Assembly (NCBI RefSeq): GCF_004122735.1 | Contig: NZ_SDIF01000001.1 | Span: forward strand, 1-64,000 | From: Streptomyces sioyaensis | GTDB taxonomy: Bacteria > Actinomycetota > Actinomycetes > Streptomycetales > Streptomycetaceae | Direction: 5' to 3' | Length of the DNA stretch: 64,000 nucleotides | In this document: in pieces, positions 1 through 64,000 of the stretch | Position numbering within the stretch: position 1 is the first letter of the stretch | How the letters are laid out: the number at the start of each line of letters is the position of its first letter | Notes under the pieces: model-generated | Told to the model about the DNA's origin: nothing | The model's input: the letters and a program-made list of their open reading frames with translations, nothing else | The model's database searches: none | Made by a program: the position numbers and the translations under genes

Positions 1-14
1 GGCGGCCGCGACGC

Positions 15-440
15 TCAGAGCACCGCGGCGGTCTCCTCGTGCGCGTAGCTGAACCCGTCGTCGTCGAAGTAGAAGACGGTGGCCTTCACCTTGTCGCCCT
101 TGGCGAAGTACGAACCCTCGCCCACCCGGAGGTTCACCAGCGCCGTGTGGTCGGCGTAGTCGCAGATGAGCTTGTCCTTCTTGATCGTCCCGGCGGCCTC
201 CGAGCCGACAGGACGGGGCGAGGCACCGAACACGTTGGCCACCAGCTGATGGTTCATGCCGGGGTCGCAGGAGTAGGTGACCTTCATCTGCAGGCCCGGC
301 GCGTGCAGGGCGACCTTGTTGATCGCCAGGAGGTTGGCCTTGGCGGACGCGGCCGGTGCCCCGGCGAGCGCACCGGCGCCCACCAGGACGGTGACGGCCG
401 CGGTTCCGGCGAGACGACGCCGGAGACGGGATGACTTCAT
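15..440 (-). CDS. Secreted hypothetical protein
   Basis: A 141-residue protein with a clear Sec signal peptide: a basic start (KSSRLRRRLAG), a hydrophobic stretch at about residues 11-27, and an Ala-x-Ala type cleavage region near APAASA at about residue 32. The mature part is about 108 residues, rich in Val, Lys and Asp, and has two cysteines (in SCDPG and LICDY) that could form one disulfide. I recognise no enzyme motif or named domain. The size and the beta-prone pattern fit the small immunoglobulin-like secreted proteins common in Streptomyces. The gene is divergent from the EF-hand gene. A secreted protein is certain from the sequence; its function is unknown. Confidence 0.75.
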   Translation of the reverse strand: MKSSRLRRRLAGTAAVTVLVGAGALAGAPAASAKANLLAINKVALHAPGLQMKVTYSCDPGMNHQLVANVFGASPRPVGSEAAGTIKKDKLICDYADHTALVNLRVGEGSYFAKGDKVKATVFYFDDDGFSYAHEETAAVL

Positions 441-742
441 CGGATTTCCTTCCCCCCTGCGCAGCCCCCTGGTCCGAGACGACGGAGATGTCCGTCTGTG
501 CGGGCGACTGCGACAGATATTCGGTTTGACTCGGGATCATACGTGACCTTCCCGGCCGAACCGAATGCTTATTCGGGAAGCGCCGACCGTCCTCCCGGCA
601 CCCGTGAGCCACGCCGGACACACCCGTCGATGACCGTCCGCAAGAAGTCGGCCACTTAGTGTGCTCATGGCGGCTCTTCGTGGCGCCCGCGAAGAGCCGC
701 CGCCAGGCTCCGCCAGGAGCACCCCGTCCGGAAGGAATGCCC
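441..742. other. Divergent intergenic region
   Basis: About 300 bases separate the secreted protein gene on the minus strand from the EF-hand gene on the plus strand. It must hold both promoters. I see no convincing gene. The only strong structure is the hairpin at 669-701. The GGAAGGA at 730-736 is the ribosome binding site of the EF-hand gene. Confidence 0.5.
669..701 (+). other. Leader hairpin upstream of EF-hand gene
   Basis: The arms GGCGGCTCTTCG (669-680) and CGAAGAGCCGCC (690-701) are perfect 12-base inverted repeats with a 9-base loop. They end 29 bases before the ribosome binding site of the EF-hand gene. No gene ends just upstream in either direction, so this is not an obvious terminator. 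It is either a 5'-leader element (attenuator or stability stem) or a protein-binding palindrome. Confidence 0.55.
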
Positions 743-1231
743 ATGATCCCCAAAGCCCTGCGCGCGGAGTACGAGCAGCGCTTCTCCACGTACGACACCG
801 ACGGCGACGGCTACCTGACCGCCCAGGACTTCACCGAGCGGGCCCGCGTGCTGGCGGACGCGGTGGGTGAGCCGGCGGACTCGGCCAAGGCTCAGGCGCT
901 GCAGGAGGGGATGCGCCACACCTTCGAGCAGCTCGCCGACCTGGCCGACGTGGACCGTATGGGACGCCTGAGCCTGGAGCAGTTCATCAAGGCGTTCAGC
1001 CGCGCCGGCACGTCGGGAGCCATGGGCTCGGTCGTGGGACCGTCGGTCGCCGCGACCATCGCGCTGGCCGACACCGACGGGGACGGCGTGGTCAGCCGGG
1101 AGGACTTCGCGGCGCTGCACCGGGCGGCGGGCTACTCGGCCGCCCAGGCGGACGCGGCGTTCACCGCACTGGACCGCGAGGGAAAGGGCCGGCTGATGGT
1201 CGAGGCCTGGCAGGCCGCCGTCAGCGAGTAG
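743..1231 (+). CDS. Four-EF-hand calcium-binding protein
   Basis: A 162-residue cytosolic protein of the calmodulin-like type known in Streptomyces (CabB/CabC/CabD group). Four EF-hand loops can be read: DTDGDGYLTAQD at residues 18-29, DVDRMGRLSLEQ at 69-80, DTDGDGVVSRED at 110-121 and DREGKGRLMVEA at 144-155. Loops 1 and 3 have full Ca2+ ligand sets ending in Asp. Loops 2 and 4 carry Met or Lys at ligand positions and probably bind weakly or not at all. ATG at 743 is preferred over ATG at 737 because GGAAGGA then lies six bases upstream. Its target is not shown by the neighbours. Confidence 0.9.
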   Translation: MIPKALRAEYEQRFSTYDTDGDGYLTAQDFTERARVLADAVGEPADSAKAQALQEGMRHTFEQLADLADVDRMGRLSLEQFIKAFSRAGTSGAMGSVVGPSVAATIALADTDGDGVVSREDFAALHRAAGYSAAQADAAFTALDREGKGRLMVEAWQAAVSE

Positions 1232-1256
1232 CCGTCGGCGGCGACGTCCGCGCACG

Positions 1257-1278
1257 GCCGCTCCGCAGGGAGAGCGGC
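1257..1278. terminator. Possible bidirectional terminator
   Basis: GCCGCTC (1257-1263) and GAGCGGC (1272-1278) form a 7-base-pair stem with an 8-base loop in the short gap between the convergent EF-hand and monooxygenase genes. There is no U-tract, which is usual for this GC-rich group. Confidence 0.4.
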
Positions 1279-1287
1279 GCCCGGCCC

Positions 1288-2907
1288 TCACGCCCGGAAG
1301 GTCGCCGCGAGATACGACACCAGCTCCGGACCGCTCACCCGCGCGGAGCGCATCCCCAGGTAGCCGTCGGGGCGGATGACGAACCCCGCACCCCCGGCCG
1401 CGCCGTAGCTCCGCCGGAACTCGTCCAGCGCGTCCCGGACGACGGGCAGCAGCAGGCCGTCCGTCGCGGTGTGCGGGGCCACGATCACCCAGACGTCCAG
1501 CTGCCCGTGCGCCGCACTCCGGGCCGACGCCACCAGCTCGCCGTACGGCGGCAGTTGCTCCGGGCGGTCCGCATAGAGCAGCACGGTGTGCTCCTGGCCG
1601 CGCAGGAGGTCGAACAGCCGGGACGGGAAGGCGGTGAGGTCGAAGCGGAGACCGCCGCAGTCCGGGGCCCGGTCCCCGGGTGCGGGGCCCTGGTGCGGCG
1701 GCCGGTCCGGCGCGACGATCGGGCTGCCCCGGTAGCCGACGAGGAGCTGGGCCTCGCGCCGGATCACCGTCGACGGGTCGTCCGGATCCGCCTGGACGCC
1801 CTCAGCGGCGTGCCGCACCGTCCGCCGCACCACCTCCTCTCCCACGGGGCGGCGTTCCGCGTGGTAGCTGAGCAAAAGCTGGGCACTCGCCGTCGACCGC
1901 ACCGCCATGGCCACCTTCCAGGCGAGGTTGCAGGCGTCCTGGATGCCGGTGTTCATGCCCTGGGCGCCCGTGGGCGGATGGATGTGGGCGGCGTCCCCCG
2001 CCAGGAACACCCGGTCCGCTCCGTACTGGTCCACCAGGCGGTGGCTGATCCGGAAGACCGAGGACCAGCGCAGCCGGGAGGCGGTGGCGGGCTGCGGGGC
2101 GAGCCGGTCCAGGACCGCCTGGATGTGTTCCAGACCGGGAGCGGGGCCACCGCCCTCCAGACCGTTCAACACACCCTCGCCGCCAGGGAGTTGAGCCCGG
2201 GAGAGTTCGGGCGGGACGAGCATGGACAGCCGGTAGCGGTGGCGGCCGGGCAGCGGGATGCACACCAGCAGATCGTCGGTGTGCCCGTCGCGCTGGTGCA
2301 TGGACCGGACCGCATAGCCGGGCGGCAGGTTCCAGTCGACCTCGACGTCCCCCAGCATGTACTCCTCGGGGAGAGCGGCGCCCTGGAAGCCGAACCCGAG
2401 AACCTTGCGGACGATGCTGTGGGCGCCGTCGCATCCGAGGAGGTAGCCGGCGCTGATCCGTTCCCGGGTGCCGGAGGGCAGCGCGAGATCGGCCCGGACC
2501 GCGTCGGCGTCCTGCTCGAAGTCCACCAGCTCGGTGCCGCGTTCGACCCGGCCCCCGCCGCGCACGAGTTGTTCCTCCAGGATCCGCTCGGTCTCGTTCT
2601 GCGGTAGCGCGGCGAAGCGGTACGGCACCTCCGGCGGCAGCGTCAGCTCCATCCGCGCCTGCTGGGCGCCATTGACGTAGAGCAACTGCCCCCGCAGCGG
2701 CACCGCGGCCGCCAGGACCTCGCGGACCACCCCCATGCGGTCCCAGATCTCCAGCGTCCGGGGCTGGATGCCCACCGCCTTGGCGTACGGCTGCCGCGCG
2801 GGGAGCCTGTCGACGACGCGGCACCCGATCCCGCGGCGCCGCAGTTCGCAGGCCGCCGTCAGGCCGACCGGCCCGGCCCCCGCGACCAGCACCTCCACGT
2901 CGGTCAC
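1288..2907 (-). CDS. FAD-dependent aromatic hydroxylase-like monooxygenase
   Basis: A 539-residue class A flavoprotein monooxygenase (FAD_binding_3 family, like polyketide or rifampicin hydroxylases). The N terminus has the dinucleotide fold GAGPVGLTAACELRRRG followed by the acidic strand end CRVVDR. The DG motif is LGCDGAHS and the FAD-ribose GD motif is FLAGDAAHIHPPTGAQGMN. The last 150 or so residues match the thioredoxin-like C-terminal domain of this family. It would use NAD(P)H and O2 to hydroxylate an aromatic substrate; the substrate cannot be told. The GTG at 2907 is chosen because GGGGAGG lies six bases upstream and the family normally begins a few residues before the first beta strand. 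An in-frame Arg/Glu-rich extension to 3003 looks non-native. It stands alone, divergent from the Rpf gene. Confidence 0.85.
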   Translation of the reverse strand: MTDVEVLVAGAGPVGLTAACELRRRGIGCRVVDRLPARQPYAKAVGIQPRTLEIWDRMGVVREVLAAAVPLRGQLLYVNGAQQARMELTLPPEVPYRFAALPQNETERILEEQLVRGGGRVERGTELVDFEQDADAVRADLALPSGTRERISAGYLLGCDGAHSIVRKVLGFGFQGAALPEEYMLGDVEVDWNLPPGYAVRSMHQRDGHTDDLLVCIPLPGRHRYRLSMLVPPELSRAQLPGGEGVLNGLEGGGPAPGLEHIQAVLDRLAPQPATASRLRWSSVFRISHRLVDQYGADRVFLAGDAAHIHPPTGAQGMNTGIQDACNLAWKVAMAVRSTASAQLLLSYHAERRPVGEEVVRRTVRHAAEGVQADPDDPSTVIRREAQLLVGYRGSPIVAPDRPPHQGPAPGDRAPDCGGLRFDLTAFPSRLFDLLRGQEHTVLLYADRPEQLPPYGELVASARSAAHGQLDVWVIVAPHTATDGLLLPVVRDALDEFRRSYGAAGGAGFVIRPDGYLGMRSARVSGPELVSYLAATFRA

Positions 2908-3568
2908 TGCCGCCTCCCCGGCTGCCTCCTCCGCCCGCCTCCTGCGCCGCCTTCCGCACTGCCTCCTGCGCTGCCTCCGGTGCGCAGACGCACTCCTTTC
3001 CAATGCACCACAGGGCGGGACACCTGTCCATTTCAGCCCGGTTTAGTGATACATGCCCCTCACGCAGGGGTCCCCGCCGGGTGCGGATGCCGGTGAAAGT
3101 GCAGGTGAAGGCGGACTCGGGCTTCGGGGGGGGCGGCCCCTTGCCGTACCCGGCCGGCCGGGGGCGTTGCACCGCGCCGGCGCCCGTGCGCGGTGCGTGC
3201 GGACCTGTGCAGCGCATGCAACACGTGCGCCGGATGCGCTCGGCGGACACCCCGGGGCCGGGCAGGTGATCGCGGGGCCCATGGGTGTCATGCGCCTCGG
3301 CCAGGAACGGTGCGCCCCTGCCGTTCTGATCAGGTGCGCCGTGGACAGGCACGGTCGCGCACCGACGGCAAGGGGGCAGGGCGGACGGCGATGGCGCTAC
3401 CGCGCGCTCTGCCGGGGGGAAGTCGGAGCATGGTTGTCTCTTCCCCGTCAAATTCACGGCGCCGTACGGAAATGCGGTTCGAGCATCGTTCGAACACGCA
3501 CACCGTTAAGGCGCCGGGTTTCTGAAATGCCGCCAGGCAACTGCGCGGCGGGCGACGGGAGTACCCGC
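2908..3568. other. Long divergent intergenic region
   Basis: About 660 bases lie between the monooxygenase start (minus) and the Rpf start (plus). The first 90 bases, read on the minus strand, are purine-rich with several GGAGG-like words in imperfect repeats. Further on there is an inverted repeat at 3477-3495. I looked for a c-di-AMP (ydaO-type) riboswitch, which precedes rpf genes in many actinomycetes, and could not recognise one. Open frames here lack ribosome binding sites and family resemblance. Confidence 0.45.
3477..3495. promoter_or_regulatory. Inverted repeat upstream of rpf-like gene
   Basis: GTTCGA-N7-TCGAAC is a perfect 6-base inverted repeat 74 bases upstream of the Rpf-LysM start, in an AT-richer patch. 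It is a candidate operator or promoter element; the cognate factor is unknown. Confidence 0.35.
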
Positions 3569-4261
3569 ATGGAATTTCGTCAGGCATCGGAATCGACGGC
3601 CCGCAATGAATTTCGGGGCCACGGGGTCCGGAGCATCACGGCGGCGGCCGTCCTGTTGGCGGCCGGTGTGCTGAACCTCGCGTCCGGAGCGCCGGCCGAG
3701 GCCCGGGGAGGCGCCGCCTGGGACCGCCTCGCCGGATGCGAGAGCGGAGGGAACTGGCGTACCGACACGGGGAACGGCTTCTCCGGAGGGCTGCAGCTCG
3801 CCCACTCCACCTGGCACTCGTTCGGCGGCGGCGCCTACGCGTCACGGGCCGGGCGGGCGACCCGGGCGCAGCAGATCCGGGTCGCGGAACGGGTGCTGGC
3901 CCGTCAGGGCTGGGGCGCCTGGCCGGCCTGCTCGGCCTCCCTGGGGCTCAACTCGGCCACCCGGCACAGCGCGCCACGCTCCACCACCGCGCACGCCGCC
4001 CCGCAGCGGCACGCCGGTGCGCCGGCCCGCGGCCGGGTGCGGCATCCGCAGACCCATGAGAAGCGCCACAAAGACGGACGTCATCGGAGTACCGGCAGGT
4101 CGCTCGTCGTCAACACCGGGGACACGGTGAGCGGCCTCGCGTATGCGCACGGATGCGGCTGGCAGGAATTCTACCGGCTGAACCGAAAGGTGATCGGAGC
4201 GAATCCGAACCTCATTTTCCCCGGCATGCGACTGGTCGTGCCGCGTTCCGCGGGGCACTGA
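3569..4261 (+). CDS. Rpf-like transglycosylase with LysM domain
   Basis: A 230-residue secreted cell-wall protein. A signal sequence (hydrophobic about residues 24-40, AEARG cleavage region near 46) is followed by a resuscitation-promoting-factor domain. This has the diagnostic WDRLAGCESGGNW with the catalytic-type Glu, then GFSGGLQ, an HSTW element and QGWGAWPAC. After a His/Arg-rich linker, a C-terminal LysM domain (NTGDTVSGLAYAHGC to PGMRLVVP, about residues 183-228) should anchor it to peptidoglycan. Rpf proteins cleave peptidoglycan and promote spore germination and growth resumption in Streptomyces. ATG at 3569 has GGGAG seven bases upstream; an ATG at 3527 is less well placed. It is monocistronic, ending in the hairpin at 4333. 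Confidence 0.9.
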   Translation: MEFRQASESTARNEFRGHGVRSITAAAVLLAAGVLNLASGAPAEARGGAAWDRLAGCESGGNWRTDTGNGFSGGLQLAHSTWHSFGGGAYASRAGRATRAQQIRVAERVLARQGWGAWPACSASLGLNSATRHSAPRSTTAHAAPQRHAGAPARGRVRHPQTHEKRHKDGRHRSTGRSLVVNTGDTVSGLAYAHGCGWQEFYRLNRKVIGANPNLIFPGMRLVVPRSAGH

Positions 4262-4332
4262 GCACGGTCCGCAATCCCCGGGTTTTCCCGCCCTGTTCAG
4301 GGAAATCCGCTGATGCTCCGCCCCTGCACGGC

Positions 4333-4364
4333 ACGGTGGCTCGTCCGGACGGACGAGCCACCGT
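4333..4364. terminator. Strong bidirectional terminator
   Basis: ACGGTGGCTCGTCC (4333-4346), loop GGAC, then GGACGAGCCACCGT (4351-4364): a perfect 14-base-pair stem with a 4-base loop between the convergent Rpf and CBS genes. It can serve both transcripts. Confidence 0.8.
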
Positions 4365-4440
4365 CAGGCGCTTTCGCGTGCGGGGAATTCCACACGGTGG
4401 CGCGCCTGGCGGGTGTTGAACGAACGGAGCCGTTCCGGGG

Positions 4441-4875
4441 TCAGGCGGTGGCGTAGACGTGGCTTGCGAACTCCGCGATCTGTTTGTCGCTGAGGTTCTT
4501 GGCGAGATTGGCCTCGGTGATCATTCCCACCAGTTGGTGGCCGCCTTTGACATCGATCACCGGCAGGCGCTTGATGTGCTGCTGCTCCATGGTCCGCAGC
4601 ACCTCACTGGCGTCCGCGTCGGCGTCGATCCAGTGCAGCCTGCCGCCCATCGAACCGGCCTGTACCGTCGCCGGATCGATCCCTTCGGCACAACAGGAGA
4701 TCACGATGTCACGATCGGTGATCAACCCGGTCAGCTTGTTGTTGTCACCGCAGATGGGCAGGCAGCCGACATCCAGATCCCGCATCATCTTCGCGGCGTC
4801 CTTCAAGGTGTCGTGCGCCCCCACACAGTGTGCTCCGCCGGACATGATGTCCCGCGCCCGCAGCTTGCTGGCCAT
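4441..4875 (-). CDS. Twin CBS domain protein
   Basis: A 144-residue protein made of one CBS-domain pair (Bateman module) and little else. CBS1 starts at ARDIMSGGAHCV and ends at GLITDRDIV. CBS2 runs through ADASEVLRTMEQQHIKRLPVID to GMITEANLAKNL. Such stand-alone modules usually bind adenosine nucleotides and act as energy-state sensors; no catalytic domain is attached. ATG at 4875 is supported by an AGGAGGA sequence about five bases upstream. It is divergent from the M3 peptidase gene, with about 186 bases between starts. Confidence 0.9.
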   Translation of the reverse strand: MASKLRARDIMSGGAHCVGAHDTLKDAAKMMRDLDVGCLPICGDNNKLTGLITDRDIVISCCAEGIDPATVQAGSMGGRLHWIDADADASEVLRTMEQQHIKRLPVIDVKGGHQLVGMITEANLAKNLSDKQIAEFASHVYATA

Positions 4876-5061
4876 GATTCCTCCTGCCTCAGGAGTGTGG
4901 TTCGCCTTGCCTTCGATCACATCACGAATGGTCCGTCGTCGCTTCCCGGGAGCGGGCCCGGACACCCACACATTTCGGTTCTCAACTACCGGCGCGCACA
5001 AGCTGTTCTCCTGCCGCGACTGCCGTACCCGGACCGCGCCTCCGGCGTAGTGTCGACCGCT

Positions 5062-7086
5062 GTGACGTCGAATCCCTTCTTTGCGCCGAGCGATCTGCCC
5101 TACGAGCTGCCGCCCTTCGCGCGGATCCGTAACGAGCACTTTCTGCCCGCCTTCGTACGCGGCATGGACGAGCAACTGGCCGAGGTGGCGGCGATCAGCG
5201 CCGGTGCCGGGCCGGCGACCTTCGAGAACACCGTCGAGGCGCTGGAGCGCAGCGGCGCGGTGCTGGACCGGGTGAGCCGGGTGTTCTTCAACAAGGCGGC
5301 CTGCGACACCGATGACGAGATCCAGGCGCTCGAAGCCGAGATCACCCCCCGGCTGGCCGCCCATGACGATGCGCTGCTGCTCGACCCCGCCCTGTTCGCC
5401 CGGCTCGACGCGCTCCACGGGCGGCGCGAGCAGCTCGGGCTGGACGCGGAACAGCTGATGCTGCTGGAACGCCATCACACCCGCCGGGTCCGCGCCGGTG
5501 CGCGGCTCGCCCCGGAACAGCAGCAGCGGCTGCGCGAGCTGAACACCGAAATCGCCGCCCGGTGCACCGAGTTCGGGCAGAACCTGCGCACCGCCGACGC
5601 GGCCGCCGCGCTGGTCCTGGACCGTGCCGAGGAGCTGGCCGGGCTCTCCGCGGACCAGATCGCGGCCGCCGCCCGGAACGCCCATGCGCTCGGGCACGAG
5701 GGCAAGTTCGTGCTCAGCCTGAAGAACTTCTCGAACCAGCCGGAGCTCGCCGCGCTCGACGATCCCGCCCTGCGCGAGCGGCTGCTGGCCGCCTCCCTGG
5801 GGCGCGGCATCGACAGCAACGGCTCGGTCGCCGTCGCCCTGGCCGGGCTGCGCGCCGAGCGCGCCGCTCTGCTCGGCTACCCCAGCCACGCCGCCTGGGA
5901 GGTCGCGGACCGGACCGCCGGCACCACCGAGGCCGTCGAGGACCTGCTCGGCCGGCTGGTCGCGCCCGCCGTCGCCAACGCCGAGCGGGAGGGCGCCGCC
6001 CTGGCCGAGGCGGCCGGAGTTGCCGAGATCGGCGCGGCGGACTGGCAGTACTACTCCGAGCGGGTGCGCAAGGAGCGCTTCGACCTCGACGCGGCGGCGC
6101 TGCGGCCGTATCTGGAGCTGGAGACCGTGCTGCACGACGGTGTCTTTCATGCCGCCGGGCTGGTCTACGGGATCAGCTTCACCCCGCGCCCCGATCTGGT
6201 GCCGCACCACCCGGACGCCCGCATCTACGAGGTGCACGACGCCGACGGCAGTCAACTGGGCCTGTACGTCGGCGACTTCCACGCCCGTGAGTCGAAGCGG
6301 GGCGGTGCCTGGATGGACGCGCTGGTGCCGCAGTCCCGTCTGCTCGGGCACCAGCCGGTGGTGGTCAACCATCTCAATGTCGCGAAGCCGCCGGCGGGCG
6401 AACCGGTGCTGCTGACGTGGAGTGAGGTCCACACGCTGTTCCACGAGTTCGGGCATGCGCTGCACGGTCTGTTCTCGGACGTTCGCTACCCCCTGCTGTC
6501 GGGCACCCAGGTGCCGCGCGACTTCGTCGAGTTCCCGTCCCAGGTCAACGAGGTGTGGGCGGACTGGCCGGAGGTGCTGGCGCATTACGCCCGACACCAC
6601 GTCACCGGCGAGCCGATGCCGCCCGAACTGCCTGCCCGGCTGCGCGAGGCGGAGACCTTCGGTGCGGGGTTCCGGATGGTGGAGCACCAGGCGGCCGCGG
6701 TGCTCGACTGGGCCTGGCACAGCCTCTCCGCCGACCAGGTGCCGGAGGAGGGCGCCGCCGAGGCGTTCGAGACGGCCGCCCTCCAGCGCTCCGGGCTCGC
6801 GATGGCCGCGATCCCACCGCGTTACCGCACCGGCTACTTCTCCCATGTCTTCCACGGCGGCTACGCGGCCGGGTACTACGGCTACCGCTGGGCAGAGGTC
6901 CTGGACGCCGACACCGTGCGCTGGTTCCGGGAGAACGGGAAGACGGTCCGCGAGAGCGGAGAGATCTTCCGCCGGGAGCTGCTGAGCAAGGGCGGCAGCG
7001 TCGATCCGCTCGGGGCGTTCCGCGCGGTGGTCGGACGCGATGCGCAGATCGAGCCGCTGCTGGCACGCCACGGGCTGGACGGCTGA
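5062..7086 (+). CDS. M3-family zinc oligopeptidase (Dcp/OpdA-like)
   Basis: A 674-residue cytosolic metallopeptidase of family M3A (thimet oligopeptidase fold), the usual length for bacterial dipeptidyl carboxypeptidases and oligopeptidase A. The zinc site is FHEFGHALHG with His461, Glu462 and His465. Glu490 in DFVEFPSQ is the expected third ligand. The N terminus (SNPFFAPSDLPYELPPFARI) and the C-terminal GYAAGYYGYRWAEVLDAD signature are typical. It would degrade short peptides released by proteases or signal-peptide turnover. GTG at 5062 is chosen because it gives the family-type start; GTG at 5050 is an alternative. No signal peptide is present and the gene is monocistronic. Confidence 0.92.
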   Translation: MTSNPFFAPSDLPYELPPFARIRNEHFLPAFVRGMDEQLAEVAAISAGAGPATFENTVEALERSGAVLDRVSRVFFNKAACDTDDEIQALEAEITPRLAAHDDALLLDPALFARLDALHGRREQLGLDAEQLMLLERHHTRRVRAGARLAPEQQQRLRELNTEIAARCTEFGQNLRTADAAAALVLDRAEELAGLSADQIAAAARNAHALGHEGKFVLSLKNFSNQPELAALDDPALRERLLAASLGRGIDSNGSVAVALAGLRAERAALLGYPSHAAWEVADRTAGTTEAVEDLLGRLVAPAVANAEREGAALAEAAGVAEIGAADWQYYSERVRKERFDLDAAALRPYLELETVLHDGVFHAAGLVYGISFTPRPDLVPHHPDARIYEVHDADGSQLGLYVGDFHARESKRGGAWMDALVPQSRLLGHQPVVVNHLNVAKPPAGEPVLLTWSEVHTLFHEFGHALHGLFSDVRYPLLSGTQVPRDFVEFPSQVNEVWADWPEVLAHYARHHVTGEPMPPELPARLREAETFGAGFRMVEHQAAAVLDWAWHSLSADQVPEEGAAEAFETAALQRSGLAMAAIPPRYRTGYFSHVFHGGYAAGYYGYRWAEVLDADTVRWFRENGKTVRESGEIFRRELLSKGGSVDPLGAFRAVVGRDAQIEPLLARHGLDG

Positions 7087-7088
7087 GC

Positions 7089-7104
7089 GTCCCGGCCGCG
7101 GGAC
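7089..7104. terminator. Weak hairpin after M3 peptidase
   Basis: GTCCCG-GCCG-CGGGAC gives a 6-base-pair stem a few bases after the peptidase stop, in a GC-rich convergent gap that has further weaker palindromes up to 7195. It may act as a terminator. Confidence 0.3.
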
Positions 7105-7194
7105 CGCGGGCCGTCGGCGCACGGCCGGCGGCCGCTCCGCGAGCACGGTCGGCGGCCGCCCCGCCCGTATAGGAGCGGCCTCCCGCCGCCGGCC

Positions 7195-7812
7195 TCAGCC
7201 GGCCACGAAGCGGTGCTGCGGCTCCCCCTGGAGACGGCCCGGCGGGAGCTTGCGGCCGTATGCGACCAGCAGCAGGTCCTGGGCGGTGCCGTAGAGGGGG
7301 GCTCCGGTGCCCAGGGACCAGTCGAGGTCCTCGGCGCGGAGTGCGATACCGCTGAGGTCGGCCCCGAAGAACCGGGCGGTCCTGGGGGTGATCTGCTCCA
7401 GGAGGAAGCGTAGGCGGGCGGCGGGGACCTGGCGGTCGAGGCCGAGGGGGACGGTGAAGTCCAGGCCGTGGACCACGTCGTGCCCGAGCGCCGACGCCGG
7501 CCCGCCGACCGGCGGGGTCCAGGGGTGCGTCGCATTGTCCCGGAGGAAACCGGCGAGCTCCCCGGTCGACGCGGCAGCGGCGTCCCTGCGGGCGCACCGG
7601 TCGGTCATCCGGTGGAGGCGGCCGCCCGACCGGACGAGTTCGGCGACCGTCCTGGGGAGCGAGTAGCGGAACCCCAACGACATGTGGGCCGCCAGCTCCC
7701 GGACTCTCCACCCCGCGCACAGCGTGGGTGCCTGCCACTGTCCGTCCGACAGGCCGTCCAGTACGGCCGCCAGCTCCCGTCGTTCGGCCGCGATCTCCGC
7801 CTTGATGTCCAT
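7195..7812 (-). CDS. DinB/mycothiol-dependent maleylpyruvate isomerase-like protein
   Basis: A 205-residue protein of the actinobacterial TIGR03083/MDMPI-N group. The start (IKAEIAAERRELAAVLDGL), WQAPTLCAGWRVRELAAH and the distant HDVVHGLD place three histidines where the DinB four-helix fold binds a divalent metal. Members are mycothiol-dependent isomerases or transferases; the substrate here is unknown. ATG at 7812 with GAGAGGGG nine bases upstream is preferred to longer starts. It is divergent from a LysR gene 98 bases away across an inverted repeat, so it is the likely target of that regulator. Confidence 0.75.
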   Translation of the reverse strand: MDIKAEIAAERRELAAVLDGLSDGQWQAPTLCAGWRVRELAAHMSLGFRYSLPRTVAELVRSGGRLHRMTDRCARRDAAAASTGELAGFLRDNATHPWTPPVGGPASALGHDVVHGLDFTVPLGLDRQVPAARLRFLLEQITPRTARFFGADLSGIALRAEDLDWSLGTGAPLYGTAQDLLLVAYGRKLPPGRLQGEPQHRFVAG

Positions 7813-7850
7813 CGGTGCATCCCCTCTCCAACTGCCTCCGGTCTCAAGGA

Positions 7851-7878
7851 TCTTGGAGCGCTCGCCATAAGTCCAAGA
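7851..7878. promoter_or_regulatory. Candidate LysR-type operator
   Basis: TCTTGGA (7851-7857) and TCCAAGA (7872-7878) form a perfect 7-base inverted repeat with a 14-base spacer in the 98-base gap between divergent genes. LysR regulators typically bind such interrupted dyads between their own gene and the target gene. A TAGAAT -10-like box at 7897-7902 lies only eight bases before the LysR start, which suggests a leaderless transcript. Confidence 0.5.
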
Positions 7879-7910
7879 GCTGCTGTTTCTGCTCACTAGA
7901 ATCATCAGTT

Positions 7911-8915
7911 ATGGAGCTTCGACAGCTGCGGTACTTCGTCACGGTGGTGGAGGAGGGCAACTTCACCCGGGCCGCGGCTCGTTTGCATCTGGCGCAGCCC
8001 GGGGTGAGCGCCCAGATACGGCAGCTCGAAAGGGAGCTGGGGCAGCCGCTCCTCGACCGCGGCGGCCGGACGGTGACCGTGACAGAGGTGGGGCGCGCCG
8101 TCCTCCCCTACGCGCGGGCCGCGCTCGCCGCCGCCGAGGGGATCCGGCAGAGCGTGGACGAGTTCAGCGGGCTGCTGCGGGGGCGGGTCCGGGTCGGTCT
8201 GGTCTCGGGCGCGAGCACCCGCAGGTTCGACATGGCATCCCTGCTGGCCGACTTCCACGACGCCCATCCGCAGGTCGAGATCTCCCTCACGGAGGACACC
8301 TCGGAGCGGATGCTCGACGCGCTGCACCGCGGCGAACTCGACCTCGCCGTGACCGGCCTCGTGGCGGAGGAACCGCCGCCGGGCATTTCCGTACGGCTCG
8401 TGGTGGACGAGCCCCTGGTCGCCGCCGTCGCGGCCGACGACCCCCTGCTCGGGACGTACCCGGCCGGTGGGAGCATCCCGCTGGCCGCGCTCCGCGACCG
8501 CGCGTTGATCAGCCTGCCGCGCGGTACCGGTCTGCGCGGGGTGCTCGAACGCGCCTGTGCGGAGGCAGGGTTCCGGCCCCGGATCGCCTTCGAGGCAGCC
8601 GCTCCGCCGGTGCTGGAGCGGCTCGCCGCCCGGGGCCTCGGCGTGGCCGTCATCCCGCCGCCGGCGGACGGGGCCTCGGCCGGGCTGCGGACGCTGGCGC
8701 TCGCCGCACCGCAGCCGCGCGGCCGGGTCGCCCTGACCTGGCGGACGGACGGGCCCGCCGCCCCCGCGGCCAGGGCCCTGCTGGCGCGGCTGCGCGGCAC
8801 GCTGCCCGTCCCGGGAGCCGACGCCGCGCCCCCGGAGGAGACCCAGGAACCGTCCCCGGCACCGCGTCCGCGCCGCCAGCAGCCGTCCGGAGCGCGCGTG
8901 CGGCCGGCCGGCTGA
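7911..8915 (+). CDS. LysR family transcriptional regulator
   Basis: A 334-residue LysR-type regulator. The winged helix-turn-helix occupies about residues 1-60 (ELRQLRYFVTVVEEGNFTRA, AQPGVSAQIRQLERELG), followed by a linker helix and the periplasmic-binding-like effector domain from about residue 90 to 295. The last 40 residues are a Pro/Arg/Ala-rich tail not usual for the family. ATG at 7911 begins exactly at the conserved MELRQLRYF start and has no Shine-Dalgarno, consistent with leaderless translation. Effector unknown; the divergent MDMPI-like gene is the probable target. Confidence 0.9.
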   Translation: MELRQLRYFVTVVEEGNFTRAAARLHLAQPGVSAQIRQLERELGQPLLDRGGRTVTVTEVGRAVLPYARAALAAAEGIRQSVDEFSGLLRGRVRVGLVSGASTRRFDMASLLADFHDAHPQVEISLTEDTSERMLDALHRGELDLAVTGLVAEEPPPGISVRLVVDEPLVAAVAADDPLLGTYPAGGSIPLAALRDRALISLPRGTGLRGVLERACAEAGFRPRIAFEAAAPPVLERLAARGLGVAVIPPPADGASAGLRTLALAAPQPRGRVALTWRTDGPAAPAARALLARLRGTLPVPGADAAPPEETQEPSPAPRPRRQQPSGARVRPAG

Positions 8916-8936
8916 GGCCCTCGACGGCCAGCGGAC

Positions 8937-9060
8937 GGATCACCGACCGCGGGGGGGGCGTAGTCCTTACGGAAACGGCCGTTCACCAGACCGCCGGGGC
9001 GTAGTCCGTCAGGAAGCAGCCGTTCACCAGGCCGCGGGGGCGTAGTCCTTCAGGAAGCAG
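8937..9060. repeat. Three 41-base tandem repeats over the SDR 3' end
   Basis: Two near-identical 41-base units (8979-9019 and 9020-9060) and a third degraded unit (about 8937-8978) lie head to tail. The unit at 9020-9060 contains the last codons and stop of the SDR gene; the others lie just past the stop. The word GCGTAGTCC recurs in each at 41-base intervals. The period is not a multiple of three, so the copies read in different frames. Confidence 0.85.
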
Positions 9061-10484
9061 CCGAACAGGTCCTCACCGAGCTCGCCGCGGACGATCGGGT
9101 CGTACACCCGGGCAGCGCCGTCAACCAGGTCGAGCGGGGCGTGGAAGCCCTCGTCCGCCAGGCGCATCTTGTCGGGGTGCGGGCGCTCGTCGGTGATCCA
9201 GCCGGTGTCGACGGCGGTCATGAGGATGCCGTCGGTCTCCAGCATCTCCCTGGCGCTGGTGCGGGTGAGCATGTTCAGCGCCGCCTTGGCCATATTGGTG
9301 TGCGGGTGCCCGGCGCCCTTGTAGCCGCGGCTGAACTGGCCTTCCATCGCCGAGACGTTGACCACGTACTTACGGCGCGCGGGGGCCGCTGCCATCGCCG
9401 GGCGCAGCCTGCTCACCAGCAGGAACGGCGCGGTCATATTGCACAGCTGGACTTCCAGCAGCTCGACCGGGTCGACCTCGTCCACCTTCTGGATCCAGCT
9501 GTTGGTCGCGTGCAGATCGGGGACGAGCCCGCCGGCGTCGATCGCGGTGCCCGCCTCGATCCGGGCCGGCGAGGCGGAGCCGGTGGTGAGGGCGAGCGCG
9601 GTGATGTCCTCGGCGGTCAGGCCGCCGGAGCCGGCCGCGGCGGCGGGGAGGGCGGCGGGGGCACCGCTGCCGAAGTGGCCGAGGACGACCGAGGCGGGCA
9701 GCTCCCCGGCGGGCAGCGGCGCGGATTCGGCGGCGATCAACTGTCCGTAGGCGTCGGGCGACCGGCGGACGGTCTGGGCGGCGTTGTTGATCAGAATGTC
9801 CAGCGGGCCTTCGGCGCTCACCGCATCGGCGAGCGCGAGGACCTGCGCCGGGTCCCGGAGATCGATCCCGACGATCTTCAGCCGGTGCAGCCACTCCGCG
9901 CTGTCCGGCATCGCCTTGAAGCGGCGGATGGCGTCGTTCGGGAAACGGGTCGTGACGGTGGTGTGCGCGCCGTCGCGCAGCAGCCGCAGCGCGATGTACA
10001 TGCCGATCTTCGCCCGGCCGCCGGTGAGCAGCGCGCGGCGGCCGGTGAGGTCCGTACGGGCGTCGCGGCGCGCCCGGTTCTCCTTGGCGCAGGGCGGGCA
10101 GAGCTGGTGGTAGAAGGCGTCGACCTGGACGTAGCGGCTTTTGCAGGTGTAGCAGGACCGGGGCCGCTCCAGGATGCCGGCGATCTCGGTCGTCACGGAG
10201 CTGCTGAGGGCCAGCCCCTGCGTCTCGTCATCGATCCGGTCGGGGGCGCCGGTGGCGGTGGCCGCGGTCACCGCCCGGTCGTTGGCGGTCTTGGCCGCCC
10301 GGCGCTCCTGCCGGCGCCGCTGCTTCACCTTGCGGTAGATCCCGGCGGTGGCGCGCCGTATGGCGACGGCGTCGGGGTGGTCGACGGGCAGCGCGTCGAG
10401 CTCCTCCAGCACGCTGAGGCAGACCGCCATCCGTTCCGCGTCGATACCCGCGCCCTCGGCCATGCCTGTTTCGGTCACCGTCAT
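9024..10484 (-). CDS. SDR-family oxidoreductase with N-terminal Cys motif and atypical active site
   Basis: A 486-residue protein. An N-terminal region of about 110 residues with basic helices is followed by a Cys pair-pair motif (CYTCKSRY...CPPC) that looks like a small zinc ribbon, then a Rossmann SDR domain starting at GRRALLTGGRAKIGMYIALRLL. The NNAAQT element and VNVSAMEG with the catalytic-type Ser are present. The classical Tyr-x3-Lys is instead HTNMAK, placing Thr where the catalytic Tyr should be. Normal SDRs are about 250 residues, so this is an enlarged form. Function is unknown; a standard dehydrogenase reaction should not be assumed. The start at 10484 has only a distant GGGGAAG. 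The 3' end lies in a tandem repeat. Confidence 0.8.
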   Translation of the reverse strand: MTVTETGMAEGAGIDAERMAVCLSVLEELDALPVDHPDAVAIRRATAGIYRKVKQRRRQERRAAKTANDRAVTAATATGAPDRIDDETQGLALSSSVTTEIAGILERPRSCYTCKSRYVQVDAFYHQLCPPCAKENRARRDARTDLTGRRALLTGGRAKIGMYIALRLLRDGAHTTVTTRFPNDAIRRFKAMPDSAEWLHRLKIVGIDLRDPAQVLALADAVSAEGPLDILINNAAQTVRRSPDAYGQLIAAESAPLPAGELPASVVLGHFGSGAPAALPAAAAGSGGLTAEDITALALTTGSASPARIEAGTAIDAGGLVPDLHATNSWIQKVDEVDPVELLEVQLCNMTAPFLLVSRLRPAMAAAPARRKYVVNVSAMEGQFSRGYKGAGHPHTNMAKAALNMLTRTSAREMLETDGILMTAVDTGWITDERPHPDKMRLADEGFHAPLDLVDGAARVYDPIVRGELGEDLFGCFLKDYAPAAW

Positions 10485-10687
10485 CGCCGCTGCCGCTTCC
10501 CCTGGGATCGTGTGTTCTATTCAAGCTTCGGCGGAACTGTACGTAGACGGGGGCGGCGGCGCCAAACCCGGTGGGTGGGTAAGCGGTGGTCGGAGGCCTC
10601 CTGGCGGCGGCGAACGGACGCGTCACGCCGACGCCGTGCCGACCCGCGCGGGCCTGCCTCCGACGAGCACGGCCGGGCCCGCTCATG

Positions 10688-10727
10688 GCCGACGGGCCCG
10701 GTGCTCGTCCGCACCGGGCCCGTCGGC
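10688..10727. terminator. Perfect 17-bp hairpin terminator
   Basis: GCCGACGGGCCCGGTGC (10688-10704), loop TCGTCC, then GCACCGGGCCCGTCGGC (10711-10727). It lies 35 bases after the stop of the minus-strand MFS gene and is the obvious end of the MarR-MFS transcript. The rest of 10485-10761 is the SDR upstream region, where I see nothing else. Confidence 0.85.
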
Positions 10728-10761
10728 TCCGCCTCACTCGCCCGCCGTCATGTCACGGCCG

Positions 10762-13434
10762 TCACGTCACCGGGTCATGACCCAGCTCGATGTCGCACTC
10801 GCCGTGCCCGGCGGCCCCCACGGACAGCGGGGTCGCCACCGGCGGGTAGCCGCTGGCGATCAGGGTGTACTCGCCGCTGTCGAGGTCGGTGAAGACGTAC
10901 TCACCGTCCCGGCCACTGGTGGCGGTCCCCACGACGTTGCCCGCCGGGTCCAGCAGGGTCACCCGGGCGTCGTCCACCGGACTGCCGTGCGCCGTGCGGA
11001 CGGTGCCCCGGACCTGGGCGCCGGGCGTCAGCCGGACCTCGTACCAGTTACGGGCGCCGGAAGCGACCTCTACCTGGAGCGCGGACGGGCGGTGGTGCGC
11101 GGCGCTGACGGCCAGCGTGTAGCTGCCCGGGCTCAGTTCACCGAAGGCGAAGCCGCCGTCCTGGCCGGCCACACCCGACGCCACGACCTCGCCGCGGACA
11201 TCGGTGGCCACGACGAGCGCGCCGGGCAGCGGGTCGTCGCCCTTCTCCGCACGGACCTCGCCCGACAGGCCCGCGGCACCGCTGAGGGTCAGATCGAACG
11301 ACACCGGCTCCGCGCCCACCACGACGGTCGCGGCCTGTGGCTGACGCGCCCCCGCGGAGCCGATCAGCACATAGGTGCCGGCCCCCGTCGTGGGCAGGGA
11401 GAAGCCGCCGTCGGCGCCGGTCGAGGTACGGCCGAGCTGCCGGCCGCCGACACTGATCAGGGTGACCGCGGCCCGGTCCACCGGCCTGCCGTCGCCGTCC
11501 CGCACCGTGCCCCGGATCGCGGGACCGGTCGCGCCTGTCACGGAGCCCGCGGGCGGTGCGGCGAGGGCCGGTACGGGCTCGTCCGCCGGGACACCTGCCG
11601 GTCGGGCACGTTCAGCAGGGTCGGCACCTTCGGCCGGAGCGGGCGAACCGGCGCCGTCCGCCCCGGCCTCGTTCCCGGCGCCCTCCGCCCCGTACGCGGC
11701 ACCCGAGGCGTCGTCCGGCGCGCCCTCAGCGGACTTCGCCGCCGCGTCGGCCTCCGCCTCCGCCTGGGCCCGTGCCTGGAGACCGGACAGCTGCCGCAGC
11801 GGCATCTCCTTGATGAACCACATCAGCACGAAGGCGAGGGCGACGACGACCGCGCCCATGAGGAACACGGTGTGCATCGAGTCCGCGAAGCCGCGCTTGA
11901 ACGGCTCCGCCAGCCGCGGGTCCAGCTGCTGGATGAACGACGAGTCGCTGAGCACGTCCGAGGAGCCACCGTTGCCGGGGTGCTTGAGCATGTCCAGCAC
12001 TGGCTTGTTGGCGAGGTTGTGCAGCACCGCGGGGTCGTGCAGTGCGGCCTGGAACCACTCGGTGGACACGGCGTCCTTGAACGCCCCGGAAATCTTCTCG
12101 CCGACCGTGCTGAACAGCACCGACAGGAAGATCGCGGTACCGGCGGTGGCGCCCATCTGCCGGAAGAACGTGGCCGACGAGGTCGCCACGCCCATGTCCC
12201 GCGGCGGCACCGCGTTCTGTACGGACAGCACCAGGGTCTGCATGCAGCCGCCCAGGCCGAGACCGAAGAGCAGCATGTAGATCATGGTCTGCCACAGCGG
12301 GGTGTCCCACTGGACGCGGAAGTGGAAGAGCAGCATCGCCGCGCACATCAGCACGGTGCCGATGATCGGGAAGATCTTGTAGCGGCCGGTCTTGCCGGTG
12401 ATCTGGCCGGACGCGACCGACGCGATCAGCATGCCCGCCATCAGCGGCAGCATCTCCAGACCCGACTTGGTGGGGCTGGCGCCCTTCACGATCTGGAGGT
12501 ACTGCGGGATCATCAGCAGCCCGCCGAACATGCCCATACCGATCAGCACGGACATGACGCTGGTCTTGCTGAAGGTGCCGTTGCGGAACAGCCGCATCGG
12601 GATGAGGGCGTCGTCCCCCATCCGCCGCTCGACCAGGATCCAGGCGATGATGCCGACCACGCCGATGGCATAACAGGCGATCGACCGGGACGAGTCCCAG
12701 CCCCACTCCCGGCCCTGCTCCGCGACGAGCAGCAGCGGCACGACACCGAGCGAGATGGTGACCGCGCCCCACCAGTCGATGCGGTGATCGCGCCTGGTGT
12801 GCGGGATGTTGAGGACCTTGGCGACCACGAACAGCGCGATGATGCCGATCGGTACGTTGACCAGGAAGACCCAGCGCCAGCCGGTGAGGCCCAGCAGCTG
12901 GTCCTGGCCGGCCAGGGCTCCGCCGATCAGCGGCCCGGCCACGCTGGAGGTGGCGAAGGTGCCGAGCATGTAGCCCTGGTACCGGGCGCGTTCGCGGGGC
13001 GGGACGATGTCACCGAGGATCGCCAGCGCCAGCGACATCAGACCGCCGGCACCCAGGCCCTGTACGGCCCGGAACGCGGCGAGTTCGGTCATCGAGGTGG
13101 AGAAGGTGCACAGCACCGAGCCCGCGACGAAGATCGTGATCGCGGCCAGGTAGTAGGGCTTGCGGCCGTGCAGGTCGGACAGCTTGCCGTACAGCGGGGT
13201 GGCGATCGTCGAGGTGATCAGATAGGCGGTGGTCGCCCAGGCTTGCTGGCTGAGGCCGTGCAGATCGTCGGCGATGGTCCGGATCGAGGTGCTGACGATC
13301 GTCTGGTCGAGGGCGGCCAGGAACATCCCCAGCATCAAGCCGCTGAGGATGGTGAGGATCTGACGGTGGCTCAGGAAGCCTGGGGCGGGTATCGCCTCGG
13401 CTCCCGCCTCGGGCGGAGAGGTGGCTGTGCTCAT
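10762..13434 (-). CDS. DHA2 (14-TM) MFS exporter with C-terminal carboxypeptidase-regulatory-like repeats
   Basis: An 890-residue membrane protein. Residues about 20-555 are an EmrB/QacA-type drug:H+ antiporter: LAALDQTIVSTSIRTIA in TM1, YGKLSDLHGRKPYYL after TM2, and the export motif around VAGPLIGGALAG. After an Ala/Glu/Gly-rich linker, residues about 645-890 hold three tandem carboxypeptidase regulatory-like (beta-sandwich) repeats, each with a GxVR...G-x-P-V/L-x-x-A-x-V...F...G-x-Y-x-L pattern (IRGTVRDGDGRPVDRAAVTL, LSGEVRAEKGDDPLPGALVV, VRGTVRTAHGSPVDDARVTL). Plain family members have about 500 residues, so this is a fusion. It overlaps the marR stop by ATGA and should be translationally coupled and repressed by that MarR. 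Confidence 0.9.
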   Translation of the reverse strand: MSTATSPPEAGAEAIPAPGFLSHRQILTILSGLMLGMFLAALDQTIVSTSIRTIADDLHGLSQQAWATTAYLITSTIATPLYGKLSDLHGRKPYYLAAITIFVAGSVLCTFSTSMTELAAFRAVQGLGAGGLMSLALAILGDIVPPRERARYQGYMLGTFATSSVAGPLIGGALAGQDQLLGLTGWRWVFLVNVPIGIIALFVVAKVLNIPHTRRDHRIDWWGAVTISLGVVPLLLVAEQGREWGWDSSRSIACYAIGVVGIIAWILVERRMGDDALIPMRLFRNGTFSKTSVMSVLIGMGMFGGLLMIPQYLQIVKGASPTKSGLEMLPLMAGMLIASVASGQITGKTGRYKIFPIIGTVLMCAAMLLFHFRVQWDTPLWQTMIYMLLFGLGLGGCMQTLVLSVQNAVPPRDMGVATSSATFFRQMGATAGTAIFLSVLFSTVGEKISGAFKDAVSTEWFQAALHDPAVLHNLANKPVLDMLKHPGNGGSSDVLSDSSFIQQLDPRLAEPFKRGFADSMHTVFLMGAVVVALAFVLMWFIKEMPLRQLSGLQARAQAEAEADAAAKSAEGAPDDASGAAYGAEGAGNEAGADGAGSPAPAEGADPAERARPAGVPADEPVPALAAPPAGSVTGATGPAIRGTVRDGDGRPVDRAAVTLISVGGRQLGRTSTGADGGFSLPTTGAGTYVLIGSAGARQPQAATVVVGAEPVSFDLTLSGAAGLSGEVRAEKGDDPLPGALVVATDVRGEVVASGVAGQDGGFAFGELSPGSYTLAVSAAHHRPSALQVEVASGARNWYEVRLTPGAQVRGTVRTAHGSPVDDARVTLLDPAGNVVGTATSGRDGEYVFTDLDSGEYTLIASGYPPVATPLSVGAAGHGECDIELGHDPVT

Positions 13435-13982
13435 GTACGTATGTCTCCCTGCTCCACGGCGGCGCCCTGGTCTCCCCCGGGACCCAGCCGTGTGTGTTGT
13501 CGTTCTGCCATGTCCTCGTTGAGGCGGCCCAGCAGCCGGATCAGATCGGCCCGGTCCTGGGGCGACCACGGTTCGAGGAGCTCGGCCAGTTCGGCGTCGC
13601 GCTGACGGCGGTACTGGGCGAAAGCGGCACGCCCGGCCTCCGTCGCGGCCAGCAGCGACCCACGGCGGTCCTCCGGATCGGGGCGACGGGCGACCAGGCC
13701 CCGTTCGACCAGCGAACGCACCTGACGGCTGACGGTCGACAGGTCGAGGAAGGCGTCGGCGGCCAGGTCCGTCGCCCGCTGGTCCCCGCCGACCACCAGC
13801 CTGGCCAGCAGTACCCGGTCGGCCGCGCCGCCGTCCGTCTTGGCGCGCTGCTTCCATGCCGCCATCAGCCGGGAGAAGCGGACGATCTCCGTCCCCAGCC
13901 CGGCGGCGGCGTCCTCCAGCCTTGACGAGGCGGTGACCTGCTCGGCAGCCCGGTCGCAGGTGTGGACCGTGCCCTTGCTCAT
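13431..13982 (-). CDS. MarR family regulator
   Basis: A 183-residue MarR-type winged-helix regulator: ATDLAADAFLDLSTVSRQVRSLVERGLVARRPDPEDRRGSLL is the recognition helix plus wing with the DxR signature (given here only as the family pattern spread over residues about 70-110). MarR proteins repress efflux genes and release on binding phenolic or drug-like ligands. The stop overlaps the start of the MFS gene as ATGA, so both are in one operon. A palindrome at 14027-14045 upstream of the start is the likely autoregulatory operator. ATG at 13982 has GAAGGA nine bases upstream. Confidence 0.9.
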   Translation of the reverse strand: MSKGTVHTCDRAAEQVTASSRLEDAAAGLGTEIVRFSRLMAAWKQRAKTDGGAADRVLLARLVVGGDQRATDLAADAFLDLSTVSRQVRSLVERGLVARRPDPEDRRGSLLAATEAGRAAFAQYRRQRDAELAELLEPWSPQDRADLIRLLGRLNEDMAERQHTRLGPGGDQGAAVEQGDIRT

Positions 13983-14026
13983 CGTCGTGATCCTTCGCGG
14001 TGAAGCCGTCGGTCGGCTGAATACAT

Positions 14027-14045
14027 TGCTTGTATCCAGCAAGCA
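14027..14045. promoter_or_regulatory. Candidate MarR operator
   Basis: TGCTTG-N7-CAAGCA lies 45 bases upstream of the marR start in a locally AT-richer patch. The spacing and position fit an autoregulatory MarR site covering the operon promoter. Confidence 0.55.
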
Positions 14046-14240
14046 TAGCGTCCGGATCCGGCCACGTCGCACCGCCACCGGCCATCCGGGGAAATTCCCA
14101 GCGGCCGCCTCGTCGGACCGTGGCGCCGCCGCTTCGGACATGGCGCCGGCGGGCCCGGCTCCCCCGTCCCGCGGCGCCGCCGGTGGCCGGGAGCGTGCCG
14201 GTCGGCGGCGTGGTGGCCAGGGTCGTTCCGGCCGGCGGTA

Positions 14241-14852
14241 TCAGATCTCGGGGAAGGCGTCGGGGACGCCGAGCGTCCCCGCGACGGCCCGCCAGATGGC
14301 CGCCTGGGCGGCCGCGAGGTCGATCCTGGGGTCGCCCAGCATCAGCCGGATGCCGAATCCGTCGCTCAGCGCGAGCAGCAGCGAGCTGGTCGCGTCGACG
14401 TCGCAGTCGCGGAATTCGCCCGCCTCGATGCCCCGCCGGATGGCTCGGGCGAGCCAGATGTGCAACTGGTCGTAGAGATCGACGGCGAGTTGCTGGGCGG
14501 TCTCGTCGCGCAGGGCCCTGACCCACAGTTCCTGCCACAGCCGCCAGTCCTGCCGCAGCTCCGGGTCCGTGGGCAGCATGGTGTGCAGAATGCGGGCCAG
14601 GACCACCGCGGCCGGCACGGTGTCGGCGTCGCGTTCGAGATCGGTGCCGGTCTGCCCGAAGGAATGGGTCATCGCCTCGGCGAAGAGCCGCTCACGGTTC
14701 TCGAAGTGGTAGTGGAGCAGGGCCGTCGACACCCCGGCGTGTTCCGCGACCATCCGCATCCGGATCTTCTCGAAGCCGACCTCGGCGATCACTTCGCACG
14801 CGGCGGCAAGAATCCGTTCCCGCGTTTCGAGAGTGCGTCCAGCCTTGGCCAC
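14241..14852 (-). CDS. TetR family regulator
   Basis: A 203-residue TetR-type repressor. The HTH is at about residues 10-55 (TRERILAAACEVIAEVGFEKI, AGVSTALLHYHFENRERLF). The C-terminal domain (LPTDPELRQDWRLWQELWVRAL and ATSSLLLALSDGFGIRLMLGD) matches the TetR_C_6 BetI-like type. GTG at 14852 is supported by GGGGAG seven bases upstream. It lies 165 bases downstream of the NuoF-like gene on the same strand and may belong to that transcription unit. The perfect TetR-style palindrome at 16810-16827 is the only strong TetR site nearby and is the likely binding site. BetI-like C domains are often tied to quaternary-amine metabolism, which would suit the Rieske oxygenase, but that link is inference. 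Confidence 0.88.
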   Translation of the reverse strand: MAKAGRTLETRERILAAACEVIAEVGFEKIRMRMVAEHAGVSTALLHYHFENRERLFAEAMTHSFGQTGTDLERDADTVPAAVVLARILHTMLPTDPELRQDWRLWQELWVRALRDETAQQLAVDLYDQLHIWLARAIRRGIEAGEFRDCDVDATSSLLLALSDGFGIRLMLGDPRIDLAAAQAAIWRAVAGTLGVPDAFPEI

Positions 14853-15016
14853 GTGAGTGCTCCCCGGGTCGGTGTCGAAATCCTCGCGGGCGCGGCGGGC
14901 CCGTCCCGTGCCATCTTCCCGCATCGCCTTTCCCGGTCGCCCGCGGCCGGTGCGCCCCGGTGGCGATACGACGGCGGCCTCGAAGCCGGGGCCGGGTACG
15001 CGGATCACGGCCGGTT

Positions 15017-16306
15017 TCAGCCGGGGCAGGGGGCGGAGCACGGGCGGTGGACGGGGCGGCCGGCGACGCGGGGGACGGCCACGGTGAGCGGCCCGGCGGG
15101 CGCCGGGCAGGCAGGGCAGGGGGCGTCGAGGTGGGACCGGACGAGGTGCGGAAAGGCCCGCAGGAGGCTGCCGGCCGTACGCACGGCGGCGTCCAGCAGC
15201 CCGCAATCGCCGCGGCCGGGCAGTGCGGTGGCCCGGCGGTGCAGCCGGGAGACGAGGCCGGGGGCGGCCGTGCCGGTCGTCAGCGAACCGACGTCGTCGC
15301 GGATCGCGCCGGTGCCCGCGACGCAGCCGCCGCACCGCCGTGCGCTCTCGGCGGCGAGGTGGGCGACGACGGCGGAGGCGAGGGAGACCGGGCACTCCTC
15401 GGGGCCGAGGAAGCGGATCGCCCCGCAGCCCAGCTCCGTGCCCGCGGCCGCGAGGGTGTCGGGGCCCAGTGCGAGGTCGAGGAAGTGGGGCCCGATCAGC
15501 CCGCCGAACCGCCCGCCCACGAGGGCGCCGGCCGGCTCGGGGGTGCCCTGGGCCCGGGCCAGGGTCCGCAGGGTGCAGCCGTAGGGCACCTCGGCGAGCA
15601 GCGGATCCGCGCCGCCCCCGGCGAGGGTCACCAGCGTGCTGCGCGCGGTGTGGCGGCCACCGTCCGGCCGGGCGGCGAGGAGCGCGATACGGGCCAGGGT
15701 CTCGACATTGGCGACGAGGGTGGGGGCGCCGCCGACGCCCTCCCCGTGGGGGCTGGGCGGTTCGGCGGCGGCGAGAGCGGGTCCGCCGTTGCCCCGCCGG
15801 ACCACCGCGGACACCACCGCGGACTCCTCCCCGGCGACATGGGCATACCGGGTCTCGACGACCTCCACCGGCAGCCGCGGCGGCCGCTCGGCGAGCGCGC
15901 GGCGCACCCGTTCGCCGGCCGCGGCGTCGGAGAGGTACACAGCGCCGCGCCGCGCACCGGTGATCTCCGCGGCCCGCAACAGCCCGTCCAGAACCAGATG
16001 CGGCCGGGCCCGCAGCAGCCAGCGATCCTTGACGGAACCGGGCTCGCCCTCCTGGCCGTTGGCCACGACGACGGTGTGGCGGTCTCCGGCATCACGGACC
16101 GCCCGCAGTTCGGCGGCGGTGGGGGAGCCGGCGCCGCCGCGGCCGCGCAGACCGGCGGCGTCGATACCGGCGAGGAGCTCGGCCGCCGCGGTCGTCTCGC
16201 GGTAGCCGCCGACGGCGGCGTACGCCTCGGCGTCCTCGGTCACCCCCGGCGCGGCACCGAGCACCCCGGGCGTCCCCCGGGGCGTCAGAGAGACGATCCC
16301 GGTCAT
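15017..16306 (-). CDS. NuoF-like NADH-binding flavoprotein
   Basis: A 429-residue homologue of the 51-kDa (NuoF) module of complex I and soluble hydrogenase/formate dehydrogenase diaphorases. The NADH/FMN motifs are kept: GLRGRGGAGSPT, ANGQEGEPGSVKDRWLL and VAGEESAVVSAVV, then VANVETLARIALL and an SLBB-type region. The [4Fe-4S] N3 motif is altered. The usual first Cys of the Cys-x2-Cys-x2-Cys run is replaced (ESARRCGGCVAG), leaving two Cys there plus the distant Cys in GDCGLLDA. It has no NuoE or NuoG partner here. ATG at 16306 has GAAGG six bases upstream. It follows a 135-residue gene by 19 bases and lies divergent from a Rieske oxygenase to which it could supply electrons. Confidence 0.8.
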   Translation of the reverse strand: MTGIVSLTPRGTPGVLGAAPGVTEDAEAYAAVGGYRETTAAAELLAGIDAAGLRGRGGAGSPTAAELRAVRDAGDRHTVVVANGQEGEPGSVKDRWLLRARPHLVLDGLLRAAEITGARRGAVYLSDAAAGERVRRALAERPPRLPVEVVETRYAHVAGEESAVVSAVVRRGNGGPALAAAEPPSPHGEGVGGAPTLVANVETLARIALLAARPDGGRHTARSTLVTLAGGGADPLLAEVPYGCTLRTLARAQGTPEPAGALVGGRFGGLIGPHFLDLALGPDTLAAAGTELGCGAIRFLGPEECPVSLASAVVAHLAAESARRCGGCVAGTGAIRDDVGSLTTGTAAPGLVSRLHRRATALPGRGDCGLLDAAVRTAGSLLRAFPHLVRSHLDAPCPACPAPAGPLTVAVPRVAGRPVHRPCSAPCPG

Positions 16307-16325
16307 GCCCAACCTTCGATCCCGG

Positions 16326-16733
16326 TCATGCCCGGTCTCCCTCCGGTGGGGCGGTGCGCAGGGTCCGCACCGCGCTTTCCAGGGCTCGGCGGTCGGCGGC
16401 CGTCCGGCCGTACCCGGTTCCGGGCAGGCCGATCAGCATGCGGTGGTGGTCGAGCACGACCTCGGCCGCCCGGAGTGCGGCTCGCCGGTCGCCGGGGCGG
16501 CCGCCGGCGACGGCCGTCACCAGCCCGGTCACCTCGGCGAGATAGCGCAGCCAGCGCTGCTGGGTGCCGCGCAGGATCAGCCGCTCGACGCGGTGCCGCT
16601 CGGCCCGCGCCGCTTCGGCGGGGGTGTGGGCCATGTCCCGTACGGCGGTGCGCAGGGCCGCGACGGTGGTGGGCAGTTCCCGCTCCGGTTCGGGGGTGAG
16701 TCCGAGCCAGACCAGGCTCCGACGACGGCTCAT
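16326..16733 (-). CDS. Conserved hypothetical protein upstream of NuoF-like gene
   Basis: A 135-residue, strongly helical, Arg/Ala/Leu-rich soluble protein with no cysteine, no membrane segment and no motif I can name. ATG at 16733 has GGAGG about six bases upstream. The stop is 19 bases before the NuoF-like start, so the two are almost certainly cotranscribed. It is the first gene after the TetR-type palindrome. Because the pair is conserved in order only with the flavoprotein here, a small accessory or regulatory subunit is possible, but no function can be read. Confidence 0.65.
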   Translation of the reverse strand: MSRRRSLVWLGLTPEPERELPTTVAALRTAVRDMAHTPAEAARAERHRVERLILRGTQQRWLRYLAEVTGLVTAVAGGRPGDRRAALRAAEVVLDHHRMLIGLPGTGYGRTAADRRALESAVRTLRTAPPEGDRA

Positions 16734-16809
16734 GAGTGCCTCCGGGCGCAGGGTGTCCGGCCGCGTCCGGGCCCCCTGCGACGGAGCACCGGAGCGGCAC
16801 CTCCACTAC

Positions 16810-16827
16810 ACTAACTAATCAGTTAGT
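16810..16827. promoter_or_regulatory. TetR-type palindromic operator
   Basis: ACTAACT-AATC-AGTTAGT is a perfect 7-base inverted repeat with a 4-base centre. It lies 77 bases upstream of the hypothetical/NuoF-like genes (minus) and 147 bases upstream of the Rieske gene (plus). ACTAACT/AGTTAGT half sites are a common TetR-family operator type. It is the AT-richest spot in the divergent region and could cover promoters in both directions. Confidence 0.65.
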
Positions 16828-16973
16828 CAGGACACAACCCTGACGTCGCTGAACCCGCCGGTGTGCCGACGACCGGCCAATGGCTCAGCGCAGATCCCGG
16901 CAGGCCGGTACGGGGCCCGGCACGGCGCCCGGCACCGTCTCGACCCGCCCGTGCGGCACGGAGGAGTGATTCG

Positions 16974-18125
16974 ATGCGCCCTGAAGCCACCACCACGGTC
17001 CCGGAACAGGACGTCCCCGGGCAGGCACTGCCCGCCCGCTACTACACCGACCCGGCTCTGGTCCCCGCCGAGACACGGCACATCTTCGCCAGGTCCTGGC
17101 AGCTCGTGTGCCATGAATCCGATCTCCCCGGCCCCGGCGCGCGGCTCGCCGCCACCGTCGCGGACCGCGAGGTGCTGGTCGTGCGCACCGGGGACGGCAC
17201 CCTCGCCGGACACCTCAATGTGTGCCGGCACCGCGGCACCCGTCTGGTCTCCGCGCCCGAACCGTCCGGCAAGGCCATCCGGTGCCCGTATCACGGCTGG
17301 ACGTACAAGCTCGACGGACGGCTGGTCGGCGCGCCCGAGGCACGCCAGATCCCCTGTCTGGACAAGCCGGCGCTCGGTCTCTTCCCGGTCCGGGTCGAGT
17401 CGTTCCTCGGGTTCGTGTTCGCCAACCTCGACCCGGACGCGGTGCCGCTGGCGGAGCAGTGCGCCCAACTGGCCGCGGCCGTCGGCCACTACGCGGGCGC
17501 CGACCTGGTACCGGTGGGCCGCGGCCGCATCCACGATCTGGCCGGCGCCGAGGTGCAGCAGGCCAACTGGAAGGTCACGGTCGACAATTACCTGGAGGGC
17601 TATCACATCCCGGTCGCCCACCCCGGGCTGATGCGCCTGCTCGACTACCGGCGCTACACCTGCGAGACCGCCGAGGCGTATGCGCTCTTCGCCTCACCGC
17701 TGCGGGACAAGCCGTCCTCGAACCGGGCCGAGCGGCTCTACCAGCGGCTCGCCTCCCCCATGCCCGGGCTGACCGAGGCGGACCGGCGGGTCTGGCGGTA
17801 CGCGGTGATCTACCCCAACACGCTCCTCGACTTCTACCCCGACCACGTACTCGCCTGGACCGCCATCCCGACGGCGGTCGACCGGGTCGCCGTCCCCGGC
17901 GCCTTCTACACCCGCCGCGGGGCCAGTGCCCGCACCCGGCTCGCCCGACGGCTCAACATCCACATCGGCTGGCTCACCAATGACGAGGACGTCGCCTTGG
18001 TGTCCCGGGTGCAAAGGGGCCTCGGCACGCCGGGCTTCGAGCCGGGTCCGCTGTCCCGCCGGGAGGCCGCGGTCGGCTGGTTCGCCGACCGGATACGCGC
18101 CGACCTCCGGGGCGCGGCGCGCTGA
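16974..18125 (+). CDS. Rieske non-heme iron oxygenase, alpha subunit
   Basis: A 383-residue ring-hydroxylating-type oxygenase alpha subunit. The Rieske [2Fe-2S] ligands are Cys84-x-His86 (NVCRHRGT) and Cys104-x2-His107 (CPYHGWTYK). The mononuclear iron site is NYLEGYHIPVAHPGL with His211 and His216, and an Asp in NDEDVALVS (Asp337 or Asp339). The NYLEGYHxPVAHPG pattern resembles choline/glycine-betaine monooxygenases and related N-demethylases more than classic naphthalene-type dioxygenases. No beta subunit or dedicated reductase is adjacent. ATG at 16974 has GGAGGAG seven bases upstream. The divergent NuoF-like flavoprotein and the shared palindrome suggest a functional unit. Confidence 0.92.
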   Translation: MRPEATTTVPEQDVPGQALPARYYTDPALVPAETRHIFARSWQLVCHESDLPGPGARLAATVADREVLVVRTGDGTLAGHLNVCRHRGTRLVSAPEPSGKAIRCPYHGWTYKLDGRLVGAPEARQIPCLDKPALGLFPVRVESFLGFVFANLDPDAVPLAEQCAQLAAAVGHYAGADLVPVGRGRIHDLAGAEVQQANWKVTVDNYLEGYHIPVAHPGLMRLLDYRRYTCETAEAYALFASPLRDKPSSNRAERLYQRLASPMPGLTEADRRVWRYAVIYPNTLLDFYPDHVLAWTAIPTAVDRVAVPGAFYTRRGASARTRLARRLNIHIGWLTNDEDVALVSRVQRGLGTPGFEPGPLSRREAAVGWFADRIRADLRGAAR

Positions 18126-18132
18126 TCCCAGG

Positions 18133-19053
18133 TCACGGCGGTCCGGCTTCGGCGGCGGTCCCGCCGGGCGTCGCGGGGGCGGTGCCCGGTGCGCCCGTCA
18201 GGTCCCGGGCCAGGGCGACGCGGGAGAGCAGCACCGCGCCCCACAGGACCAGCGCGACGCCCAGGGCCTCGGGCAGCAGCCACCAGCCGGCCCGTACCCG
18301 CTCGTCGTAGAGGGTGACGCCCAGCGACAGGCTGACCAGTGCGTCCCCGAGGGTGAGCACCGGCTGCGAGGCGGTCAGCGGGCCCGATTGCATGGCGTTC
18401 TCCAGGAGGAAGATGGCCAGGATCCCGACCGCGGCGAAGCCGTAGGTCTGCCATGCGGTGAAGAACGCGCCGGGGCCGCCGGCCTGCCAGGTGTGGGTCG
18501 CGTCCTTCATCAGGGCCGCGGTGAGTGCGTAGGAGACGGCCGTGGCCCCGGCGAAGCAGGCCGCCCGCATTCCGCCCGCACCGCGGCGGAGCGCGGCACC
18601 GACGGCCGTGGCGATCACCGCGGCGCAGACCACGAGGGCGGGCACCCAGCGGCCGAACGGGGCGTGGTCGGTGCCGATGGTGGGCGCGGCGGCGGCGAGG
18701 GCGGAGCCGAGTCCGACGACCAGCAGCACCACTCCCACCCAGCCGCTGCGGGAGATCCGGCCGCCGAGGAGCACCCGCCCGATGAGCAGCGCGAGCGGCA
18801 GTTCCAGGACGAAGAGCGGCTGCACCACCGACAGCGCCCCCTGCGACAGTGCCAGCGCCTGGAAGCACGCCGCGGCGACGACCGCCAGCATCCCGCCGAG
18901 CCAGACGGCACGGTGCAGCAGATCGACGAGCAGCCCCAGCCGCAATCCGGCGGACAGCGGGACGGTACGGGCCGCGCGCCGCTGCAGCACCGTGGCCAGT
19001 GCGTTGCTGGCCGCCGCGAGCAGCGCGAACAGCACGGACGGCCATGCGGACAC
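18133..19053 (-). CDS. EamA/DMT-family membrane transporter
   Basis: A 306-residue membrane protein with about ten hydrophobic segments in two related halves, the pattern of drug/metabolite transporters (for example AAASNALATVLQRRAARTVPL in TM1, SVVQPLFVLELPLALLIGRVL in TM3-4, SQPVLTLGDALVSLSLGVTL late). The SVVQPL/ASQPVL pair is typical of the EamA repeat. Substrate and direction cannot be told. GTG at 19053 has GGAGG seven bases upstream. It converges on the Rieske gene with only seven bases between stops, so read-through antisense transcription is possible. Confidence 0.85.
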   Translation of the reverse strand: MSAWPSVLFALLAAASNALATVLQRRAARTVPLSAGLRLGLLVDLLHRAVWLGGMLAVVAAACFQALALSQGALSVVQPLFVLELPLALLIGRVLLGGRISRSGWVGVVLLVVGLGSALAAAAPTIGTDHAPFGRWVPALVVCAAVIATAVGAALRRGAGGMRAACFAGATAVSYALTAALMKDATHTWQAGGPGAFFTAWQTYGFAAVGILAIFLLENAMQSGPLTASQPVLTLGDALVSLSLGVTLYDERVRAGWWLLPEALGVALVLWGAVLLSRVALARDLTGAPGTAPATPGGTAAEAGPP

Positions 19054-19454
19054 GCGCCCACCTCCTCGTCGGCCCCCGGGCACCGGGCGGGTCCCGCGCC
19101 GGTCGTGGGGCGGGGCGGGGGTGGCGCCGTGGTGGGATCCGACGCTATCGGCAGGCCGGCGCGGACCCCCGGCGACACGGGCGCCGGACGGCCCCATTCG
19201 CCGATCCGGACGGCTGCCTCCGGGGCACCGCGGGCCGCGTGCCGGGCTCCGGAGGGGCGTATCCGGAGTGCGCATCCGGCCGTATCCGGGGGCCGTCCGG
19301 CGCTGTCCGACGTGCCGTCCGGCCGCGTACGGGGTGGCAGATCTTGCCCCCGGCGGCGTCGAACGCGCAGGTCACAGCCCTCGGCCGGAGGGCGGCAGGT
19401 GGCGCAATGTTGCGGCAACACCATTGGCCGGATCCCGTCGGTATGGTCCACCGC
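19054..19454. other. Divergent intergenic region, EamA / GntR
   Basis: About 400 bases without a supportable gene. The half near the GntR gene holds the imperfect palindrome at 19405-19426. No clear -35/-10 pair or RNA gene was recognised. Confidence 0.45.
19405..19426. promoter_or_regulatory. Imperfect palindrome before gntR
   Basis: CAATG at 19405-19409 and CATTG at 19422-19426 flank an inner TTGCGGCAA (19410-19418), making nested inverted repeats about 30 bases before the GntR start. A GntR-type autoregulatory site is plausible. The GntR gene has no clear Shine-Dalgarno, so this also overlaps its probable promoter. Confidence 0.35.
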
Positions 19455-20225
19455 ATGCCAGCCGAACGCACCCGCCAGCACACCACTCCGGTAGCGGCCG
19501 CCCGCCGTCGCCGGCTCCGCGCGGACCGCGCCCGGCAGCTCGCCGACCTGCTGCGCCATCAGGTGCTCGCGGGCCGCTTCCCCGACGGCGTACTGCCGCA
19601 CGAGGAGGTGATCGGCGCGGATTACGGCGCGTCGCGCAACACCGTGCGCCAGGCTCTGGACCTGCTGCGTGCCGAACAGCTCGTGGAACGCCAGCCGGGT
19701 GTGGGCACGGTCGTGGTGTGCCGCAAGTACCCGCATGCCCTGGACCGGTTGCGGGGTCTCGCCGAGACCCTGCACGCGCACGGCAGGGTCACCAATGAGG
19801 TACGCACCATCAACCCGGTCGCCGCACCGGCCCCGGTGGCGGACCGGCTGCGGATCCCGCCGCGCGGCGAGGTGCTGTACGTGGAGCGGCTGCGCAGGCT
19901 GGACGGTCTGCCGCTGTCCCTGGACCTCACCTATGTCCCGATGGGCCTCGGTCTGTCGCTGCTCGACGCCGACCTGGAGAACAACGACGTGTTCCGGCTG
20001 ATCGAGGAGGCCGCCGGACAGCCGCTGGGCACCGCCGAGATCAGCCTGGAGGCCGTCAACGCCGATGCCCACTCGGCTGCCGTGCTGGAGGCTCCCCGCG
20101 GCACGGCCCTGCTGATGCTCGAACGGCTCACCCATCTCGCCGACGGCTCCCCCGTCGACCTGGAGTTCATCCGCTTCCGCGGGGACCGCCTCACCATGCG
20201 GGGCCTGTTGCACCGCACGCTCTGA
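19455..20225 (+). CDS. GntR/HutC family regulator
   Basis: A 256-residue regulator of the HutC subfamily. The winged helix-turn-helix spans about residues 24-92 (ARQLADLLRHQVLAGRF, EVIGADYGASRNTVRQALDLL, ERQPGVGTVV). A UTRA effector domain follows (about 105-250; GEVLYVERLRRLDGLPLSLDL, LTHLADGSPVDLEFIRFRGDR). It sits 88 bases upstream of the ferredoxin gene and heads the ferredoxin/ABC/flavoprotein cassette, so it is the likely regulator with the imported substrate or a product as effector. ATG at 19455 is taken; an in-frame ATG at 19443 is an alternative. Confidence 0.88.
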   Translation: MPAERTRQHTTPVAAARRRRLRADRARQLADLLRHQVLAGRFPDGVLPHEEVIGADYGASRNTVRQALDLLRAEQLVERQPGVGTVVVCRKYPHALDRLRGLAETLHAHGRVTNEVRTINPVAAPAPVADRLRIPPRGEVLYVERLRRLDGLPLSLDLTYVPMGLGLSLLDADLENNDVFRLIEEAAGQPLGTAEISLEAVNADAHSAAVLEAPRGTALLMLERLTHLADGSPVDLEFIRFRGDRLTMRGLLHRTL

Positions 20226-20238
20226 GCCCCGCCGCCCG

Positions 20239-20281
20239 CTCCTCCCCTCCGCTCCCTTCTCCTCCCTTCCCTCCCTTCCTC
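20239..20281. repeat. Polypyrimidine tract with G-quadruplex potential on the minus strand
   Basis: A run of about 43 bases made almost only of C and T (repeating CTCCC and TTCC words) fills the gap between the GntR stop and the ferredoxin. The complementary strand has at least four runs of three or more G within 35 bases, which meets the usual G-quadruplex pattern. It could also be a simple low-complexity spacer. Confidence 0.6.
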
Positions 20282-20313
20282 ATCCGCTCCCGCCCGCCTG
20301 CCCGGAGACCGCC

Positions 20314-20541
20314 ATGCCTCTTGTGCCCCAACGCGGCGATGTGCCCGTGACCATCGACGAGTCCCGGTGCATCGACGGCTGCACGCTGTGCGTCGACATG
20401 TGCCCGCTGGACTCGCTCGCCATCGACCCGGCGAGCAACAAGGCCTACATGCACGTCGACGAGTGCTGGTACTGCGGCCCGTGCGCCGCGCGCTGTCCCA
20501 CCGGTGCGGTCACGGTCAACATGCCCTATCTGTTGCGATGA
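20314..20541 (+). CDS. 2[4Fe-4S] ferredoxin, AprB-like
   Basis: A 75-residue electron carrier with two complete cluster motifs: CIDGCTLCVDMCP at about residues 18-30 and CWYCGPCAARCP at about 51-62, eight cysteines in all. The second motif, preceded by HVDECW, and the short C tail resemble the beta subunit of adenylylsulfate (APS) reductase more than a free bacterial ferredoxin. It is encoded 13 bases before the ABC lipoprotein and in the same direction as an AprA-like flavoprotein, which is the expected redox partner. The start ATG at 20314 follows CGGAGACC. Confidence 0.9.
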   Translation: MPLVPQRGDVPVTIDESRCIDGCTLCVDMCPLDSLAIDPASNKAYMHVDECWYCGPCAARCPTGAVTVNMPYLLR

Positions 20542-20554
20542 GAGGCCTCCGTCC

Positions 20555-22006
20555 ATGAGCTCCCGACTCCCGGGCTCCCCGTCCACTCCGTTCCCCAACA
20601 CCTCCCCCGCCGGGTCCGCTCCCGCCCCCAGTTCCGCCGCCCGGCGTCCGGCCGGCCGTCGCATACTGGTGGCGGCGCTGTCGTCCACCCTGCTGATGAG
20701 CTCGCTCAGCGGCTGCGGCAGCACCGCGGACGCCTCGGACGACAAGACCGTCACCGTGACCGTCGGCTACCAGTCCAAGACCATCAACACCGTCACCGCC
20801 GGAACCCTGCTCCGCTCGCTGGGCTCCTTCGAACGTGCGCTGCGCGCCCAGGGCAGGCGCGACGGCAGGACGTACAAGGTGCGGTGGCAGGACTATGCGA
20901 CCGGTGCGCCGATCACCGCGCAGATGGTCGCGGGGAAGGTCGACATCGGCTCGATGGGCGACTTCCCGCTGCTCATCAACGCCGCCCGCGGCACGCAGCT
21001 GCACGCCCCGACCCGCCTGGTCTCCGTCACCGGCTACAACCTGCGCGGCGCGCTCAACACCATTGTCACCAGGCCCGGTTCGCCGCTGCGCTCGCTGGCG
21101 GACCTGCGCGGCAAGAACGTCTCCAGCAGCGTCGGCTCGGCCTCCGACGGCACGCTCGTCCGGGCGCTGCAGCGGGCCGGGATCGACCCGGAGCAGGGCA
21201 TCCACAAGCTCAACCAGCAGCCGGCCGTGGGGGCTTCGGCGCTGCGGTCGGGCAGCGCGGACGCCCTCTCCCAGTTCGTCGCCTGGCCTGGGCTGCTCGC
21301 CTTCCAGGGCAAGGCGCAGGCGCTCTACGACGGGGGCGCGCTCGGCCTGCCCACCTTCCACGGCGTGACGGTGCGGAACGCCTTCGCCGAACGGCACCCC
21401 GCGCTGGTGCGCGCGTTCCTGACCGCACAGCGGGACGCGACGCGCTATCTGCAGGCCCATCCGGTCGACGCCGCCCAGAAGGTCGCCTCGGCCACCGGGC
21501 TGCCGCCCGAGGTGGTCTACCTCTACAACGGCTCCGGCGGCATCGCCACCTTCGATCCCACCCTCAAGCCACAACTGCTCGCCGCACTGAAGAAGGACGT
21601 ACCGGTGCTGCGCGCGGCGAAGCTGACCGGGCCGGTCGATGTGGACTCCTTCGTCGACGACCGCTACCTCAGGCAGAGTTACGGCAGCGGCTACGCCAAG
21701 GCCGTGCGCAGCACCGCGCATCCGTCGCCGGACGAGGTGTGGCTGCGCGGCGAGGACCGTACCCACACCTTCGCCGGGCCGGCCGCGCTGCTGCGGTTCG
21801 TCGCCGCCCACCACGGCACGGTGCGGGCCGCGTACACAGCCGATACGACGACCGGCAGCCGCTGGTTCGCCGACAAGTCGGTCTGGGTGCACGACGGAAA
21901 CCGGCTGCTGCCCTTCACCGCCCGGGCCACCGCCGACGCGTGGACGCACCGGCACCGCGGGGCCCGCACCGTCAGCTACGCCGCCGCGCTGGAGCTGGCC
22001 CGGTGA
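20555..22006 (+). CDS. ABC importer substrate-binding lipoprotein with NosL-like C-terminal domain
   Basis: A 483-residue SsuA/NrtA/ThiY-type (NMT1-like) binding protein. A basic N region leads to a hydrophobic stretch and the lipobox LSGC (lipidated Cys54). The binding fold follows (VGYQSKTINTVTAGTL, GKVDIGSMGDFPLLI, LRGKNVSSSVGSASD). From about residue 385 a second domain begins. THTFAGPAALLRFVAAHHGTV, AAYTADTTTGSRWFADKSVWV and FTARATADAW align in order with NosL-family copper chaperone folds, although the NosL metal Cys motif is absent. Usual SsuA-like proteins have 310-340 residues, so this is a fusion. The stop overlaps the permease start by GTGA. Confidence 0.82.
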   Translation: MSSRLPGSPSTPFPNTSPAGSAPAPSSAARRPAGRRILVAALSSTLLMSSLSGCGSTADASDDKTVTVTVGYQSKTINTVTAGTLLRSLGSFERALRAQGRRDGRTYKVRWQDYATGAPITAQMVAGKVDIGSMGDFPLLINAARGTQLHAPTRLVSVTGYNLRGALNTIVTRPGSPLRSLADLRGKNVSSSVGSASDGTLVRALQRAGIDPEQGIHKLNQQPAVGASALRSGSADALSQFVAWPGLLAFQGKAQALYDGGALGLPTFHGVTVRNAFAERHPALVRAFLTAQRDATRYLQAHPVDAAQKVASATGLPPEVVYLYNGSGGIATFDPTLKPQLLAALKKDVPVLRAAKLTGPVDVDSFVDDRYLRQSYGSGYAKAVRSTAHPSPDEVWLRGEDRTHTFAGPAALLRFVAAHHGTVRAAYTADTTTGSRWFADKSVWVHDGNRLLPFTARATADAWTHRHRGARTVSYAAALELAR

Positions 22007-22892
22007 ACGCGCCCGCCACCACGGCCGGCACGGCCCCGCGGACGGGCCCGCGTCCGGCGCCCTGGACCCGGCACGTCCGGCGTACGGCAGCGGTCCTCGC
22101 GGCGCTCGCCCTGTGGCAGCTGCTCGCTCAGTTCCGGGTGCACCTGTGGCTGCGGTTCTCCCAGTTCCCGACGGTCACCGAGACGGCCCGGGAGTTCGCC
22201 CGCCGGCTCGGCACCGGCGCCTACTGGCAGGACGTGTCCGAAAGCCTGACCCGGATCGTCGGCGGCTTCGCCCTCGCGGCCGTACTGGGCGTCGCCGTCG
22301 GAACCGCGCTCGCCCGCTCCGCCCTGGCCTTCGACCTGCTCGGCCCGCTCCTCGAAGTGCTGCGCCCGATACCGGCGATCGCGCTGGTGCCGGTGGCGAT
22401 CCTGCTGTTCCCCAGCAATGAACAGGGCATCGTCTTCATCACCTTCGCCGCGGCGTTCTTCCCGGTCACGGTCTCCACCCGGCATGCGGTGCGGGCGCTG
22501 ACGCCGGTCTGGGAGGAAGCGGTCCGCACCATGGGCGCGGGCCGGTGGCGGGTGCTGTGGTCGGTGGTACTGCCGGGGGCGCTGCCCGGCATCCTCGGCG
22601 GGCTGTCGGTCGGGGTCGGGGTCTCGTGGATCTGTGTGATCTCCGCCGAGATGATCTCCGGTGAGTACGGCGTGGGCTATCGCACGTGGCAGGACTACAC
22701 CGTCCTCGACTATCCGGGAGTCTTCGTCGGGATGGCCACCATCGGCCTGCTCGGCCGGCTCACCTCCACGGGGGTGGAGCTGCTGGGGCGGCGCCTGACC
22801 CGGTGGCTGCCGCGGACGGCGGACGGGCCGGGCCCGCCCGCGGGCGCGCGGGTGCGGTGGCGGCGGGCCCGCGCGGTGCCGGGGGGATCCTC

Positions 22893-22896
<4 letters not shown>
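22003..22896 (+). CDS. ABC permease, sulfonate/nitrate/taurine type
   Basis: A 297-residue inner-membrane permease of the SsuC/TauC/NrtB family. It has about six membrane segments and the EAA loop that docks the ATPase (EEAVRTMGAGRWRVLWSVVLP, about residues 168-188). The GTG start at 22003 overlaps the binding-protein stop and its own stop overlaps the ATPase start, so the three genes are translationally chained. The last 25 residues are a basic Arg-rich cytoplasmic tail. The import substrate is probably a small anion or sulfonate by family, but family alone does not settle it. Confidence 0.9.
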
Positions 22897-23699
<803 letters not shown>

Positions 23700-23763
23700 A
23701 CCCGCCCCTGACCCCGTGACCGGTCACGTCCTCCGACGTGACCGGCGACCGAAAGGCACCGCC

Positions 23764-26535
23764 ATGGAGACCACGGAAGCCATGGAGATCCCCTCCCCCG
23801 ACACCGCCGAGGAACTGTCCTGCGACGTCCTCGTCATCGGCGGCGGGACCGCCGGGACCATGGCCGCGCTCACCGCCGCCGAGCACGGCGCGTCCGTCCT
23901 GCTGCTGGAGAAGGCGCACGTCCGGCACTCCGGTGCGCTCGCCATGGGCATGGACGGGGTCAACAACGCCGTCATCCCGGGCCGCGCGGAACCCGATGAC
24001 TACGTCGCCGAGATCACCCGCGCCAACGACGGCATCGTCGACCAGTCCACCGTCCGCCGGACCGCGACCCGCGGCTTCGCGATGGTACGGCGGCTGGAGT
24101 CGTACGGCGTGAAGTTCGAGAAGGACGAACACGGCGCGTACGCGGTCCGGCGGGTGCACCGCTCCGGCTCGTACGTGCTGCCGATGCCGGAGGGCAAGGA
24201 CGTCAAGAAGGTCCTCTACCGGCAGTTGCGGCGGCGCGAGATGCGCGAGCGGATCCGCATCGAGAACCGCATCATGCCGGTGCGGGTACTCACGTCCGGC
24301 GGCCGGGCGGTCGGCGCGGCCGGCTTCCACACCCGTACGGGACGGTTCGTCACGGTCCGCGCCGGGGCGGTGATCCTCGCCACCGGCGCCTGCGGCCGCC
24401 TCGGCCTGCCCGCCTCCGGCTATCTCTACGGCACCTACGAGAACCCCACCAACGCCGGCGACGGCTATGCGATGGCCTACCACGCGGGCGCCGAACTCAC
24501 CGGCATCGAATGCTTCCAGATCAACCCGCTGATCAAGGACTACAACGGCCCGGCCTGCGCCTATGTCGCCAATCCGTTCGGCGGCTACCAGGTCAACCGG
24601 CACGGTGCGCGGTTCGTGGAATCCGACTACTGGTCGGGGCAGATGATGGCGGAGTTCGCGGCCGAGGTCGCCTCCGCGCGCGGGCCGGTCTACCTGAAAC
24701 TCAGTCACCTCCCGGAGGAGTCCGTCGCCGCCCTGGAGACGATCCTGCACACCACCGAGCGCCCCACCCGGGGTACCTTCCACGCCGGGCGCGGCCACGA
24801 CTACCGCACCCACGACGTGGAGATGCACATCTCCGAGATCGGCCTGTGCGGCGGGCATTCGGCGTCCGGTGTGCGCGTCGACGACCGGGCCCGCACGACC
24901 GTGCCGGGGCTGTATGCGGCCGGTGACCTGGCCTGTGTCCCGCACAACTACATGATCGGGGCGTTCGTCTTCGGTGACCTGGCGGGCGAGGACGCCGCGC
25001 AATTCCGCGCGTACGAGGGCGAGTTGCCCGACGACCAGGTGCGCGCCGCCCATGAGCTGATCTACCGGCCGCTGCGCTCTCCCGACGGCCCGCCGCAGCC
25101 GCAGGTCGAATACAAGCTCCGCCGCTTCGTCAACGACTATGTCGCCCCGCCCAAGAGCGGTGCCCGGCTGTCGCTGGCCGTGGAGCACTTCACCCGGATG
25201 CACGCCGACATCGCCGCCATGGGTGCCCGCACCCCGCACGAGCTGATGCGCTGCGCCGAGGTCACCTTCATCCGCGACTGCGCCGAGATGGCCGCCCGGT
25301 CGTCGCTGGCCCGTACCGAGTCCCGCTGGGGCCTCTACCACGCGCGCACCGACCACCCGAAGAGCAACGACCGCGACTGGCTGCACCACCTCGACCTGCG
25401 CAAATCGACCACGGGAGCCATGGAGTTCACCGCCCGCCCGGTCGCCCCGTACCTCGTCCCGGTCGACGGGTACGCCCCCGTGGGCGGCGCCTCCCGCTTC
25501 CTCGGCGAGGTCCGTCCGGAGCAGGTCGCGACGGCGGGGCGGCGGGACACTCCACCGGTGGGGTCCCCCGGGGCGGGTGCTGTCGCGGCGACGGACGGCG
25601 GCCCGTCCGGGGCGCCCGGGACGCCTGGCGCCGACGCCGGGGACGGCACCGTGACTCCCCCGTCCCCCCGCATCCTCGAACTCCTCGCTCTCACCGAGGG
25701 GGAGCAGCCGGACCTCCCGGCGCTGCGCCCCTACCTGGCCGACCCCGACCCGGCCGTCCGCCGGGCCACGGTCGACGCGCTCACCGAGAGCGTTCCGCCC
25801 GGCACCGGCCAAGCCCTCGCCGCCGCCCTGACCGATCCCGCCCCGGCCGTACGGGCCGCGGCCGGCGCCTCCCTGCGCGAACTGGTCGAAGTCCTCCCCC
25901 CGGAGGCCGCCTTGCGCGCGCCGCTGGCCTCCGCCGCACACGGGCCCGACGCCGTCGTCCGCTCGGCTGCCGTGGACGTGCTGCGCGCGCTCGGCCTCGG
26001 CGACCGGGACCTGTTCGCCACCGCGCTGACCGACCCGGCCGTGGAGGTACGCCTCCAGGCCGTCCGTGCCCTGGTCTCCGTCGACGCCGCGCGCGACCTG
26101 CGGCGGGCCGCCGAGGACGACTCCCGTGAGGTGCGGGTGGCCGCCGCACAGAGCCTCGGTACGGTCGGCCGCCCCGAGGAGCTGGCGGCGTTCCTGCCCG
26201 ACGACGATCCCCTCGTCCGTGCCGCGGCGCTCGCGGCGCTGGCCACGGCCGGCTGCCCGCCGCCCTACGACGCGGCGGCCGTCGCGGCGCTCGGCGACCC
26301 GGCCTGGCAGGTCCGGGCCGGTGCCGCCACGGCCCTGGCGGCCGCCGGCTCCGCAACCGCCGTGGCCGCCCTCTCCACCGCGCTGGGCGACCCGCACGCG
26401 GATGTGCGCAAGGCCGCGGTGCTCGCGCTGCGCGCCCACGCCGGCCGCGCGGACGCCCGCCGGGCCCTGGCCTCGGTCGCCGACGACCCGGACGCCGATG
26501 TCCGGGCATACGCCCGCCCGGCAGCAACGGGGTGA
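23764..26535 (+). CDS. AprA-like FAD oxidoreductase fused to HEAT repeats
   Basis: A 923-residue two-part protein. Residues about 18-600 form a fumarate reductase/succinate dehydrogenase-type flavoprotein closest in layout to APS reductase alpha: LVIGGGTAGTMAALTAAEHG, the segment HSGALAMGMDGVNNAV, GAVILATGACGR, GLYAAGDLACVPHNY, and the late ESRWGLYHARTDHPKSNDRDW block. The classic fumarate reductase active-site set is not obvious. After a Gly/Pro linker, residues about 640-923 are at least eight HEAT/PBS-lyase-type repeats of about 31 residues (DPDPAVRRATVDALTES, DPAPAVRAAAGASLREL, DPAVEVRLQAVRALVSV and so on). These repeats usually mediate protein contacts. The neighbours give it a ferredoxin partner and an importer. 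Confidence 0.88.
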   Translation: METTEAMEIPSPDTAEELSCDVLVIGGGTAGTMAALTAAEHGASVLLLEKAHVRHSGALAMGMDGVNNAVIPGRAEPDDYVAEITRANDGIVDQSTVRRTATRGFAMVRRLESYGVKFEKDEHGAYAVRRVHRSGSYVLPMPEGKDVKKVLYRQLRRREMRERIRIENRIMPVRVLTSGGRAVGAAGFHTRTGRFVTVRAGAVILATGACGRLGLPASGYLYGTYENPTNAGDGYAMAYHAGAELTGIECFQINPLIKDYNGPACAYVANPFGGYQVNRHGARFVESDYWSGQMMAEFAAEVASARGPVYLKLSHLPEESVAALETILHTTERPTRGTFHAGRGHDYRTHDVEMHISEIGLCGGHSASGVRVDDRARTTVPGLYAAGDLACVPHNYMIGAFVFGDLAGEDAAQFRAYEGELPDDQVRAAHELIYRPLRSPDGPPQPQVEYKLRRFVNDYVAPPKSGARLSLAVEHFTRMHADIAAMGARTPHELMRCAEVTFIRDCAEMAARSSLARTESRWGLYHARTDHPKSNDRDWLHHLDLRKSTTGAMEFTARPVAPYLVPVDGYAPVGGASRFLGEVRPEQVATAGRRDTPPVGSPGAGAVAATDGGPSGAPGTPGADAGDGTVTPPSPRILELLALTEGEQPDLPALRPYLADPDPAVRRATVDALTESVPPGTGQALAAALTDPAPAVRAAAGASLRELVEVLPPEAALRAPLASAAHGPDAVVRSAAVDVLRALGLGDRDLFATALTDPAVEVRLQAVRALVSVDAARDLRRAAEDDSREVRVAAAQSLGTVGRPEELAAFLPDDDPLVRAAALAALATAGCPPPYDAAAVAALGDPAWQVRAGAATALAAAGSATAVAALSTALGDPHADVRKAAVLALRAHAGRADARRALASVADDPDADVRAYARPAATG

Positions 26536-26714
26536 CACACGTTCGGGCCGTCCGGGTGGCCGGGCGGGGCCGGGGGACGAAGGCTGAGGGCCATCAGCGC
26601 ACCGAACGGGATACGGCCGCCGGCCGGACACCGCCGGCCCCGAGCACCGCCGCGCCCGGGGTGGGCCGGTGCGGCGGGCGCCCACGTGCCAGGAAGGGCT
26701 GATCAGGACACCCC

Positions 26715-27839
26715 ATGCCCCCTCCCTCGCCGCAGTGGCCCCGCTACGTCGAGTTCGCGCCGACCGTCCTGGTCGCCGCCGGACTCACCTGGGACGTGTT
26801 CTCGCCCGCGGACTACTGGGGTGACCCGATGCTCATCGCGGCGAGCGTGACGGCCGGTGCCCTGCTCTCACTGCGGCACACCCTGGCGATCGGTGCCACC
26901 ATCATCGTCGGCGTCTTCGCGCTGACGGTGAAGGACGGCACCGCCGACAACGCGGTGGGCCATCTGGAGCTCTTCAACACCTTCTTCGCCGCGCTCATGG
27001 GCGTCGGCGTCAACCGGGTGATCGCCCGTCACGGACGTCATCTGGACGTGGTCCGCACGGTGGCGGAGGCCGCCCAGCGCGCCGTGCTGCCCGCGCCCCC
27101 GCAACGCATCGGCCCGCTGACCATCGCCGCCCGGTACCAGGCCGCGCAGAGCGAGGCCCGGATCGGCGGGGACGCCTACGCCGTCCAGCGGACCCCGTTC
27201 GGCGTCCGGCTGCTGATCGCCGACGTACGTGGCAAGGGACTGGGGGCGGTGAGCGCGGTGTCCGTGCTGCTGGGTGCGTTCCGCGAGGCGGCCGAGCAGG
27301 AACCGGACCTGACGACGGTGGCCGACCGGATGGAGCGTGCCCTGCTGCGGGAGAGCGAGCAGACCTCCGAGGAGGACCGTCTGGAGGGCTTCATCACGGC
27401 CCTGATCTGCGAAGTTCTCCCGGGCGGCAGCGGGCTGCGGCTGCTGGACTGCGGCCATCCGGCGCCCTACCTCTGCCATGGCGGTGCGGTACGCGCCCTG
27501 GAGTCCCGCGATCCGGGTCTCCCCCTGGGCATCGGGATGCTGGGCGCGGCGCGGACCGCACCGGACGACTGGCCGTTCCCGGCGGGCAGCACGCTGCTGC
27601 TGATCACCGACGGGGTGACCGAGGCTCGCAACGATGCCGGCACGTTCTATGACCCGGCGGTCCAGCTGGCCGGCCGCGGCCCGTTCCGCGGCCCCGAGGA
27701 ACTGATCGACGTGCTGGTGCGGGATGTCGAGCGGTGGACCGGCGGGCCGCGCGACGACGACATGGCGGTCCTGGCGGTCGGCCGGCAGGCAGAGGGCCGC
27801 CGGACGCTCCGGTCCGGTGGGAACGGCACCGATCGCTGA
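26715..27839 (+). CDS. Membrane-anchored PP2C (SpoIIE-type) phosphatase
   Basis: A 374-residue protein. Three hydrophobic segments lie at about residues 12-85, then a linker helix and a SpoIIE/RsbU-like PP2C domain (residues about 130-360). Metal-binding acids are in RIGGDAY, LLIADVRGKG, ITDGVTEARND and DDDMAVLAV. Such phosphatases dephosphorylate anti-anti-sigma factors in partner-switching pathways. The membrane part lacks a recognisable sensor fold. It is monocistronic, 179 bases after the HEAT flavoprotein. No anti-sigma gene is adjacent. Confidence 0.9.
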   Translation: MPPPSPQWPRYVEFAPTVLVAAGLTWDVFSPADYWGDPMLIAASVTAGALLSLRHTLAIGATIIVGVFALTVKDGTADNAVGHLELFNTFFAALMGVGVNRVIARHGRHLDVVRTVAEAAQRAVLPAPPQRIGPLTIAARYQAAQSEARIGGDAYAVQRTPFGVRLLIADVRGKGLGAVSAVSVLLGAFREAAEQEPDLTTVADRMERALLRESEQTSEEDRLEGFITALICEVLPGGSGLRLLDCGHPAPYLCHGGAVRALESRDPGLPLGIGMLGAARTAPDDWPFPAGSTLLLITDGVTEARNDAGTFYDPAVQLAGRGPFRGPEELIDVLVRDVERWTGGPRDDDMAVLAVGRQAEGRRTLRSGGNGTDR

Positions 27840-28038
27840 CGGGAAGCGGGACGAGGGGCTCACGGCTGCCGAATCGCTGGGCCACGCCACACCCCTGACG
27901 GGGCGTTAGTGCTTTCCGTGGGCTTTTCGGAATTCCCTCGTGTGCTACCGGAAATCCTCGATGCGGGATGAGATGATCAGTAGGAGCATCAGCATCCGCA
28001 CCGAGCGATTCCTCGCTCCCGCGCAGATCGGAGTTGAT

Positions 28039-28224
28039 GTGTCCAACAACAGATCAACCCTGCTGAGTCAGCGCGCCGCTGTCATTTTCCTCCTTGGCGC
28101 CCTCACCGCTGTCGGCGCCGGTGTGCTCACCTTTTGCAATGGCGGCACCCCGGCTTCCGCGACACTCGTCGGCGGCGCGGCCTTCGGCGCCGCCGTCACC
28201 TTCTTCCATACGGTCATCGACTGA
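28039..28224 (+). CDS. Small two-helix membrane protein
   Basis: A 61-residue protein starting at GTG 28039 with GGAG five bases upstream; longer in-frame starts lack a ribosome binding site. Two hydrophobic helices (AAVIFLLGALTAVGAGVLTF and ATLVGGAAFGAAVTFFHTVI) with a short turn fit the small conserved Streptomyces membrane proteins of unknown role. Its last codons and stop are duplicated just downstream. Confidence 0.6.
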   Translation: MSNNRSTLLSQRAAVIFLLGALTAVGAGVLTFCNGGTPASATLVGGAAFGAAVTFFHTVID

Positions 28225-28247
28225 CGTCCAGACGGTCCTCGACCGAC
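28210..28247. repeat. 22-base-period duplication over the end of the small membrane gene
   Basis: ACGGTCATCGACTGAC (28210-28225) contains the last codons and stop. ACGGTCCTCGACCGAC (28232-28247) repeats it with 14 of 16 bases identical. The period of 22 is not a multiple of three. Confidence 0.6.
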
Positions 28248-28685
28248 ATTCCACCGGGGCGCATTCCCGGCCGCCGGTCCGGGGGCGGCGCGCCGCCGCC
28301 CGGACTCCCGGTACGGCTCCGAACCCGGACTCCCGGTACGACTCCGGCCCGCCCGGTCTCCGCGCGGGCGGTCCGGAGCCGAGGCCCTTCCACGGTCGCC
28401 GGAGCTGCCCGCACGCCGGGCACGGACGGTGACCGATGCGCGCGCACAGCAACCGGAGGCAGGTGACGGCTGAGCGGGCCGCCAGGGGCCGGAGCGGTCC
28501 CGGGCCGCCGCGGCGGCAGGGCGCCGGTGCGCTGGATTCCGGTCGGCCGCCGGGGTTCCGCCCGGCTCCGGTGCGCCAAGCGGAATCCGTGCTGCCGCAT
28601 GCGGTGCGCCGCCGGACCTCAAGTGCCAAACTTAAGTCACCGCGCCCGGCCGCCAGCCGGGGCCCTTGTCGCCGAGGGGACCACC
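28225..28685. other. Gene-free GC-rich region
   Basis: About 460 bases with no supportable gene. It contains the tail duplication above, a direct repeat at 28299-28346 and many C/G runs. The last 60 bases before 28686 (AGTGCCAAACTTAAG and a GAGGGGA ribosome binding site) belong to the next gene. Confidence 0.5.
28299..28346. repeat. Direct repeat, 23-base unit, two copies
   Basis: Units 28299-28321 and 28324-28346 share CCCGGACTCCCGGTACG followed by (G/A)CTCCG, separated by AA; only one position differs. Confidence 0.75.
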
Positions 28686-28976
28686 ATGACCTGGGCATCT
28701 TGGACCACTGTCGGGATACACGCCCTACCCGGCGCGGTTCGCACCGCGGAGATCGGCGTGATCAACGGCGACCTGACCATCCATACGACCTGGTCGGACA
28801 ACCTGGCCCACGTAGCCGTGCAGTACACCGGGGCCACGGACTGGTACACCATGGAGGGCAGTCCCGTCCCGTGCGATTCCGAGGAAGCCAGCCGCTCCTT
28901 CCACCAGGCCGTCGTCGAAGCCGCCCGCGGCGGCGAGCGGGCCGAGGCTTCGCTGGAGGAACTTTTCCAGCAGTGA
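28686..28976 (+). CDS. Small conserved hypothetical protein
   Basis: A 96-residue soluble acidic protein. ATG at 28686 has GAGGGGA six bases upstream. The centre reads as beta strands (EIGVINGDLTIHTTW, VAVQYTGATDWYTMEG) and the C-terminal third as a helix (SFHQAVVEAARGG, EASLEELFQQ). I recognise the style of small Streptomyces-only proteins but no named family or function. It is flanked by gene-free DNA on both sides. Confidence 0.65.
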   Translation: MTWASWTTVGIHALPGAVRTAEIGVINGDLTIHTTWSDNLAHVAVQYTGATDWYTMEGSPVPCDSEEASRSFHQAVVEAARGGERAEASLEELFQQ

Positions 28977-29677
28977 CCGGGATGCCCGTGACGGGTCCAC
29001 CGGCCTCCCCGCGCCGGTTCTCGCACCCCGGTCGCGCCACGCCCTGACGAAGCCCAGCGAGCCCCGACGAGCCCCGGCAGCATGTACGCGAGCAGCACGT
29101 CCGGATGTCATCGCCCCGGCTTCGTGACCGCCACGCACCGCAGAACGGCCACCCACGGTGGGCATCGAGTTCGGCGGCCCAGTACTCGGATCACCCCCTT
29201 CCGCGCCGTGCCATGCCGCGCCGCGCGGTACCGTGCCGCGCCGTCCGCACGGGATTCCCGTGCGGTCCGCGCGAGGATGCGGCAGCCCTCGGACCCAGGA
29301 AACCCTCACTCTTCTCGATCGAGGTAACTCCCTTTCCCTGTACCGAAGTTACCGTCTCGCCATCCATCCATGAATGACAGGCAACCGGCAGTCGCCGCAT
29401 AGCGGCCCACAGATCTCTCCGGCTGCGGAGCAACCATTTCCCGCCTTCTGATGTCTCCCTCAAGGGAGCACAGTTGGTCACCTTGCAGCTACTTAAAGCT
29501 GATCAATTGTCAAATTTCCCCAACGAATCTCGCAATCTGATCTTTTCTCTTTACATGCCCATGCCAGACATACCAGGGTTTGCGCGGGGCCTCTCGGCCC
29601 CCGTGGTGCACAACAGCACCGCGAGTACGGGCGGTTGGCACGGTCGGCCGCCCCCACAGCGCTAAGGACCCATAGCT
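28977..29677. other. Long intergenic leader of the M4 peptidase
   Basis: About 700 bases. The part 29201-29249 has three copies of the word CCGCGCCG in a GC-only patch. From 29320 to 29580 the composition drops clearly in GC for this genome. It holds an inverted repeat GGTAAC (29323-29328)/GTTACC (29348-29353), a short hairpin CTCCC-TCAA-GGGAG (29455-29468) and T-rich stretches. This AT-rich part is the likely promoter and untranslated leader of the secreted peptidase; a small RNA cannot be excluded. No frame here has a convincing gene. Confidence 0.5.
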
Positions 29678-31483
29678 GTGCGTAGACCCCACATACGCAG
29701 AAACCGTCTGGCGATCGCCCTCGCCGTGACGACGGCCGCGACGCTCACCGCGGGAGTGGCGGGCACCGCCGCCGCGACCACCGATGCCGCACCGGCCGCT
29801 GCCTCTTCCTCAACTCCCTCCCTCCAGAAGGCCGTCGATGCCGCCCGCACCGCCGCCTTCGCGCATGCCGCGGCCACCGGCGTCGGCAAGAAGGACGCCC
29901 TCGAAGCCACGGACACCCTCGTCGACCCGGACGGCAGGCAGCACGTCCGCTTCGTCCGGACCCATCGCGGGCTTCCGGTGCTCGGCGGCGACCTCGTCAT
30001 CCACCTGACGGCCAAGTCGGCGTACGAGGGCGTGACTCGGGCCTACCGTCACCAGGTCGACGTGCCCGACACGGACCCGAAGCTGTCGGCCGGCGAGGCG
30101 CAGACGAAGGCCGCCGCCGTGGCCAAGGGCCGGGCCGGTGAAGCCCAACTGGTCGTGGACGCCCGGGACGACCGGACCACGCTCGCCTACCAGGTGCAGG
30201 TCGACGAGAGCCGTACCGCCGAGGCCGACGGTGCCCGTACCGTCATCCTCGACGCGGCCACCGGGGCGGTGCTCAGCAACGTCCAGGCCAATGACTCCTT
30301 CCTGTCGCCCGCCCTGCAGAAGAAGCTGCGCGCACGGGGCGAGCGGCTCAACCCCGAGACCGGACTGGCCGCCCCCGAGGCGCCCGTCACCGGCGAGGCG
30401 GCGGCGACCGCCGGCTACCCGGCCGCGGCCAAGGGCACCGGTTCGTCGCTCTTCGTCGGCAAGGTGCCGCTGTCCACCACCCGGACCGCGAAGAAGTCCT
30501 TCACGCTCAAGGACTCCACCCGCGGCAACACCGAGACCCGGGACGCCGGCAACAAGGAGCTGGAGAAGTTCTCCGGCGGCAAGGCGTTCACCAGCACCAC
30601 CAACCGCTGGGGCAACGGCACCACGAGCAGCCGGGCCACCGCCGCCGTGGACGCCCAGTACGGCATCACCAGCACCCTCGACTTCTACAAGAAGACGTTC
30701 GGCCGCAAGGGCATCAAGAACGACGGCCGCGGAGCGCACGCCCTGGTGCACTTCGGCAACAAGGTCGGCAATGCGTACTGGTCCTCCAAGTGCGGCTGCA
30801 TGCTCTACGGCGACGGTGACGGCAGGACGTTCGCCAAGCCCCTGGTCGTCCTGGACGTCACGGGCCATGAGCTCACACACGGCGTGGTCGACGCGACCGC
30901 CAAGTTCCGGCCCACCCGCGTCGACGAGGAGGGGAACCAGTACGGCGAGCCCGGCGCGCTCAACGAGTCGATGGCGGACATCTTCGGCAGCGCGGTCGAG
31001 TTCGCGACCAACAACCCGAAGAACCCGCCGAACTACCTGATGGGCGAGAAGCTCGGCCTCCAGCAGAAGTTCCTGCGCCGCCTGGACAAGCCCTCCCTGG
31101 ACAAGCTGGAGGGCACCGTCGACTACTGGTCGAAGGCCGCCTACGACACCGAGGTGCACGCCGGTTCCGGTATCTCCTCGCACGCCTTCTACCTGCTGGC
31201 CGAGGGCAGCGGGAAGAAGACCCTCGGCGGTGTCGCCTACGACTCCCCCACCTTCGACGGCTCCAAGGTGACCGGCATCGGGCGGACGAAGGCGACGGCG
31301 ATCTTCTACCGGGCGCTCACCCGGTACATGGTCTCCACGACCGACTTCCATGACGCCCGGACCGCGACCCTGCACGCGGCCAAGGACCTGTACGGCGCCA
31401 CCAGCACCGAGTACAAGACGGTGAACAAGGCCTGGGCCGCCGTGAACGTGACGGCGGCCAACTCGCCCTCCGGCACGCACTGA
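29678..31483 (+). CDS. Secreted M4 (thermolysin-type) metallopeptidase
   Basis: A 601-residue secreted zinc protease. The signal peptide is at residues 1-37, the FTP and PepSY propeptide domains at about 45-190, and the mature M4 domain follows the Thr/Gly-rich linker near residue 250. The zinc motif is GHELTHG with His397, Glu398 and His401; the third ligand is Glu430 in GALNESMAD. The catalytic-type His lies in DTEVHAGSGISSHAFYL. The stretch between the HELTH motif and GALNE is nine residues longer than in thermolysin. It should degrade extracellular protein. The GTG start at 29678 has AAGGA ten bases upstream. A strong terminator follows. Confidence 0.93.
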   Translation: MRRPHIRRNRLAIALAVTTAATLTAGVAGTAAATTDAAPAAASSSTPSLQKAVDAARTAAFAHAAATGVGKKDALEATDTLVDPDGRQHVRFVRTHRGLPVLGGDLVIHLTAKSAYEGVTRAYRHQVDVPDTDPKLSAGEAQTKAAAVAKGRAGEAQLVVDARDDRTTLAYQVQVDESRTAEADGARTVILDAATGAVLSNVQANDSFLSPALQKKLRARGERLNPETGLAAPEAPVTGEAAATAGYPAAAKGTGSSLFVGKVPLSTTRTAKKSFTLKDSTRGNTETRDAGNKELEKFSGGKAFTSTTNRWGNGTTSSRATAAVDAQYGITSTLDFYKKTFGRKGIKNDGRGAHALVHFGNKVGNAYWSSKCGCMLYGDGDGRTFAKPLVVLDVTGHELTHGVVDATAKFRPTRVDEEGNQYGEPGALNESMADIFGSAVEFATNNPKNPPNYLMGEKLGLQQKFLRRLDKPSLDKLEGTVDYWSKAAYDTEVHAGSGISSHAFYLLAEGSGKKTLGGVAYDSPTFDGSKVTGIGRTKATAIFYRALTRYMVSTTDFHDARTATLHAAKDLYGATSTEYKTVNKAWAAVNVTAANSPSGTH

Positions 31484-31507
31484 TCCTTCCGGACCGGTCA
31501 CGGCGTG

Positions 31508-31532
31508 GTGCCCCCGCCCTCCGCGGGGGCAC
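31508..31532 (+). terminator. Terminator of M4 peptidase gene
   Basis: GTGCCCCCGC (31508-31517), 5-base loop, GCGGGGGCAC (31523-31532): a perfect 10-base-pair GC stem 24 bases after the stop codon. Confidence 0.8.
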
Positions 31533-31601
31533 CTCGGCGTCGGGCTCCGGTCCCTCCAGTGGGCCTCGCGGCACGGCCGGCCGAAGTCTACGTTTGAGCC
31601 C

Positions 31602-32801
31602 ATGATCCCTGATCGCGCGGGCGGGACACGGCGGCTCGGCTACCCGGTGGCGGCGGGCGTGTTCGCCGTCGGCATGGCCGGCACGACGCTGCCCACCCCG
31701 CTGTACGGGCTCTACCGCGCACAGCTCGGGTTCTCCGAGCTGATGGTGACCGTGGTCTTCGCGGTGTACGCCCTCGGTGTGATCACCGTGCTGCTGCTCG
31801 CGGGCAATGTCTCCGACGAGGTGGGCCGGCGCCCGGTGTTGCTGGTCGCGCTGGGGTTTTCGGCGGCGAGCGCGCTGTGCTTCGTCTTCGAGGGCGGGCT
31901 GCCGATGCTGCTGCTCGGGCGGGTGCTGTCCGGCTTCGCCGCCGGGTTGTTCAGCGGTGCCGCCACGGCGGCGGTGCTGGAGCTCGCGGGGCCCGGCCAG
32001 GAAGCGCAGGCGGGGTTCGCCGCGACCGCGGCGAACATGGGCGGCCTCGGCTGCGGCCCGTTGCTGTCCGGCCTGCTGGCCCAGTACGCACCCTGGCCGC
32101 TGCTGCTGCCGTTCCTGGTACATCTCGCCCTGGTGGCCGTCGCGGCCGTGGCGACCTGGCTGCTGCCGGAGACCGTCGCGCATCCGCACCGCCTCCGGAC
32201 ACCGCGACCCCAGGGCCTGGAGCTACCGCCCGAAGTCCGGGGCGTCTTCGCCCCCTCGGCCGTTGCCGCGTTCGCCGGGTTTTCCCTGCTGGGGCTGTTC
32301 ACCGCGGTCGCGCCGAGCTTCGTCGGCCAGACCCTGGGCGTGCACAACCTGGCCGTCACCGGGTTGATCGTCTTCACGGTCTTCCTGGGCTCCACCGCCG
32401 GACAGTCCCTGACGGAACGGATCGGTAGCCGCCGGGCCCTTCCCCTCGGCTGCCTGGTACTGGTGGTGGGCCTCTTGCTGGTGGCCACCTCGCTGGCCGT
32501 GACGTCCCTGCCGGTACTGGTTGTCGGCGCGGTGTGCGGCGGCATCGGCCAGGGCCTGGCGTTCCGCGCCGGTCTGACCGCGGTGGGCCGGGCCGCACCG
32601 GCCGAGCGCCGCGGCGGCACCATCTCGGCCTTCTTCCTCATCGCCTATCTCGGCATCTCGCTGCCGGTCGTCGGCGTCGGCGCGCTCACCCTCACCCTCG
32701 GTCTGCGCGGCGCCGGCCTGACCTTCTCCGCCTGCGTCATCGTGGTCACGGTGGCCGTCGGGCTCTACGTCCTGCGGCGGCCGCCGGTGGGCGACGACTG
32801 A
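31602..32801 (+). CDS. MFS transporter (12 TM)
   Basis: A 399-residue major facilitator. The N-terminal half has TTLPTPLYGLYRAQLGFSEL and the loop 2-3 signature LAGNVSDEVGRRPVLL. Twelve hydrophobic segments can be counted, with a Pro/Arg-rich central loop near residue 200. This TPLYGLYR type is common in actinobacteria and usually annotated as a drug-efflux-like permease, but no substrate can be inferred. It is monocistronic and follows a strong terminator. Confidence 0.88.
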   Translation: MIPDRAGGTRRLGYPVAAGVFAVGMAGTTLPTPLYGLYRAQLGFSELMVTVVFAVYALGVITVLLLAGNVSDEVGRRPVLLVALGFSAASALCFVFEGGLPMLLLGRVLSGFAAGLFSGAATAAVLELAGPGQEAQAGFAATAANMGGLGCGPLLSGLLAQYAPWPLLLPFLVHLALVAVAAVATWLLPETVAHPHRLRTPRPQGLELPPEVRGVFAPSAVAAFAGFSLLGLFTAVAPSFVGQTLGVHNLAVTGLIVFTVFLGSTAGQSLTERIGSRRALPLGCLVLVVGLLLVATSLAVTSLPVLVVGAVCGGIGQGLAFRAGLTAVGRAAPAERRGGTISAFFLIAYLGISLPVVGVGALTLTLGLRGAGLTFSACVIVVTVAVGLYVLRRPPVGDD

Positions 32802-33016
32802 GGCCCGCCCCGCCGGCCGACCAGCCCGCCCGCGGGGGCCATCAGGCGGCCCGGGCCACCCCGCCGCCGGACACCTCGCACGGCCGGCCGCCACCCGTAT
32901 GGCGTGCCGCCTTCACCCGCCTGCCCCTGTGGGCACGCCCTTCCGGCGGAGGCCGGAAACCCTGGGATCCGGCAGTCCTCGATCCAGCAGCCTCCAGACG
33001 GAGACGGAGAAGTGAG

Positions 33017-33361
33017 ATGCGCATGGCCACAGCTTCCGCCCCTGGCGCCCTGAGCCGGTTCCGGCACGGGTTTGCCCTCGCCGTGGCCCTCCTCGCACTG
33101 TGGTGCGCCGCCGGGCAGGCCGCCGCCGTCGCCCCCCGGACCCCGGTACGCGTACCGGCCGCCGGTCAACGGCCCGTCGCCGCCCGGGTGTTCACCGGTT
33201 CGGCCGCCGCGAGACCTGCCCTTGCGGAAACGGCGGCCACCAAGCCGCTGGTCTTCATGGGCCTGGGCACGATGGCCGGTCTTGCCGTGCTCGCGGGCGC
33301 GGAGCTCATCGCGAGCGCACGGCGGCGCCGGGACTCCGCGCCGCCGACGGACCGCTGCTGA
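33017..33361 (+). CDS. Small exported or membrane-anchored hypothetical protein
   Basis: A 114-residue protein with a signal-like N terminus (basic, then [20 protein letters not shown]), an Ala/Pro/Val-rich middle of about 40 residues and a second hydrophobic helix ([20 protein letters not shown]) before a basic RRRR tail. The layout is a short extracytoplasmic region held by a C-terminal anchor. ATG at 33017 has GGAGAA six bases upstream. No family is recognised. It lies 80 bases before the hydrolase gene and may be cotranscribed with it. Confidence 0.6.
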
Positions 33362-33441
33362 CCGCCCCGCCCGCACCCCCTTCCGGCCCCGCGGCCCATG
33401 TCGCGCACACCGGTGAACGGCAGGAAAGGACCGACCACAGC

Positions 33442-34269
33442 ATGGCGACCCTCACCACCACCGACGGCACGGAGATCTTCTACAAGGACTGGGGGACGGG
33501 CCGCCCCGTCGTGTTCAGCCACGGATGGCCGCTCAACGCCGACGCCTGGGACGACCAGCTGCACCTGGTCGCCACCCACGGGTTCCGTGCGATCGCCCAC
33601 GACCGCCGTGGGCACGGCCGCTCCGGCCAGCCGTGGCAGGGCAACGACATGGACACCTACGCGGACGACCTGGCGCAGCTGATGGACGCGCTGGACCTCC
33701 GGGAGGCGGTGCTGGTCGGGCACTCCACCGGCGGCGGTGAGGTGGCACGCTACATCGGCCGTCACGGCACCGGCCGGGTCGCCAAGGTGGTCCTGCTCAG
33801 TGCCGTACCGCCGCTGATGCTCAAGACGGAAGCCAACCCGGAGGGGCTGTCGCGCGCGGTCTTCGACGGGATCCGCGCCGGTGTGGCCGGCGACCGGTCG
33901 CAGTTCTACAAGGACCTCAGCGAGACCTTCTACGGCGCCAACCGGCACGGTTCGGCCGTCTCGCCGGGGGTGCGCGAGGCGTTCTGGCTCTGGAGCATGC
34001 AGGTGGGGGTGAAGGGGGCGTACGACTGCGTCAAGGAGTTCTCGGAGACCGACTTCACCGAGGACCTCAAGCGGTTCGACGTCCCCACCCTGATCATTCA
34101 CGGCGATGACGACCAGATCGTGCCGTTCATGGCCTCCGCCCAGAAGTCGGCGAAGCTGGTGAAGGACGCCACGCTGAAGATCTACCCGGGGGCGCCGCAC
34201 GGGCTGTTCGCGGTCGGCTCGTACAAGGACGACTTGCACGCCGATCTGCTGGCGTTCCTCAACAGCTGA
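33442..34269 (+). CDS. Alpha/beta hydrolase, non-heme haloperoxidase type
   Basis: A 275-residue alpha/beta hydrolase with the length and motifs of cofactor-free bacterial haloperoxidases/perhydrolases (CpoL, BpoA2 type). The nucleophile is in GHSTGGGE (Ser95), the acid in HGDDDQIVP (Asp222-224) and the His in GAPHGL (His253). The oxyanion segment SHGWPL is present near the N terminus. In vivo these enzymes act as esterases or perhydrolases and the haloperoxidation is incidental. ATG at 33442 follows AGGAAAGGA. A strong terminator lies 82 bases downstream. Confidence 0.9.
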
Positions 34270-34350
34270 GCGTCCGGGGCGGCCGCGGCCGCTCCGTCGG
34301 CCGCGGGGAAGGACACGTTGCCGGACGGCGCGCGGCCGCGGACACACGTC

Positions 34351-34390
34351 GGCGCCGGCCGACACGATCGTGGTCGTGTCGGCCGGCGCC
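34351..34390. terminator. Perfect 17-bp bidirectional terminator
   Basis: GGCGCCGGCCGACACGA (34351-34367), loop TCGTGG, TCGTGTCGGCCGGCGCC (34374-34390), between the convergent hydrolase and His-rich genes. Confidence 0.85.
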
Positions 34391-34405
34391 GGCTGTCAGC
34401 TTTGA

Positions 34406-34636
34406 TTACCTCCGGCCGCCGTCCCAGCCCCAGCCGCTCCGCTCGCAGCCTTCGCTGAAGACGGGGCCGACGCGCTCCAGAACGCCCGCCGAGAGCCAGC
34501 AGGCTGCGTGGTGGCCGTGGCCCCGGTGGTGGTTGAAGTGGTGGTGGCCCTTGTTGCAGGCCAGGGCGGCGCTCGCACCACCCATGACGATGGTGGTGGC
34601 CAGGGCGCTGGCGGCGATCGCGGCGCGGATGCGCAT
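34406..34636 (-). CDS. Small secreted His-rich protein
   Basis: A 76-residue protein with a signal peptide (RIRAAIAASALATTIVMGGASAALA, cleavage about residue 26) and a short mature part rich in His (HHHFNHHRGHGHH), Trp and Gly, with three Cys. The His cluster suggests Zn, Ni or Cu binding; this is inference. ATG at 34636 has GAGGAG five bases upstream. It resembles in plan, though not in sequence outside the His run, the mini-protein at 49675-49926. Confidence 0.7.
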   Translation of the reverse strand: MRIRAAIAASALATTIVMGGASAALACNKGHHHFNHHRGHGHHAACWLSAGVLERVGPVFSEGCERSGWGWDGGRR

Positions 34637-34943
34637 GTCTGCTCCTCTGGAGGATCAAAGGGGTATATCGACCTTTTCAGGGATCACCTTCGCAGAACCT
34701 CCTAAAACATGACACAACCCGAATTGCGCGAGTCGGAGTAACCGGTGTCTTCCGTTACGTTCGCGACTCCCCCGGACGCGGCGTCCGCCGGCCGATTCCG
34801 TTCCGGCAGGCCGATCACCCAACTCCCTTTGGCCGGTGGCTCATTGACGTCACAGCACTGCCTGCGACACCACTCCGGGGCGAGCGTCCGATTACAGCGG
34901 TCCGCTCGCCCCGAATTGATGTTCCGTCAGTCGCCGAATCGGC
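34637..34943. other. Upstream region of His-rich gene
   Basis: About 300 bases between the His-rich start and the MFS stop, both on the minus strand. The first 120 bases are AT-richer for this genome and should hold the His-rich promoter. The end overlaps the 28-base direct repeat at 34922-34980. No gene is seen. Confidence 0.45.
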
Positions 34944-34980
34944 TCAGACTTCTTCCGTCAGTCGCCTGATCGGCTCAGAC
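34922..34980. repeat. 28-base direct repeat across the MFS 3' end
   Basis: TTCCGTCAGTCGCC begins both units (34922-34949 and 34953-34980); 26 of 28 bases agree, period 31. The MFS stop codon (34944-34946) lies in the first unit. The same sequence in the second unit is read as sense codons in another frame. Confidence 0.85.
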
Positions 34981-36293
34981 TCCCCGGGGTCCGTGCCCTC
35001 GCGCGGCGCACCGGGGCTTCCCGGGCGCAGGCCCAGCGTCACCAGCGCCACGGCCACGGCGAGGAAGCCGGACAGCACCGCGAAGCCGGTCACGCTGGAT
35101 CCGGTGGCGTCGGTCAGCCAGCCGACCAGATAGGGGCCCGCGAAGCCGCCGAGGTTTCCCAGGGCGTTGATCAGGCCCATCGCGACGGCCACCACCTCGA
35201 TGCGCAGCAGCTGCCCGGGGATCGCCCAGAACGGTCCGTACGGCGCATAGACCGCGGCCGCGGTCACACACAGCAGCAGCATCCGGGGCAGAGCGCCGTC
35301 CACGACCTGACCCAGCAACAGGGCGACGATGCCCACGACGAGCGGGACGGCCACCGCCCGGCGCCGTCTGCCGGTGCGGTCGGACCAGGCGGCGTTGGCG
35401 ATCATCACCGCCAGGGCGACCGTGAACGGGATCGCGGTGAGCAGCCCTACCTCGGTGGACGAGCCGTCGTGCGTCAGCTCCTTGATGACGGCGGGCAGCC
35501 ACAGGTTGAAGCCGTAGAAGCCGGTGATCCAGAAGAAGTAGACGCCGATGAGGACGAGCACCGGCCGCTGCCGGACCGCGTCGAGATACGAGCCGTTGCC
35601 GGCCGGCGGTTTGGCGGCCTCGTCGGCGGCGAGCGAGCGCTCCACGTGGTCGGCCTCCTGGCGCGAGATCCACCGGGCCTGCGCCGGCCGGTCGGCGACC
35701 GTGAACCACCAGACCACCGCCCACACCAGGGGCGGAACGCCCTGGAGTACCAGCACCCAGCGCCAGCCGGCATGGTCGAGCATCCAGCCCGACAGCGGTG
35801 CCATGAGGACCGAGGAGAGCGGCAGACAGGCCATCCACAGGGCGTTGGCGCGGGCCCGCTCCCGCAGCGGGAACCACGAGGCGAGCAGGATGAGGACGGC
35901 GGGCCAGACGCCGCCCTCGAAGAAGCCCAACACGAAGCGGGCCGCGTAGAACTGGGACTTGGTCTGCACGAGACCGGACAGCGACGCGGCCAGCCCCCAC
36001 GCCACCATGAGCAGCAGGACCGTTTTACGGGCGCTCCAGCGCTGGGCGAGGAGCGCGGCCGGGATCTGCAGGAAGACGTAGCCGACGAAGAAGACGCCGC
36101 CGACCAGCCCCTTGTCGGCGTTGGACAGCTCCAGATCGCCGTGCATGTAGGGGAGGATGACGGAGACGTTGTTCCGGTCGAGATACGCCAGCATGTACAT
36201 GATCGCGGCGACCGGGATGACATACGCCCAGCGCTTGGCGGGCACCGCGGGCGCGGCGGGCTGCGGGATCGCGTCGGGGCGGTCGGCCGTCAC
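34944..36293 (-). CDS. MFS importer, anion:cation symporter (ACS) type
   Basis: A 449-residue major facilitator of the ACS family (glucarate, galactonate, phthalate permease group): YMLAYLDRNNVSVILPYMHGDL in TM1, VFLQIPAALLAQRWSARKTVL, and FVLGFFEGGVWPAVLILLASWFPLRERA spread over TM4 (given here only as the family block near residue 125). It is the last gene of the pdxA2/DUF1537 operon and starts by GTGA overlap with pdxA2, so it is the expected uptake system for the sugar acid (D-threonate/D-erythronate-like). Its C-terminal residues arise from a 31-base tandem duplication. Confidence 0.9.
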   Translation of the reverse strand: MTADRPDAIPQPAAPAVPAKRWAYVIPVAAIMYMLAYLDRNNVSVILPYMHGDLELSNADKGLVGGVFFVGYVFLQIPAALLAQRWSARKTVLLLMVAWGLAASLSGLVQTKSQFYAARFVLGFFEGGVWPAVLILLASWFPLRERARANALWMACLPLSSVLMAPLSGWMLDHAGWRWVLVLQGVPPLVWAVVWWFTVADRPAQARWISRQEADHVERSLAADEAAKPPAGNGSYLDAVRQRPVLVLIGVYFFWITGFYGFNLWLPAVIKELTHDGSSTEVGLLTAIPFTVALAVMIANAAWSDRTGRRRRAVAVPLVVGIVALLLGQVVDGALPRMLLLCVTAAAVYAPYGPFWAIPGQLLRIEVVAVAMGLINALGNLGGFAGPYLVGWLTDATGSSVTGFAVLSGFLAVAVALVTLGLRPGSPGAPREGTDPGESEPIRRLTEEV

Positions 36294-37387
36294 CGGGTCG
36301 CTGCCGTTCCGTACGCGGCGCGGATCCGGTCGGTGAAGCGGCTGAAGTCGGCGGCGGCGCGGAAGGCCGCGGCCATCGTGCCGTGCGAGGCACGGCCACT
36401 GCCTGCGATGTCGAAGGCGGTGCCGTGGTCGACGGAGGTGCGCAGGATCGGCAGGCCCACCGTGACGGACACGGTGCCGTCGAAGTCGACTGTCTTGGCG
36501 GGGATGTGGCCCTGGTCGTGGAAGTGGGACAGCACACCGTCGAAGCGGCCTTCGAGGCCCTGGTGGAAGACCGAGTCGGCGGGGACCGGCCCCACCACGC
36601 CGAGCCCCTCGGCGGCCGCCTTCTCCACCGCCGGGCGCAGCACGGTGATCTCCTCGTCGCCGAAGTGGCCGCCCTCGCCGCCGTGCGGGTTGATCGCGGC
36701 GACCGCGAGCCGGGGGGTGTCATGGCCGAAGACGCGCAGTGCGGTGGCCGCGTGCCGGATGCTCGCCGCGACCCGCTCCTCGGTGATCCGGTCGAGCGCC
36801 GCGCGCAGGGCGAGATGCCGGGTGGTGAAGAAGATCTTGAGGCCGCGGACCACGAACATGGTGTCGAAGTGGGCCGCGCCGGTGAGCTCACCGAGCATCT
36901 CGGTGTGGCCGAGGTGCGGCGAACCGGCCGCCCAGATGGCCTCCTTGTTGATCGGTGAGGTGACGAGGGCGTCGACCTCGCCGGACAGTGCGGCGCGGGT
37001 GGCGACCTCGATCGCGGCCACGGCGGAACGGCCGGCCACCGCGTCGACGGTGCCCCAGGGGAGATCACCGGGGGCGATACCGAGGTCGAGCACCTCGATG
37101 GTGCCGGGCTCGAACCGCGCCTCGGCGGGCGCGGCGACCGCACGGACCTCGACGTCCAGCCCGCAGACGGCCACCGCACGGCGCAGTACGGCGGCATCGC
37201 CGACCGCGAGTCCGCGGCCCAGCGCGGTGGCGGCCGGGTCGGCGAGGGTACGGGCGGTGATCTCGGGACCGATCCCGGCGGGGTCGCCGAGGGTGACGGC
37301 GAGAAGCGGCAACGGGCCGGACGGGCCGTCGGAGGCCGGCCGGGTGGCGGCCGTCCCGTCCGGGCCCGTCTGCTGAGGGTGCGTCAT
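36290..37387 (-). CDS. pdxA2: PdxA2-type 4-phospho-D-threonate/erythronate dehydrogenase
   Basis: A 365-residue PdxA-family NAD-dependent decarboxylating dehydrogenase. Family signatures seen are VTLGDPAGIGPE at the N terminus, VTSPINKEAI, HLGHTEMLGEL with the metal-binding His, AAINPHGGEGGHFGDEE, and LSHFHDQGHIPAK. PdxA proper makes vitamin B6. This copy sits with a DUF1537 kinase, an ACS-type importer and a DeoR regulator, which marks the PdxA2 branch that oxidises 4-phospho-D-threonate (or erythronate) to dihydroxyacetone phosphate and CO2. ATG at 37387 with AAAGG seven bases upstream is preferred to TTG at 37390. It is 58 bases after the kinase and overlaps the importer start. Confidence 0.88.
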   Translation of the reverse strand: MTHPQQTGPDGTAATRPASDGPSGPLPLLAVTLGDPAGIGPEITARTLADPAATALGRGLAVGDAAVLRRAVAVCGLDVEVRAVAAPAEARFEPGTIEVLDLGIAPGDLPWGTVDAVAGRSAVAAIEVATRAALSGEVDALVTSPINKEAIWAAGSPHLGHTEMLGELTGAAHFDTMFVVRGLKIFFTTRHLALRAALDRITEERVAASIRHAATALRVFGHDTPRLAVAAINPHGGEGGHFGDEEITVLRPAVEKAAAEGLGVVGPVPADSVFHQGLEGRFDGVLSHFHDQGHIPAKTVDFDGTVSVTVGLPILRTSVDHGTAFDIAGSGRASHGTMAAAFRAAADFSRFTDRIRAAYGTAATR

Positions 37388-37445
37388 CAAGCTGCCTTTC
37401 GGGGTGCGGTGCGCGGATGAGGGGCTGGGGTGTGCGGTGGGGTGG

Positions 37446-38744
37446 TCATCTCGCGCCGACGGTGGGGCCGGGGGTGTGCCGGCCGCAGGCCGCGCGCAGA
37501 TGTTCCAGACAGTGGCAGGCGGCGTCGGGGCCGCCGATCAGGCCGCCCTTCGTGGCGAAGCGCAGCCCGTCGTGGGGGCCGCCCACCAGTTGTCCGGCGA
37601 TGGCCAGCGGCAGCACCTCGGTCTCGATGGCGAAGCCGTCGGCGCCCAGCTCCGCGGTGACGGCCGCGGCGACATCGCCGCCCGAGGCGTACAGGCCGCC
37701 GGGGCGCAGTTCGGTGACCGCACGGCGGGCGACCTCGGCGAGAGCCCGCAGCAGGCGCCCGGCGGTGCCGGGATCGAGCACCGCGGCGGATCCGGTGGGC
37801 GCGGCCGGCGGTCCGGGGGCGAGCCGGACGCCGAGCAGCGTGGCGCCCTCCCCCGCTGCCGCGCGCAGCGCCGCCAGCGTCCGGTCGGGGTCCGGGGCAG
37901 CGGGGTCGAGTGTGGTCCAGCGGGCGCCGAGCGCGGTTTCGGTGCGGGCGAGCTGGGTGCGGGTGCGGTCCGTGACGCTGCCGACGACCGCGAGGAGGCG
38001 GGCGGGTGCGCCGGCTTCGGGCCGCAGGCCGAGTTCGGTGGCGAGCGCGGCGCCGAACGGTCCCGAGTCCAGCGCGACCCAGCGGATGTGGTCCTCGGCG
38101 GCGAGCCGGGCGGCGGCCACCGCGACCGTCCGCAGATGGGCGTTCTCGGTGGCGTCGCAGACCACGACCTCGGCCGGGCTCTCCCGCAGCGCCGCGGCCA
38201 CCGCCTCCGGGCCGCGCTCCACGACGTCCAGCGCCACCTCGCCCATGGTGCGCCCGCTCTGTGCGCCCAGCACGGCCGCGACCCGGGAGTGCCGCACGGG
38301 GTCGAACGGGTCGCGGGCCACGGCCGTGCGGGTCAGCGGTACGCCGTCGACGAGATGGAGGCCGCCCACCGTGGTCCGTCCGGCGTCGGGGAAGGCGGGG
38401 ACGGCCAGCGTCCGGACCCGGGCCGACGGCTCGTGGGCGGCGAGGACGTCCAGCACCGCGTCGAGTTCGCTGCCGGGGTTGCCGCGCAGGGTGGTGTCGA
38501 CGCGCTTGACGGTCAGGGGTGCCCGGCCCGCCGTCTCGACCGCGGTCCGCACGGCCGCGTAGGCGCGGGCGGGGGGCCAGTGCCGGGAGGCGGTGTTGAC
38601 GACGAGGACGTCCACCCGGTGTGCATAGCGCTCGACTTGGGCGAGCGCGCCGACGGTGACGGCCCGCAGACCCAGTCGCGCATAGCGCGCACCGGTGGCA
38701 TTGCTGCCGGTGAGGTCGTCTCCGATGACGAGCACCTGGGCCAC
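37446..38744 (-). CDS. DUF1537 four-carbon acid sugar kinase (DtnK/DenK-like)
   Basis: A 432-residue kinase of the DUF1537 (OtnK/DtnK) family. The N-terminal substrate domain opens with LVIGDDLTGSNATGARYA and has KRVDTTLRGNPGSELDAVLD. The C-terminal nucleotide-binding domain has LRPGGLYASGGDVAAAV and the end block GPHDGLRFATKGGLIGGPDA. These enzymes phosphorylate D-threonate or D-erythronate before PdxA2. GTG at 38744 has GGGAGGAG six bases upstream. The longer in-frame start crosses the operator palindrome and is rejected. The exact stereochemistry of the substrate cannot be told from sequence here. Confidence 0.88.
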   Translation of the reverse strand: MAQVLVIGDDLTGSNATGARYARLGLRAVTVGALAQVERYAHRVDVLVVNTASRHWPPARAYAAVRTAVETAGRAPLTVKRVDTTLRGNPGSELDAVLDVLAAHEPSARVRTLAVPAFPDAGRTTVGGLHLVDGVPLTRTAVARDPFDPVRHSRVAAVLGAQSGRTMGEVALDVVERGPEAVAAALRESPAEVVVCDATENAHLRTVAVAAARLAAEDHIRWVALDSGPFGAALATELGLRPEAGAPARLLAVVGSVTDRTRTQLARTETALGARWTTLDPAAPDPDRTLAALRAAAGEGATLLGVRLAPGPPAAPTGSAAVLDPGTAGRLLRALAEVARRAVTELRPGGLYASGGDVAAAVTAELGADGFAIETEVLPLAIAGQLVGGPHDGLRFATKGGLIGGPDAACHCLEHLRAACGRHTPGPTVGAR

Positions 38745-38795
38745 GAGGTCTCCTCCCGTCGGCTCCGGTGTCGCGGCGGCGACCCCGAAGTGACT

Positions 38796-38829
38796 GAATC
38801 GCGCAATGTTGATTGCGCGATTCACGCAA
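38796..38829. promoter_or_regulatory. Operator region of kinase operon (DeoR site)
   Basis: Two overlapping elements: a perfect inverted repeat GAATCGCGCAA-TGTTGA-TTGCGCGATTC (38796-38823), and TTGCG-N7-CGCAA (38813-38829). The second is also found before the deoR gene at 39736-39752, which makes it the likely DeoR recognition sequence. Confidence 0.65.
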
Positions 38830-38858
38830 CTCAGGGTGGCTACTCGCCGAACGGGCTG

Positions 38859-39671
38859 TCAAGAGCTGTGCGCGGCACTCCCGTCGGCAGGCCTCCCGGT
38901 GCCGTCCGCTACCGGCCGCACCCGCCATCCGCCGTCCGAGAACGCGGCCAGCTCCCGCTCCGTGGCCCCGGAGATCAGCCCGGTACCCGCCGGCATCTCC
39001 GCCCAGTACGGAAAGCCCCCTCCCCCGCGGAGCTTGGAGTGGTCGGCGAGCACCCAGGCGGCCCGGGCGCACCCGGCCATGGTCTCCTTCAGCGCGGCCT
39101 GTTCGGGATCGGGGCAGTTGATGCCGCGCCGGGGGTCGAGACCGTCGACGCCGAGGAAGGCGATGTCCGGGGTGAGCCGGCGCAGCGCCTGTTCGGTCCG
39201 GGTGCCCAGCAGGGACTCGTTGGGGCGCCGCAGCCGGCCGCCGAGCACCACGACCTCCACCTCGGCGTCGGCCAGTTCGACCAGCGTGGACAGGCCGTTG
39301 GTGACGACGGTGAGATCGCCGCGGGCGCGCAGCTCGTGTGCCAGCCGGGCGACGGTGGTGCCCGCGTCGAGGAGCACGACGTCGCCGCTGCGGACCAGCC
39401 CGGCCGCGGCGCGGGCGAGGGCGTCCTTCTCGCCCCGCTGCGCGCGCTCCTTGTCGTGCCGGGAGCGCTCCACCGCCCGGTGGTCGACCGCGCCGCCGTA
39501 CGTCCGCGTGATCCGGCCGAGGGCGGCCAGCGTGGCGAGATCGCGACGGACGGTGGACAGCGAGACATCGAATTCGGCGGCGAGATCGTGCACGCTGACG
39601 TCCCCGGCACCGAGCAGGTGCACCATCCGCTCGCGCCGCTGCCGGGTGGCCGAGCGTTCCCCACTGGTCAC
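38859..39671 (-). CDS. DeoR family regulator of the sugar-acid operon
   Basis: A 270-residue DeoR/GlpR-type repressor. The HTH is at about residues 14-60 (QRRERMVHLLGAGDVSVHDLA, FDVSLSTVRRDLATLAALG, the classic DeoR pattern). The sensor domain follows with LLDAGTTVARLAHEL, TVVTNGLSTLVEL and VVLGGRLRRPNESLLG, the phosphosugar-binding fold. GTG at 39671 is taken; its ribosome binding site is weak. The gene lies immediately upstream of the kinase operon in the same direction, with the TTGCG-N7-CGCAA site before both, so a phosphorylated pathway intermediate is the probable inducer. Confidence 0.88.
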   Translation of the reverse strand: MTSGERSATRQRRERMVHLLGAGDVSVHDLAAEFDVSLSTVRRDLATLAALGRITRTYGGAVDHRAVERSRHDKERAQRGEKDALARAAAGLVRSGDVVLLDAGTTVARLAHELRARGDLTVVTNGLSTLVELADAEVEVVVLGGRLRRPNESLLGTRTEQALRRLTPDIAFLGVDGLDPRRGINCPDPEQAALKETMAGCARAAWVLADHSKLRGGGGFPYWAEMPAGTGLISGATERELAAFSDGGWRVRPVADGTGRPADGSAAHSS

Positions 39672-39735
39672 TTCGCTGCCCGCCTCTGCCTGCCGTCGAC
39701 CGCGCGGCGCCTTTGCGGGGGCGCCACCACTCAAG

Positions 39736-39752
39736 TTGCGTGTTTCGCGCAA
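39736..39752. promoter_or_regulatory. DeoR site upstream of deoR
   Basis: TTGCG-TGTTTCG-CGCAA, the same half sites and spacing as at 38813-38829, 65 bases before the deoR start. It suggests autoregulation. Confidence 0.6.
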
Positions 39753-39798
39753 TTCGAGGTTAGCAGTCGGGCAGACAGCGGCGGGCAGCCTCGGGTGG

Positions 39799-40194
39799 TC
39801 AGGCGAGTACCTTCGCCTTGGCCTTCTGGAACTCCTCGTCGGTGATGTCCCCGTGGTTCTTCAGTTCGGCGAGCTTTGCCAGCGAATCCGCGTGCCGAGC
39901 CGTCTCGTCACCGGTTCCGACGGTGTCCCGGAGGTAGGTCTGCAGTTGCTTTTGCTGCCGTTCCGCCTGCGCGAACTCCCGCTCGCTCATGCCGTGGCCG
40001 CGCGCGATCACATAGATGAAGACGCCCAGGAAGGGCAGCAGAATCACCAGGACGAGCCAGCCCGTCTTGGCCCAGTTGTTGATGTCACGGCTCCGGAAGA
40101 TGTCGCCGATGATCCTGAACAGCAGGATCAGCCACAGGACCCACAGGAAGATCAGGCACATCGTCCAGAATGCGTTGAGCAGCGGGTAATCCAT
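39799..40194 (-). CDS. PLDc_N / SHOCT domain membrane protein
   Basis: A 131-residue protein. Two membrane helices (AFWTMCLIFLWVLWLILLF and TGWLVLVILLPFLGVFIYVI) form the phospholipase-D-nuclease N-terminal type domain, with the sequence NNWAKTGW between. A charged helix follows, and then a C-terminal SHOCT domain (ADSLAKLAELKNHGDITDEEF, about residues 100-131). SHOCT motifs are short oligomerisation or interaction elements. ATG at 40194 has GAGGAGG six bases upstream. It lies between unrelated genes and could be cotranscribed with the large sensor phosphatase that ends 49 bases upstream. Confidence 0.85.
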   Translation of the reverse strand: MDYPLLNAFWTMCLIFLWVLWLILLFRIIGDIFRSRDINNWAKTGWLVLVILLPFLGVFIYVIARGHGMSEREFAQAERQQKQLQTYLRDTVGTGDETARHADSLAKLAELKNHGDITDEEFQKAKAKVLA

Positions 40195-40242
40195 CACGGC
40201 CTCCTCGTGACGCAGGGGCCCCGAGCTCATCCGTCCCTCACC

Positions 40243-42951
40243 TCAAGCATCGTCGAGGTCGACGTCCAGCGCTACCAGATCGATGCCGGCCAGCGCCTGC
40301 TCCGTCCAGATGACCTTGCCGCTGGTGGTGTAACGGGTCCCCCAGCGTTCGGCCAACTGGGCGACGAGGAAGAGGCCGCGGCCGCCCTCGTCCGTGGTGG
40401 CGGCCTGCCGCAGATGCGGTGAGGTGCTGCTGCGGTCGGAGACCTCACAGATCAGGGAGGTGTCACGGATCAGCCGTACGCGGATGGGGCCGGCCGCGTA
40501 CCGGATGGAGTTGGTGACCAGCTCGCTGAGGATCAGCTCGGCGGTGAACGCCGCGTCCGCCAGGCCCCATTCGATCAGCTTGCGGACCGCCGTGGCGCGT
40601 ATGTGGGCCACCGCCGAGGGGTCCGGCGGCACGTCCCACTCGGCGACGTGCGCGGCGTCCAGCACCTGGGTGCGGGCGACGAGCAGGGCGATGTCATCGG
40701 TGGGGCGCTCCGGCAACAGCGCGCTCAGCGCCGCCTCGCAGGTCTCCTCGGGCGTCCGGCCGGGGTGGTCGGACAGGGTACGGCCCAGCAGCGCCATGCC
40801 CTCGTCGAGGTCGCGGTTGCGGTCCTCGACGAGCCCGTCGGTGAACAGCACCAGCCGGCTCGCCTCGGGCAGCTGCTGCTGCCAGGTCTCGAAGGGCAGA
40901 CCGCCGAGTCCGAGCGGCGGGCCACCGGGCACGTCGGCGATCTCGGCGGTACCGTCGGGCCGCAGCAGCATGGGCTGGACGTGCCCGGCGCGCGCCATGG
41001 TGCAGCTGCCGGACGCCGGGTCGTAGATGGCGTAGAGGCAGGTGGCTCCGGTGACCGAGCCCTCGGCGCCCTCGTCCTGATCGATACGGGTGACGAGTTC
41101 GTCGAGGTGCCAGAGGATTTCGTCGGGCGGCAGGTCCAGATTGGCGAAGTTGTGGACCGCGGTCCGCAGCCGTCCCATGGTGGCCGCGGCATGCAGTCCG
41201 TGCCCCACGACGTCCCCGACGACCAGCGCCACCCGGGCGCCGGGCAGCGGAATGATGTCGAACCAGTCGCCGCCGACGCCGCCGAGCCCGCCGCGCCCGG
41301 CCTGGGCGGGCAGATAGCGGTAGGCCGCCTCGACGGCGTTCTGCTCCGGCAGAGCGCGCGGCAGCAGGCTGCGCTGCAGGGTGACGGCCATGGTGTGCTC
41401 GCGGGTGTAGCGGCGGGCGTTGTCGATGCTCACCGCGGCGCGGGCGACCAGCTCCTCGGCGACGGACAGGTCCTCGTCCTCGAACGGCTCGGGCACGTTG
41501 GAGCGCCAGAAGATGGCGACGCCCAGGATGACGCCGCGGGCCCGCAACGGCACCGCGATCCTGGAGTGGATGCCGTGCTGGACTATCTTTCTGGCCCGGT
41601 CGGGGCTCTGCAGATGCCAGCCGGTGAACGCCGTCAGGTCCGCTTCCAGGGCCGCCTGCCCGCTCAGGAGGCTGGCGCCGAGGGCGGTGGCCGGCTCGAA
41701 GCGGATCAGCCGGCCGACGGGGTAGAGGCCGCTCTCGACCGGGGCGCCGCTGAGGGCCGTGCGACGCATCTCGACGATCGCGTTGGTGGGGGCGGTCGGC
41801 TCCTCGCCGATCAGCACGTCCTCGGCCAGATCGACGGTGACGATGTCGGCGAAGCGGGTGGCGCCGAACTCCGCGAGCTCCTCGCAGGTGCGCACCACGT
41901 CGAGGGTGGTGCCGATCTCCGTGCCGGCGTCGTAGAGCAGCTTGAGGCGGCCGCGGGCCACATCGGCGCGGCCGGTGAGGGCCCGGAGCTCGGTGGTGTC
42001 CCGCAGCGTCGTGACGCTGCCCGGTGGTCCGCCGGCCTGGTCCGTCGAGCGCTGGTTGACGGCCAGCAGCCGGTCGCCGACCGGGTGGACCTCGTCGGTG
42101 ACGACCCGGCCGGAGGCCAGCAGCTGGGCGGTGGCGGGGTCGAGTCCGAGCTCGGCGACCGGCCGCCCCTCGACCTCGGGCGGCAGGTCGAGCAGCCGGC
42201 GCGCCTCGTCGTTGGCGAGCAGCAGACAGCCGTCGCCGCCCACGATGATCACGCCCTCGCGTACGGCGTGCAGAACCGCGTCGTGGTGCTCGTACATCCG
42301 GGTCATCTCGGCCGGGCCCAGGCCGTGGGTCTGCCGCCGCAGGCGCCGGCTGACCAGTGCCGTACCGCCGGTGGCGACGAGGAGGACGCCGGCCGCGGCG
42401 CCGAACAGCAGCGGGAACTGGTTGTCGACGACGCCGCTGACACGTTTGACGGTGATACCGGCCGAGACCAGCCCGATGACCTTGCCGTTGTGACCGAAGA
42501 CCGGCACCACGGCCTGTACCAGGGGCCCGATGGTGCCGGTGATCCGCTCGGTGACGACACCGCCGGCCAGTGCCGGTTTGATCGTGCCGACGAACTTCTT
42601 GCCGATGCGGTTGGGGATGGGGTGGGTGTAGCGGATGCCCTGCGTGTTCATCACGACGATGAAGTCGACCTCGGAGCGCTTGCGCGCGGCTTCCGTCCGC
42701 GGCTGCAGTACCAAGGTCGGATCGGCGCTCCGCAGGGCGGCTTCGATGCCCGGCGCATTCGCGAAGGCCTCGGCGACCGCAACCGACCTGTTGCGGGCCT
42801 CACGGTCTCCGTCGGCCCGCGATTGCAGCACGAGAGCTGCGATGGCGGCGGCGACGAGCAACACCACGATCGCCACCTGCAGGAGAAAGACCTGACCTGC
42901 GACAGTTCGCATCCTGAGAACCGAACGCGGGCGGCCGTAGCGTCCGGCCAT
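40243..42951 (-). CDS. Cache-PAS-GAF-PP2C-HATPase sensor phosphatase
   Basis: A 902-residue membrane signalling protein. Two membrane helices (about residues 20-43 and 180-202) bracket an extracellular CitA/DcuS-like single-Cache sensor (FIVVMNTQGIRYTHPIPNRIG, VPVFGHNGKVIGLVSAG). In the cytoplasm there are a PAS domain (about 220-325), a GAF domain (about 340-510), a SpoIIE-type PP2C phosphatase (GGVGGDWFDIIPL, VVGDVVGHGLHAAATMG, FTDGLVEDRN) and a C-terminal RsbW-like HATPase domain (LILSELVTNSIRYAAG, GGRGLFLVAQLAERWG). It thus carries both the kinase-type and phosphatase-type halves of a partner-switching module. The ligand is unknown. The ATG at 42951 has a ribosome binding site very close; ATG at 42912 is an alternative. 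Confidence 0.9.
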   Translation of the reverse strand: MAGRYGRPRSVLRMRTVAGQVFLLQVAIVVLLVAAAIAALVLQSRADGDREARNRSVAVAEAFANAPGIEAALRSADPTLVLQPRTEAARKRSEVDFIVVMNTQGIRYTHPIPNRIGKKFVGTIKPALAGGVVTERITGTIGPLVQAVVPVFGHNGKVIGLVSAGITVKRVSGVVDNQFPLLFGAAAGVLLVATGGTALVSRRLRRQTHGLGPAEMTRMYEHHDAVLHAVREGVIIVGGDGCLLLANDEARRLLDLPPEVEGRPVAELGLDPATAQLLASGRVVTDEVHPVGDRLLAVNQRSTDQAGGPPGSVTTLRDTTELRALTGRADVARGRLKLLYDAGTEIGTTLDVVRTCEELAEFGATRFADIVTVDLAEDVLIGEEPTAPTNAIVEMRRTALSGAPVESGLYPVGRLIRFEPATALGASLLSGQAALEADLTAFTGWHLQSPDRARKIVQHGIHSRIAVPLRARGVILGVAIFWRSNVPEPFEDEDLSVAEELVARAAVSIDNARRYTREHTMAVTLQRSLLPRALPEQNAVEAAYRYLPAQAGRGGLGGVGGDWFDIIPLPGARVALVVGDVVGHGLHAAATMGRLRTAVHNFANLDLPPDEILWHLDELVTRIDQDEGAEGSVTGATCLYAIYDPASGSCTMARAGHVQPMLLRPDGTAEIADVPGGPPLGLGGLPFETWQQQLPEASRLVLFTDGLVEDRNRDLDEGMALLGRTLSDHPGRTPEETCEAALSALLPERPTDDIALLVARTQVLDAAHVAEWDVPPDPSAVAHIRATAVRKLIEWGLADAAFTAELILSELVTNSIRYAAGPIRVRLIRDTSLICEVSDRSSTSPHLRQAATTDEGGRGLFLVAQLAERWGTRYTTSGKVIWTEQALAGIDLVALDVDLDDA

Positions 42952-43400
42952 GTCCTCTTTCTACACCTCCCGCATACGGTGGGCGAGCCGCGCGATGCGG
43001 AGCGCAGCAGCAGCGAGCGCCCGCGCTGCTGCCGGGCGGCCTCACGGGCTGTCAGAGGATCGTCCCGTGATCCGGGTCCGGGCGCCAGAGGGCGGAAAGT
43101 CTCCCGGGTAGGTTTTACTGGTACGCATATGCGAACCTCTTCGACGAAGAGGACATACTCGGCGCCCGCAGTGCGCCGTCACAGAGGGAACAAATCGCCC
43201 AGAGGTCGGACGGTTCATGTAACTCTTCCCACAGGCCCGGACGCTTGCCTGATCGGAGGCGGGCGCCCGCGCGAGTCCGGCCTAAGCACAATATGCCTGG
43301 TCAGCCCCGCTCGCCAGGCGAACGGAGCCGCCCCTGGGGTGGCACCGGGGTCACCCCTGCCGTAGGAGGGGCGTCCGGACGGTATGAGACGTTCGTGGGC
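42952..43400. other. Divergent region with two palindromes
   Basis: About 450 bases between the sensor phosphatase and a small plus-strand gene. It contains the adjacent palindromes at 43124-43152 and otherwise nothing I can assign. It must hold the promoters of both genes. Confidence 0.45.
43124..43152. promoter_or_regulatory. Adjacent perfect palindromes
   Basis: CGCATATGCG (43124-43133) is followed two bases later by CCTCTTCG-A-CGAAGAGG (43136-43152). Both are perfect dyads in an AT-richer patch about 175 bases from the phosphatase start and 250 from the small gene. They are likely regulatory; the factor is unknown. Confidence 0.45.
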
Positions 43401-43739
43401 ATGCATGTTCCCGAGGAGATCCGTGCCGAGGCGGCCGCGCTCATCGACCACCACGCGCTCGGGCTGTGGAAGCCGAATGACGCCGACCGGCGAGCCGCCG
43501 TGGCGCTGTACCGCTTCCTCGAAACCGGTCTGCCGCTCACGGGCGAGCAGATCCGGTCCGCCCTGGAGCACGCGGAGCCGTCGGCCGGGCTGCACGAGCG
43601 GCTGCTGAAGCTGCTGCGGGAGACCGCCGGGCTGCTCGACGACGAAGCGGTGGCCGAGAGCGCCGCCGGGCGGGACGCCGTCGACCACGTATGCCTTCTG
43701 CTGGACGCGCTCGCGCTCTCCGCGCACTCCGGTCAGTAA
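43401..43739 (+). CDS. Small conserved helical protein
   Basis: A 112-residue, acidic, all-helical soluble protein without Cys or membrane segments (PEEIRAEAAALIDHHAL, RRAAVALYRFLETGLPL, GLHERLLKLLRETAGLL, DAVDHVCLLLDALALSA). No named family is recognised. ATG at 43401 is taken, although a GTG two codons earlier is possible and no good ribosome binding site is visible. A strong terminator follows directly. Confidence 0.6.
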   Translation: MHVPEEIRAEAAALIDHHALGLWKPNDADRRAAVALYRFLETGLPLTGEQIRSALEHAEPSAGLHERLLKLLRETAGLLDDEAVAESAAGRDAVDHVCLLLDALALSAHSGQ

Positions 43740-43746
43740 GCAGAAG

Positions 43747-43775
43747 GCCCGCCCGGGCAGACGCTCCGGGCGGGC
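43747..43775. terminator. Bidirectional terminator
   Basis: GCCCGCCCGG (43747-43756), 9-base loop, CCGGGCGGGC (43766-43775) between the convergent small gene and the amino-acid permease. Confidence 0.8.
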
Positions 43776-43796
43776 GATTCTGGGGCCGTCAGGGCC

Positions 43797-45251
43797 CTAC
43801 TCGGGCAGCGGGCCGGCGGGCACCGGCTCCACGGGAGCCTGCTCGTCCTCGGGGACCGAGATCACCCAGTGCGTCTCCTGGCGGGGGCGCAGGTAGCACG
43901 CCCAGTACACAGCGGCGCCCGCCACGATCCCGCCGGTGATGACCAGGCTCTTGGTGCTCTGCTGGTAGAGCACCCACGCCAGCACCACGATCAGCAGCGC
44001 CGGGATCGCCGGCCACAGCGGCATCCGCCAGGCCAGCCGGTGCTTGTGCTCGCCGCGGCGCGAGACCAGGGCGCCCAGGGCGACGAAGACGTACATCGCG
44101 GCGACGGCCACGCCGGTGACCTCGCTCAGGGTGTCGAGGTTGACGAAGCACAGGGCCGCTCCGGGCACGCCGACCGCCAGGGTGGCCGCCCAGGGGGAAC
44201 CGAAGCGCCGGCCGACGTGCGAGAAGACGCGGTTGACGGCGGTCGGCCAGGCGGCGTCGCGCGCCGAGGCGAAGACCACCCGGGAGTTCTGGATCACCAT
44301 CACGATCGCCGCGTTGATGATCGCCAGGGCGATGCAGAGGCTGACGAAGGTGCCGACGCCCGAGTTGCTCCAGTCCTGCACCATGCCGGCGACGTCACCG
44401 GCGCCGAGGGTCTTCAGGTCGGGGGCGCCCAGGGTGATGGCGATGACCGGGATCAGGACGACGGCCGCGCCGATGGCGAGGGTCCACAGCACGGTGCGGG
44501 AGACGTTGCGGCGGGGGTTGTCCATCTCCTCGGCCAGATACACGGCGGTGGAGAAGCCCTGGAGGATGAAGAGCGCGGTGGCCAGTCCGGCGACGATGAG
44601 GCCCCCGGTGACCGCGGCGCTGTGTCCGTTCCCGGCGTCGATGACGGGGTGGACGAGGACGGAGGCGGACCGCTGGGTGTGGGTGAAGCCGAGGAAGGCG
44701 ACGACCGCACAGGCGACGACCTCCAGCACCAGGAAGATGCCGGTGATCCAGGCGTTGGCGCGCAGATCGAGCAGGCCCATGGCGGTGGCCAGCAGCATCA
44801 CGGCAGCCGCGGTCCACTGCGGATCCAGATGCACGATCGGGGCCAGATAGTCGGCGGCGCCCAGGGCGATGATGGGCGGCACGATCATGACGACGATCAG
44901 CGAGAGGACGAAAACCAGCCATCCGGCGAGCCGGCCCATGAGCGTGCCGACCATGGCGTACTCGCCGCCGGAGCTCGGTATCAGCGTGCCGAGCTCCGAG
45001 TAGGTGAAGGCCACGCCGATACACAGCAGGGCCGCGACGGCGATGGTCAGCGCGGTGCCCGTGCCCAGGGTCGCGAAGGAGTCCGGAACGATCACGAAGA
45101 GCGAGGACGCCGGGGTCAGGCAGGACAGCGTGAGCAGGGTGCCGCCGACCACGCCGATCGACCGGGTGAGTTTGGGGGTGCTCGCGGCGTCCCCCTCCGT
45201 CGCACGGATGGTCCGCTCAGGCGCTGCGGAGGCAACAGGCGTGTCGGGCAT
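43797..45251 (-). CDS. APC-family amino acid permease
   Basis: A 484-residue permease of the amino acid-polyamine-organocation superfamily with about twelve membrane segments. The first helix region reads SIGVVGGTLLTLSCLTPASSLFVIVPDSFA across residues about 30-60, TM3 carries FTYSELGTLIPSSGGEY, and TM6 has FILQGFSTAVYLAEEM with the typical loop PRRNVSRTVLW. Substrate is not evident. The start at ATG 45251 has no strong ribosome binding site. A good vegetative-type promoter lies about 110-140 bases upstream. Confidence 0.87.
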   Translation of the reverse strand: MPDTPVASAAPERTIRATEGDAASTPKLTRSIGVVGGTLLTLSCLTPASSLFVIVPDSFATLGTGTALTIAVAALLCIGVAFTYSELGTLIPSSGGEYAMVGTLMGRLAGWLVFVLSLIVVMIVPPIIALGAADYLAPIVHLDPQWTAAAVMLLATAMGLLDLRANAWITGIFLVLEVVACAVVAFLGFTHTQRSASVLVHPVIDAGNGHSAAVTGGLIVAGLATALFILQGFSTAVYLAEEMDNPRRNVSRTVLWTLAIGAAVVLIPVIAITLGAPDLKTLGAGDVAGMVQDWSNSGVGTFVSLCIALAIINAAIVMVIQNSRVVFASARDAAWPTAVNRVFSHVGRRFGSPWAATLAVGVPGAALCFVNLDTLSEVTGVAVAAMYVFVALGALVSRRGEHKHRLAWRMPLWPAIPALLIVVLAWVLYQQSTKSLVITGGIVAGAAVYWACYLRPRQETHWVISVPEDEQAPVEPVPAGPLPE

Positions 45252-45565
45252 ATCGGTATCCGTATCCCATCGGTACTGGCGGCAAGAGAGGTGGCGCCTG
45301 TGGGGGAGGTGCGCCGCAAAGCGGCCTGAACCCGGACATCCGCAGGTCCGCTTTGGTGACCGAATACAACCCCTGCCGACGACTCCCGTCAAGACCTCGT
45401 TAACGGTGTGAGACAACGAAATCCGCAGCATTGCCCACCACATGGAACGCTTATCCATGATCCGTCTAGAGAATTAGAGCGGATTTCGCGGTTGAGCGGG
45501 GCGATGCGGAATGCCCACGGGCGCCGCCGAATCCGTCGTGGCCCCCGCGAATCAGCGCCGTACCG
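45252..45565. other. Upstream region of APC permease
   Basis: About 314 bases between two minus-strand genes. It contains the promoter at 45363-45392. The part from 45410 to 45520 is AT-richer and has no recognised feature or gene. Confidence 0.45.
45363..45392 (-). promoter_or_regulatory. Vegetative-type promoter of APC permease
   Basis: Read on the minus strand: TTGACG at 45392-45387 (-35), an 18-base spacer, and TGTATT at 45368-45363 (-10). This matches the HrdB-type consensus well. It predicts a leader of about 105 bases before the permease start. Confidence 0.6.
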
Positions 45566-47650
45566 TCACTCCTTGATCGCCCGCACGCGGGCGATCAGCA
45601 GCGCGACGTCGTCGTGGTCGTGCTCGTCGCGCAGGGCGGCCAGCAGGCGGTCGCAGAGCCCGTCCAGATCCTGCTGGGGCTCCGACAGCAGCTCCAGCAG
45701 GGTGTCCAGCCGGGCGTCTATCGGCTGGTCGCGGGTTTCGATCAGCCCGTCGGTATAGAGCACCAGCTGATCGCCCTCGCGGAGCGGGACCGTGGTCTGC
45801 TCGAAGGGAACGCCACCGACGCCGAGTGGCGCGCCGGTGGGCAGGTCCAGCAGCTCGGGCGGCCGGTCCGGCCGCACCACGATGGGTGGCAGATGCCCGG
45901 CGACGGCGACCCGGCACAGGCTGCTGTGCGGGTCGTACACGACGTACAGGCAGGTCGCGAAGGCCGGGTCGAGACCGACGGCGATGTGGTCGAGATGGCG
46001 CAGCACCTCGTCCGGATCGAGGTCGAGGTCGGCCAGGGCGCGGGCGGTGGTGCGCAGCTGACCCATGGTGGCGGCGGCGTTGATGCCGCTGCCCATGACG
46101 TCGCCGACGACCAGCGCGGTCTTGTCCCCGGCCACGGGTATCGCGTCGAACCAGTCGCCGCCGACCTCGCTGGCCGCCTGGGCCGGCTGGTAGCGGTAGG
46201 CGATCTCCATGGCCGTGGGCTGCGGTGGCCGGTGGTTCATCAGATGGCGCTGGAGGGTGAGCGCGGTGCGGCGTTCGCTCTGGTAGGAACGCGCGTTGTC
46301 GATGCAGACCGCCGCGCGGGCGGCCAGCTCGACGGCGAGCACTGCGTCGTCCTCGTCGAACGGCTCCTGATTGCGCACGCGGTACAGCGACAGCGCACCG
46401 AGGACCTCGCCACGGGCGATCAGCGGTACGGCCAGATAGGAGTGCAGCCCCGCCTTGTCCAGGACGGCGGCCCCTTGCGGGTCCGCGGCGATGTGCGGCA
46501 GGTCCTCCGCGCCCACCTGGGCGACGAGGACCGGGCGGGCTTCGGTCACGCACCGGGTGATCAGCCGGTCGGCCTCATAGGAGGCGATCTGGCCGGTGGG
46601 GTCGGCGGCGCGGACGGCCTCGGTGGAGTAGGCCGTGGAGACGGCGAGCGCGCGGAAGCGGGCCGGGCCGCCGCGGGACAGCGAGGTCGGGCGCCGGCCG
46701 TCCAGGACGGCGTCGAGGACGTCGACCGCGGCCATGTCCGCGAGTTCGGGGACGATGACGTCGGCCAGTTCGTGTGCGGTCTGGTCGACGTCGAGGGTGG
46801 TGCCGACGGTCGCGGAGGCGTCGGCGATGACGGCCAGCCGCCGGCGGGCGCGGGCGGCCTCGGTGGCGGCCCGGTGCTGCTCGGTGACGTCGACGACCGA
46901 GGTGGCCAGCCCCAGCACCCGGCCGTGCGCGTCCTCCAGCCGGTAGTAGGACACCGACCAGGCCTTGTCGGCATGCGGGTCGGAGGCGGTGCGCCCGACG
47001 GTGAACTGGTCGAGCATCGGCCTGCCGGTGTCGAGGACCTCGCGCATGCCGGCCACGATGGTGTCGGTGTCCAGGAAGGACAGCGCCTCGCGGACGTCGC
47101 GGCCGATGTGCTGGTCGGCGGGCAGCCCGTTGATGCGCTCCAGTGCGGGGTTGACCATGACGAAGCGCAGCGACGTGTCCAGGACCGCCAGGCCGATCGG
47201 CGACTGGGCCACGAGGCGTACGGACAGCGCCAGATCGCGCTCCACCCGCCGCAGCACGGCCTGGTCGGTGGCGATGCCCAGGGCGTAGGACTCGCCGCGC
47301 TCGTCCAGCAGCCGCATGTTGCGGAATTCGACGAGCCGGGTGCTGCCGTCCTTGTGCTGGACCGGGAAGACCCCCGCCCAGCTCTCGCCGCCCGCCATGA
47401 CCTCGGTGAACAGGCCCAGCACCAGATCGAAGTGCTCCGGCCCGACCAGCAGCTGCGCGGCGGGCCGGCCGAGCGCTTCCTGGGCGCTCCAGCCGAACAG
47501 CGCCTCGGCCTGCGGGCTCCACAGGGTGATCCGTCCGTCCGCGTCCAGCATCACGGCGGCCACGCCGAGCAGGTCCAGCAGGCCGCCTGGCTGCCCCGGT
47601 GCGGCCCCTACGCGGGCGGCACCCTCGGGGAACGCGTCGGTCGCACCCAT
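45566..47650 (-). CDS. PAS-PAS-GAF-PP2C sensor phosphatase
   Basis: A 694-residue cytosolic signalling protein. PAS1 is at about residues 20-130 (VAAVMLDADGRITLWSPQAEALFGW), PAS2 at about 135-260 (IGLAVLDTSLRFVMVNPALERI), GAF at about 275-440, then a SpoIIE-type PP2C domain (SEVGGDWFDAIPV, VVGDVMGSGINAAATMG, YTDGLIETRD, DDVALLIAR). In the usual GDVxGHG motif the His is replaced by Ser. There is no HATPase domain, so it should act only as a phosphatase on an anti-anti-sigma factor. ATG at 47650 has GGAAGGAG seven bases upstream; the long N-terminal extension in frame is not supported. Confidence 0.9.
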   Translation of the reverse strand: MGATDAFPEGAARVGAAPGQPGGLLDLLGVAAVMLDADGRITLWSPQAEALFGWSAQEALGRPAAQLLVGPEHFDLVLGLFTEVMAGGESWAGVFPVQHKDGSTRLVEFRNMRLLDERGESYALGIATDQAVLRRVERDLALSVRLVAQSPIGLAVLDTSLRFVMVNPALERINGLPADQHIGRDVREALSFLDTDTIVAGMREVLDTGRPMLDQFTVGRTASDPHADKAWSVSYYRLEDAHGRVLGLATSVVDVTEQHRAATEAARARRRLAVIADASATVGTTLDVDQTAHELADVIVPELADMAAVDVLDAVLDGRRPTSLSRGGPARFRALAVSTAYSTEAVRAADPTGQIASYEADRLITRCVTEARPVLVAQVGAEDLPHIAADPQGAAVLDKAGLHSYLAVPLIARGEVLGALSLYRVRNQEPFDEDDAVLAVELAARAAVCIDNARSYQSERRTALTLQRHLMNHRPPQPTAMEIAYRYQPAQAASEVGGDWFDAIPVAGDKTALVVGDVMGSGINAAATMGQLRTTARALADLDLDPDEVLRHLDHIAVGLDPAFATCLYVVYDPHSSLCRVAVAGHLPPIVVRPDRPPELLDLPTGAPLGVGGVPFEQTTVPLREGDQLVLYTDGLIETRDQPIDARLDTLLELLSEPQQDLDGLCDRLLAALRDEHDHDDVALLIARVRAIKE
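45575..45596 (-). terminator. Hairpin inside the last codons of the PP2C gene
   Basis: GATCGCCC (45575-45582), GCACGC loop, GGGCGATC (45589-45596). The stem ends nine bases before the stop codon on the minus strand. It may terminate the transcript or protect its 3' end; it could also be chance within coding DNA. Confidence 0.35.
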
Positions 47651-47963
47651 CCAGGCACTCCTTCCGCCGGTCATCACAAACCGACAGCCGTGGCGCTCTC
47701 CGTACATCGGCCGATTCTCACAGTGCTTCCGTTGCTCTCCATCATCTCTCGACACGGGACGGACCTGCAGGGAGAGCGGGATCCGCAGGGCAGCCGCGAC
47801 CCGTGCGCGAGGGAGCATTATCCGACGCCGTTCCCAGGTCGGCGACCGTGTTAGCGATATTCGAAGCGATGTTTCCGGCCGGGTTTGGGCGGCGGTGAGA
47901 CGGGCGTCGGCCGCGTTCCGTACGGCGACGGCCCGCGAGGGCGGGGCGCGGCACTCCGCCGAC

Positions 47964-47993
47964 TTGGAGTTGTTGATCTACAGCGACTACGCT
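47964..47993 (+). promoter_or_regulatory. Promoter-like pair before the acyl-CoA synthetase
   Basis: TTGGAG (47964-47969), an 18-base spacer and TACGCT (47988-47993). The predicted start is about 65 bases before the ATG, just before the inverted repeat at 48005-48019. Confidence 0.4.
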
Positions 47994-48004
47994 GAGATCT
48001 CTTG

Positions 48005-48019
48005 GTTGCCTCCAGCAAC
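48005..48019. promoter_or_regulatory. Inverted repeat downstream of promoter
   Basis: GTTGC-CTCCA-GCAAC sits at the expected transcription start of the acyl-CoA synthetase gene, the usual place for a repressor site. The arms are only five bases, so this is tentative. Confidence 0.3.
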
Positions 48020-48063
48020 TAACTTCGCGACCGCCCGCCGGCGTCAGGAGGAAGCCCGACATC

Positions 48064-49611
48064 ATGCCCAGCACTGCCCCGACATTCCGTACTTACGTGG
48101 AGGAGAACCTCGATGCCCTTAGCGCCGACCCGACGCGCGAAGCCCTGGTCCACCAAGGCCGCCGCGTCACCGCGGGTGAGTTCCGCGCACTCGTCCACCG
48201 CCTGGCCCGCGCCCTGCGTACCCGGGGCGTCGAGCGCGGAGCGACCGTCACGCTGCTGAGCGGCAACCTCCCGGAGACCCTCGCCGCCCGCTACGCGGCC
48301 AATCTGCTCGGCGCCCGGGTCAACTTCCTCTACAACAAGCTGTCCGCCGAGTCGCAGGCCGCCATCGTCCGCGATGTCGAGACCCGTGCCCTGATCGTCG
48401 ACCCGCGCCTGGCCGAACGGGCCGCCGAGCTCACCGGACTGGCACCGGTGCCGGACGTCCTCGTGCTCGGCCCGGCCAAGGTGGGCGCGGACCTGCTGGA
48501 GCTGGCGGCCGGCGAGTCCGATGAGCCGTTCGCCGGCCGCGCCCGGCCGGACGATGTGTGCACCATCCGCCACACCGGCGGCACCACCGGCCACCCCAAG
48601 GGCATCTGCACCACCTTCGCGCAGTCCCGCTGGTTCCACGGAGTGCTCCCGCGGCAGCCGGAGTTCGCGCGCCGGCAGCTGGTCTGCACCACCCTCGCGC
48701 ACGCCGCGGGCGTGATGGCCGACAGCACCCTGCACGCGGGCGGCACGGTCGTCCTGCTCGACGACTTCGACCCCGCGCTCGCGCTCGCCGCCATCGAGCG
48801 CGAGCGCATCACCGACCTGTTCCTGTTGCCGCCGCTGCTCTACCAGCTGATGGACCATCCGGACGCGCGGCACACCGACACCTCCAGCCTGCGGCTGCTG
48901 ACGTACGGCGGCTGCCAGGCGTCTCCGGCCCGTATAGCCGACGCGGTACGGGCGTTCGGCCCGGTACTGGTGCAGGGCTACGGGCAGAACGAGGCCGGCG
49001 GCATCAGCGTGCTCACCCAGGACGACCACGACCCCGAGCGCCCCGACCGGCTGCGCTCCGCGGGCAAGGTGCTGCCGGACGTCGAGGTGGCGATCCGCGA
49101 CGAGTCGGGCCGCGACCTGCCGGCCGGTGAGCACGGCGAGGTCTGTGTGCGCTCCGACATGATCATGCAGGGGTACTGGAAGCAGCCCGAGCTGACCGCG
49201 GAGGTCCTGCGGGACGGCTGGCTGCACACCGGGGACATCGGATTCCTCGACGACGAGGGGTACCTGACCATCGTCGACCGGCTCAAGGACATGATCGTCG
49301 TGGTCGGCGGCCATGTGTACACCACGGAGCTGGAGGACCTGCTGAACTCGCACCCGCAGGTACTCCAGAGCGCCGTGTTCGGCGTCCGTGACGCCGACCG
49401 CATGGAGCGGGTGCACGCCGCGGTCGTCCGGGCGCCGGGCAGCACCGTCGACGCCGCGCGGCTGTGCGCGATGGTGCGGACGGAGCGCGGCGCGATGTAC
49501 GAGCCCGCGCGGGTCACGTTCGTCGACGCGCTGCCGCTGACCGATGCCGGCAAGCCGGACAAGAAGGAGCTGCGCCGGCAGGCCGAGCAGGAGGCCGGCA
49601 CCGCCGGATGA
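48064..49611 (+). CDS. Acyl-CoA synthetase / AMP-forming ligase
   Basis: A 515-residue ANL-superfamily adenylating enzyme. The core motifs are the P-loop HTGGTTGHPKG (about residue 177), YGQNEAGG, GWLHTGDIG, the hinge DRLKDMIVVVGGHVYTTELE, and the catalytic Lys in DAGKPDKKEL near the end. The length and the HVYTTELE hinge fit medium- or long-chain fatty acid or aromatic acid:CoA ligases. No carrier-protein, thioesterase or other pathway gene is adjacent, so the acid substrate is unknown. ATG at 48064 follows AGGAGGA. Confidence 0.92.
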   Translation: MPSTAPTFRTYVEENLDALSADPTREALVHQGRRVTAGEFRALVHRLARALRTRGVERGATVTLLSGNLPETLAARYAANLLGARVNFLYNKLSAESQAAIVRDVETRALIVDPRLAERAAELTGLAPVPDVLVLGPAKVGADLLELAAGESDEPFAGRARPDDVCTIRHTGGTTGHPKGICTTFAQSRWFHGVLPRQPEFARRQLVCTTLAHAAGVMADSTLHAGGTVVLLDDFDPALALAAIERERITDLFLLPPLLYQLMDHPDARHTDTSSLRLLTYGGCQASPARIADAVRAFGPVLVQGYGQNEAGGISVLTQDDHDPERPDRLRSAGKVLPDVEVAIRDESGRDLPAGEHGEVCVRSDMIMQGYWKQPELTAEVLRDGWLHTGDIGFLDDEGYLTIVDRLKDMIVVVGGHVYTTELEDLLNSHPQVLQSAVFGVRDADRMERVHAAVVRAPGSTVDAARLCAMVRTERGAMYEPARVTFVDALPLTDAGKPDKKELRRQAEQEAGTAG

Positions 49612-49620
49612 CCGCAGTGA

Positions 49621-49652
49621 CGGGCCGCCGCGGCTGATGCCGCGACGGCCCG
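49621..49652. terminator. Bidirectional terminator with one internal mismatch
   Basis: CGGGCCGCCGCGGC (49621-49634), loop TGAT, GCCGCGACGGCCCG (49639-49652). There are twelve paired bases with a two-base internal mismatch, between the convergent synthetase and Phe/Gly-rich genes. Confidence 0.75.
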
Positions 49653-49674
49653 CCTGTTCTGCTGCCGGTCAGCG

Positions 49675-49926
49675 TCAGAGGATGCCGAACAGACCGAACG
49701 GGAAGCCGAACAGACCGAAGAAGCCGAACGGGCCGAATCCGCCACGGCCGAAGCGGCCACGACCGAAACCCTCACGACCCTCGAAGCCACGCTCGAAACC
49801 GCGGTGGTTCCCGTGGTGACGGTGGTGGCGGCCATGGTGGTCATTCTGGGGAGCGGCCTGAGCCAGGCCGGCGAGCGGGACGACGGCGGCAGCGGCGATG
49901 GCCGCGGCAGCTATGAACTTGCGCAT
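49675..49926 (-). CDS. Small secreted His- and Phe/Gly-rich protein
   Basis: An 83-residue protein. A signal peptide (RKFIAAAAIAAAAVVPLAGLAQA, cleaved near residue 25) is followed by a His cluster (HHGRHHRHHGNH) and then a low-complexity tail of Gly-Phe-Arg repeats (GFERGFEGREGFGRGRFGRG) that turns purely hydrophobic at the end (GPFGFFGLFGFPFGLFGIL). Such a tail could aggregate, insert in the wall or membrane, or phase-separate; no family is recognised and it lacks the chaplin signature. ATG at 49926 has AGGAGA six bases upstream. Confidence 0.72.
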   Translation of the reverse strand: MRKFIAAAAIAAAAVVPLAGLAQAAPQNDHHGRHHRHHGNHRGFERGFEGREGFGRGRFGRGGFGPFGFFGLFGFPFGLFGIL

Positions 49927-50079
49927 TGCGTTTCTCCTGTTTGGCAGGAAATCGGACAATCGATGAGTACCGCGTCTCGCCCAAAACCCCGCAGACACGG
50001 CGAACAGCCACTCCAACGGCCCTGGAAATTGCTCCAGTCGCGGTAACGAGCGGACCGGTGCGTTCCACCGACCGCACCG

Positions 50080-51306
50080 TCAGAGCCGGAGGATGACGAG
50101 GGCCGCGTCGTCGGTGGCGCCGCTGGGCGGCAGCAGCTCCCCCAGCAGCGCGTCGGCCAGCTCCTCGGCATCGGCGCCGAGGTGCCGGGTGAGCGCCGCC
50201 GCCAGCCGTGCCAGCCCGACGTCGATGTCCTCGTGGCGGCGCTCGATCAGCCCGTCGGTGTACAGGACCAGCACGGCGCCGTCGGCGAAGGCGACCTCCG
50301 CCTCGGGGCGGGCCACGTGCTCGGGACGCGCCCCCAGGGGCGGGTCCGTCGCCTGGTCCAGCAGTTCCACCCTGCCGTCCGGGTGCAGCAGGGCCGGCGG
50401 CGGGTGGCCGGCGCTGCTGTAGGCGAGGGTGTGCGTGGTCCAGTCGACGATGGCCTGCACCGCCGTGGTGGACTCGGCGCCGTCCACCGACCGGGCGTAG
50501 ATGCCGAGCACCTCCAGCGCCTGGGCCGGGCCCCGGGTGACCTGGGTGGCGGCGCTCAGCGCGCTGCGCAGCTGCCCCATGACGCAGGCGGCGCCCAGTC
50601 CGTGGCCGACGACGTCGCCGACGGCCAACGCCACCCGGTCGCCGGGCAGTTCGGCCAGGTCGTACCAGTCGCCGCAGACATTGAGCGCGCCGACCGCCGG
50701 CCGGTAGCGCACCGCCGCCCGGTGGTGCCCCATGAGCCGGGGCGCGGGCAGCATCGCGTCCTGGAGGGCGAGCACCACCTCCCGCTCCCGGGCGTGGGCC
50801 CGCCGCAGCCGGTCGTTGACCTCCTGGAGTTCCTTGGCGCGGCTGTAGAGCTTGGCCTTCATCCGCTCCTGGTCACCGCCGTGGTTCCCGGCGCCCGCCC
50901 GGACGATCTCGGTGACCTCCTCGCCCCGGTGCACGATCAGCTGCACCTGCCCGTCGGGGCCGAGCACCGGCGCGTTGACCGGGCTCCAGTACCGCTCCTC
51001 GAACACGCCCGGCTGGCCGGGCACCTCGACGTCATAGCGTTGCAGCCCCATGGTGTCGCGGCTGCCGGTGGCCAGCACACGCTCCAGGGACGCCCGGAGG
51101 TTGCGCTCCCCGGACGCGTCGGAGGTGTCGGGATTCTCGGGGAAGACGTCGAAGAGCCCGCGGCCGACCAGCTGGTGGCGTTCCCGTCCGGACCGCTGTA
51201 GCAGGACCTCGTTCGCATCGACGATCACGAACTGCGGCGTGAGCAGCAGCACTCCGTCCGGCAGTGCGTGGAACACCGCCGCGTAGTCGATCGCGGAGCC
51301 GCTCAT
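50080..51306 (-). CDS. PAS-PP2C phosphatase
   Basis: A 408-residue cytosolic protein: a PAS domain at about residues 8-130 (ALPDGVLLLTPQFVIVDANEVLLQRSG), a coiled-coil linker (KLYSRAKELQEVNDRLRRAH, about 150-185) and a SpoIIE-type PP2C domain (LNVCGDWYDLAEL, VGDVVGHGLGAACVMG, YTDGLIERRHED, DDAALVIL). Its ATG overlaps the stop of the upstream DHA2 exporter as ATGA, so the two should be made together. This is an unusual genetic link between an efflux pump and a partner-switching phosphatase. Confidence 0.9.
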   Translation of the reverse strand: MSGSAIDYAAVFHALPDGVLLLTPQFVIVDANEVLLQRSGRERHQLVGRGLFDVFPENPDTSDASGERNLRASLERVLATGSRDTMGLQRYDVEVPGQPGVFEERYWSPVNAPVLGPDGQVQLIVHRGEEVTEIVRAGAGNHGGDQERMKAKLYSRAKELQEVNDRLRRAHAREREVVLALQDAMLPAPRLMGHHRAAVRYRPAVGALNVCGDWYDLAELPGDRVALAVGDVVGHGLGAACVMGQLRSALSAATQVTRGPAQALEVLGIYARSVDGAESTTAVQAIVDWTTHTLAYSSAGHPPPALLHPDGRVELLDQATDPPLGARPEHVARPEAEVAFADGAVLVLYTDGLIERRHEDIDVGLARLAAALTRHLGADAEELADALLGELLPPSGATDDAALVILRL

Positions 51307-52925
51307 CTGCGGCCCGCACCCGACGGCGGGGCCTCGGCCGGCCGGGTCCCCGGGTGCAGGTGGGCGCAGAGGAACGCCACGGCCAGCGCGGCGGCCATCC
51401 CGTAGAAGACCGCCCGGTTGCCCTCGGCGAAGTCCATCCGCACCGCCTCCAGCACCTCCGGCGGCAGCCGCGACGAGCTGCCCTCGCCGGCCGGCGGCCG
51501 GCCGCCCTGGCCGGAGAGGGAATCGGTGAGGCCGTGGGCCAGTTCGCGGGAGGTGGCGGTGGACAGCCCGCGGTCCTTGAGGCTCGCGACGATCCGGTCG
51601 GTGGTGACGTTGGCCAGCACCGTGCCCAGGACGGCCAGGCCCAGGCCGGCGGCGTAGTTGCGGACGGTCTGGGTGACGCCGGTGACCTCGCCGTAGGACG
51701 CGCCGATCGCCCGGCTGACGGCGTCGGTCGAGGCGGGCGCGAGCAGGAGGCCGATGCCGGCGCCGGCCAGCACGATGTACGGCCACTGGGCGCGCAGCGA
51801 CAGGTCCGTCATCTCGTGCGCCCACAGCGCGAAGCCCACGGCGCCCAGCGCGGTGCCGAGCCGGATCGCCGGCCGGGCACCGTGCCGGTCGAGGATCCGG
51901 CCGCCGAGCTGCCCGGCGACGCCGAAGCCCGCGAAGAAGACCAGGAGGTAGCGGCCCGCCTCGTTCGGCGACGAGCCCAGGGCGACCTGTGCGTAGACCG
52001 AGGCGAAGAAGAACACCGGGACGAACGCGAGCATCGCGAAGAACAGCACGGCGACATCGGCGACGAAGGCGCGGTCGCCGAACACCCGCAGGCTGATCAG
52101 CGGGTGACGGGTGCGCAGTTCGAGGCGGACGAAGACGGTCAGCACCAGCAGCCCGCCGAGGGTGCACGCCCAGGTGGCCGCGCCGGCCCAGCCCCAGGTG
52201 GCGGCCTGCTGCAGACCCAGCACGCTCAGGACCGTACCGGTGGCGAGCAGCAGCGCACCGCGCCGGTCCAGGCTCCCGCGTCGCCGGTCGTCGGGGAGGT
52301 GCGCCAGCAGTGTCAGCACGGCGGCGACCACCGCGACCGGCACATTGACCCAGAAGACGGCCCGCCAGGTCCAGGTGGTGAGCCAGCCGCCGAGGACCGG
52401 TCCGACGGCGATCAGTGCGCCGGAGAGCCCGAAGAACAGGGCCAGGGACCGGCCCCGGCGCTCGACCGGAATGACCATGGCCACGACGGCGAGCGCCGCC
52501 GGGAACATCAGGGCCGCGCCGATGCCCTGGACGGCTCGGCACACGATCAGCCAGGGCTGCGCGACGTCCCCCGTCGGCACGGCGCCGCACAGCGCGGCGG
52601 CGAAAACGAAGAGCCCGGTGCCCAGGAGCATGACGCGGCGGTGGCCGAGCAGCTCGGCCAGCCGCCCGCCCAGCGCGAAGCACGCAGCCAGGGCGAGCAG
52701 ATAGGCGTTGACGACCCATCGGATGCCCGAGGCGGACAGACCCAGCTCCTCGGTGAGCCGCGGCGCCGCGATGGACACCATCGTCTGGTCGATGAAGGTC
52801 ATCGACACCGCGAAGAGCAGGGCGGCGAGCGAGAGCGTCTCGTGCACCGCTCCCGCCCCGGCCGTCCGCTGTGCCTCCGGCGCGCGCCGGCGGTCCGTCT
52901 CCGGTGCGTTCCTGTCGTGCGCCAC
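51303..52925 (-). CDS. DHA2 (14-TM) MFS exporter
   Basis: A 540-residue EmrB/QacA-type drug:H+ antiporter with about fourteen membrane segments. TM1 has MTFIDQTMVSIAAPRLTEELG, loop 2-3 GGRLAELLGHRRVMLLG, and the TM5 export motif is LIAVGPVLGGWLTT. A 70-residue loop before the last helix (EGSSSRLPPEVLEAVRMDF) is typical of the group. GTG at 52925 is taken; the ribosome binding site is poor. It is the first gene of a two-gene unit with the PAS-PP2C gene. Confidence 0.88.
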   Translation of the reverse strand: MAHDRNAPETDRRRAPEAQRTAGAGAVHETLSLAALLFAVSMTFIDQTMVSIAAPRLTEELGLSASGIRWVVNAYLLALAACFALGGRLAELLGHRRVMLLGTGLFVFAAALCGAVPTGDVAQPWLIVCRAVQGIGAALMFPAALAVVAMVIPVERRGRSLALFFGLSGALIAVGPVLGGWLTTWTWRAVFWVNVPVAVVAAVLTLLAHLPDDRRRGSLDRRGALLLATGTVLSVLGLQQAATWGWAGAATWACTLGGLLVLTVFVRLELRTRHPLISLRVFGDRAFVADVAVLFFAMLAFVPVFFFASVYAQVALGSSPNEAGRYLLVFFAGFGVAGQLGGRILDRHGARPAIRLGTALGAVGFALWAHEMTDLSLRAQWPYIVLAGAGIGLLLAPASTDAVSRAIGASYGEVTGVTQTVRNYAAGLGLAVLGTVLANVTTDRIVASLKDRGLSTATSRELAHGLTDSLSGQGGRPPAGEGSSSRLPPEVLEAVRMDFAEGNRAVFYGMAAALAVAFLCAHLHPGTRPAEAPPSGAGRR

Positions 52926-53143
52926 GTGCGAAATTTTCCCGTCCGGGCCGGGTGGGCGCACGCCGGGCGACGGGGGCCGCTCGCCCGTCGGCAGCCGTAC
53001 GAGGAGGCCGGTCCGGTCCGGTGGCAGCCGCGGCGGGTACCACCGTTCGGGTCAGCCCGCCGGTCGCCTCCGGGTGCGGCCGGGCCGCCGACCGCCGGAG
53101 CCGGTGTCCGCCCGGCACCCGCCGGACCGTCCCGGCCCCGCCC

Positions 53144-54157
53144 TCACCGCTTACGGGCCCGGCTCGGCTGCACCCTGGAGGGCTCCCCCGGCATCTTGGG
53201 ATGGTCGGGCGGATAGGGCATGTCCCCCAGCCCGGTGTCCACCTCCTGCCGGTCCGCGAGTTCCAGGACGGATTCCAGGCCGAAGGCGTGGTCGGCCATG
53301 TCGGCGTGCACATCGCCGAGTTCCGCGAACCGCGGTGGCACCGTGCGCAGGTCGAAGTCCTCGGGTGCGGCGTCGGACAGCTCGTCCCAGCGCAGCGGGG
53401 TGGAGACGGTCGCCCGCGGCCGGGCGCGCAGCGAGTAGGCGGAGGCGATGGTCCGGTCCCGGGCCATCTGGTTGTAGTCGACGAAGACCTTCTCGCCGCG
53501 TTCCTCCTTCCACCAGGCGGAGGTCACCCGGTCCGGCATCCGGCGCTCCAGCTCCCGGGCCACGGTGATGGCGGCGCGTCTGACCTCGGTGAACGTCCAG
53601 CGGGGGCGGATCGGCACATAGACGTGCACCCCGCGGCCACCGGACGTCTTGGGCCAGCCGCGCAGCCCGTGCTCCGCCAGCAGCTCCCGCAGGACATGCG
53701 CGACCCGGACGGCGTCGGCGAAGTCGGTGCCGGGCTGCGGGTCGAGGTCGATCCGCAGCTCGTCGGGGTGCTCGGTGTCGGCCCGGCGGACGGGCCACGG
53801 ATGGAACGTCAGGCACCCCAGATTGGCCGCCCAGACCACGGCCGCGGGCTCGGTGGGGCACATCTCGTCGGCGAACCGTCCGCTGGGGAAGGCGATGCGG
53901 GCGGTGGGCAGCCAGTCGGGCAGTCCCTTGGGCGCCCGCTTCTGGTAGAAGAACTCGCCCTCCACGCCGTCGGGGAAGCGCTGCATGGTGGTGGGCCGGT
54001 CGCGCAGGCCCCGCAGCACCCCGTCGGCGACGGCGAGGTAGTACTGCGCGACGTCCAGCTTGGTGAAGCCGCGCTCCGGGTAATACGTCTTGTCGGGGTT
54101 CGACACGCGCACCGTGCGCCCCGCGACATCCAGCTCGACAGCTCCGCCTCCGGCCAT
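53144..54157 (-). CDS. LigD-type NHEJ DNA polymerase (AEP primase-polymerase)
   Basis: A 337-residue stand-alone polymerase domain of the archaeo-eukaryotic primase superfamily, as in LigD. Catalytic DxD is in ELRIDLDPQPG, the SGGRGVHVYVPI motif binds nucleotide, and ARDRTIASAYSLRARPRA is the third conserved block. YYPERGFTKLDVAQYY at the N terminus contacts the DNA 5'-phosphate in relatives. It fills gaps and adds ribonucleotides during non-homologous end joining. ATG at 54157. The divergent LigC-type ligase starts 102 bases away; no Ku or nuclease domain gene is in the window. Confidence 0.92.
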   Translation of the reverse strand: MAGGGAVELDVAGRTVRVSNPDKTYYPERGFTKLDVAQYYLAVADGVLRGLRDRPTTMQRFPDGVEGEFFYQKRAPKGLPDWLPTARIAFPSGRFADEMCPTEPAAVVWAANLGCLTFHPWPVRRADTEHPDELRIDLDPQPGTDFADAVRVAHVLRELLAEHGLRGWPKTSGGRGVHVYVPIRPRWTFTEVRRAAITVARELERRMPDRVTSAWWKEERGEKVFVDYNQMARDRTIASAYSLRARPRATVSTPLRWDELSDAAPEDFDLRTVPPRFAELGDVHADMADHAFGLESVLELADRQEVDTGLGDMPYPPDHPKMPGEPSRVQPSRARKR

Positions 54158-54259
54158 GACTCCACGTTAGGTTCGGTGCGGCGCCGCCGCGCGCCGGGAG
54201 AGCGGCGGCCGGCCCGCATCCGGCGCGCGGGAAGCGGCACCGGCCCGCAGGATCGGAAC

Positions 54260-55321
54260 ATGGACCTGCCCGTGATGCCCCCGGTCTCCCCGATGCTCGC
54301 GAAGCTGGTGACCACCATCCCCGCCGGCATGCAGTACGAGGCGAAGTGGGACGGCTTCCGCGTCATCGTCTTCCGTGACGGCGACGACGTCGAGATCGCC
54401 AGCCGCACCACGAAATCGCTCACCCGTTACTTCCCCGAAGTGGTCACGGCGGCCCGGGCCGAGCTGCCGCGGCGCTGTGTCCTCGACGGCGAGATCGTCA
54501 TCGCCCATGACGGCCGGCTGCACTTCGAGGAACTGCTGGAGCGCATCCATCCGGCCGACTCCCGGGTCCGTACGCTCGCCGAGCGGACCCCCGCCTCGCT
54601 CGTCGCCTTCGACCTGCTGGCCCTGGACTCCGCCGCGCTGGTGCACGAGCCGCAGACGGCGCGCCGGGAAGCCCTGGTCGAGGCGCTGCGGCCGGCCCGT
54701 GCACCGGTGTACACCGCGCCCGCCACCACGGATCAGGAGCTGGCGCGCCGCTGGTTCACCCAGTTCGAGGGCGCGGGGCTGGACGGGGTGGTCGCCAAAC
54801 CGCTCGATCTGCCGTACCGGCCCGGAGACCGCGCCATGTTCAAGATCAAACATGCCCGGACCGCGGACTGTGTCGTCGCGGGGTACCGGCTGCACAAGAG
54901 CGGGCCGGTGGTCGGCTCCCTGTTGCTCGGCCTCTACGATGCCGCCGGGCACTTGCAGCACGTCGGGGTGTCCGCCTCGTTCCCCATGGCCCGGCGGCGC
55001 GCGCTGGTCGAGGAGCTGGCGCCGCTGCGGATGGACGACGTCGCCGGCCACCCGTGGGGCGAGTGGACCGACGAGGCGGCGCACGCCGCGCGTCGGATGC
55101 CCGGCGGGCCCAGCCGCTGGAGTGGCGGCAAGGATCTGTCGTGGGTACCGCTGCGCCCGGAGCGGGTCTGCGAGGTCGCCTACGACCACATGGAGGGCAG
55201 CAGATTCCGTCATACCGCCCAGTTCCGCCGCTGGCGCCCGGACCGTACGCCGGAGAGCTGCGGCTACGACCAGCTGGAGGAGCCGGTGCACTACGACCTG
55301 GGGCAGCTGCTGCGGGACTGA
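54260..55321 (+). CDS. ATP-dependent DNA ligase (LigC type)
   Basis: A 353-residue ATP-dependent ligase. The adenylation Lys is Lys29 in YEAKWDGFR. Later motifs are the SRTTKSLTRYFPE block, VLDGEIVIAH (motif III/IIIa), LVAFDLLAL, GLDGVVAKPL (motif IV) and FKIKHARTADCVV (motif V), then an OB domain with GSRFRHTAQFRRWRPD. It closes the nick after polymerase filling in end joining or base excision repair. ATG at 54260 has only a weak GGAA upstream. It faces the polymerase gene across a shared 102-base promoter region. Confidence 0.92.
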   Translation: MDLPVMPPVSPMLAKLVTTIPAGMQYEAKWDGFRVIVFRDGDDVEIASRTTKSLTRYFPEVVTAARAELPRRCVLDGEIVIAHDGRLHFEELLERIHPADSRVRTLAERTPASLVAFDLLALDSAALVHEPQTARREALVEALRPARAPVYTAPATTDQELARRWFTQFEGAGLDGVVAKPLDLPYRPGDRAMFKIKHARTADCVVAGYRLHKSGPVVGSLLLGLYDAAGHLQHVGVSASFPMARRRALVEELAPLRMDDVAGHPWGEWTDEAAHAARRMPGGPSRWSGGKDLSWVPLRPERVCEVAYDHMEGSRFRHTAQFRRWRPDRTPESCGYDQLEEPVHYDLGQLLRD

Positions 55322-55360
55322 CCGCGTCAGCGGGCTCGTCCCCTCCCGGGCGTCGGCCCC

Positions 55361-56356
55361 TCAGCGCTCACCCTCCGGAGGCCAGCGGCGCCGGGGCTCC
55401 CCCGGGGCAAGGCGCTCGACCACCTCCGACAGCTCCCGGCAGGCCTGCTCGATCTTGCGGCGGATGCTGTTCTGCTCGGCGATGATCGCCGACAACAGCA
55501 GCGCGGTGAGCGCCGCGGACATGTTGAGGGCCTGCAGGTTGATCATCGCCTCCAGCAGGCTCTGCCCCTGGAACGGTCCCTTGCGACCGCGCGCCGCCGC
55601 GATGGCCAGTACGGACACCAACAGCACGATCGGGGCCGCCCCCGCCAGCTGGAAACGCAGCGCCGCCCACACGATCAGCGGAAAGACCAGGAACAGCAGC
55701 GAGAGCTCGCTGGAGACCGCCACCAGCGAGACCAGGAGCGAGACGATCAGCAGCGCCGCCGCCTCGGCCCACCGGTAGCCGGGCACCTCCCAGAGCGGCC
55801 GGTGCAGCGCGCGGCAGGCGAGGATGAGCGGGGTGATGACGAGGATGCCCATCGCGTCGCCCACCCACCACGCGACCCAGGTCTTCCAGAAGCCGCCGGC
55901 CGGCAGCACCCCGCTGAGGAAGAGCGTCCCGCTGCCCACCGTCGCGCTGATCAGCATCCCGGCGAACGCGCCGAGTGCGACCAGCGCCACCCCGTCGCGC
56001 AGCCGGTCGAGTTCGACGCGGAATCCCACCCTGCGGAGCATCCCGTAGGCGCACACCGGAGCCAGGGTGTTGCCCGCCATGATCCCGAGGACGGAGATGT
56101 CCAGATCGCTGATCGAGGCGACGACGAGGAGGGTGCCGAGGGCGATGCCGGGCCAGGTCCGCAGGCCCAGCAGGAGCAGACAGCTCAGCGCGATGCCCGT
56201 GGGCGGCCACAACGGCGTGACCTGGGCGCCGGCGATCACCACCTGCTCCAGCAGGCCGATCCGTGCGGTGGCGTAGTAGACGCCGGCGAGCACGAGGATC
56301 GTCAGGGCTGCTGGTGCGAGACGGCGGAGTTCCTCGGTGCGCACCACAGCAGCCAT
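55361..56356 (-). CDS. Stand-alone MASE1 membrane sensor domain protein
   Basis: A 331-residue protein with about eight membrane helices forming a MASE1 sensor domain (QVTPLWPPTGIALSCLLLLG, GLRTWPGIALGTLLV, FWKTWVAWWVGDAMGILVITPLIL, the WxVGDxxGxLxxTPL signature). It ends in a short coiled coil (IRRKIEQACRELSEVVERLA) with no output domain. Elsewhere MASE1 is fused to kinases, cyclases or PP2C domains. Here the upstream gene 54 bases away encodes a PP2C domain, so sensor and output look split over two genes. Start at ATG 56356; GTG at 56392 is possible. Confidence 0.85.
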   Translation of the reverse strand: MAAVVRTEELRRLAPAALTILVLAGVYYATARIGLLEQVVIAGAQVTPLWPPTGIALSCLLLLGLRTWPGIALGTLLVVASISDLDISVLGIMAGNTLAPVCAYGMLRRVGFRVELDRLRDGVALVALGAFAGMLISATVGSGTLFLSGVLPAGGFWKTWVAWWVGDAMGILVITPLILACRALHRPLWEVPGYRWAEAAALLIVSLLVSLVAVSSELSLLFLVFPLIVWAALRFQLAGAAPIVLLVSVLAIAAARGRKGPFQGQSLLEAMINLQALNMSAALTALLLSAIIAEQNSIRRKIEQACRELSEVVERLAPGEPRRRWPPEGER

Positions 56357-56410
56357 CAGACAACGCCGGCGGCCGGGCGCCGACCGCGACACGCACGCCC
56401 GGTCCGCGCT

Positions 56411-57244
56411 TCACCCGGCTCCGGGCGCCGCCGCGTCGAAGCGCAGCACGAGCACCGCGGAGTCGTCGGTGTGCCCGGTGAACTCGGCCACGCTCATCGC
56501 CGCGTCGGCCACCGTCGCCGGATCGCCGCCGGCGTTGGCGCTGACCAGCCGGGTCACCTGCGTCAGTCCGGCTTCGATCGGGAACGACGGCCCCTCGACG
56601 ACCCCGTCGGTGAGCAGGACGAACGCTCCCGCCGTGGCGAACCGCCGGTGGCTCACCGGGTACTTCTCCCCCGCGGCGATGCCGAGCGGCAGGCCCCCGG
56701 GGTCGTCGGCGAGACCGTGCCGGCCGTCGGTCGTGGCCCAGATACCGGGCACATGACCGGCCCGGGCGCTGGACAGCTCCCAGGCGACCGGGTCGAAGCG
56801 GACGAAGGTGCAGGTCGCGAAGAGCCCGCAGTCGACCGAGAGCAGCAGGTCGTTGGCCCGCCTCAGCACCTCTCCCGGGTCGGGCGCATGGACGGCGACG
56901 GCGCGCAGACCGAAGCGGATCTGCCCCATGAAGGCGGCCGCCTCGACGTCATGGCCCTGCACATCGCCGATGCAGAAGGCGAGCGTCCCGTCGGGCAGCG
57001 GGAAGCCGTCGTACCAGTCGCCCCCGATGTCCAGTCCGTGCCGGGCGGGTGCGTACGTCGCGGCGGCACGCAGGCCCGGTAGCGCGGGCAGGACGGTCGG
57101 CAGCATCTCGTGCTGCAGGGCCTCGGCCAGCTCCACCCGGGCCCGCTGGGTCTCGGCGCCTTCGCGCGCCTGGGCGGTCAGCCGGCCGAGCGTGGTCAGC
57201 AGATCGTCGGCGCTCGCGGACCGCGGGGGACGACGCCGAAGCAT
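56411..57244 (-). CDS. PP2C (SpoIIE-type) phosphatase
   Basis: A 277-residue single-domain SpoIIE/RsbU-like phosphatase with a short N-terminal helix (ASADDLLTTLGRLTAQAREG) that could pair with a partner coiled coil. The catalytic acids are in LDIGGDWYDGFPL, FCIGDVQGHDVEAAAFMG, LTDGVVEG and TDDSAVLVL. Note GHD in place of GHG. ATG at 57244 has GGAG eight bases upstream. It is followed by the MASE1 gene on the same strand. Confidence 0.9.
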   Translation of the reverse strand: MLRRRPPRSASADDLLTTLGRLTAQAREGAETQRARVELAEALQHEMLPTVLPALPGLRAAATYAPARHGLDIGGDWYDGFPLPDGTLAFCIGDVQGHDVEAAAFMGQIRFGLRAVAVHAPDPGEVLRRANDLLLSVDCGLFATCTFVRFDPVAWELSSARAGHVPGIWATTDGRHGLADDPGGLPLGIAAGEKYPVSHRRFATAGAFVLLTDGVVEGPSFPIEAGLTQVTRLVSANAGGDPATVADAAMSVAEFTGHTDDSAVLVLRFDAAAPGAG

Positions 57245-57495
57245 GGACCGCTCCAAGGTGCGTCGGTGAGGGGGCCGACGCGGGGCCACGCTCCGTGCCC
57301 TGCCCCGCGTGGGCCGTCCGACCTGGCTTCATGGGGACTCCGGGGAGCCCGCCTCTCCCGATTCATCTTATTTCTGCGGGGTGACTTCCGCTTGACGACC
57401 GTCCGGCCGGGCTGCTCGCGGGCCCGGCAGCGTACGCAGCCCACCCGCCTCCGTGCCCGGCCGGACCCGCCGCGCCGCCCGTCCCGCGGCCGGAC

Positions 57496-59142
57496 TCAGG
57501 CGGCGGCCGCCGGGCGGGGCGCCTGCAGATGCCGGACGCCGGACCGTACGGCCCAGAAGAAGACCGCGAGCGCGAGGGCGGCCACGGTGATCGAGTCGTA
57601 CGGGGCCGGCAGCCGGCCGGAGCCCTCGAAGGTGCCCAGCCAGGAGACCGCCGTGAGGGCGAGGAGGTAGACCACCAGCCAGGCGCCGGTGCGGAGTTCG
57701 GCACCCAGCGGACGGCTCGGGCCGGCGCCGTCGGCCTCCAGGGCGGCCTGGTCGCCGCGGGCGCCGGGGCGGCGCATGGCCAGGAAGATCAGCAGGCCGC
57801 CGAGGACGAGAGGCAGCGCGAGGCGCAGGTCCTGCCAGCCCGACCAGTAGACGAACTCGCTGGACACCACGAAGCTGACCGGCGCGATCCAGCCCAGCCC
57901 CGGGACCCAGCCGGCGGTGCGGCCGCCCGGCTCGGCGCGGAACACGGCGACCGCGACCGCGGAGGCGGCGTAGATCAGCAGATACATGTCGCCCATGACG
58001 CTGACGATGTCCTGCCAGCCGCCGAACGGCAGCAGAAAGACCACGATGACGATGAGGTTGACCACCAGGGCCCGGCGCGGGATGCCGAACCGCTCGTTGA
58101 CCTTCATGAAGTACCGGGGGATGGTGCCGTTCTTGGCGAGCGCGTAGGTGTGCCGGGCGTCGATCGCCACGCCCACGTACGCCGAGCCGCCGGGCGAGAC
58201 CACCGCGTCCGCGTAGAGCAGGCTGGACAGCCAGTGCAGGTTGAGGATCAGGGCGAGCTGGCCGAACGGCGAGTCGAAGGAGACCCCCTGCCAGCCGTGG
58301 CCGAGCAGGTTCTCGGGGACGGTGAAGAGGAACGCCAGCTGCAGGGCCAGGTACATCAGGACGGCGAGGCCGATACCGCTGAGGACGGCGACGGGAATGG
58401 TCCGGCGGGGGTTGCGGGTCTCGCCCGAGAAGTCCAGCGGCGCCTGGAATCCGTTGACGGAGTAGACGATGCCGCCGCCGGCCAGCGCGGTCAGGCAGGC
58501 GACGTAGCCGTACGGCGCGAATCCGCCGTGGTCCGTCAGCCGGCCCGAGTGCCAGCCGGAGGCTATCAGCGCGATCACGGTGACCACCGGGACGACGATC
58601 TTGAACACCGAGACCAGGTTGTTGAGCCTGGCGAACATCCGCACCGCGAACCAGTTCAGCGCGGTCAGCAGGACGCTGAGACCGGCGGCCAGGGCCAGCC
58701 CGGAGACGGTGAGGGTGTGGCCGTTGTAGATGCCCGGGAGGTAGTGCGCGGCGTACTGCATGATCGCGCTGATCTCGGCCGCGGTGCCGCCCACCGACAG
58801 CAGCGTCGACCAGCCGATGAGGGTGCCGACGAGCCGGCCGCTGGCGAACAGCGGCCAGCGGACCGTGCCGCCGCCCTCCGGCCGGGACGCGCCGAGCTCG
58901 ATCATCACCAGGGCGACCAGGGCGCACAGCACGCCGGCCCCCACCCAGGACAGCAGTGCGGCGGGTCCTGCCGTCTGTGCCGCATACATGGCGGCGAACA
59001 GCCAGCCGGAGCCGACGATATTGGAGAAGCCGATGCCCGTCAGCCCCCAGAAGCCCAGGTCACGACGCAATCGGCGCTCCTGCACCTGCACTTGTGGCGC
59101 GCCGGCGCCCTCGCCCCCCGCTGATACCTGACGCTCCGTCAC
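57496..59142 (-). CDS. APC-family amino acid permease
   Basis: A 548-residue amino acid-polyamine-organocation permease with about fourteen hydrophobic segments. TM1 has GIGFSNIVGSGWLFAAMYA, the unwound-helix pattern of the family. TM3 has MIELGASRPEGGGTVRWP, TM6 GGIVYSVNGFQAPLDFSGE and the loop RNPRRTIPVAVL. It resembles the larger aspartate/glutamate-type (YbeC/AspA) permeases, but substrate cannot be fixed. GTG at 59142 has AGGAGG ten bases upstream. It is monocistronic. Confidence 0.88.
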   Translation of the reverse strand: MTERQVSAGGEGAGAPQVQVQERRLRRDLGFWGLTGIGFSNIVGSGWLFAAMYAAQTAGPAALLSWVGAGVLCALVALVMIELGASRPEGGGTVRWPLFASGRLVGTLIGWSTLLSVGGTAAEISAIMQYAAHYLPGIYNGHTLTVSGLALAAGLSVLLTALNWFAVRMFARLNNLVSVFKIVVPVVTVIALIASGWHSGRLTDHGGFAPYGYVACLTALAGGGIVYSVNGFQAPLDFSGETRNPRRTIPVAVLSGIGLAVLMYLALQLAFLFTVPENLLGHGWQGVSFDSPFGQLALILNLHWLSSLLYADAVVSPGGSAYVGVAIDARHTYALAKNGTIPRYFMKVNERFGIPRRALVVNLIVIVVFLLPFGGWQDIVSVMGDMYLLIYAASAVAVAVFRAEPGGRTAGWVPGLGWIAPVSFVVSSEFVYWSGWQDLRLALPLVLGGLLIFLAMRRPGARGDQAALEADGAGPSRPLGAELRTGAWLVVYLLALTAVSWLGTFEGSGRLPAPYDSITVAALALAVFFWAVRSGVRHLQAPRPAAAA

Positions 59143-59392
59143 GGAAAACGCCCTCCTTGATTCACTGTTGCGGCTCGCCGGACCCTACTCGACCTGCGGC
59201 GAACAGAAATTTCCCGCTCTACCGGCGGACAGTTCCTTCACGCGGCGCACCGGCGAGGCGCTGGAGCGTGCAGCGCAGGGCCGGGCGGGCAGGGAGGGGA
59301 CGCACCGGGGCGCGGGAGCGCACGAAAGGGCAGGGCGCAGCCGACACACAGAATTCATATGGCGAGCGGCACGCGTAACACCGCGGCGGCTC

Positions 59393-60115
59393 TCACCCCA
59401 GCTGATCCGCCGGCACGCCGAAGGTCGCCGCCAGCCCCTCCCGGCCGGCCGCGGTGAGATGGACCACGCGGCGGTACTTCCCGTGACGGAGCCACTCCAG
59501 GGCGAACATCCGGGCGGTGAGCGCGGCACCGAGCGGGCCGGCGAGGTGGTGGCGCCGCTCGGCCCAGTCGACGCAGTAGCGGACGGACGACCGGCGGCGC
59601 GGGAGCCGTTCCATGTCGACGCCGAAGGCGGTCAACTCCGCGCGGCCGTGCGGGGTGAGGACGTACACGGCGTCGCCGTCGCCGGTCCCCGCCGGCTCGG
59701 CGGCGAGGACGTCCTGCTCCTGGAGGGCGCTCATCACGGCGACGCCCAGCCGGCCCGCCAGGTGGTCGTAGCAGAGGCGGGCGCGGAGCAGGGCCTTGGC
59801 TCGGGTGTCGGCGTTCAGGGAGCGCACGGGCAGCGGACGGGCGATCAGCGCGAGCTGCTCCAGGGCGCGGGCTACGTCCTTCGTGGCGAGCCGGTAGTAG
59901 CGGTGACGGCCGTCGAGTTCGACGGTCAGCAGCCGGGCGTCGAGGAGCTTGGCGAGGTGTCCGCTGATGGTGGAGTTGCTGACGCCGGCCTCGGCGGCCA
60001 GGGCGCTGGCCGGCAGCGCACCGCCGCCGCCCAGCGCGAGCAGCACCTTGGCCCGGGAGGGGTCACCGATCGCCGCGGCCACCTGGGCCACATCGGTTTC
60101 GGTCCGGGCATCCAT
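59393..60115 (-). CDS. ArsR family regulator
   Basis: A 240-residue ArsR/SmtB-type winged-helix protein. The HTH is at about residues 8-90 (IGDPSRAKVLLALGGGGALPA, AGVSNSTISGHLAKLLDARL, ELDGRHRYYRL). The C-terminal 140 residues are an extension found in larger actinobacterial ArsR proteins; it contains several Cys and His (ARLCYDHLAGRLG, VRYCVDWAERRHHLAG) but no classic metal site in the HTH. The divergent MFS gene is the probable target. ATG at 60115. Confidence 0.88.
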   Translation of the reverse strand: MDARTETDVAQVAAAIGDPSRAKVLLALGGGGALPASALAAEAGVSNSTISGHLAKLLDARLLTVELDGRHRYYRLATKDVARALEQLALIARPLPVRSLNADTRAKALLRARLCYDHLAGRLGVAVMSALQEQDVLAAEPAGTGDGDAVYVLTPHGRAELTAFGVDMERLPRRRSSVRYCVDWAERRHHLAGPLGAALTARMFALEWLRHGKYRRVVHLTAAGREGLAATFGVPADQLG

Positions 60116-60153
60116 GGTCCCGACGGTACGCCGAGCACGCTTCGGCAGACAGC

Positions 60154-60197
60154 GAAACGTTCTCTCCCGCCCCGGCCCCGTACGGTGAGGACGTTTC
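60154..60197. promoter_or_regulatory. Paired inverted sites between arsR and MFS
   Basis: GAAACGTTCTC (60154-60164) and GAGGACGTTTC (60187-60197) are inverted copies with ten of eleven bases matching, 22 bases apart, in the 119-base divergent gap. They are good candidates for ArsR binding sites covering both promoters. Confidence 0.55.
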
Positions 60198-60234
60198 GGC
60201 AGTTACCGTACCGATCCGGACCGACACTGACCGT

Positions 60235-61641
60235 ATGCCGACGACCTGCGCGCCCGCCGCGCCCCCACGGACCGCGAACCGCAACTCGCCGCTGCCGCTG
60301 GTGGCCCTCTGCCTGGGCTACTTCATGGTCATCCTGGACGTCACCGTCGTCACGGTGGCCCTCCCGGCGATCGGCAGCGCCCTGCACGCGGGGGTGACCG
60401 GACTCCAGTGGGTGGTGGACGGCTACACCCTGGTGTGCGCGGGCCTGCTGCTGTTCTGCGGCGGGCTCGGCGACCGGCTGGGCGGCAAGGCGGTGTTCCT
60501 GGGCGGGCTGCTGGTGTTCACCGTCGCCTCCGCGGGGTGCGCCCTGGCCCCCACCGTCACGGTGCTGGTCGTGGCGCGGCTGGTGCAGGGGCTGGGGGCG
60601 GCGCTGATGGTGCCGGCTTCGCTGGCGCTGCTGCGGACGGCCTACCCCGAACGGGCCGCGCGGGCCCGTGCGTTCGGCATCTGGGGCACCGTCGCGGGCC
60701 TGGCCGCCGGGGCCGGACCGGTGCTGGGCGGCGTGCTGGTCACCGTGCTCGGCTGGCGGTCGGTGTTCCTCCTCAACCTGCCCGTCGGCCTCGTCGCACT
60801 GCTCCTCGCCGTGCGTCACGTACCGGACTCCCCCGCCGACCGCACCCGCCGCGGACTGGACCTCCCGGCGCAGACCGCGGCGGCGGTGAGCCTGGCCTGT
60901 CTGACCACGGGGTGCATCGAGGCCGGGACGCTGGGCTGGACCCATCCGGCCGTTCTCGGCAGCTTCGCGGGCTTCGTGTGCGCAGCCCTCGCGTTCCTGG
61001 TCCTGGAGCGGCGCGCCCGGGCGCCGATGCTGCCGCTCGCCCTCTTCCGCGTCCGCGCCTTCTCGGCCTCCGCGGTCGTCGGCGTCATGCTCAACGCGGG
61101 CTTCTACGGCCTGCTGTTCCTCGCCCCGCTGTACTTCCAGCAGGTGCACCACTACAGCGCGCTGCGCACGGGCTGTGCTCTGCTGCCGGCGGTCGGCGTG
61201 GCGGCCTTCGGCTCCGCGCTGGCCGGACGGCTCACGGCACGCACCGGGCCGCGGCTGCCCATGGTGGCCGGGCTGGTCATGGGCGCGGCCGGACTGCTCG
61301 GCTGGCTGGCGGCGGGCCCGGACACGCCCTGGGCCGTGCTGGTGGCCCCCATGGCCTGTGCCGGCTTCGGCAGCTCATTGACCATGCCGGCCGCCACCTC
61401 GGCGGTCATGGAGTCCGCGCCCGGCGAGCGCGGCGGTGTCGCGGCCGCGGTGTTCAACACCGCACGCCAGACCGGCAGCGCCCTCGGCGTCGCGCTCTTC
61501 GGCACGCTGGTGGCCACCCGGCTCGTGCCGGGCCTGCACCTCTCGGCGCTGATCGGTGCCGCGGGCTTCCTCACCGCGGCGGCGCTCTCCGCATGCTGGA
61601 TCCCGGGTACCGGCCGGGCGGGCACCCACGACCGGGCGTGA
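60235..61641 (+). CDS. DHA2 MFS exporter
   Basis: A 468-residue drug:H+ antiporter. TM1 has GYFMVILDVTVVTVALPAIG, TM4-5 has LVQGLGAALMVPASLALL, and the TM5 export motif is GLAAGAGPVLGGVLVTVLGW. ATG at 60235 has no Shine-Dalgarno and lies close to the candidate operators, so translation may be leaderless. It is divergent from the ArsR regulator that probably controls it. Substrate unknown. Confidence 0.9.
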   Translation: MPTTCAPAAPPRTANRNSPLPLVALCLGYFMVILDVTVVTVALPAIGSALHAGVTGLQWVVDGYTLVCAGLLLFCGGLGDRLGGKAVFLGGLLVFTVASAGCALAPTVTVLVVARLVQGLGAALMVPASLALLRTAYPERAARARAFGIWGTVAGLAAGAGPVLGGVLVTVLGWRSVFLLNLPVGLVALLLAVRHVPDSPADRTRRGLDLPAQTAAAVSLACLTTGCIEAGTLGWTHPAVLGSFAGFVCAALAFLVLERRARAPMLPLALFRVRAFSASAVVGVMLNAGFYGLLFLAPLYFQQVHHYSALRTGCALLPAVGVAAFGSALAGRLTARTGPRLPMVAGLVMGAAGLLGWLAAGPDTPWAVLVAPMACAGFGSSLTMPAATSAVMESAPGERGGVAAAVFNTARQTGSALGVALFGTLVATRLVPGLHLSALIGAAGFLTAAALSACWIPGTGRAGTHDRA

Positions 61642-61661
61642 CCGGGGCCCGGCGTACGGGA

Positions 61662-61680
61662 GGCCCCGCGTGCGGGGGCC
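61662..61680. terminator. Possible terminator after the MFS gene
   Basis: GGCCCC (61662-61667), 6-base loop, then GGGGGCC (61674-61680), 20 bases after the stop. There are alternative pairings with the GGGGCCC at 61644, so the exact stem is unsure. Confidence 0.4.
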
Positions 61681-61815
61681 CGACGGCCGCCCGCACCCGC
61701 GCGATCCGCACGCATGTTTCACCGTGATCGGGTAGGAGTCGCCGGGGGAAGCCGCATCGGCACACGGGGATGCCCGCTCTGCCGCAACTGCCCCAGCGAG
61801 GCAAGGAGCTGACGT

Positions 61816-62070
61816 ATGACACTGCCGTGGCGGGAGAACGAGGACTGGCGGCGCAGGTACCCGCAGGCCGGGCCCGACTGGACGCAGGGCATGCCGCAGG
61901 GGTCGACGGATCCGATGACGCCGATGGGAGAGATCGACCAGTACGGCCGGATGGGGAGCGCGCTGCGGGCCGGCTCACTGTCGCCCTGGCAGCAGAAGGT
62001 GATCGTCGGCTTCGTCGTCGGCGCCGCCGTCGTCACCGTGGCGTCGGTCCTGCTGGCCCTCTTCGGCTGA
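61816..62070 (+). CDS. Small tail-anchored membrane protein
   Basis: An 84-residue protein. A polar, Pro/Trp/Gly-rich N-terminal part of about 60 residues (WRENEDWRRRYPQ, MTPMGEIDQYGRMG) is followed by a single C-terminal helix (VIVGFVVGAAVVTVASVLLALFG). That is a tail-anchored or C-in topology. ATG at 61816 has AAGGAG seven bases upstream. No family is recognised. Confidence 0.72.
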   Translation: MTLPWRENEDWRRRYPQAGPDWTQGMPQGSTDPMTPMGEIDQYGRMGSALRAGSLSPWQQKVIVGFVVGAAVVTVASVLLALFG

Positions 62071-62130
62071 CCGTCCGCCGGCCGGCCCGGGGCAGCAGCG
62101 CTCGGAGTGCCCCGCCGTGCCCCCGGTCGG

Positions 62131-62613
62131 TCAGCAGGTCCAGCAGCCCGACCAGCATGCGGACCGGTGGGCGTGCCGGCGTCGGCCGTGGAGCAGCGGG
62201 ACAGGGGCTGGTGCCCCGGCCTCGCCGGGCGCGGCGAGGGCGCGCAACGCGGCGATCTGGGCGCACAGCACGACGCTGAGGGCGGCGATCTCTTCCGGCC
62301 CGGCACGGCCCCTCTCGATGCGCAGCCAGGACTCGGGCGGCTCGTCGGGCACCGGGCACCCGTCGGAGGGCGAGGCGGTGTCGGCAGGCGGGGCGTCGTC
62401 GGCCGTGGGCGCCCCGGCGGCCGGGGCCTCGGTGCGGACGGTGCGCTCGACGGCGGGCGCGCCCGCACCAGCGGTGACCGGGCCCGCGCCGGTGGGTGCG
62501 TGCTCCACGAGGGGGGCGGCGGCGCCGTTGCGGGGGCTCGCGTCGGTGGAAACGACCGTGCCGACGGGTTCGGCCTCGCCTACGACGGTGCTCGCGTCGG
62601 TGGATGTGGTCAT
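62131..62613 (-). CDS. Acyl-CoA carboxylase epsilon-like protein
   Basis: A 160-residue protein starting at ATG 62613. The first 95 residues are low-complexity (Ala, Pro, Thr, Glu). At about residues 97-130 comes WLRIERGRAGPEEIAALSVV followed by LCAQIAALRA, which matches the short conserved core of actinobacterial acyl-CoA carboxylase epsilon subunits. These small proteins bind and stimulate the carboxylase beta subunit. The usual basic end after the core is not present; instead a Cys/Trp/His-rich end is read, so a late frameshift or divergence is possible. No carboxylase alpha or beta gene is nearby, so it would be an orphan. Confidence 0.55.
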   Translation of the reverse strand: MTTSTDASTVVGEAEPVGTVVSTDASPRNGAAAPLVEHAPTGAGPVTAGAGAPAVERTVRTEAPAAGAPTADDAPPADTASPSDGCPVPDEPPESWLRIERGRAGPEEIAALSVVLCAQIAALRALAAPGEAGAPAPVPLLHGRRRHAHRSACWSGCWTC

Positions 62614-62904
62614 GTGGCGGGTCCATGGGCTAGGTGGCGGTGCGTGGCGCATGACGGGCCGCCCCGGCGTCGGGCTGTGCCGCGTACGGGCAGGTCACCG
62701 TCCCGACGCTACGAGCGCCCCCGGACGCTGTCGCGCGCAGGACGCTCCGCCTGCGCCATTCGGACGACCCCGCCGCCGTCCCAGGCGTGATATCCGGCGC
62801 CGGGACCGTGTTGCTCCCGGTCCTCGCATCCCGGGCGACGAGCATCGCGCCCAGGTATGTGCAGGTGCGCGGCTGCCGGACGACGCAGTCAGGAGGGCGG
62901 GACG

Positions 62905-64000
62905 ATGAGACGTGACCAGGCCGACGACGAGCGTGTTCCTCCGCGGGACGAGGGGCGCCGGGGCTTTCTGAAGTGTGCGGCGGGGATGGCGGGTGCGGCA
63001 GCCGCCGTGGGGCTCGGCGGGGAGGCCGCCGCCGTCCCGGCGTCCCGGACGGCGGCGGGGCTGCGCGAGGACCGGCAACTGCCCGACCAGATCCCCTTCC
63101 ACGGTCACCATCAGTCCGGCATCGTGACGCCGCAGCAGCTCTTCGCCGGGTTCGTCGGCTTCGATGTGCTGGCCGAGAACCGGGAAGGCCTGACCGAGCT
63201 GTTCCAGCGGCTCACCAAGCGGTCACGCATCCTGGTGGCAGGGGTGAAGCCGCAGGACGAGCAGGTCGCCAAGGAGACGCCCACGCCGGACTCGCTGACC
63301 ATCACCCTCGGGGTCGGCGCCTCGCTGTTCGACGACCGGTTCGGGCTCTCCGGGCACAAGCCCCGGCACCTCAAGGCCATGCCGGCCTTCCCCGACGACC
63401 GGCTGGAGCCGCCCCGCTGCCACGGTGATCTGTCGCTGCAGATCTGCGCCCAGCACCCCGACGCGATCGTCCACGTCCTGCGCGATCTGACGCGGGAGAC
63501 GGAGGGGCTGCTACGGCCCCGCTGGCGCGCGGACGCCTTCCTCAACCCCTCGCGGCCCTCGGGCTCGCCCCGCACCTTCATCGGCTTCAAGGACGGGATC
63601 GTCAATCCGGACACCGGATCGGACCGGGAGATGGACCGGCTGATGTGGGTGACCCCGCCCTGCGGCGAACCGGAGTGGGCCCTGGGCGGCAGCTACCAGG
63701 TGCTGCGCCTGATCCGCTTTCACATCGAGAAGTGGGACAAGCTGCCGGTGGCCCGCCAGGAGAGGATCTTCGGCCGGCGCAAGGCGAGCGGTGCCCCCCT
63801 CGACGGCGAGCAGGAGACGGACGCACCGAGGTACCGCGACGACCCGCACGGGACGAAGATCCCGCTCAACTCGCACATCCGGCTGGCCAACCCCCGCACC
63901 GAGAAGACCGACAACTCCCGCTTCCTGCGCCGTAGTTACAACTACGACGCCGGTTTCGACCGCAGCGGGAAGATGGACCTCGGACTGGTCTTCTGCGGCT
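62905..64000 (+). CDS. Tat-exported DyP-type heme peroxidase, partial
   Basis: At least 365 residues; the gene runs off the window. The N terminus carries a twin-arginine signal (EGRRGFLKCAAGMAGAAAA). The body has the DyP GXXDG motif as FIGFKDGIVNP with Asp230, and the proximal heme His324 in NSHIRLANPR. The order of blocks fits the EfeB/YcdB class A group, exported as folded, heme-loaded enzymes that act on heme or dyes with H2O2. ATG at 62905 has AGGAGG eight bases upstream. No efeU/efeO gene is upstream; what follows is outside the window. The 290 bases before it show nothing but the AccE-like start. Confidence 0.93.
   Translation, partial: MRRDQADDERVPPRDEGRRGFLKCAAGMAGAAAAVGLGGEAAAVPASRTAAGLREDRQLPDQIPFHGHHQSGIVTPQQLFAGFVGFDVLAENREGLTELFQRLTKRSRILVAGVKPQDEQVAKETPTPDSLTITLGVGASLFDDRFGLSGHKPRHLKAMPAFPDDRLEPPRCHGDLSLQICAQHPDAIVHVLRDLTRETEGLLRPRWRADAFLNPSRPSGSPRTFIGFKDGIVNPDTGSDREMDRLMWVTPPCGEPEWALGGSYQVLRLIRFHIEKWDKLPVARQERIFGRRKASGAPLDGEQETDAPRYRDDPHGTKIPLNSHIRLANPRTEKTDNSRFLRRSYNYDAGFDRSGKMDLGLVFCG

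Follow-up and report, generated by a model that had tools for sequence, protein, structure and literature searches.

A Streptomyces locus that is probably the decaying remnant of a Rieske oxygenase cluster with a NuoF-like flavoprotein and a ferredoxin

Results and Discussion

We investigated a Rieske oxygenase locus in the first 64,000 nucleotides of contig NZ_SDIF01000001.1 of Streptomyces sioyaensis (hereafter, the window). At positions 15017–18125, the gene for the Rieske oxygenase P0003 (plus strand) diverges from those for P0002 and the NuoF-like protein P0001 (both minus strand; Table 1). Domains, coordinates, and a conserved site confirmed the arrangement given in the initial annotation, in which the Rieske gene faces a NuoF-like operon across a TetR-type palindrome. 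The core pattern of the palindrome occurred once in the window at two or fewer mismatches, against 0.01 expected. A matching 20-bp site (three or fewer mismatches) was found in 37 of 37 Rieske/P0002 intergenic regions and in 1 of 1850 mononucleotide shuffles, the pattern being derived from the same intergenic sequences that were scored. We infer that the BetI-like TetR protein would probably act on this palindrome and control both arms.

Table 1. Features of the Rieske oxygenase locus in the window
Feature	Position	Strand	Description
TetR family regulator	14241–14852	−	BetI-like C-terminal domain; GTG start inferred; final gene of the relatives' operon
CoA-ligase relic	14969–15008	−	40 bp, just 3′ of the NuoF-like stop codon; from a deleted ADP-forming CoA-ligase gene
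P0001	15017–16306	−	429 aa; NuoF-like NADH/FMN/Fe-S protein, apparently a degenerate version of the protein that is the candidate NADH:ferredoxin reductase in relatives
P0002	16326–16733	−	135-aa helical protein, function unassigned; accompanies this Rieske family
Putative TetR-type operator palindrome	16810–16827	none	ACTAACT-N4-AGTTAGT, between the divergent genes
P0003	16974–18125	+	383 aa; Rieske non-heme iron oxygenase alpha subunit, CntA/GbcA-like

The NuoF-like protein had been described as lacking NuoE and NuoG partners, and this holds: P0001 is flanked directly by P0002 and the TetR gene, with neither NuoE nor NuoG adjacent. The Rieske oxygenase had likewise been described as lacking a dedicated reductase, which stands to the extent that no FNR- or GR-type reductase was recognized by eye among the open reading frames of 9–25 kb, a subset of which was scanned with Pfam.

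P0003 matched the Pfam families Rieske (PF00355, 6e-19) and Ring_hydroxyl_A (PF00848, 4e-35), and its Rieske C-x-H...C-x2-H motif, His pair, and bridging Glu are intact. With both Rieske and catalytic domains and the bridging Glu at the position of CntA E205, it resembles Group V (CntA/GbcA), although it scored below the NCBIfam equivalog cut-off for GbcA (138.1 vs 670 bits). Its closest solved structure by sequence is the carnitine monooxygenase CntA. Neither Pfam (E ≤ 0.01) nor NCBIfam (E ≤ 0.001) gave a match for P0002. A ferredoxin identity was ruled out, as the protein has no Cys and a five-helix model. None of the 490 PDB fold matches at E ≤ 10 reached 0.001 (best, 0.24), and in a Pfam search of the P0002 family, five families appeared at E ≤ 1, each matched by a single member of 15.

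P0001 passed the Pfam cut-offs for Complex1_51K (PF01512; 5e-27, 95.2 vs 31.2 bits) and NADH_4Fe-4S (PF10589; 8e-11, 42.1 vs 23.5 bits) and fell below the NCBIfam NuoF equivalog cut-off (124.5 vs 558.65 bits). Its fold resembles the FMN- and NADH-binding chains of complex I NuoF and HydB/NfnB-type subunits (Z 32–35). Unlike complex I NuoF, P0001 has no adjacent NuoE or NuoG, and in relatives its counterpart is followed by a single-cluster ferredoxin. It also lacks the four-cysteine N3 motif that we take to be canonical for NuoF and used as a membership criterion, the first Cys being replaced by Ala. This position was Ala or Ser in 38 of 38 window-type sequences and Cys in 18 of the 21 sequences of the unassigned NuoF group. 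The same genome also encodes a NuoF-like paralogue that carries a fused ferredoxin domain (Fer4_15).

In relatives, the intact cluster spans approximately 17–19 kb, and its operon runs in the order NuoF-like gene, short ferredoxin, CoA ligase, acyl-CoA dehydrogenases; S. virginiae NRRL ISP-5094 (L126) is one strain that has it whole. The ferredoxin gene lies directly 3′ of the NuoF-like gene wherever the sequence extends that far, and the neighbors of the latter are P0002 and ferredoxin, not NuoE/NuoG. The rest of the cluster encodes an ABC transporter, an FAD amine oxidase, an aldehyde dehydrogenase, an ADP-forming CoA ligase, two acyl-CoA dehydrogenases, and a 3-hydroxyacyl-CoA dehydrogenase. 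These neighbors point to an amine, perhaps a quaternary ammonium compound, being taken up and degraded; the transporter is called polyamine-type by resemblance, Pfam giving general ABC families only. No FNR- or GR-type reductase was found by Pfam among the ten proteins scanned from the cluster at L091, where the NuoF-like protein stands in that place. The L091 ferredoxin (Fer4_15 in Pfam) has three cysteines with CX5CXnC spacing and, on that basis, would be of the [3Fe-4S] type; those of L106 and L204 contain four.

Because the NuoF-like gene is followed by a short ferredoxin gene in the relatives' operon, the likely chain is NADH to NuoF-like protein to ferredoxin to Rieske oxygenase. NADH would pass electrons to the FMN and Fe-S centers of the flavoprotein, which would reduce the ferredoxin; the ferredoxin would then reduce the Rieske [2Fe-2S] cluster and, in turn, the mononuclear iron of the CntA/GbcA-like oxygenase. 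The initial annotation had proposed a complex I-type diaphorase as the electron donor. In relatives, co-occurrence, linkage, and phylogeny support such a donor, but the route is almost certainly indirect: direct donation to the Rieske center was rejected, since a ferredoxin gene follows the NuoF-like gene. We put the probability that the window locus is a remnant of such a catabolic cluster, with its Rieske oxygenase fed by this chain, at roughly two in three.

The Rieske orthologue was present in 28 of the 295 genomes of the genus (the 27 others at 78–87%; next match by score, 39%). All 28 were among the 30 genomes carrying the NuoF-like orthologue (54–70%, one partial); in both searches, 4 to 6 candidates were scored per genome. 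Across 394 genomes of the class, again with 4 to 6 candidates scored per genome, 36 NuoF-like matches reached at least 450 bits. For 35 of them the neighborhood included a Rieske protein, either an oxygenase or a small one (the small one alone in 26), the 36th locus ending at a contig edge. The contexts of the class matches at 300–410 bits (n = 24) were taken without G729 and G867:C12. In two genomes with a NuoF-like–ferredoxin cluster (G085 and G929), the contigs stop at or just past P0002, and the assemblies contain no close Rieske orthologue.

The NuoF-like protein and ferredoxin might instead serve another step of the cluster, such as keeping redox balance in the acyl-CoA dehydrogenase reactions or the CoA-ligase pathway, with housekeeping ferredoxin reductases supplying the Rieske oxygenase. 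We consider this unlikely, though it has some footing. NuoF-like, ferredoxin, and CoA-ligase genes occur together without an adjacent Rieske gene in G039 (L103; locus well inside its contig, genome without a P0003 match at 1e-8) and G940 (L320; with Pot-type genes and TetR, the only Rieske match lying elsewhere at 30%). Rieske homologues examined outside this lineage lack a NuoF-like neighbor: all three Mycobacterium clusters that carry Rieske, P0002, and ferredoxin genes had no NuoF-like gene in the stretch examined, and tblastn found none beside the 63 more distant Rieske loci (L140–L202). Conversely, the NuoF-like clade adjoins Rieske proteins where no such CoA ligase is seen, namely at loci with Rieske alpha (and beta) subunits (L106, L107, L204, and L302), in R. 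opacus (L203), and in small-Rieske clusters. These loci speak against that alternative.

The initial annotation held that pairing of NuoF-like homologues with other oxidoreductases would refute its proposal, and such homologues are partly found in that setting. The order NuoF-like gene then short ferredoxin recurs beside ferric-reductase-like membrane proteins, with ApbE (L205–L207), and a NuoF-like–ferredoxin pair adjoins a heme oxygenase in G848 (L319). The pair could thus be a general actinobacterial NADH:ferredoxin module with no dedicated partner, its contexts covering ferric-reductase-like proteins (57 sequences), small Rieske proteins, Rieske oxygenases, and heme oxygenase. However, partner type tracks phylogeny: the two trees need 6 and 7 changes of partner label, where shuffled labels average 42 and 37. 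Rieske-associated sequences formed one clade (SH-aLRT 94 in both trees, just below the 95 mark), which took in the NuoF-like proteins of a small-Rieske cluster and of oxygenase clusters of three other types, and those beside ferric-reductase-like proteins formed a separate sister clade. Both were quick trees without bootstrap, covering 87 of 110 rows (12 of 35 window-type) and 72 of 150. Cys294 also separated the groups as labeled by context, being present in 72 of 72 sequences of the Rieske group (26 with a small Rieske protein nearby and no oxygenase), 0 of 57 of the ferric-reductase group, and 1 of 21 others; contexts were picked by score against Rieske-linked seeds, and their frequencies are not a census. 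Partial or split NuoF-like sequences (L096 and L136) and duplicates (L124, L126, and L128–L130) were left out of the trees and census. Cys294 is perhaps a replacement cluster ligand. A partnerless module therefore appears improbable. P0001 falls within a clade of actinobacterial NuoF relatives found repeatedly next to proteins of the Rieske type.

The window locus has lost much of the relatives' cluster. In the gap between the NuoF-like and TetR genes, 5–6 kb of operon is missing. The relic there is 90% identical over 40 bp to L078/L080/L103 (E 2e-9, 55.4 bits; best of 200 mononucleotide shuffles, 43.7 bits), and 26 of the 30 matches listed fall within the CoA-ligase gene. Genome-wide searches found neither the relatives' ferredoxin gene (best match elsewhere, 38% identical) nor a close CoA ligase, and the window contains no acyl-CoA, transporter, amine-oxidase, or aldehyde-dehydrogenase genes of the cluster. 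Of the 115 otherwise invariant NuoF-like columns, 13 are changed in P0001 (8 in the next worst sequence; median, 0); for P0003 the figure is 3 of 190. In Thermus NuoF, Phe70, Lys75, and Lys202 presumably touch FMN and NADH, and we matched them to positions F61, K66, and K182 here; P0001, alone among 150 sequences, has S61 and E66 at the first two, so that a Phe and a Lys of the cofactor motif that are otherwise nearly invariant are gone. The pN/pS ratio was rejected as proof of decay, as synonymous differences were near saturation, and is suggestive only.

It is conceivable that the locus is fully functional and that the altered NuoF-like protein reduces the Rieske enzyme directly, with no ferredoxin, as the window frames are open without stops and the Rieske oxygenase, P0002, and regulator are still conserved. 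Given the substitutions in P0001, the deletion relic, and the genome-wide lack of any close ferredoxin or CoA ligase, we regard this as very improbable. What remains here is probably an undescribed three-component Rieske system in decay, and the donor role of the NuoF-like protein is probably not operating here because the ferredoxin gene is missing and near-invariant residues are lost. If still active, the Rieske oxygenase would need another ferredoxin or reductase.

Among known systems, the type V three-component ring-hydroxylating oxygenases share with the relatives' system an oxygenase and a short ferredoxin, which in L091 would fit the CX5CXnC [3Fe-4S] key (the window itself having no such gene), but they use a GR-type (FAD) reductase instead of a NuoF-like FMN/Fe-S protein; the accessible part of that classification names FNR- and GR-type reductases only (Kweon et al. 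2008, PMC2358900). Carnitine monooxygenase, as described in two reports (PMC7948474, PMC10952381), resembles P0003 in its CntA component but relies on CntB, a single FMN/[2Fe-2S] reductase; here the NuoF-like protein is separate and is joined in relatives by a ferredoxin. Moreover, the CntA Cys206 position is Gly in P0003. The actinobacterial ferric-reductase-like clusters share the gene order but differ in having a membrane-protein partner and no Cys294. In titles and abstract openings of the non-subscription literature, we found no link between a NuoF-like protein and a Rieske oxygenase.

Implications

Degradation of many pollutants, steroids, and quaternary amines begins with a Rieske oxygenase, and for many of these enzymes no reductase gene is recognized nearby. 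On balance, we favor an undescribed actinobacterial class of Rieske chain, in which complex I-derived NADH:ferredoxin reductases of the NuoF-like clade with Cys294 would drive several unrelated Rieske oxygenases, small Rieske proteins, and one heme oxygenase, adding a third type of reductase to FNR and GR. The present locus also cautions that an oxygenase–reductase pair known from just one genome may be what is left of a decayed system. If the third type is real, it would offer testable partners for orphan Rieske oxygenases, including redox chains for biocatalysis, and a respiratory module would have been reused to drive oxygenases.

At 15017-18125 of the window, the Rieske oxygenase gene lies divergent from the NuoF-like operon across a palindrome, as the initial annotation had described. 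A 20-bp site matching this palindrome occurred with three or fewer mismatches in all 37 divergent intergenic regions (one or fewer in 25) and in 1 of 1850 mononucleotide shuffles, its pattern being derived from the same 37 sequences on which it was scored. We infer that the TetR protein binds the palindrome.

Features of the divergent Rieske/NuoF-like locus in the window
Feature	Coordinates	Strand	Remark
BetI-like TetR gene	14241-14852	-	comes after P0001
NuoF-like protein P0001	15017-16306	-	divergent from P0003
P0002	16326-16733	-	divergent from P0003
Palindrome ACTAACT-N4-AGTTAGT	16810-16827		
Rieske oxygenase P0003	16974-18125	+	

Of the 295 genomes searched in the genus, 28 carry the Rieske orthologue (the 27 others at 78-87%, the next match by score at 39%) and 30 the NuoF-like orthologue, with that of G001 partial at a contig end. 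The proposed co-occurrence held: all 28 Rieske genomes were among the 30, and the two genes were adjacent in 27, whereas in the 28th (G063) they lay near the starts of two separate contigs. The NuoF-like gene occurred without a Rieske orthologue in G085, whose contig begins inside P0002 and whose genome has only a distant Rieske match, and in the contig interior of G039, with no Rieske match at 1e-8 in that genome. Both G039 and G940 keep the NuoF-like, ferredoxin and CoA ligase genes with no adjoining Rieske gene. The NuoF-like gene adjoined the Rieske gene in 12 of 16 named loci (L124-L139, with L127 cut by a contig end); three Mycobacterium loci (L137-L139) contained Rieske, P0002 and ferredoxin genes, with no NuoF-like gene in the stretch covered. 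NuoF-like genes were found in 0 of 63 more distant Rieske loci (L140-L202), and inspection by eye of L140, L142, L143, L153 and L155 revealed no reductase within about 5.5 kb. Evidently, the Rieske oxygenase can use other donors.

Because contexts were picked by score against Rieske-linked seeds, their frequencies are not an unbiased census: among 394 genomes of the class, 35 of 36 NuoF-like matches of at least 450 bits had a Rieske protein nearby, either an oxygenase or one of the small kind (26 had the small protein alone); the 36th (G929) was cut by a contig end, with no P0003 match elsewhere in its genome. In Streptomyces (L106, L107) and Rhodococcus pyridinivorans (L204), NuoF-like and ferredoxin genes accompanied Rieske alpha/beta subunits. 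Elsewhere they occurred with a related Rieske alpha protein (G877, L302), with a Rieske oxygenase (R. opacus 1CP, L203; G629, L249) or, in family f3 clusters and L313, with a Rieske protein of 129 aa. Clusters with small Rieske, NuoF-like and ferredoxin genes were seen at L239-L248, L301 and L304-L318; those read (L241, L245, partly L248) also encode amidohydrolase-2-like proteins, an alpha/beta hydrolase and a thiolase-like protein. At 300-410 bits, 22 of 24 matches were inspected, none with a Rieske neighbor: 19 adjoined a ferric-reductase-like gene, L319 lay beside a heme oxygenase, L320 lay in a Pot-type/TetR/CoA-ligase cluster, and one had neither. At L319 (7991-10359), NuoF-like and ferredoxin genes directly follow the heme oxygenase gene, which suggests that this module may drive heme breakdown.

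Pairing of NuoF-like homologues with other oxidoreductases had been named as evidence against a Rieske partnership. Homologues beside ferric-reductase-like proteins do exist, but they form a neighboring separate clade. In trees rooted on true NuoF and computed without bootstrap, the Rieske-associated sequences grouped in a single clade, with SH-aLRT support of 94, slightly short of the 95 mark. This clade also took in L319 and L320, and the ferric-reductase clade adjoined it (SH-aLRT 99 and 100). By context label, Cys at position 294 was present in 72 of 72 sequences of the Rieske group (38 of window type, 6 from other oxygenase clusters, 26 with a small Rieske protein, plus L319 and L320), 0 of 57 of ferric-reductase type and 1 of the 21 remaining sequences. 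The Rieske-associated and ferric-reductase groups alike have lost the N3 motif's first Cys.

In relatives, 5-6 kb between the NuoF-like and TetR genes hold genes for a short ferredoxin, an ADP-forming CoA ligase and two acyl-CoA dehydrogenases; most relatives also have a 3-hydroxyacyl-CoA dehydrogenase gene there. PotD/B/C/A-like transporter, FAD amine oxidase and aldehyde dehydrogenase genes lie downstream of the Rieske gene. The ferredoxin is of the Fer4_15 family, with three Cys (CX5C...C) in L091. The cluster core reaches Streptacidiphilus (L134) and Couchioplanes (L135), where the TetR gene adjoins the Rieske gene and 3-hydroxyacyl-CoA dehydrogenase was not detected. In L091 (17868-18812), the aldehyde dehydrogenase gene is followed by a HemC-like gene (porphobilinogen deaminase, named by eye), which tblastn found in no other locus. 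None of the relatives' ferredoxin, CoA ligase, acyl-CoA or 3-hydroxyacyl-CoA dehydrogenase, transporter, amine oxidase or aldehyde dehydrogenase genes is next to the window Rieske gene. Genome-wide searches of G000, the window's own genome, for two of them turned up nothing close: the best ferredoxin match reached 38% and is fused to a NuoF-like paralogue, and the best CoA ligase match reached 35%. Shortly after the NuoF-like stop, 40 bp are 90% identical to the interior of the relatives' CoA-ligase gene, a match outscoring all 200 shuffles; judged by this similarity, the stretch is a fossil of a deletion. G000 encodes three Complex1_51K proteins: P0001, L111, which scores like true NuoF, and L110 (G000:C235), a NuoF-like paralogue with a C-terminal Fer4_15 ferredoxin domain that adjoins a ferric-reductase-like gene.

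The window proteins were compared with 34 window-type relatives at otherwise invariant columns. P0001 was changed at 13 of 115 (next worst sequence 8, median 0), P0003 at 3 of 190 (as many as 19 in other sequences), P0002 at 0 of 27 and TetR at 0 of 59. Residues 61 and 66, which we take to lie within the FMN/NADH motif, are S and E in P0001, whereas the other 149 sequences have F (144) or Y (5) at 61 and K (149/149) at 66. With pS near saturation, pN/pS for Rieske, P0002 and NuoF-like, respectively, was 0.21-0.22, 0.40-0.46 and 0.46-0.56 between the window and the five closer of nine relatives, 0.31-0.36, 0.46-0.49 and 0.62-0.73 against the four farther ones, and 0.11-0.18, 0.36-0.38 and 0.38-0.47 between L080 and four close relatives. 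Judged by its residue losses, the window NuoF-like copy is probably decaying; the pN/pS values are suggestive.

P0002 is an uncharacterised five-helix protein (model pLDDT 83) with a WLGLTPEPE stretch invariant in 15 aligned members. Its relatives accompany the Rieske family even without NuoF-like genes, in Mycobacterium (L137-L139) and as DWLGLTPE-type proteins in L143 and L153, with L142 listed as a further locus; P0002 is possibly a Rieske accessory protein. Near the window Rieske gene, 19443-26535 contains GntR, NMT1-like binding protein, permease and FAD/HEAT-repeat flavoprotein genes, which have counterparts near the Mycobacterium triplex Rieske cluster (L138:14737-20328; 55-80% identity) and a single weak match (L201, 27%) in the remaining Rieske loci searched.

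The NuoF fold of the NuoF-like protein was clear (Z 32-35), and the Rieske protein aligned with CntA, including the bridging Glu, given as E205 in PMC7948474. In relatives, a ferredoxin gene lies 3' of the NuoF-like gene; in the paralogue L110 the two are joined in one protein. No FNR- or GR-type reductase was found among the 10 L091 cluster proteins scanned. Reductases of the FNR or GR type serve the oxygenase types of Kweon et al. (PMC2358900). Their type V has a [3Fe-4S]-type ferredoxin, which the three Cys of the L091 ferredoxin would match; the ferredoxins of L106 and L204 have four Cys. Electrons would pass from NADH to the NuoF-like protein, then to the ferredoxin and on to the Rieske oxygenase.
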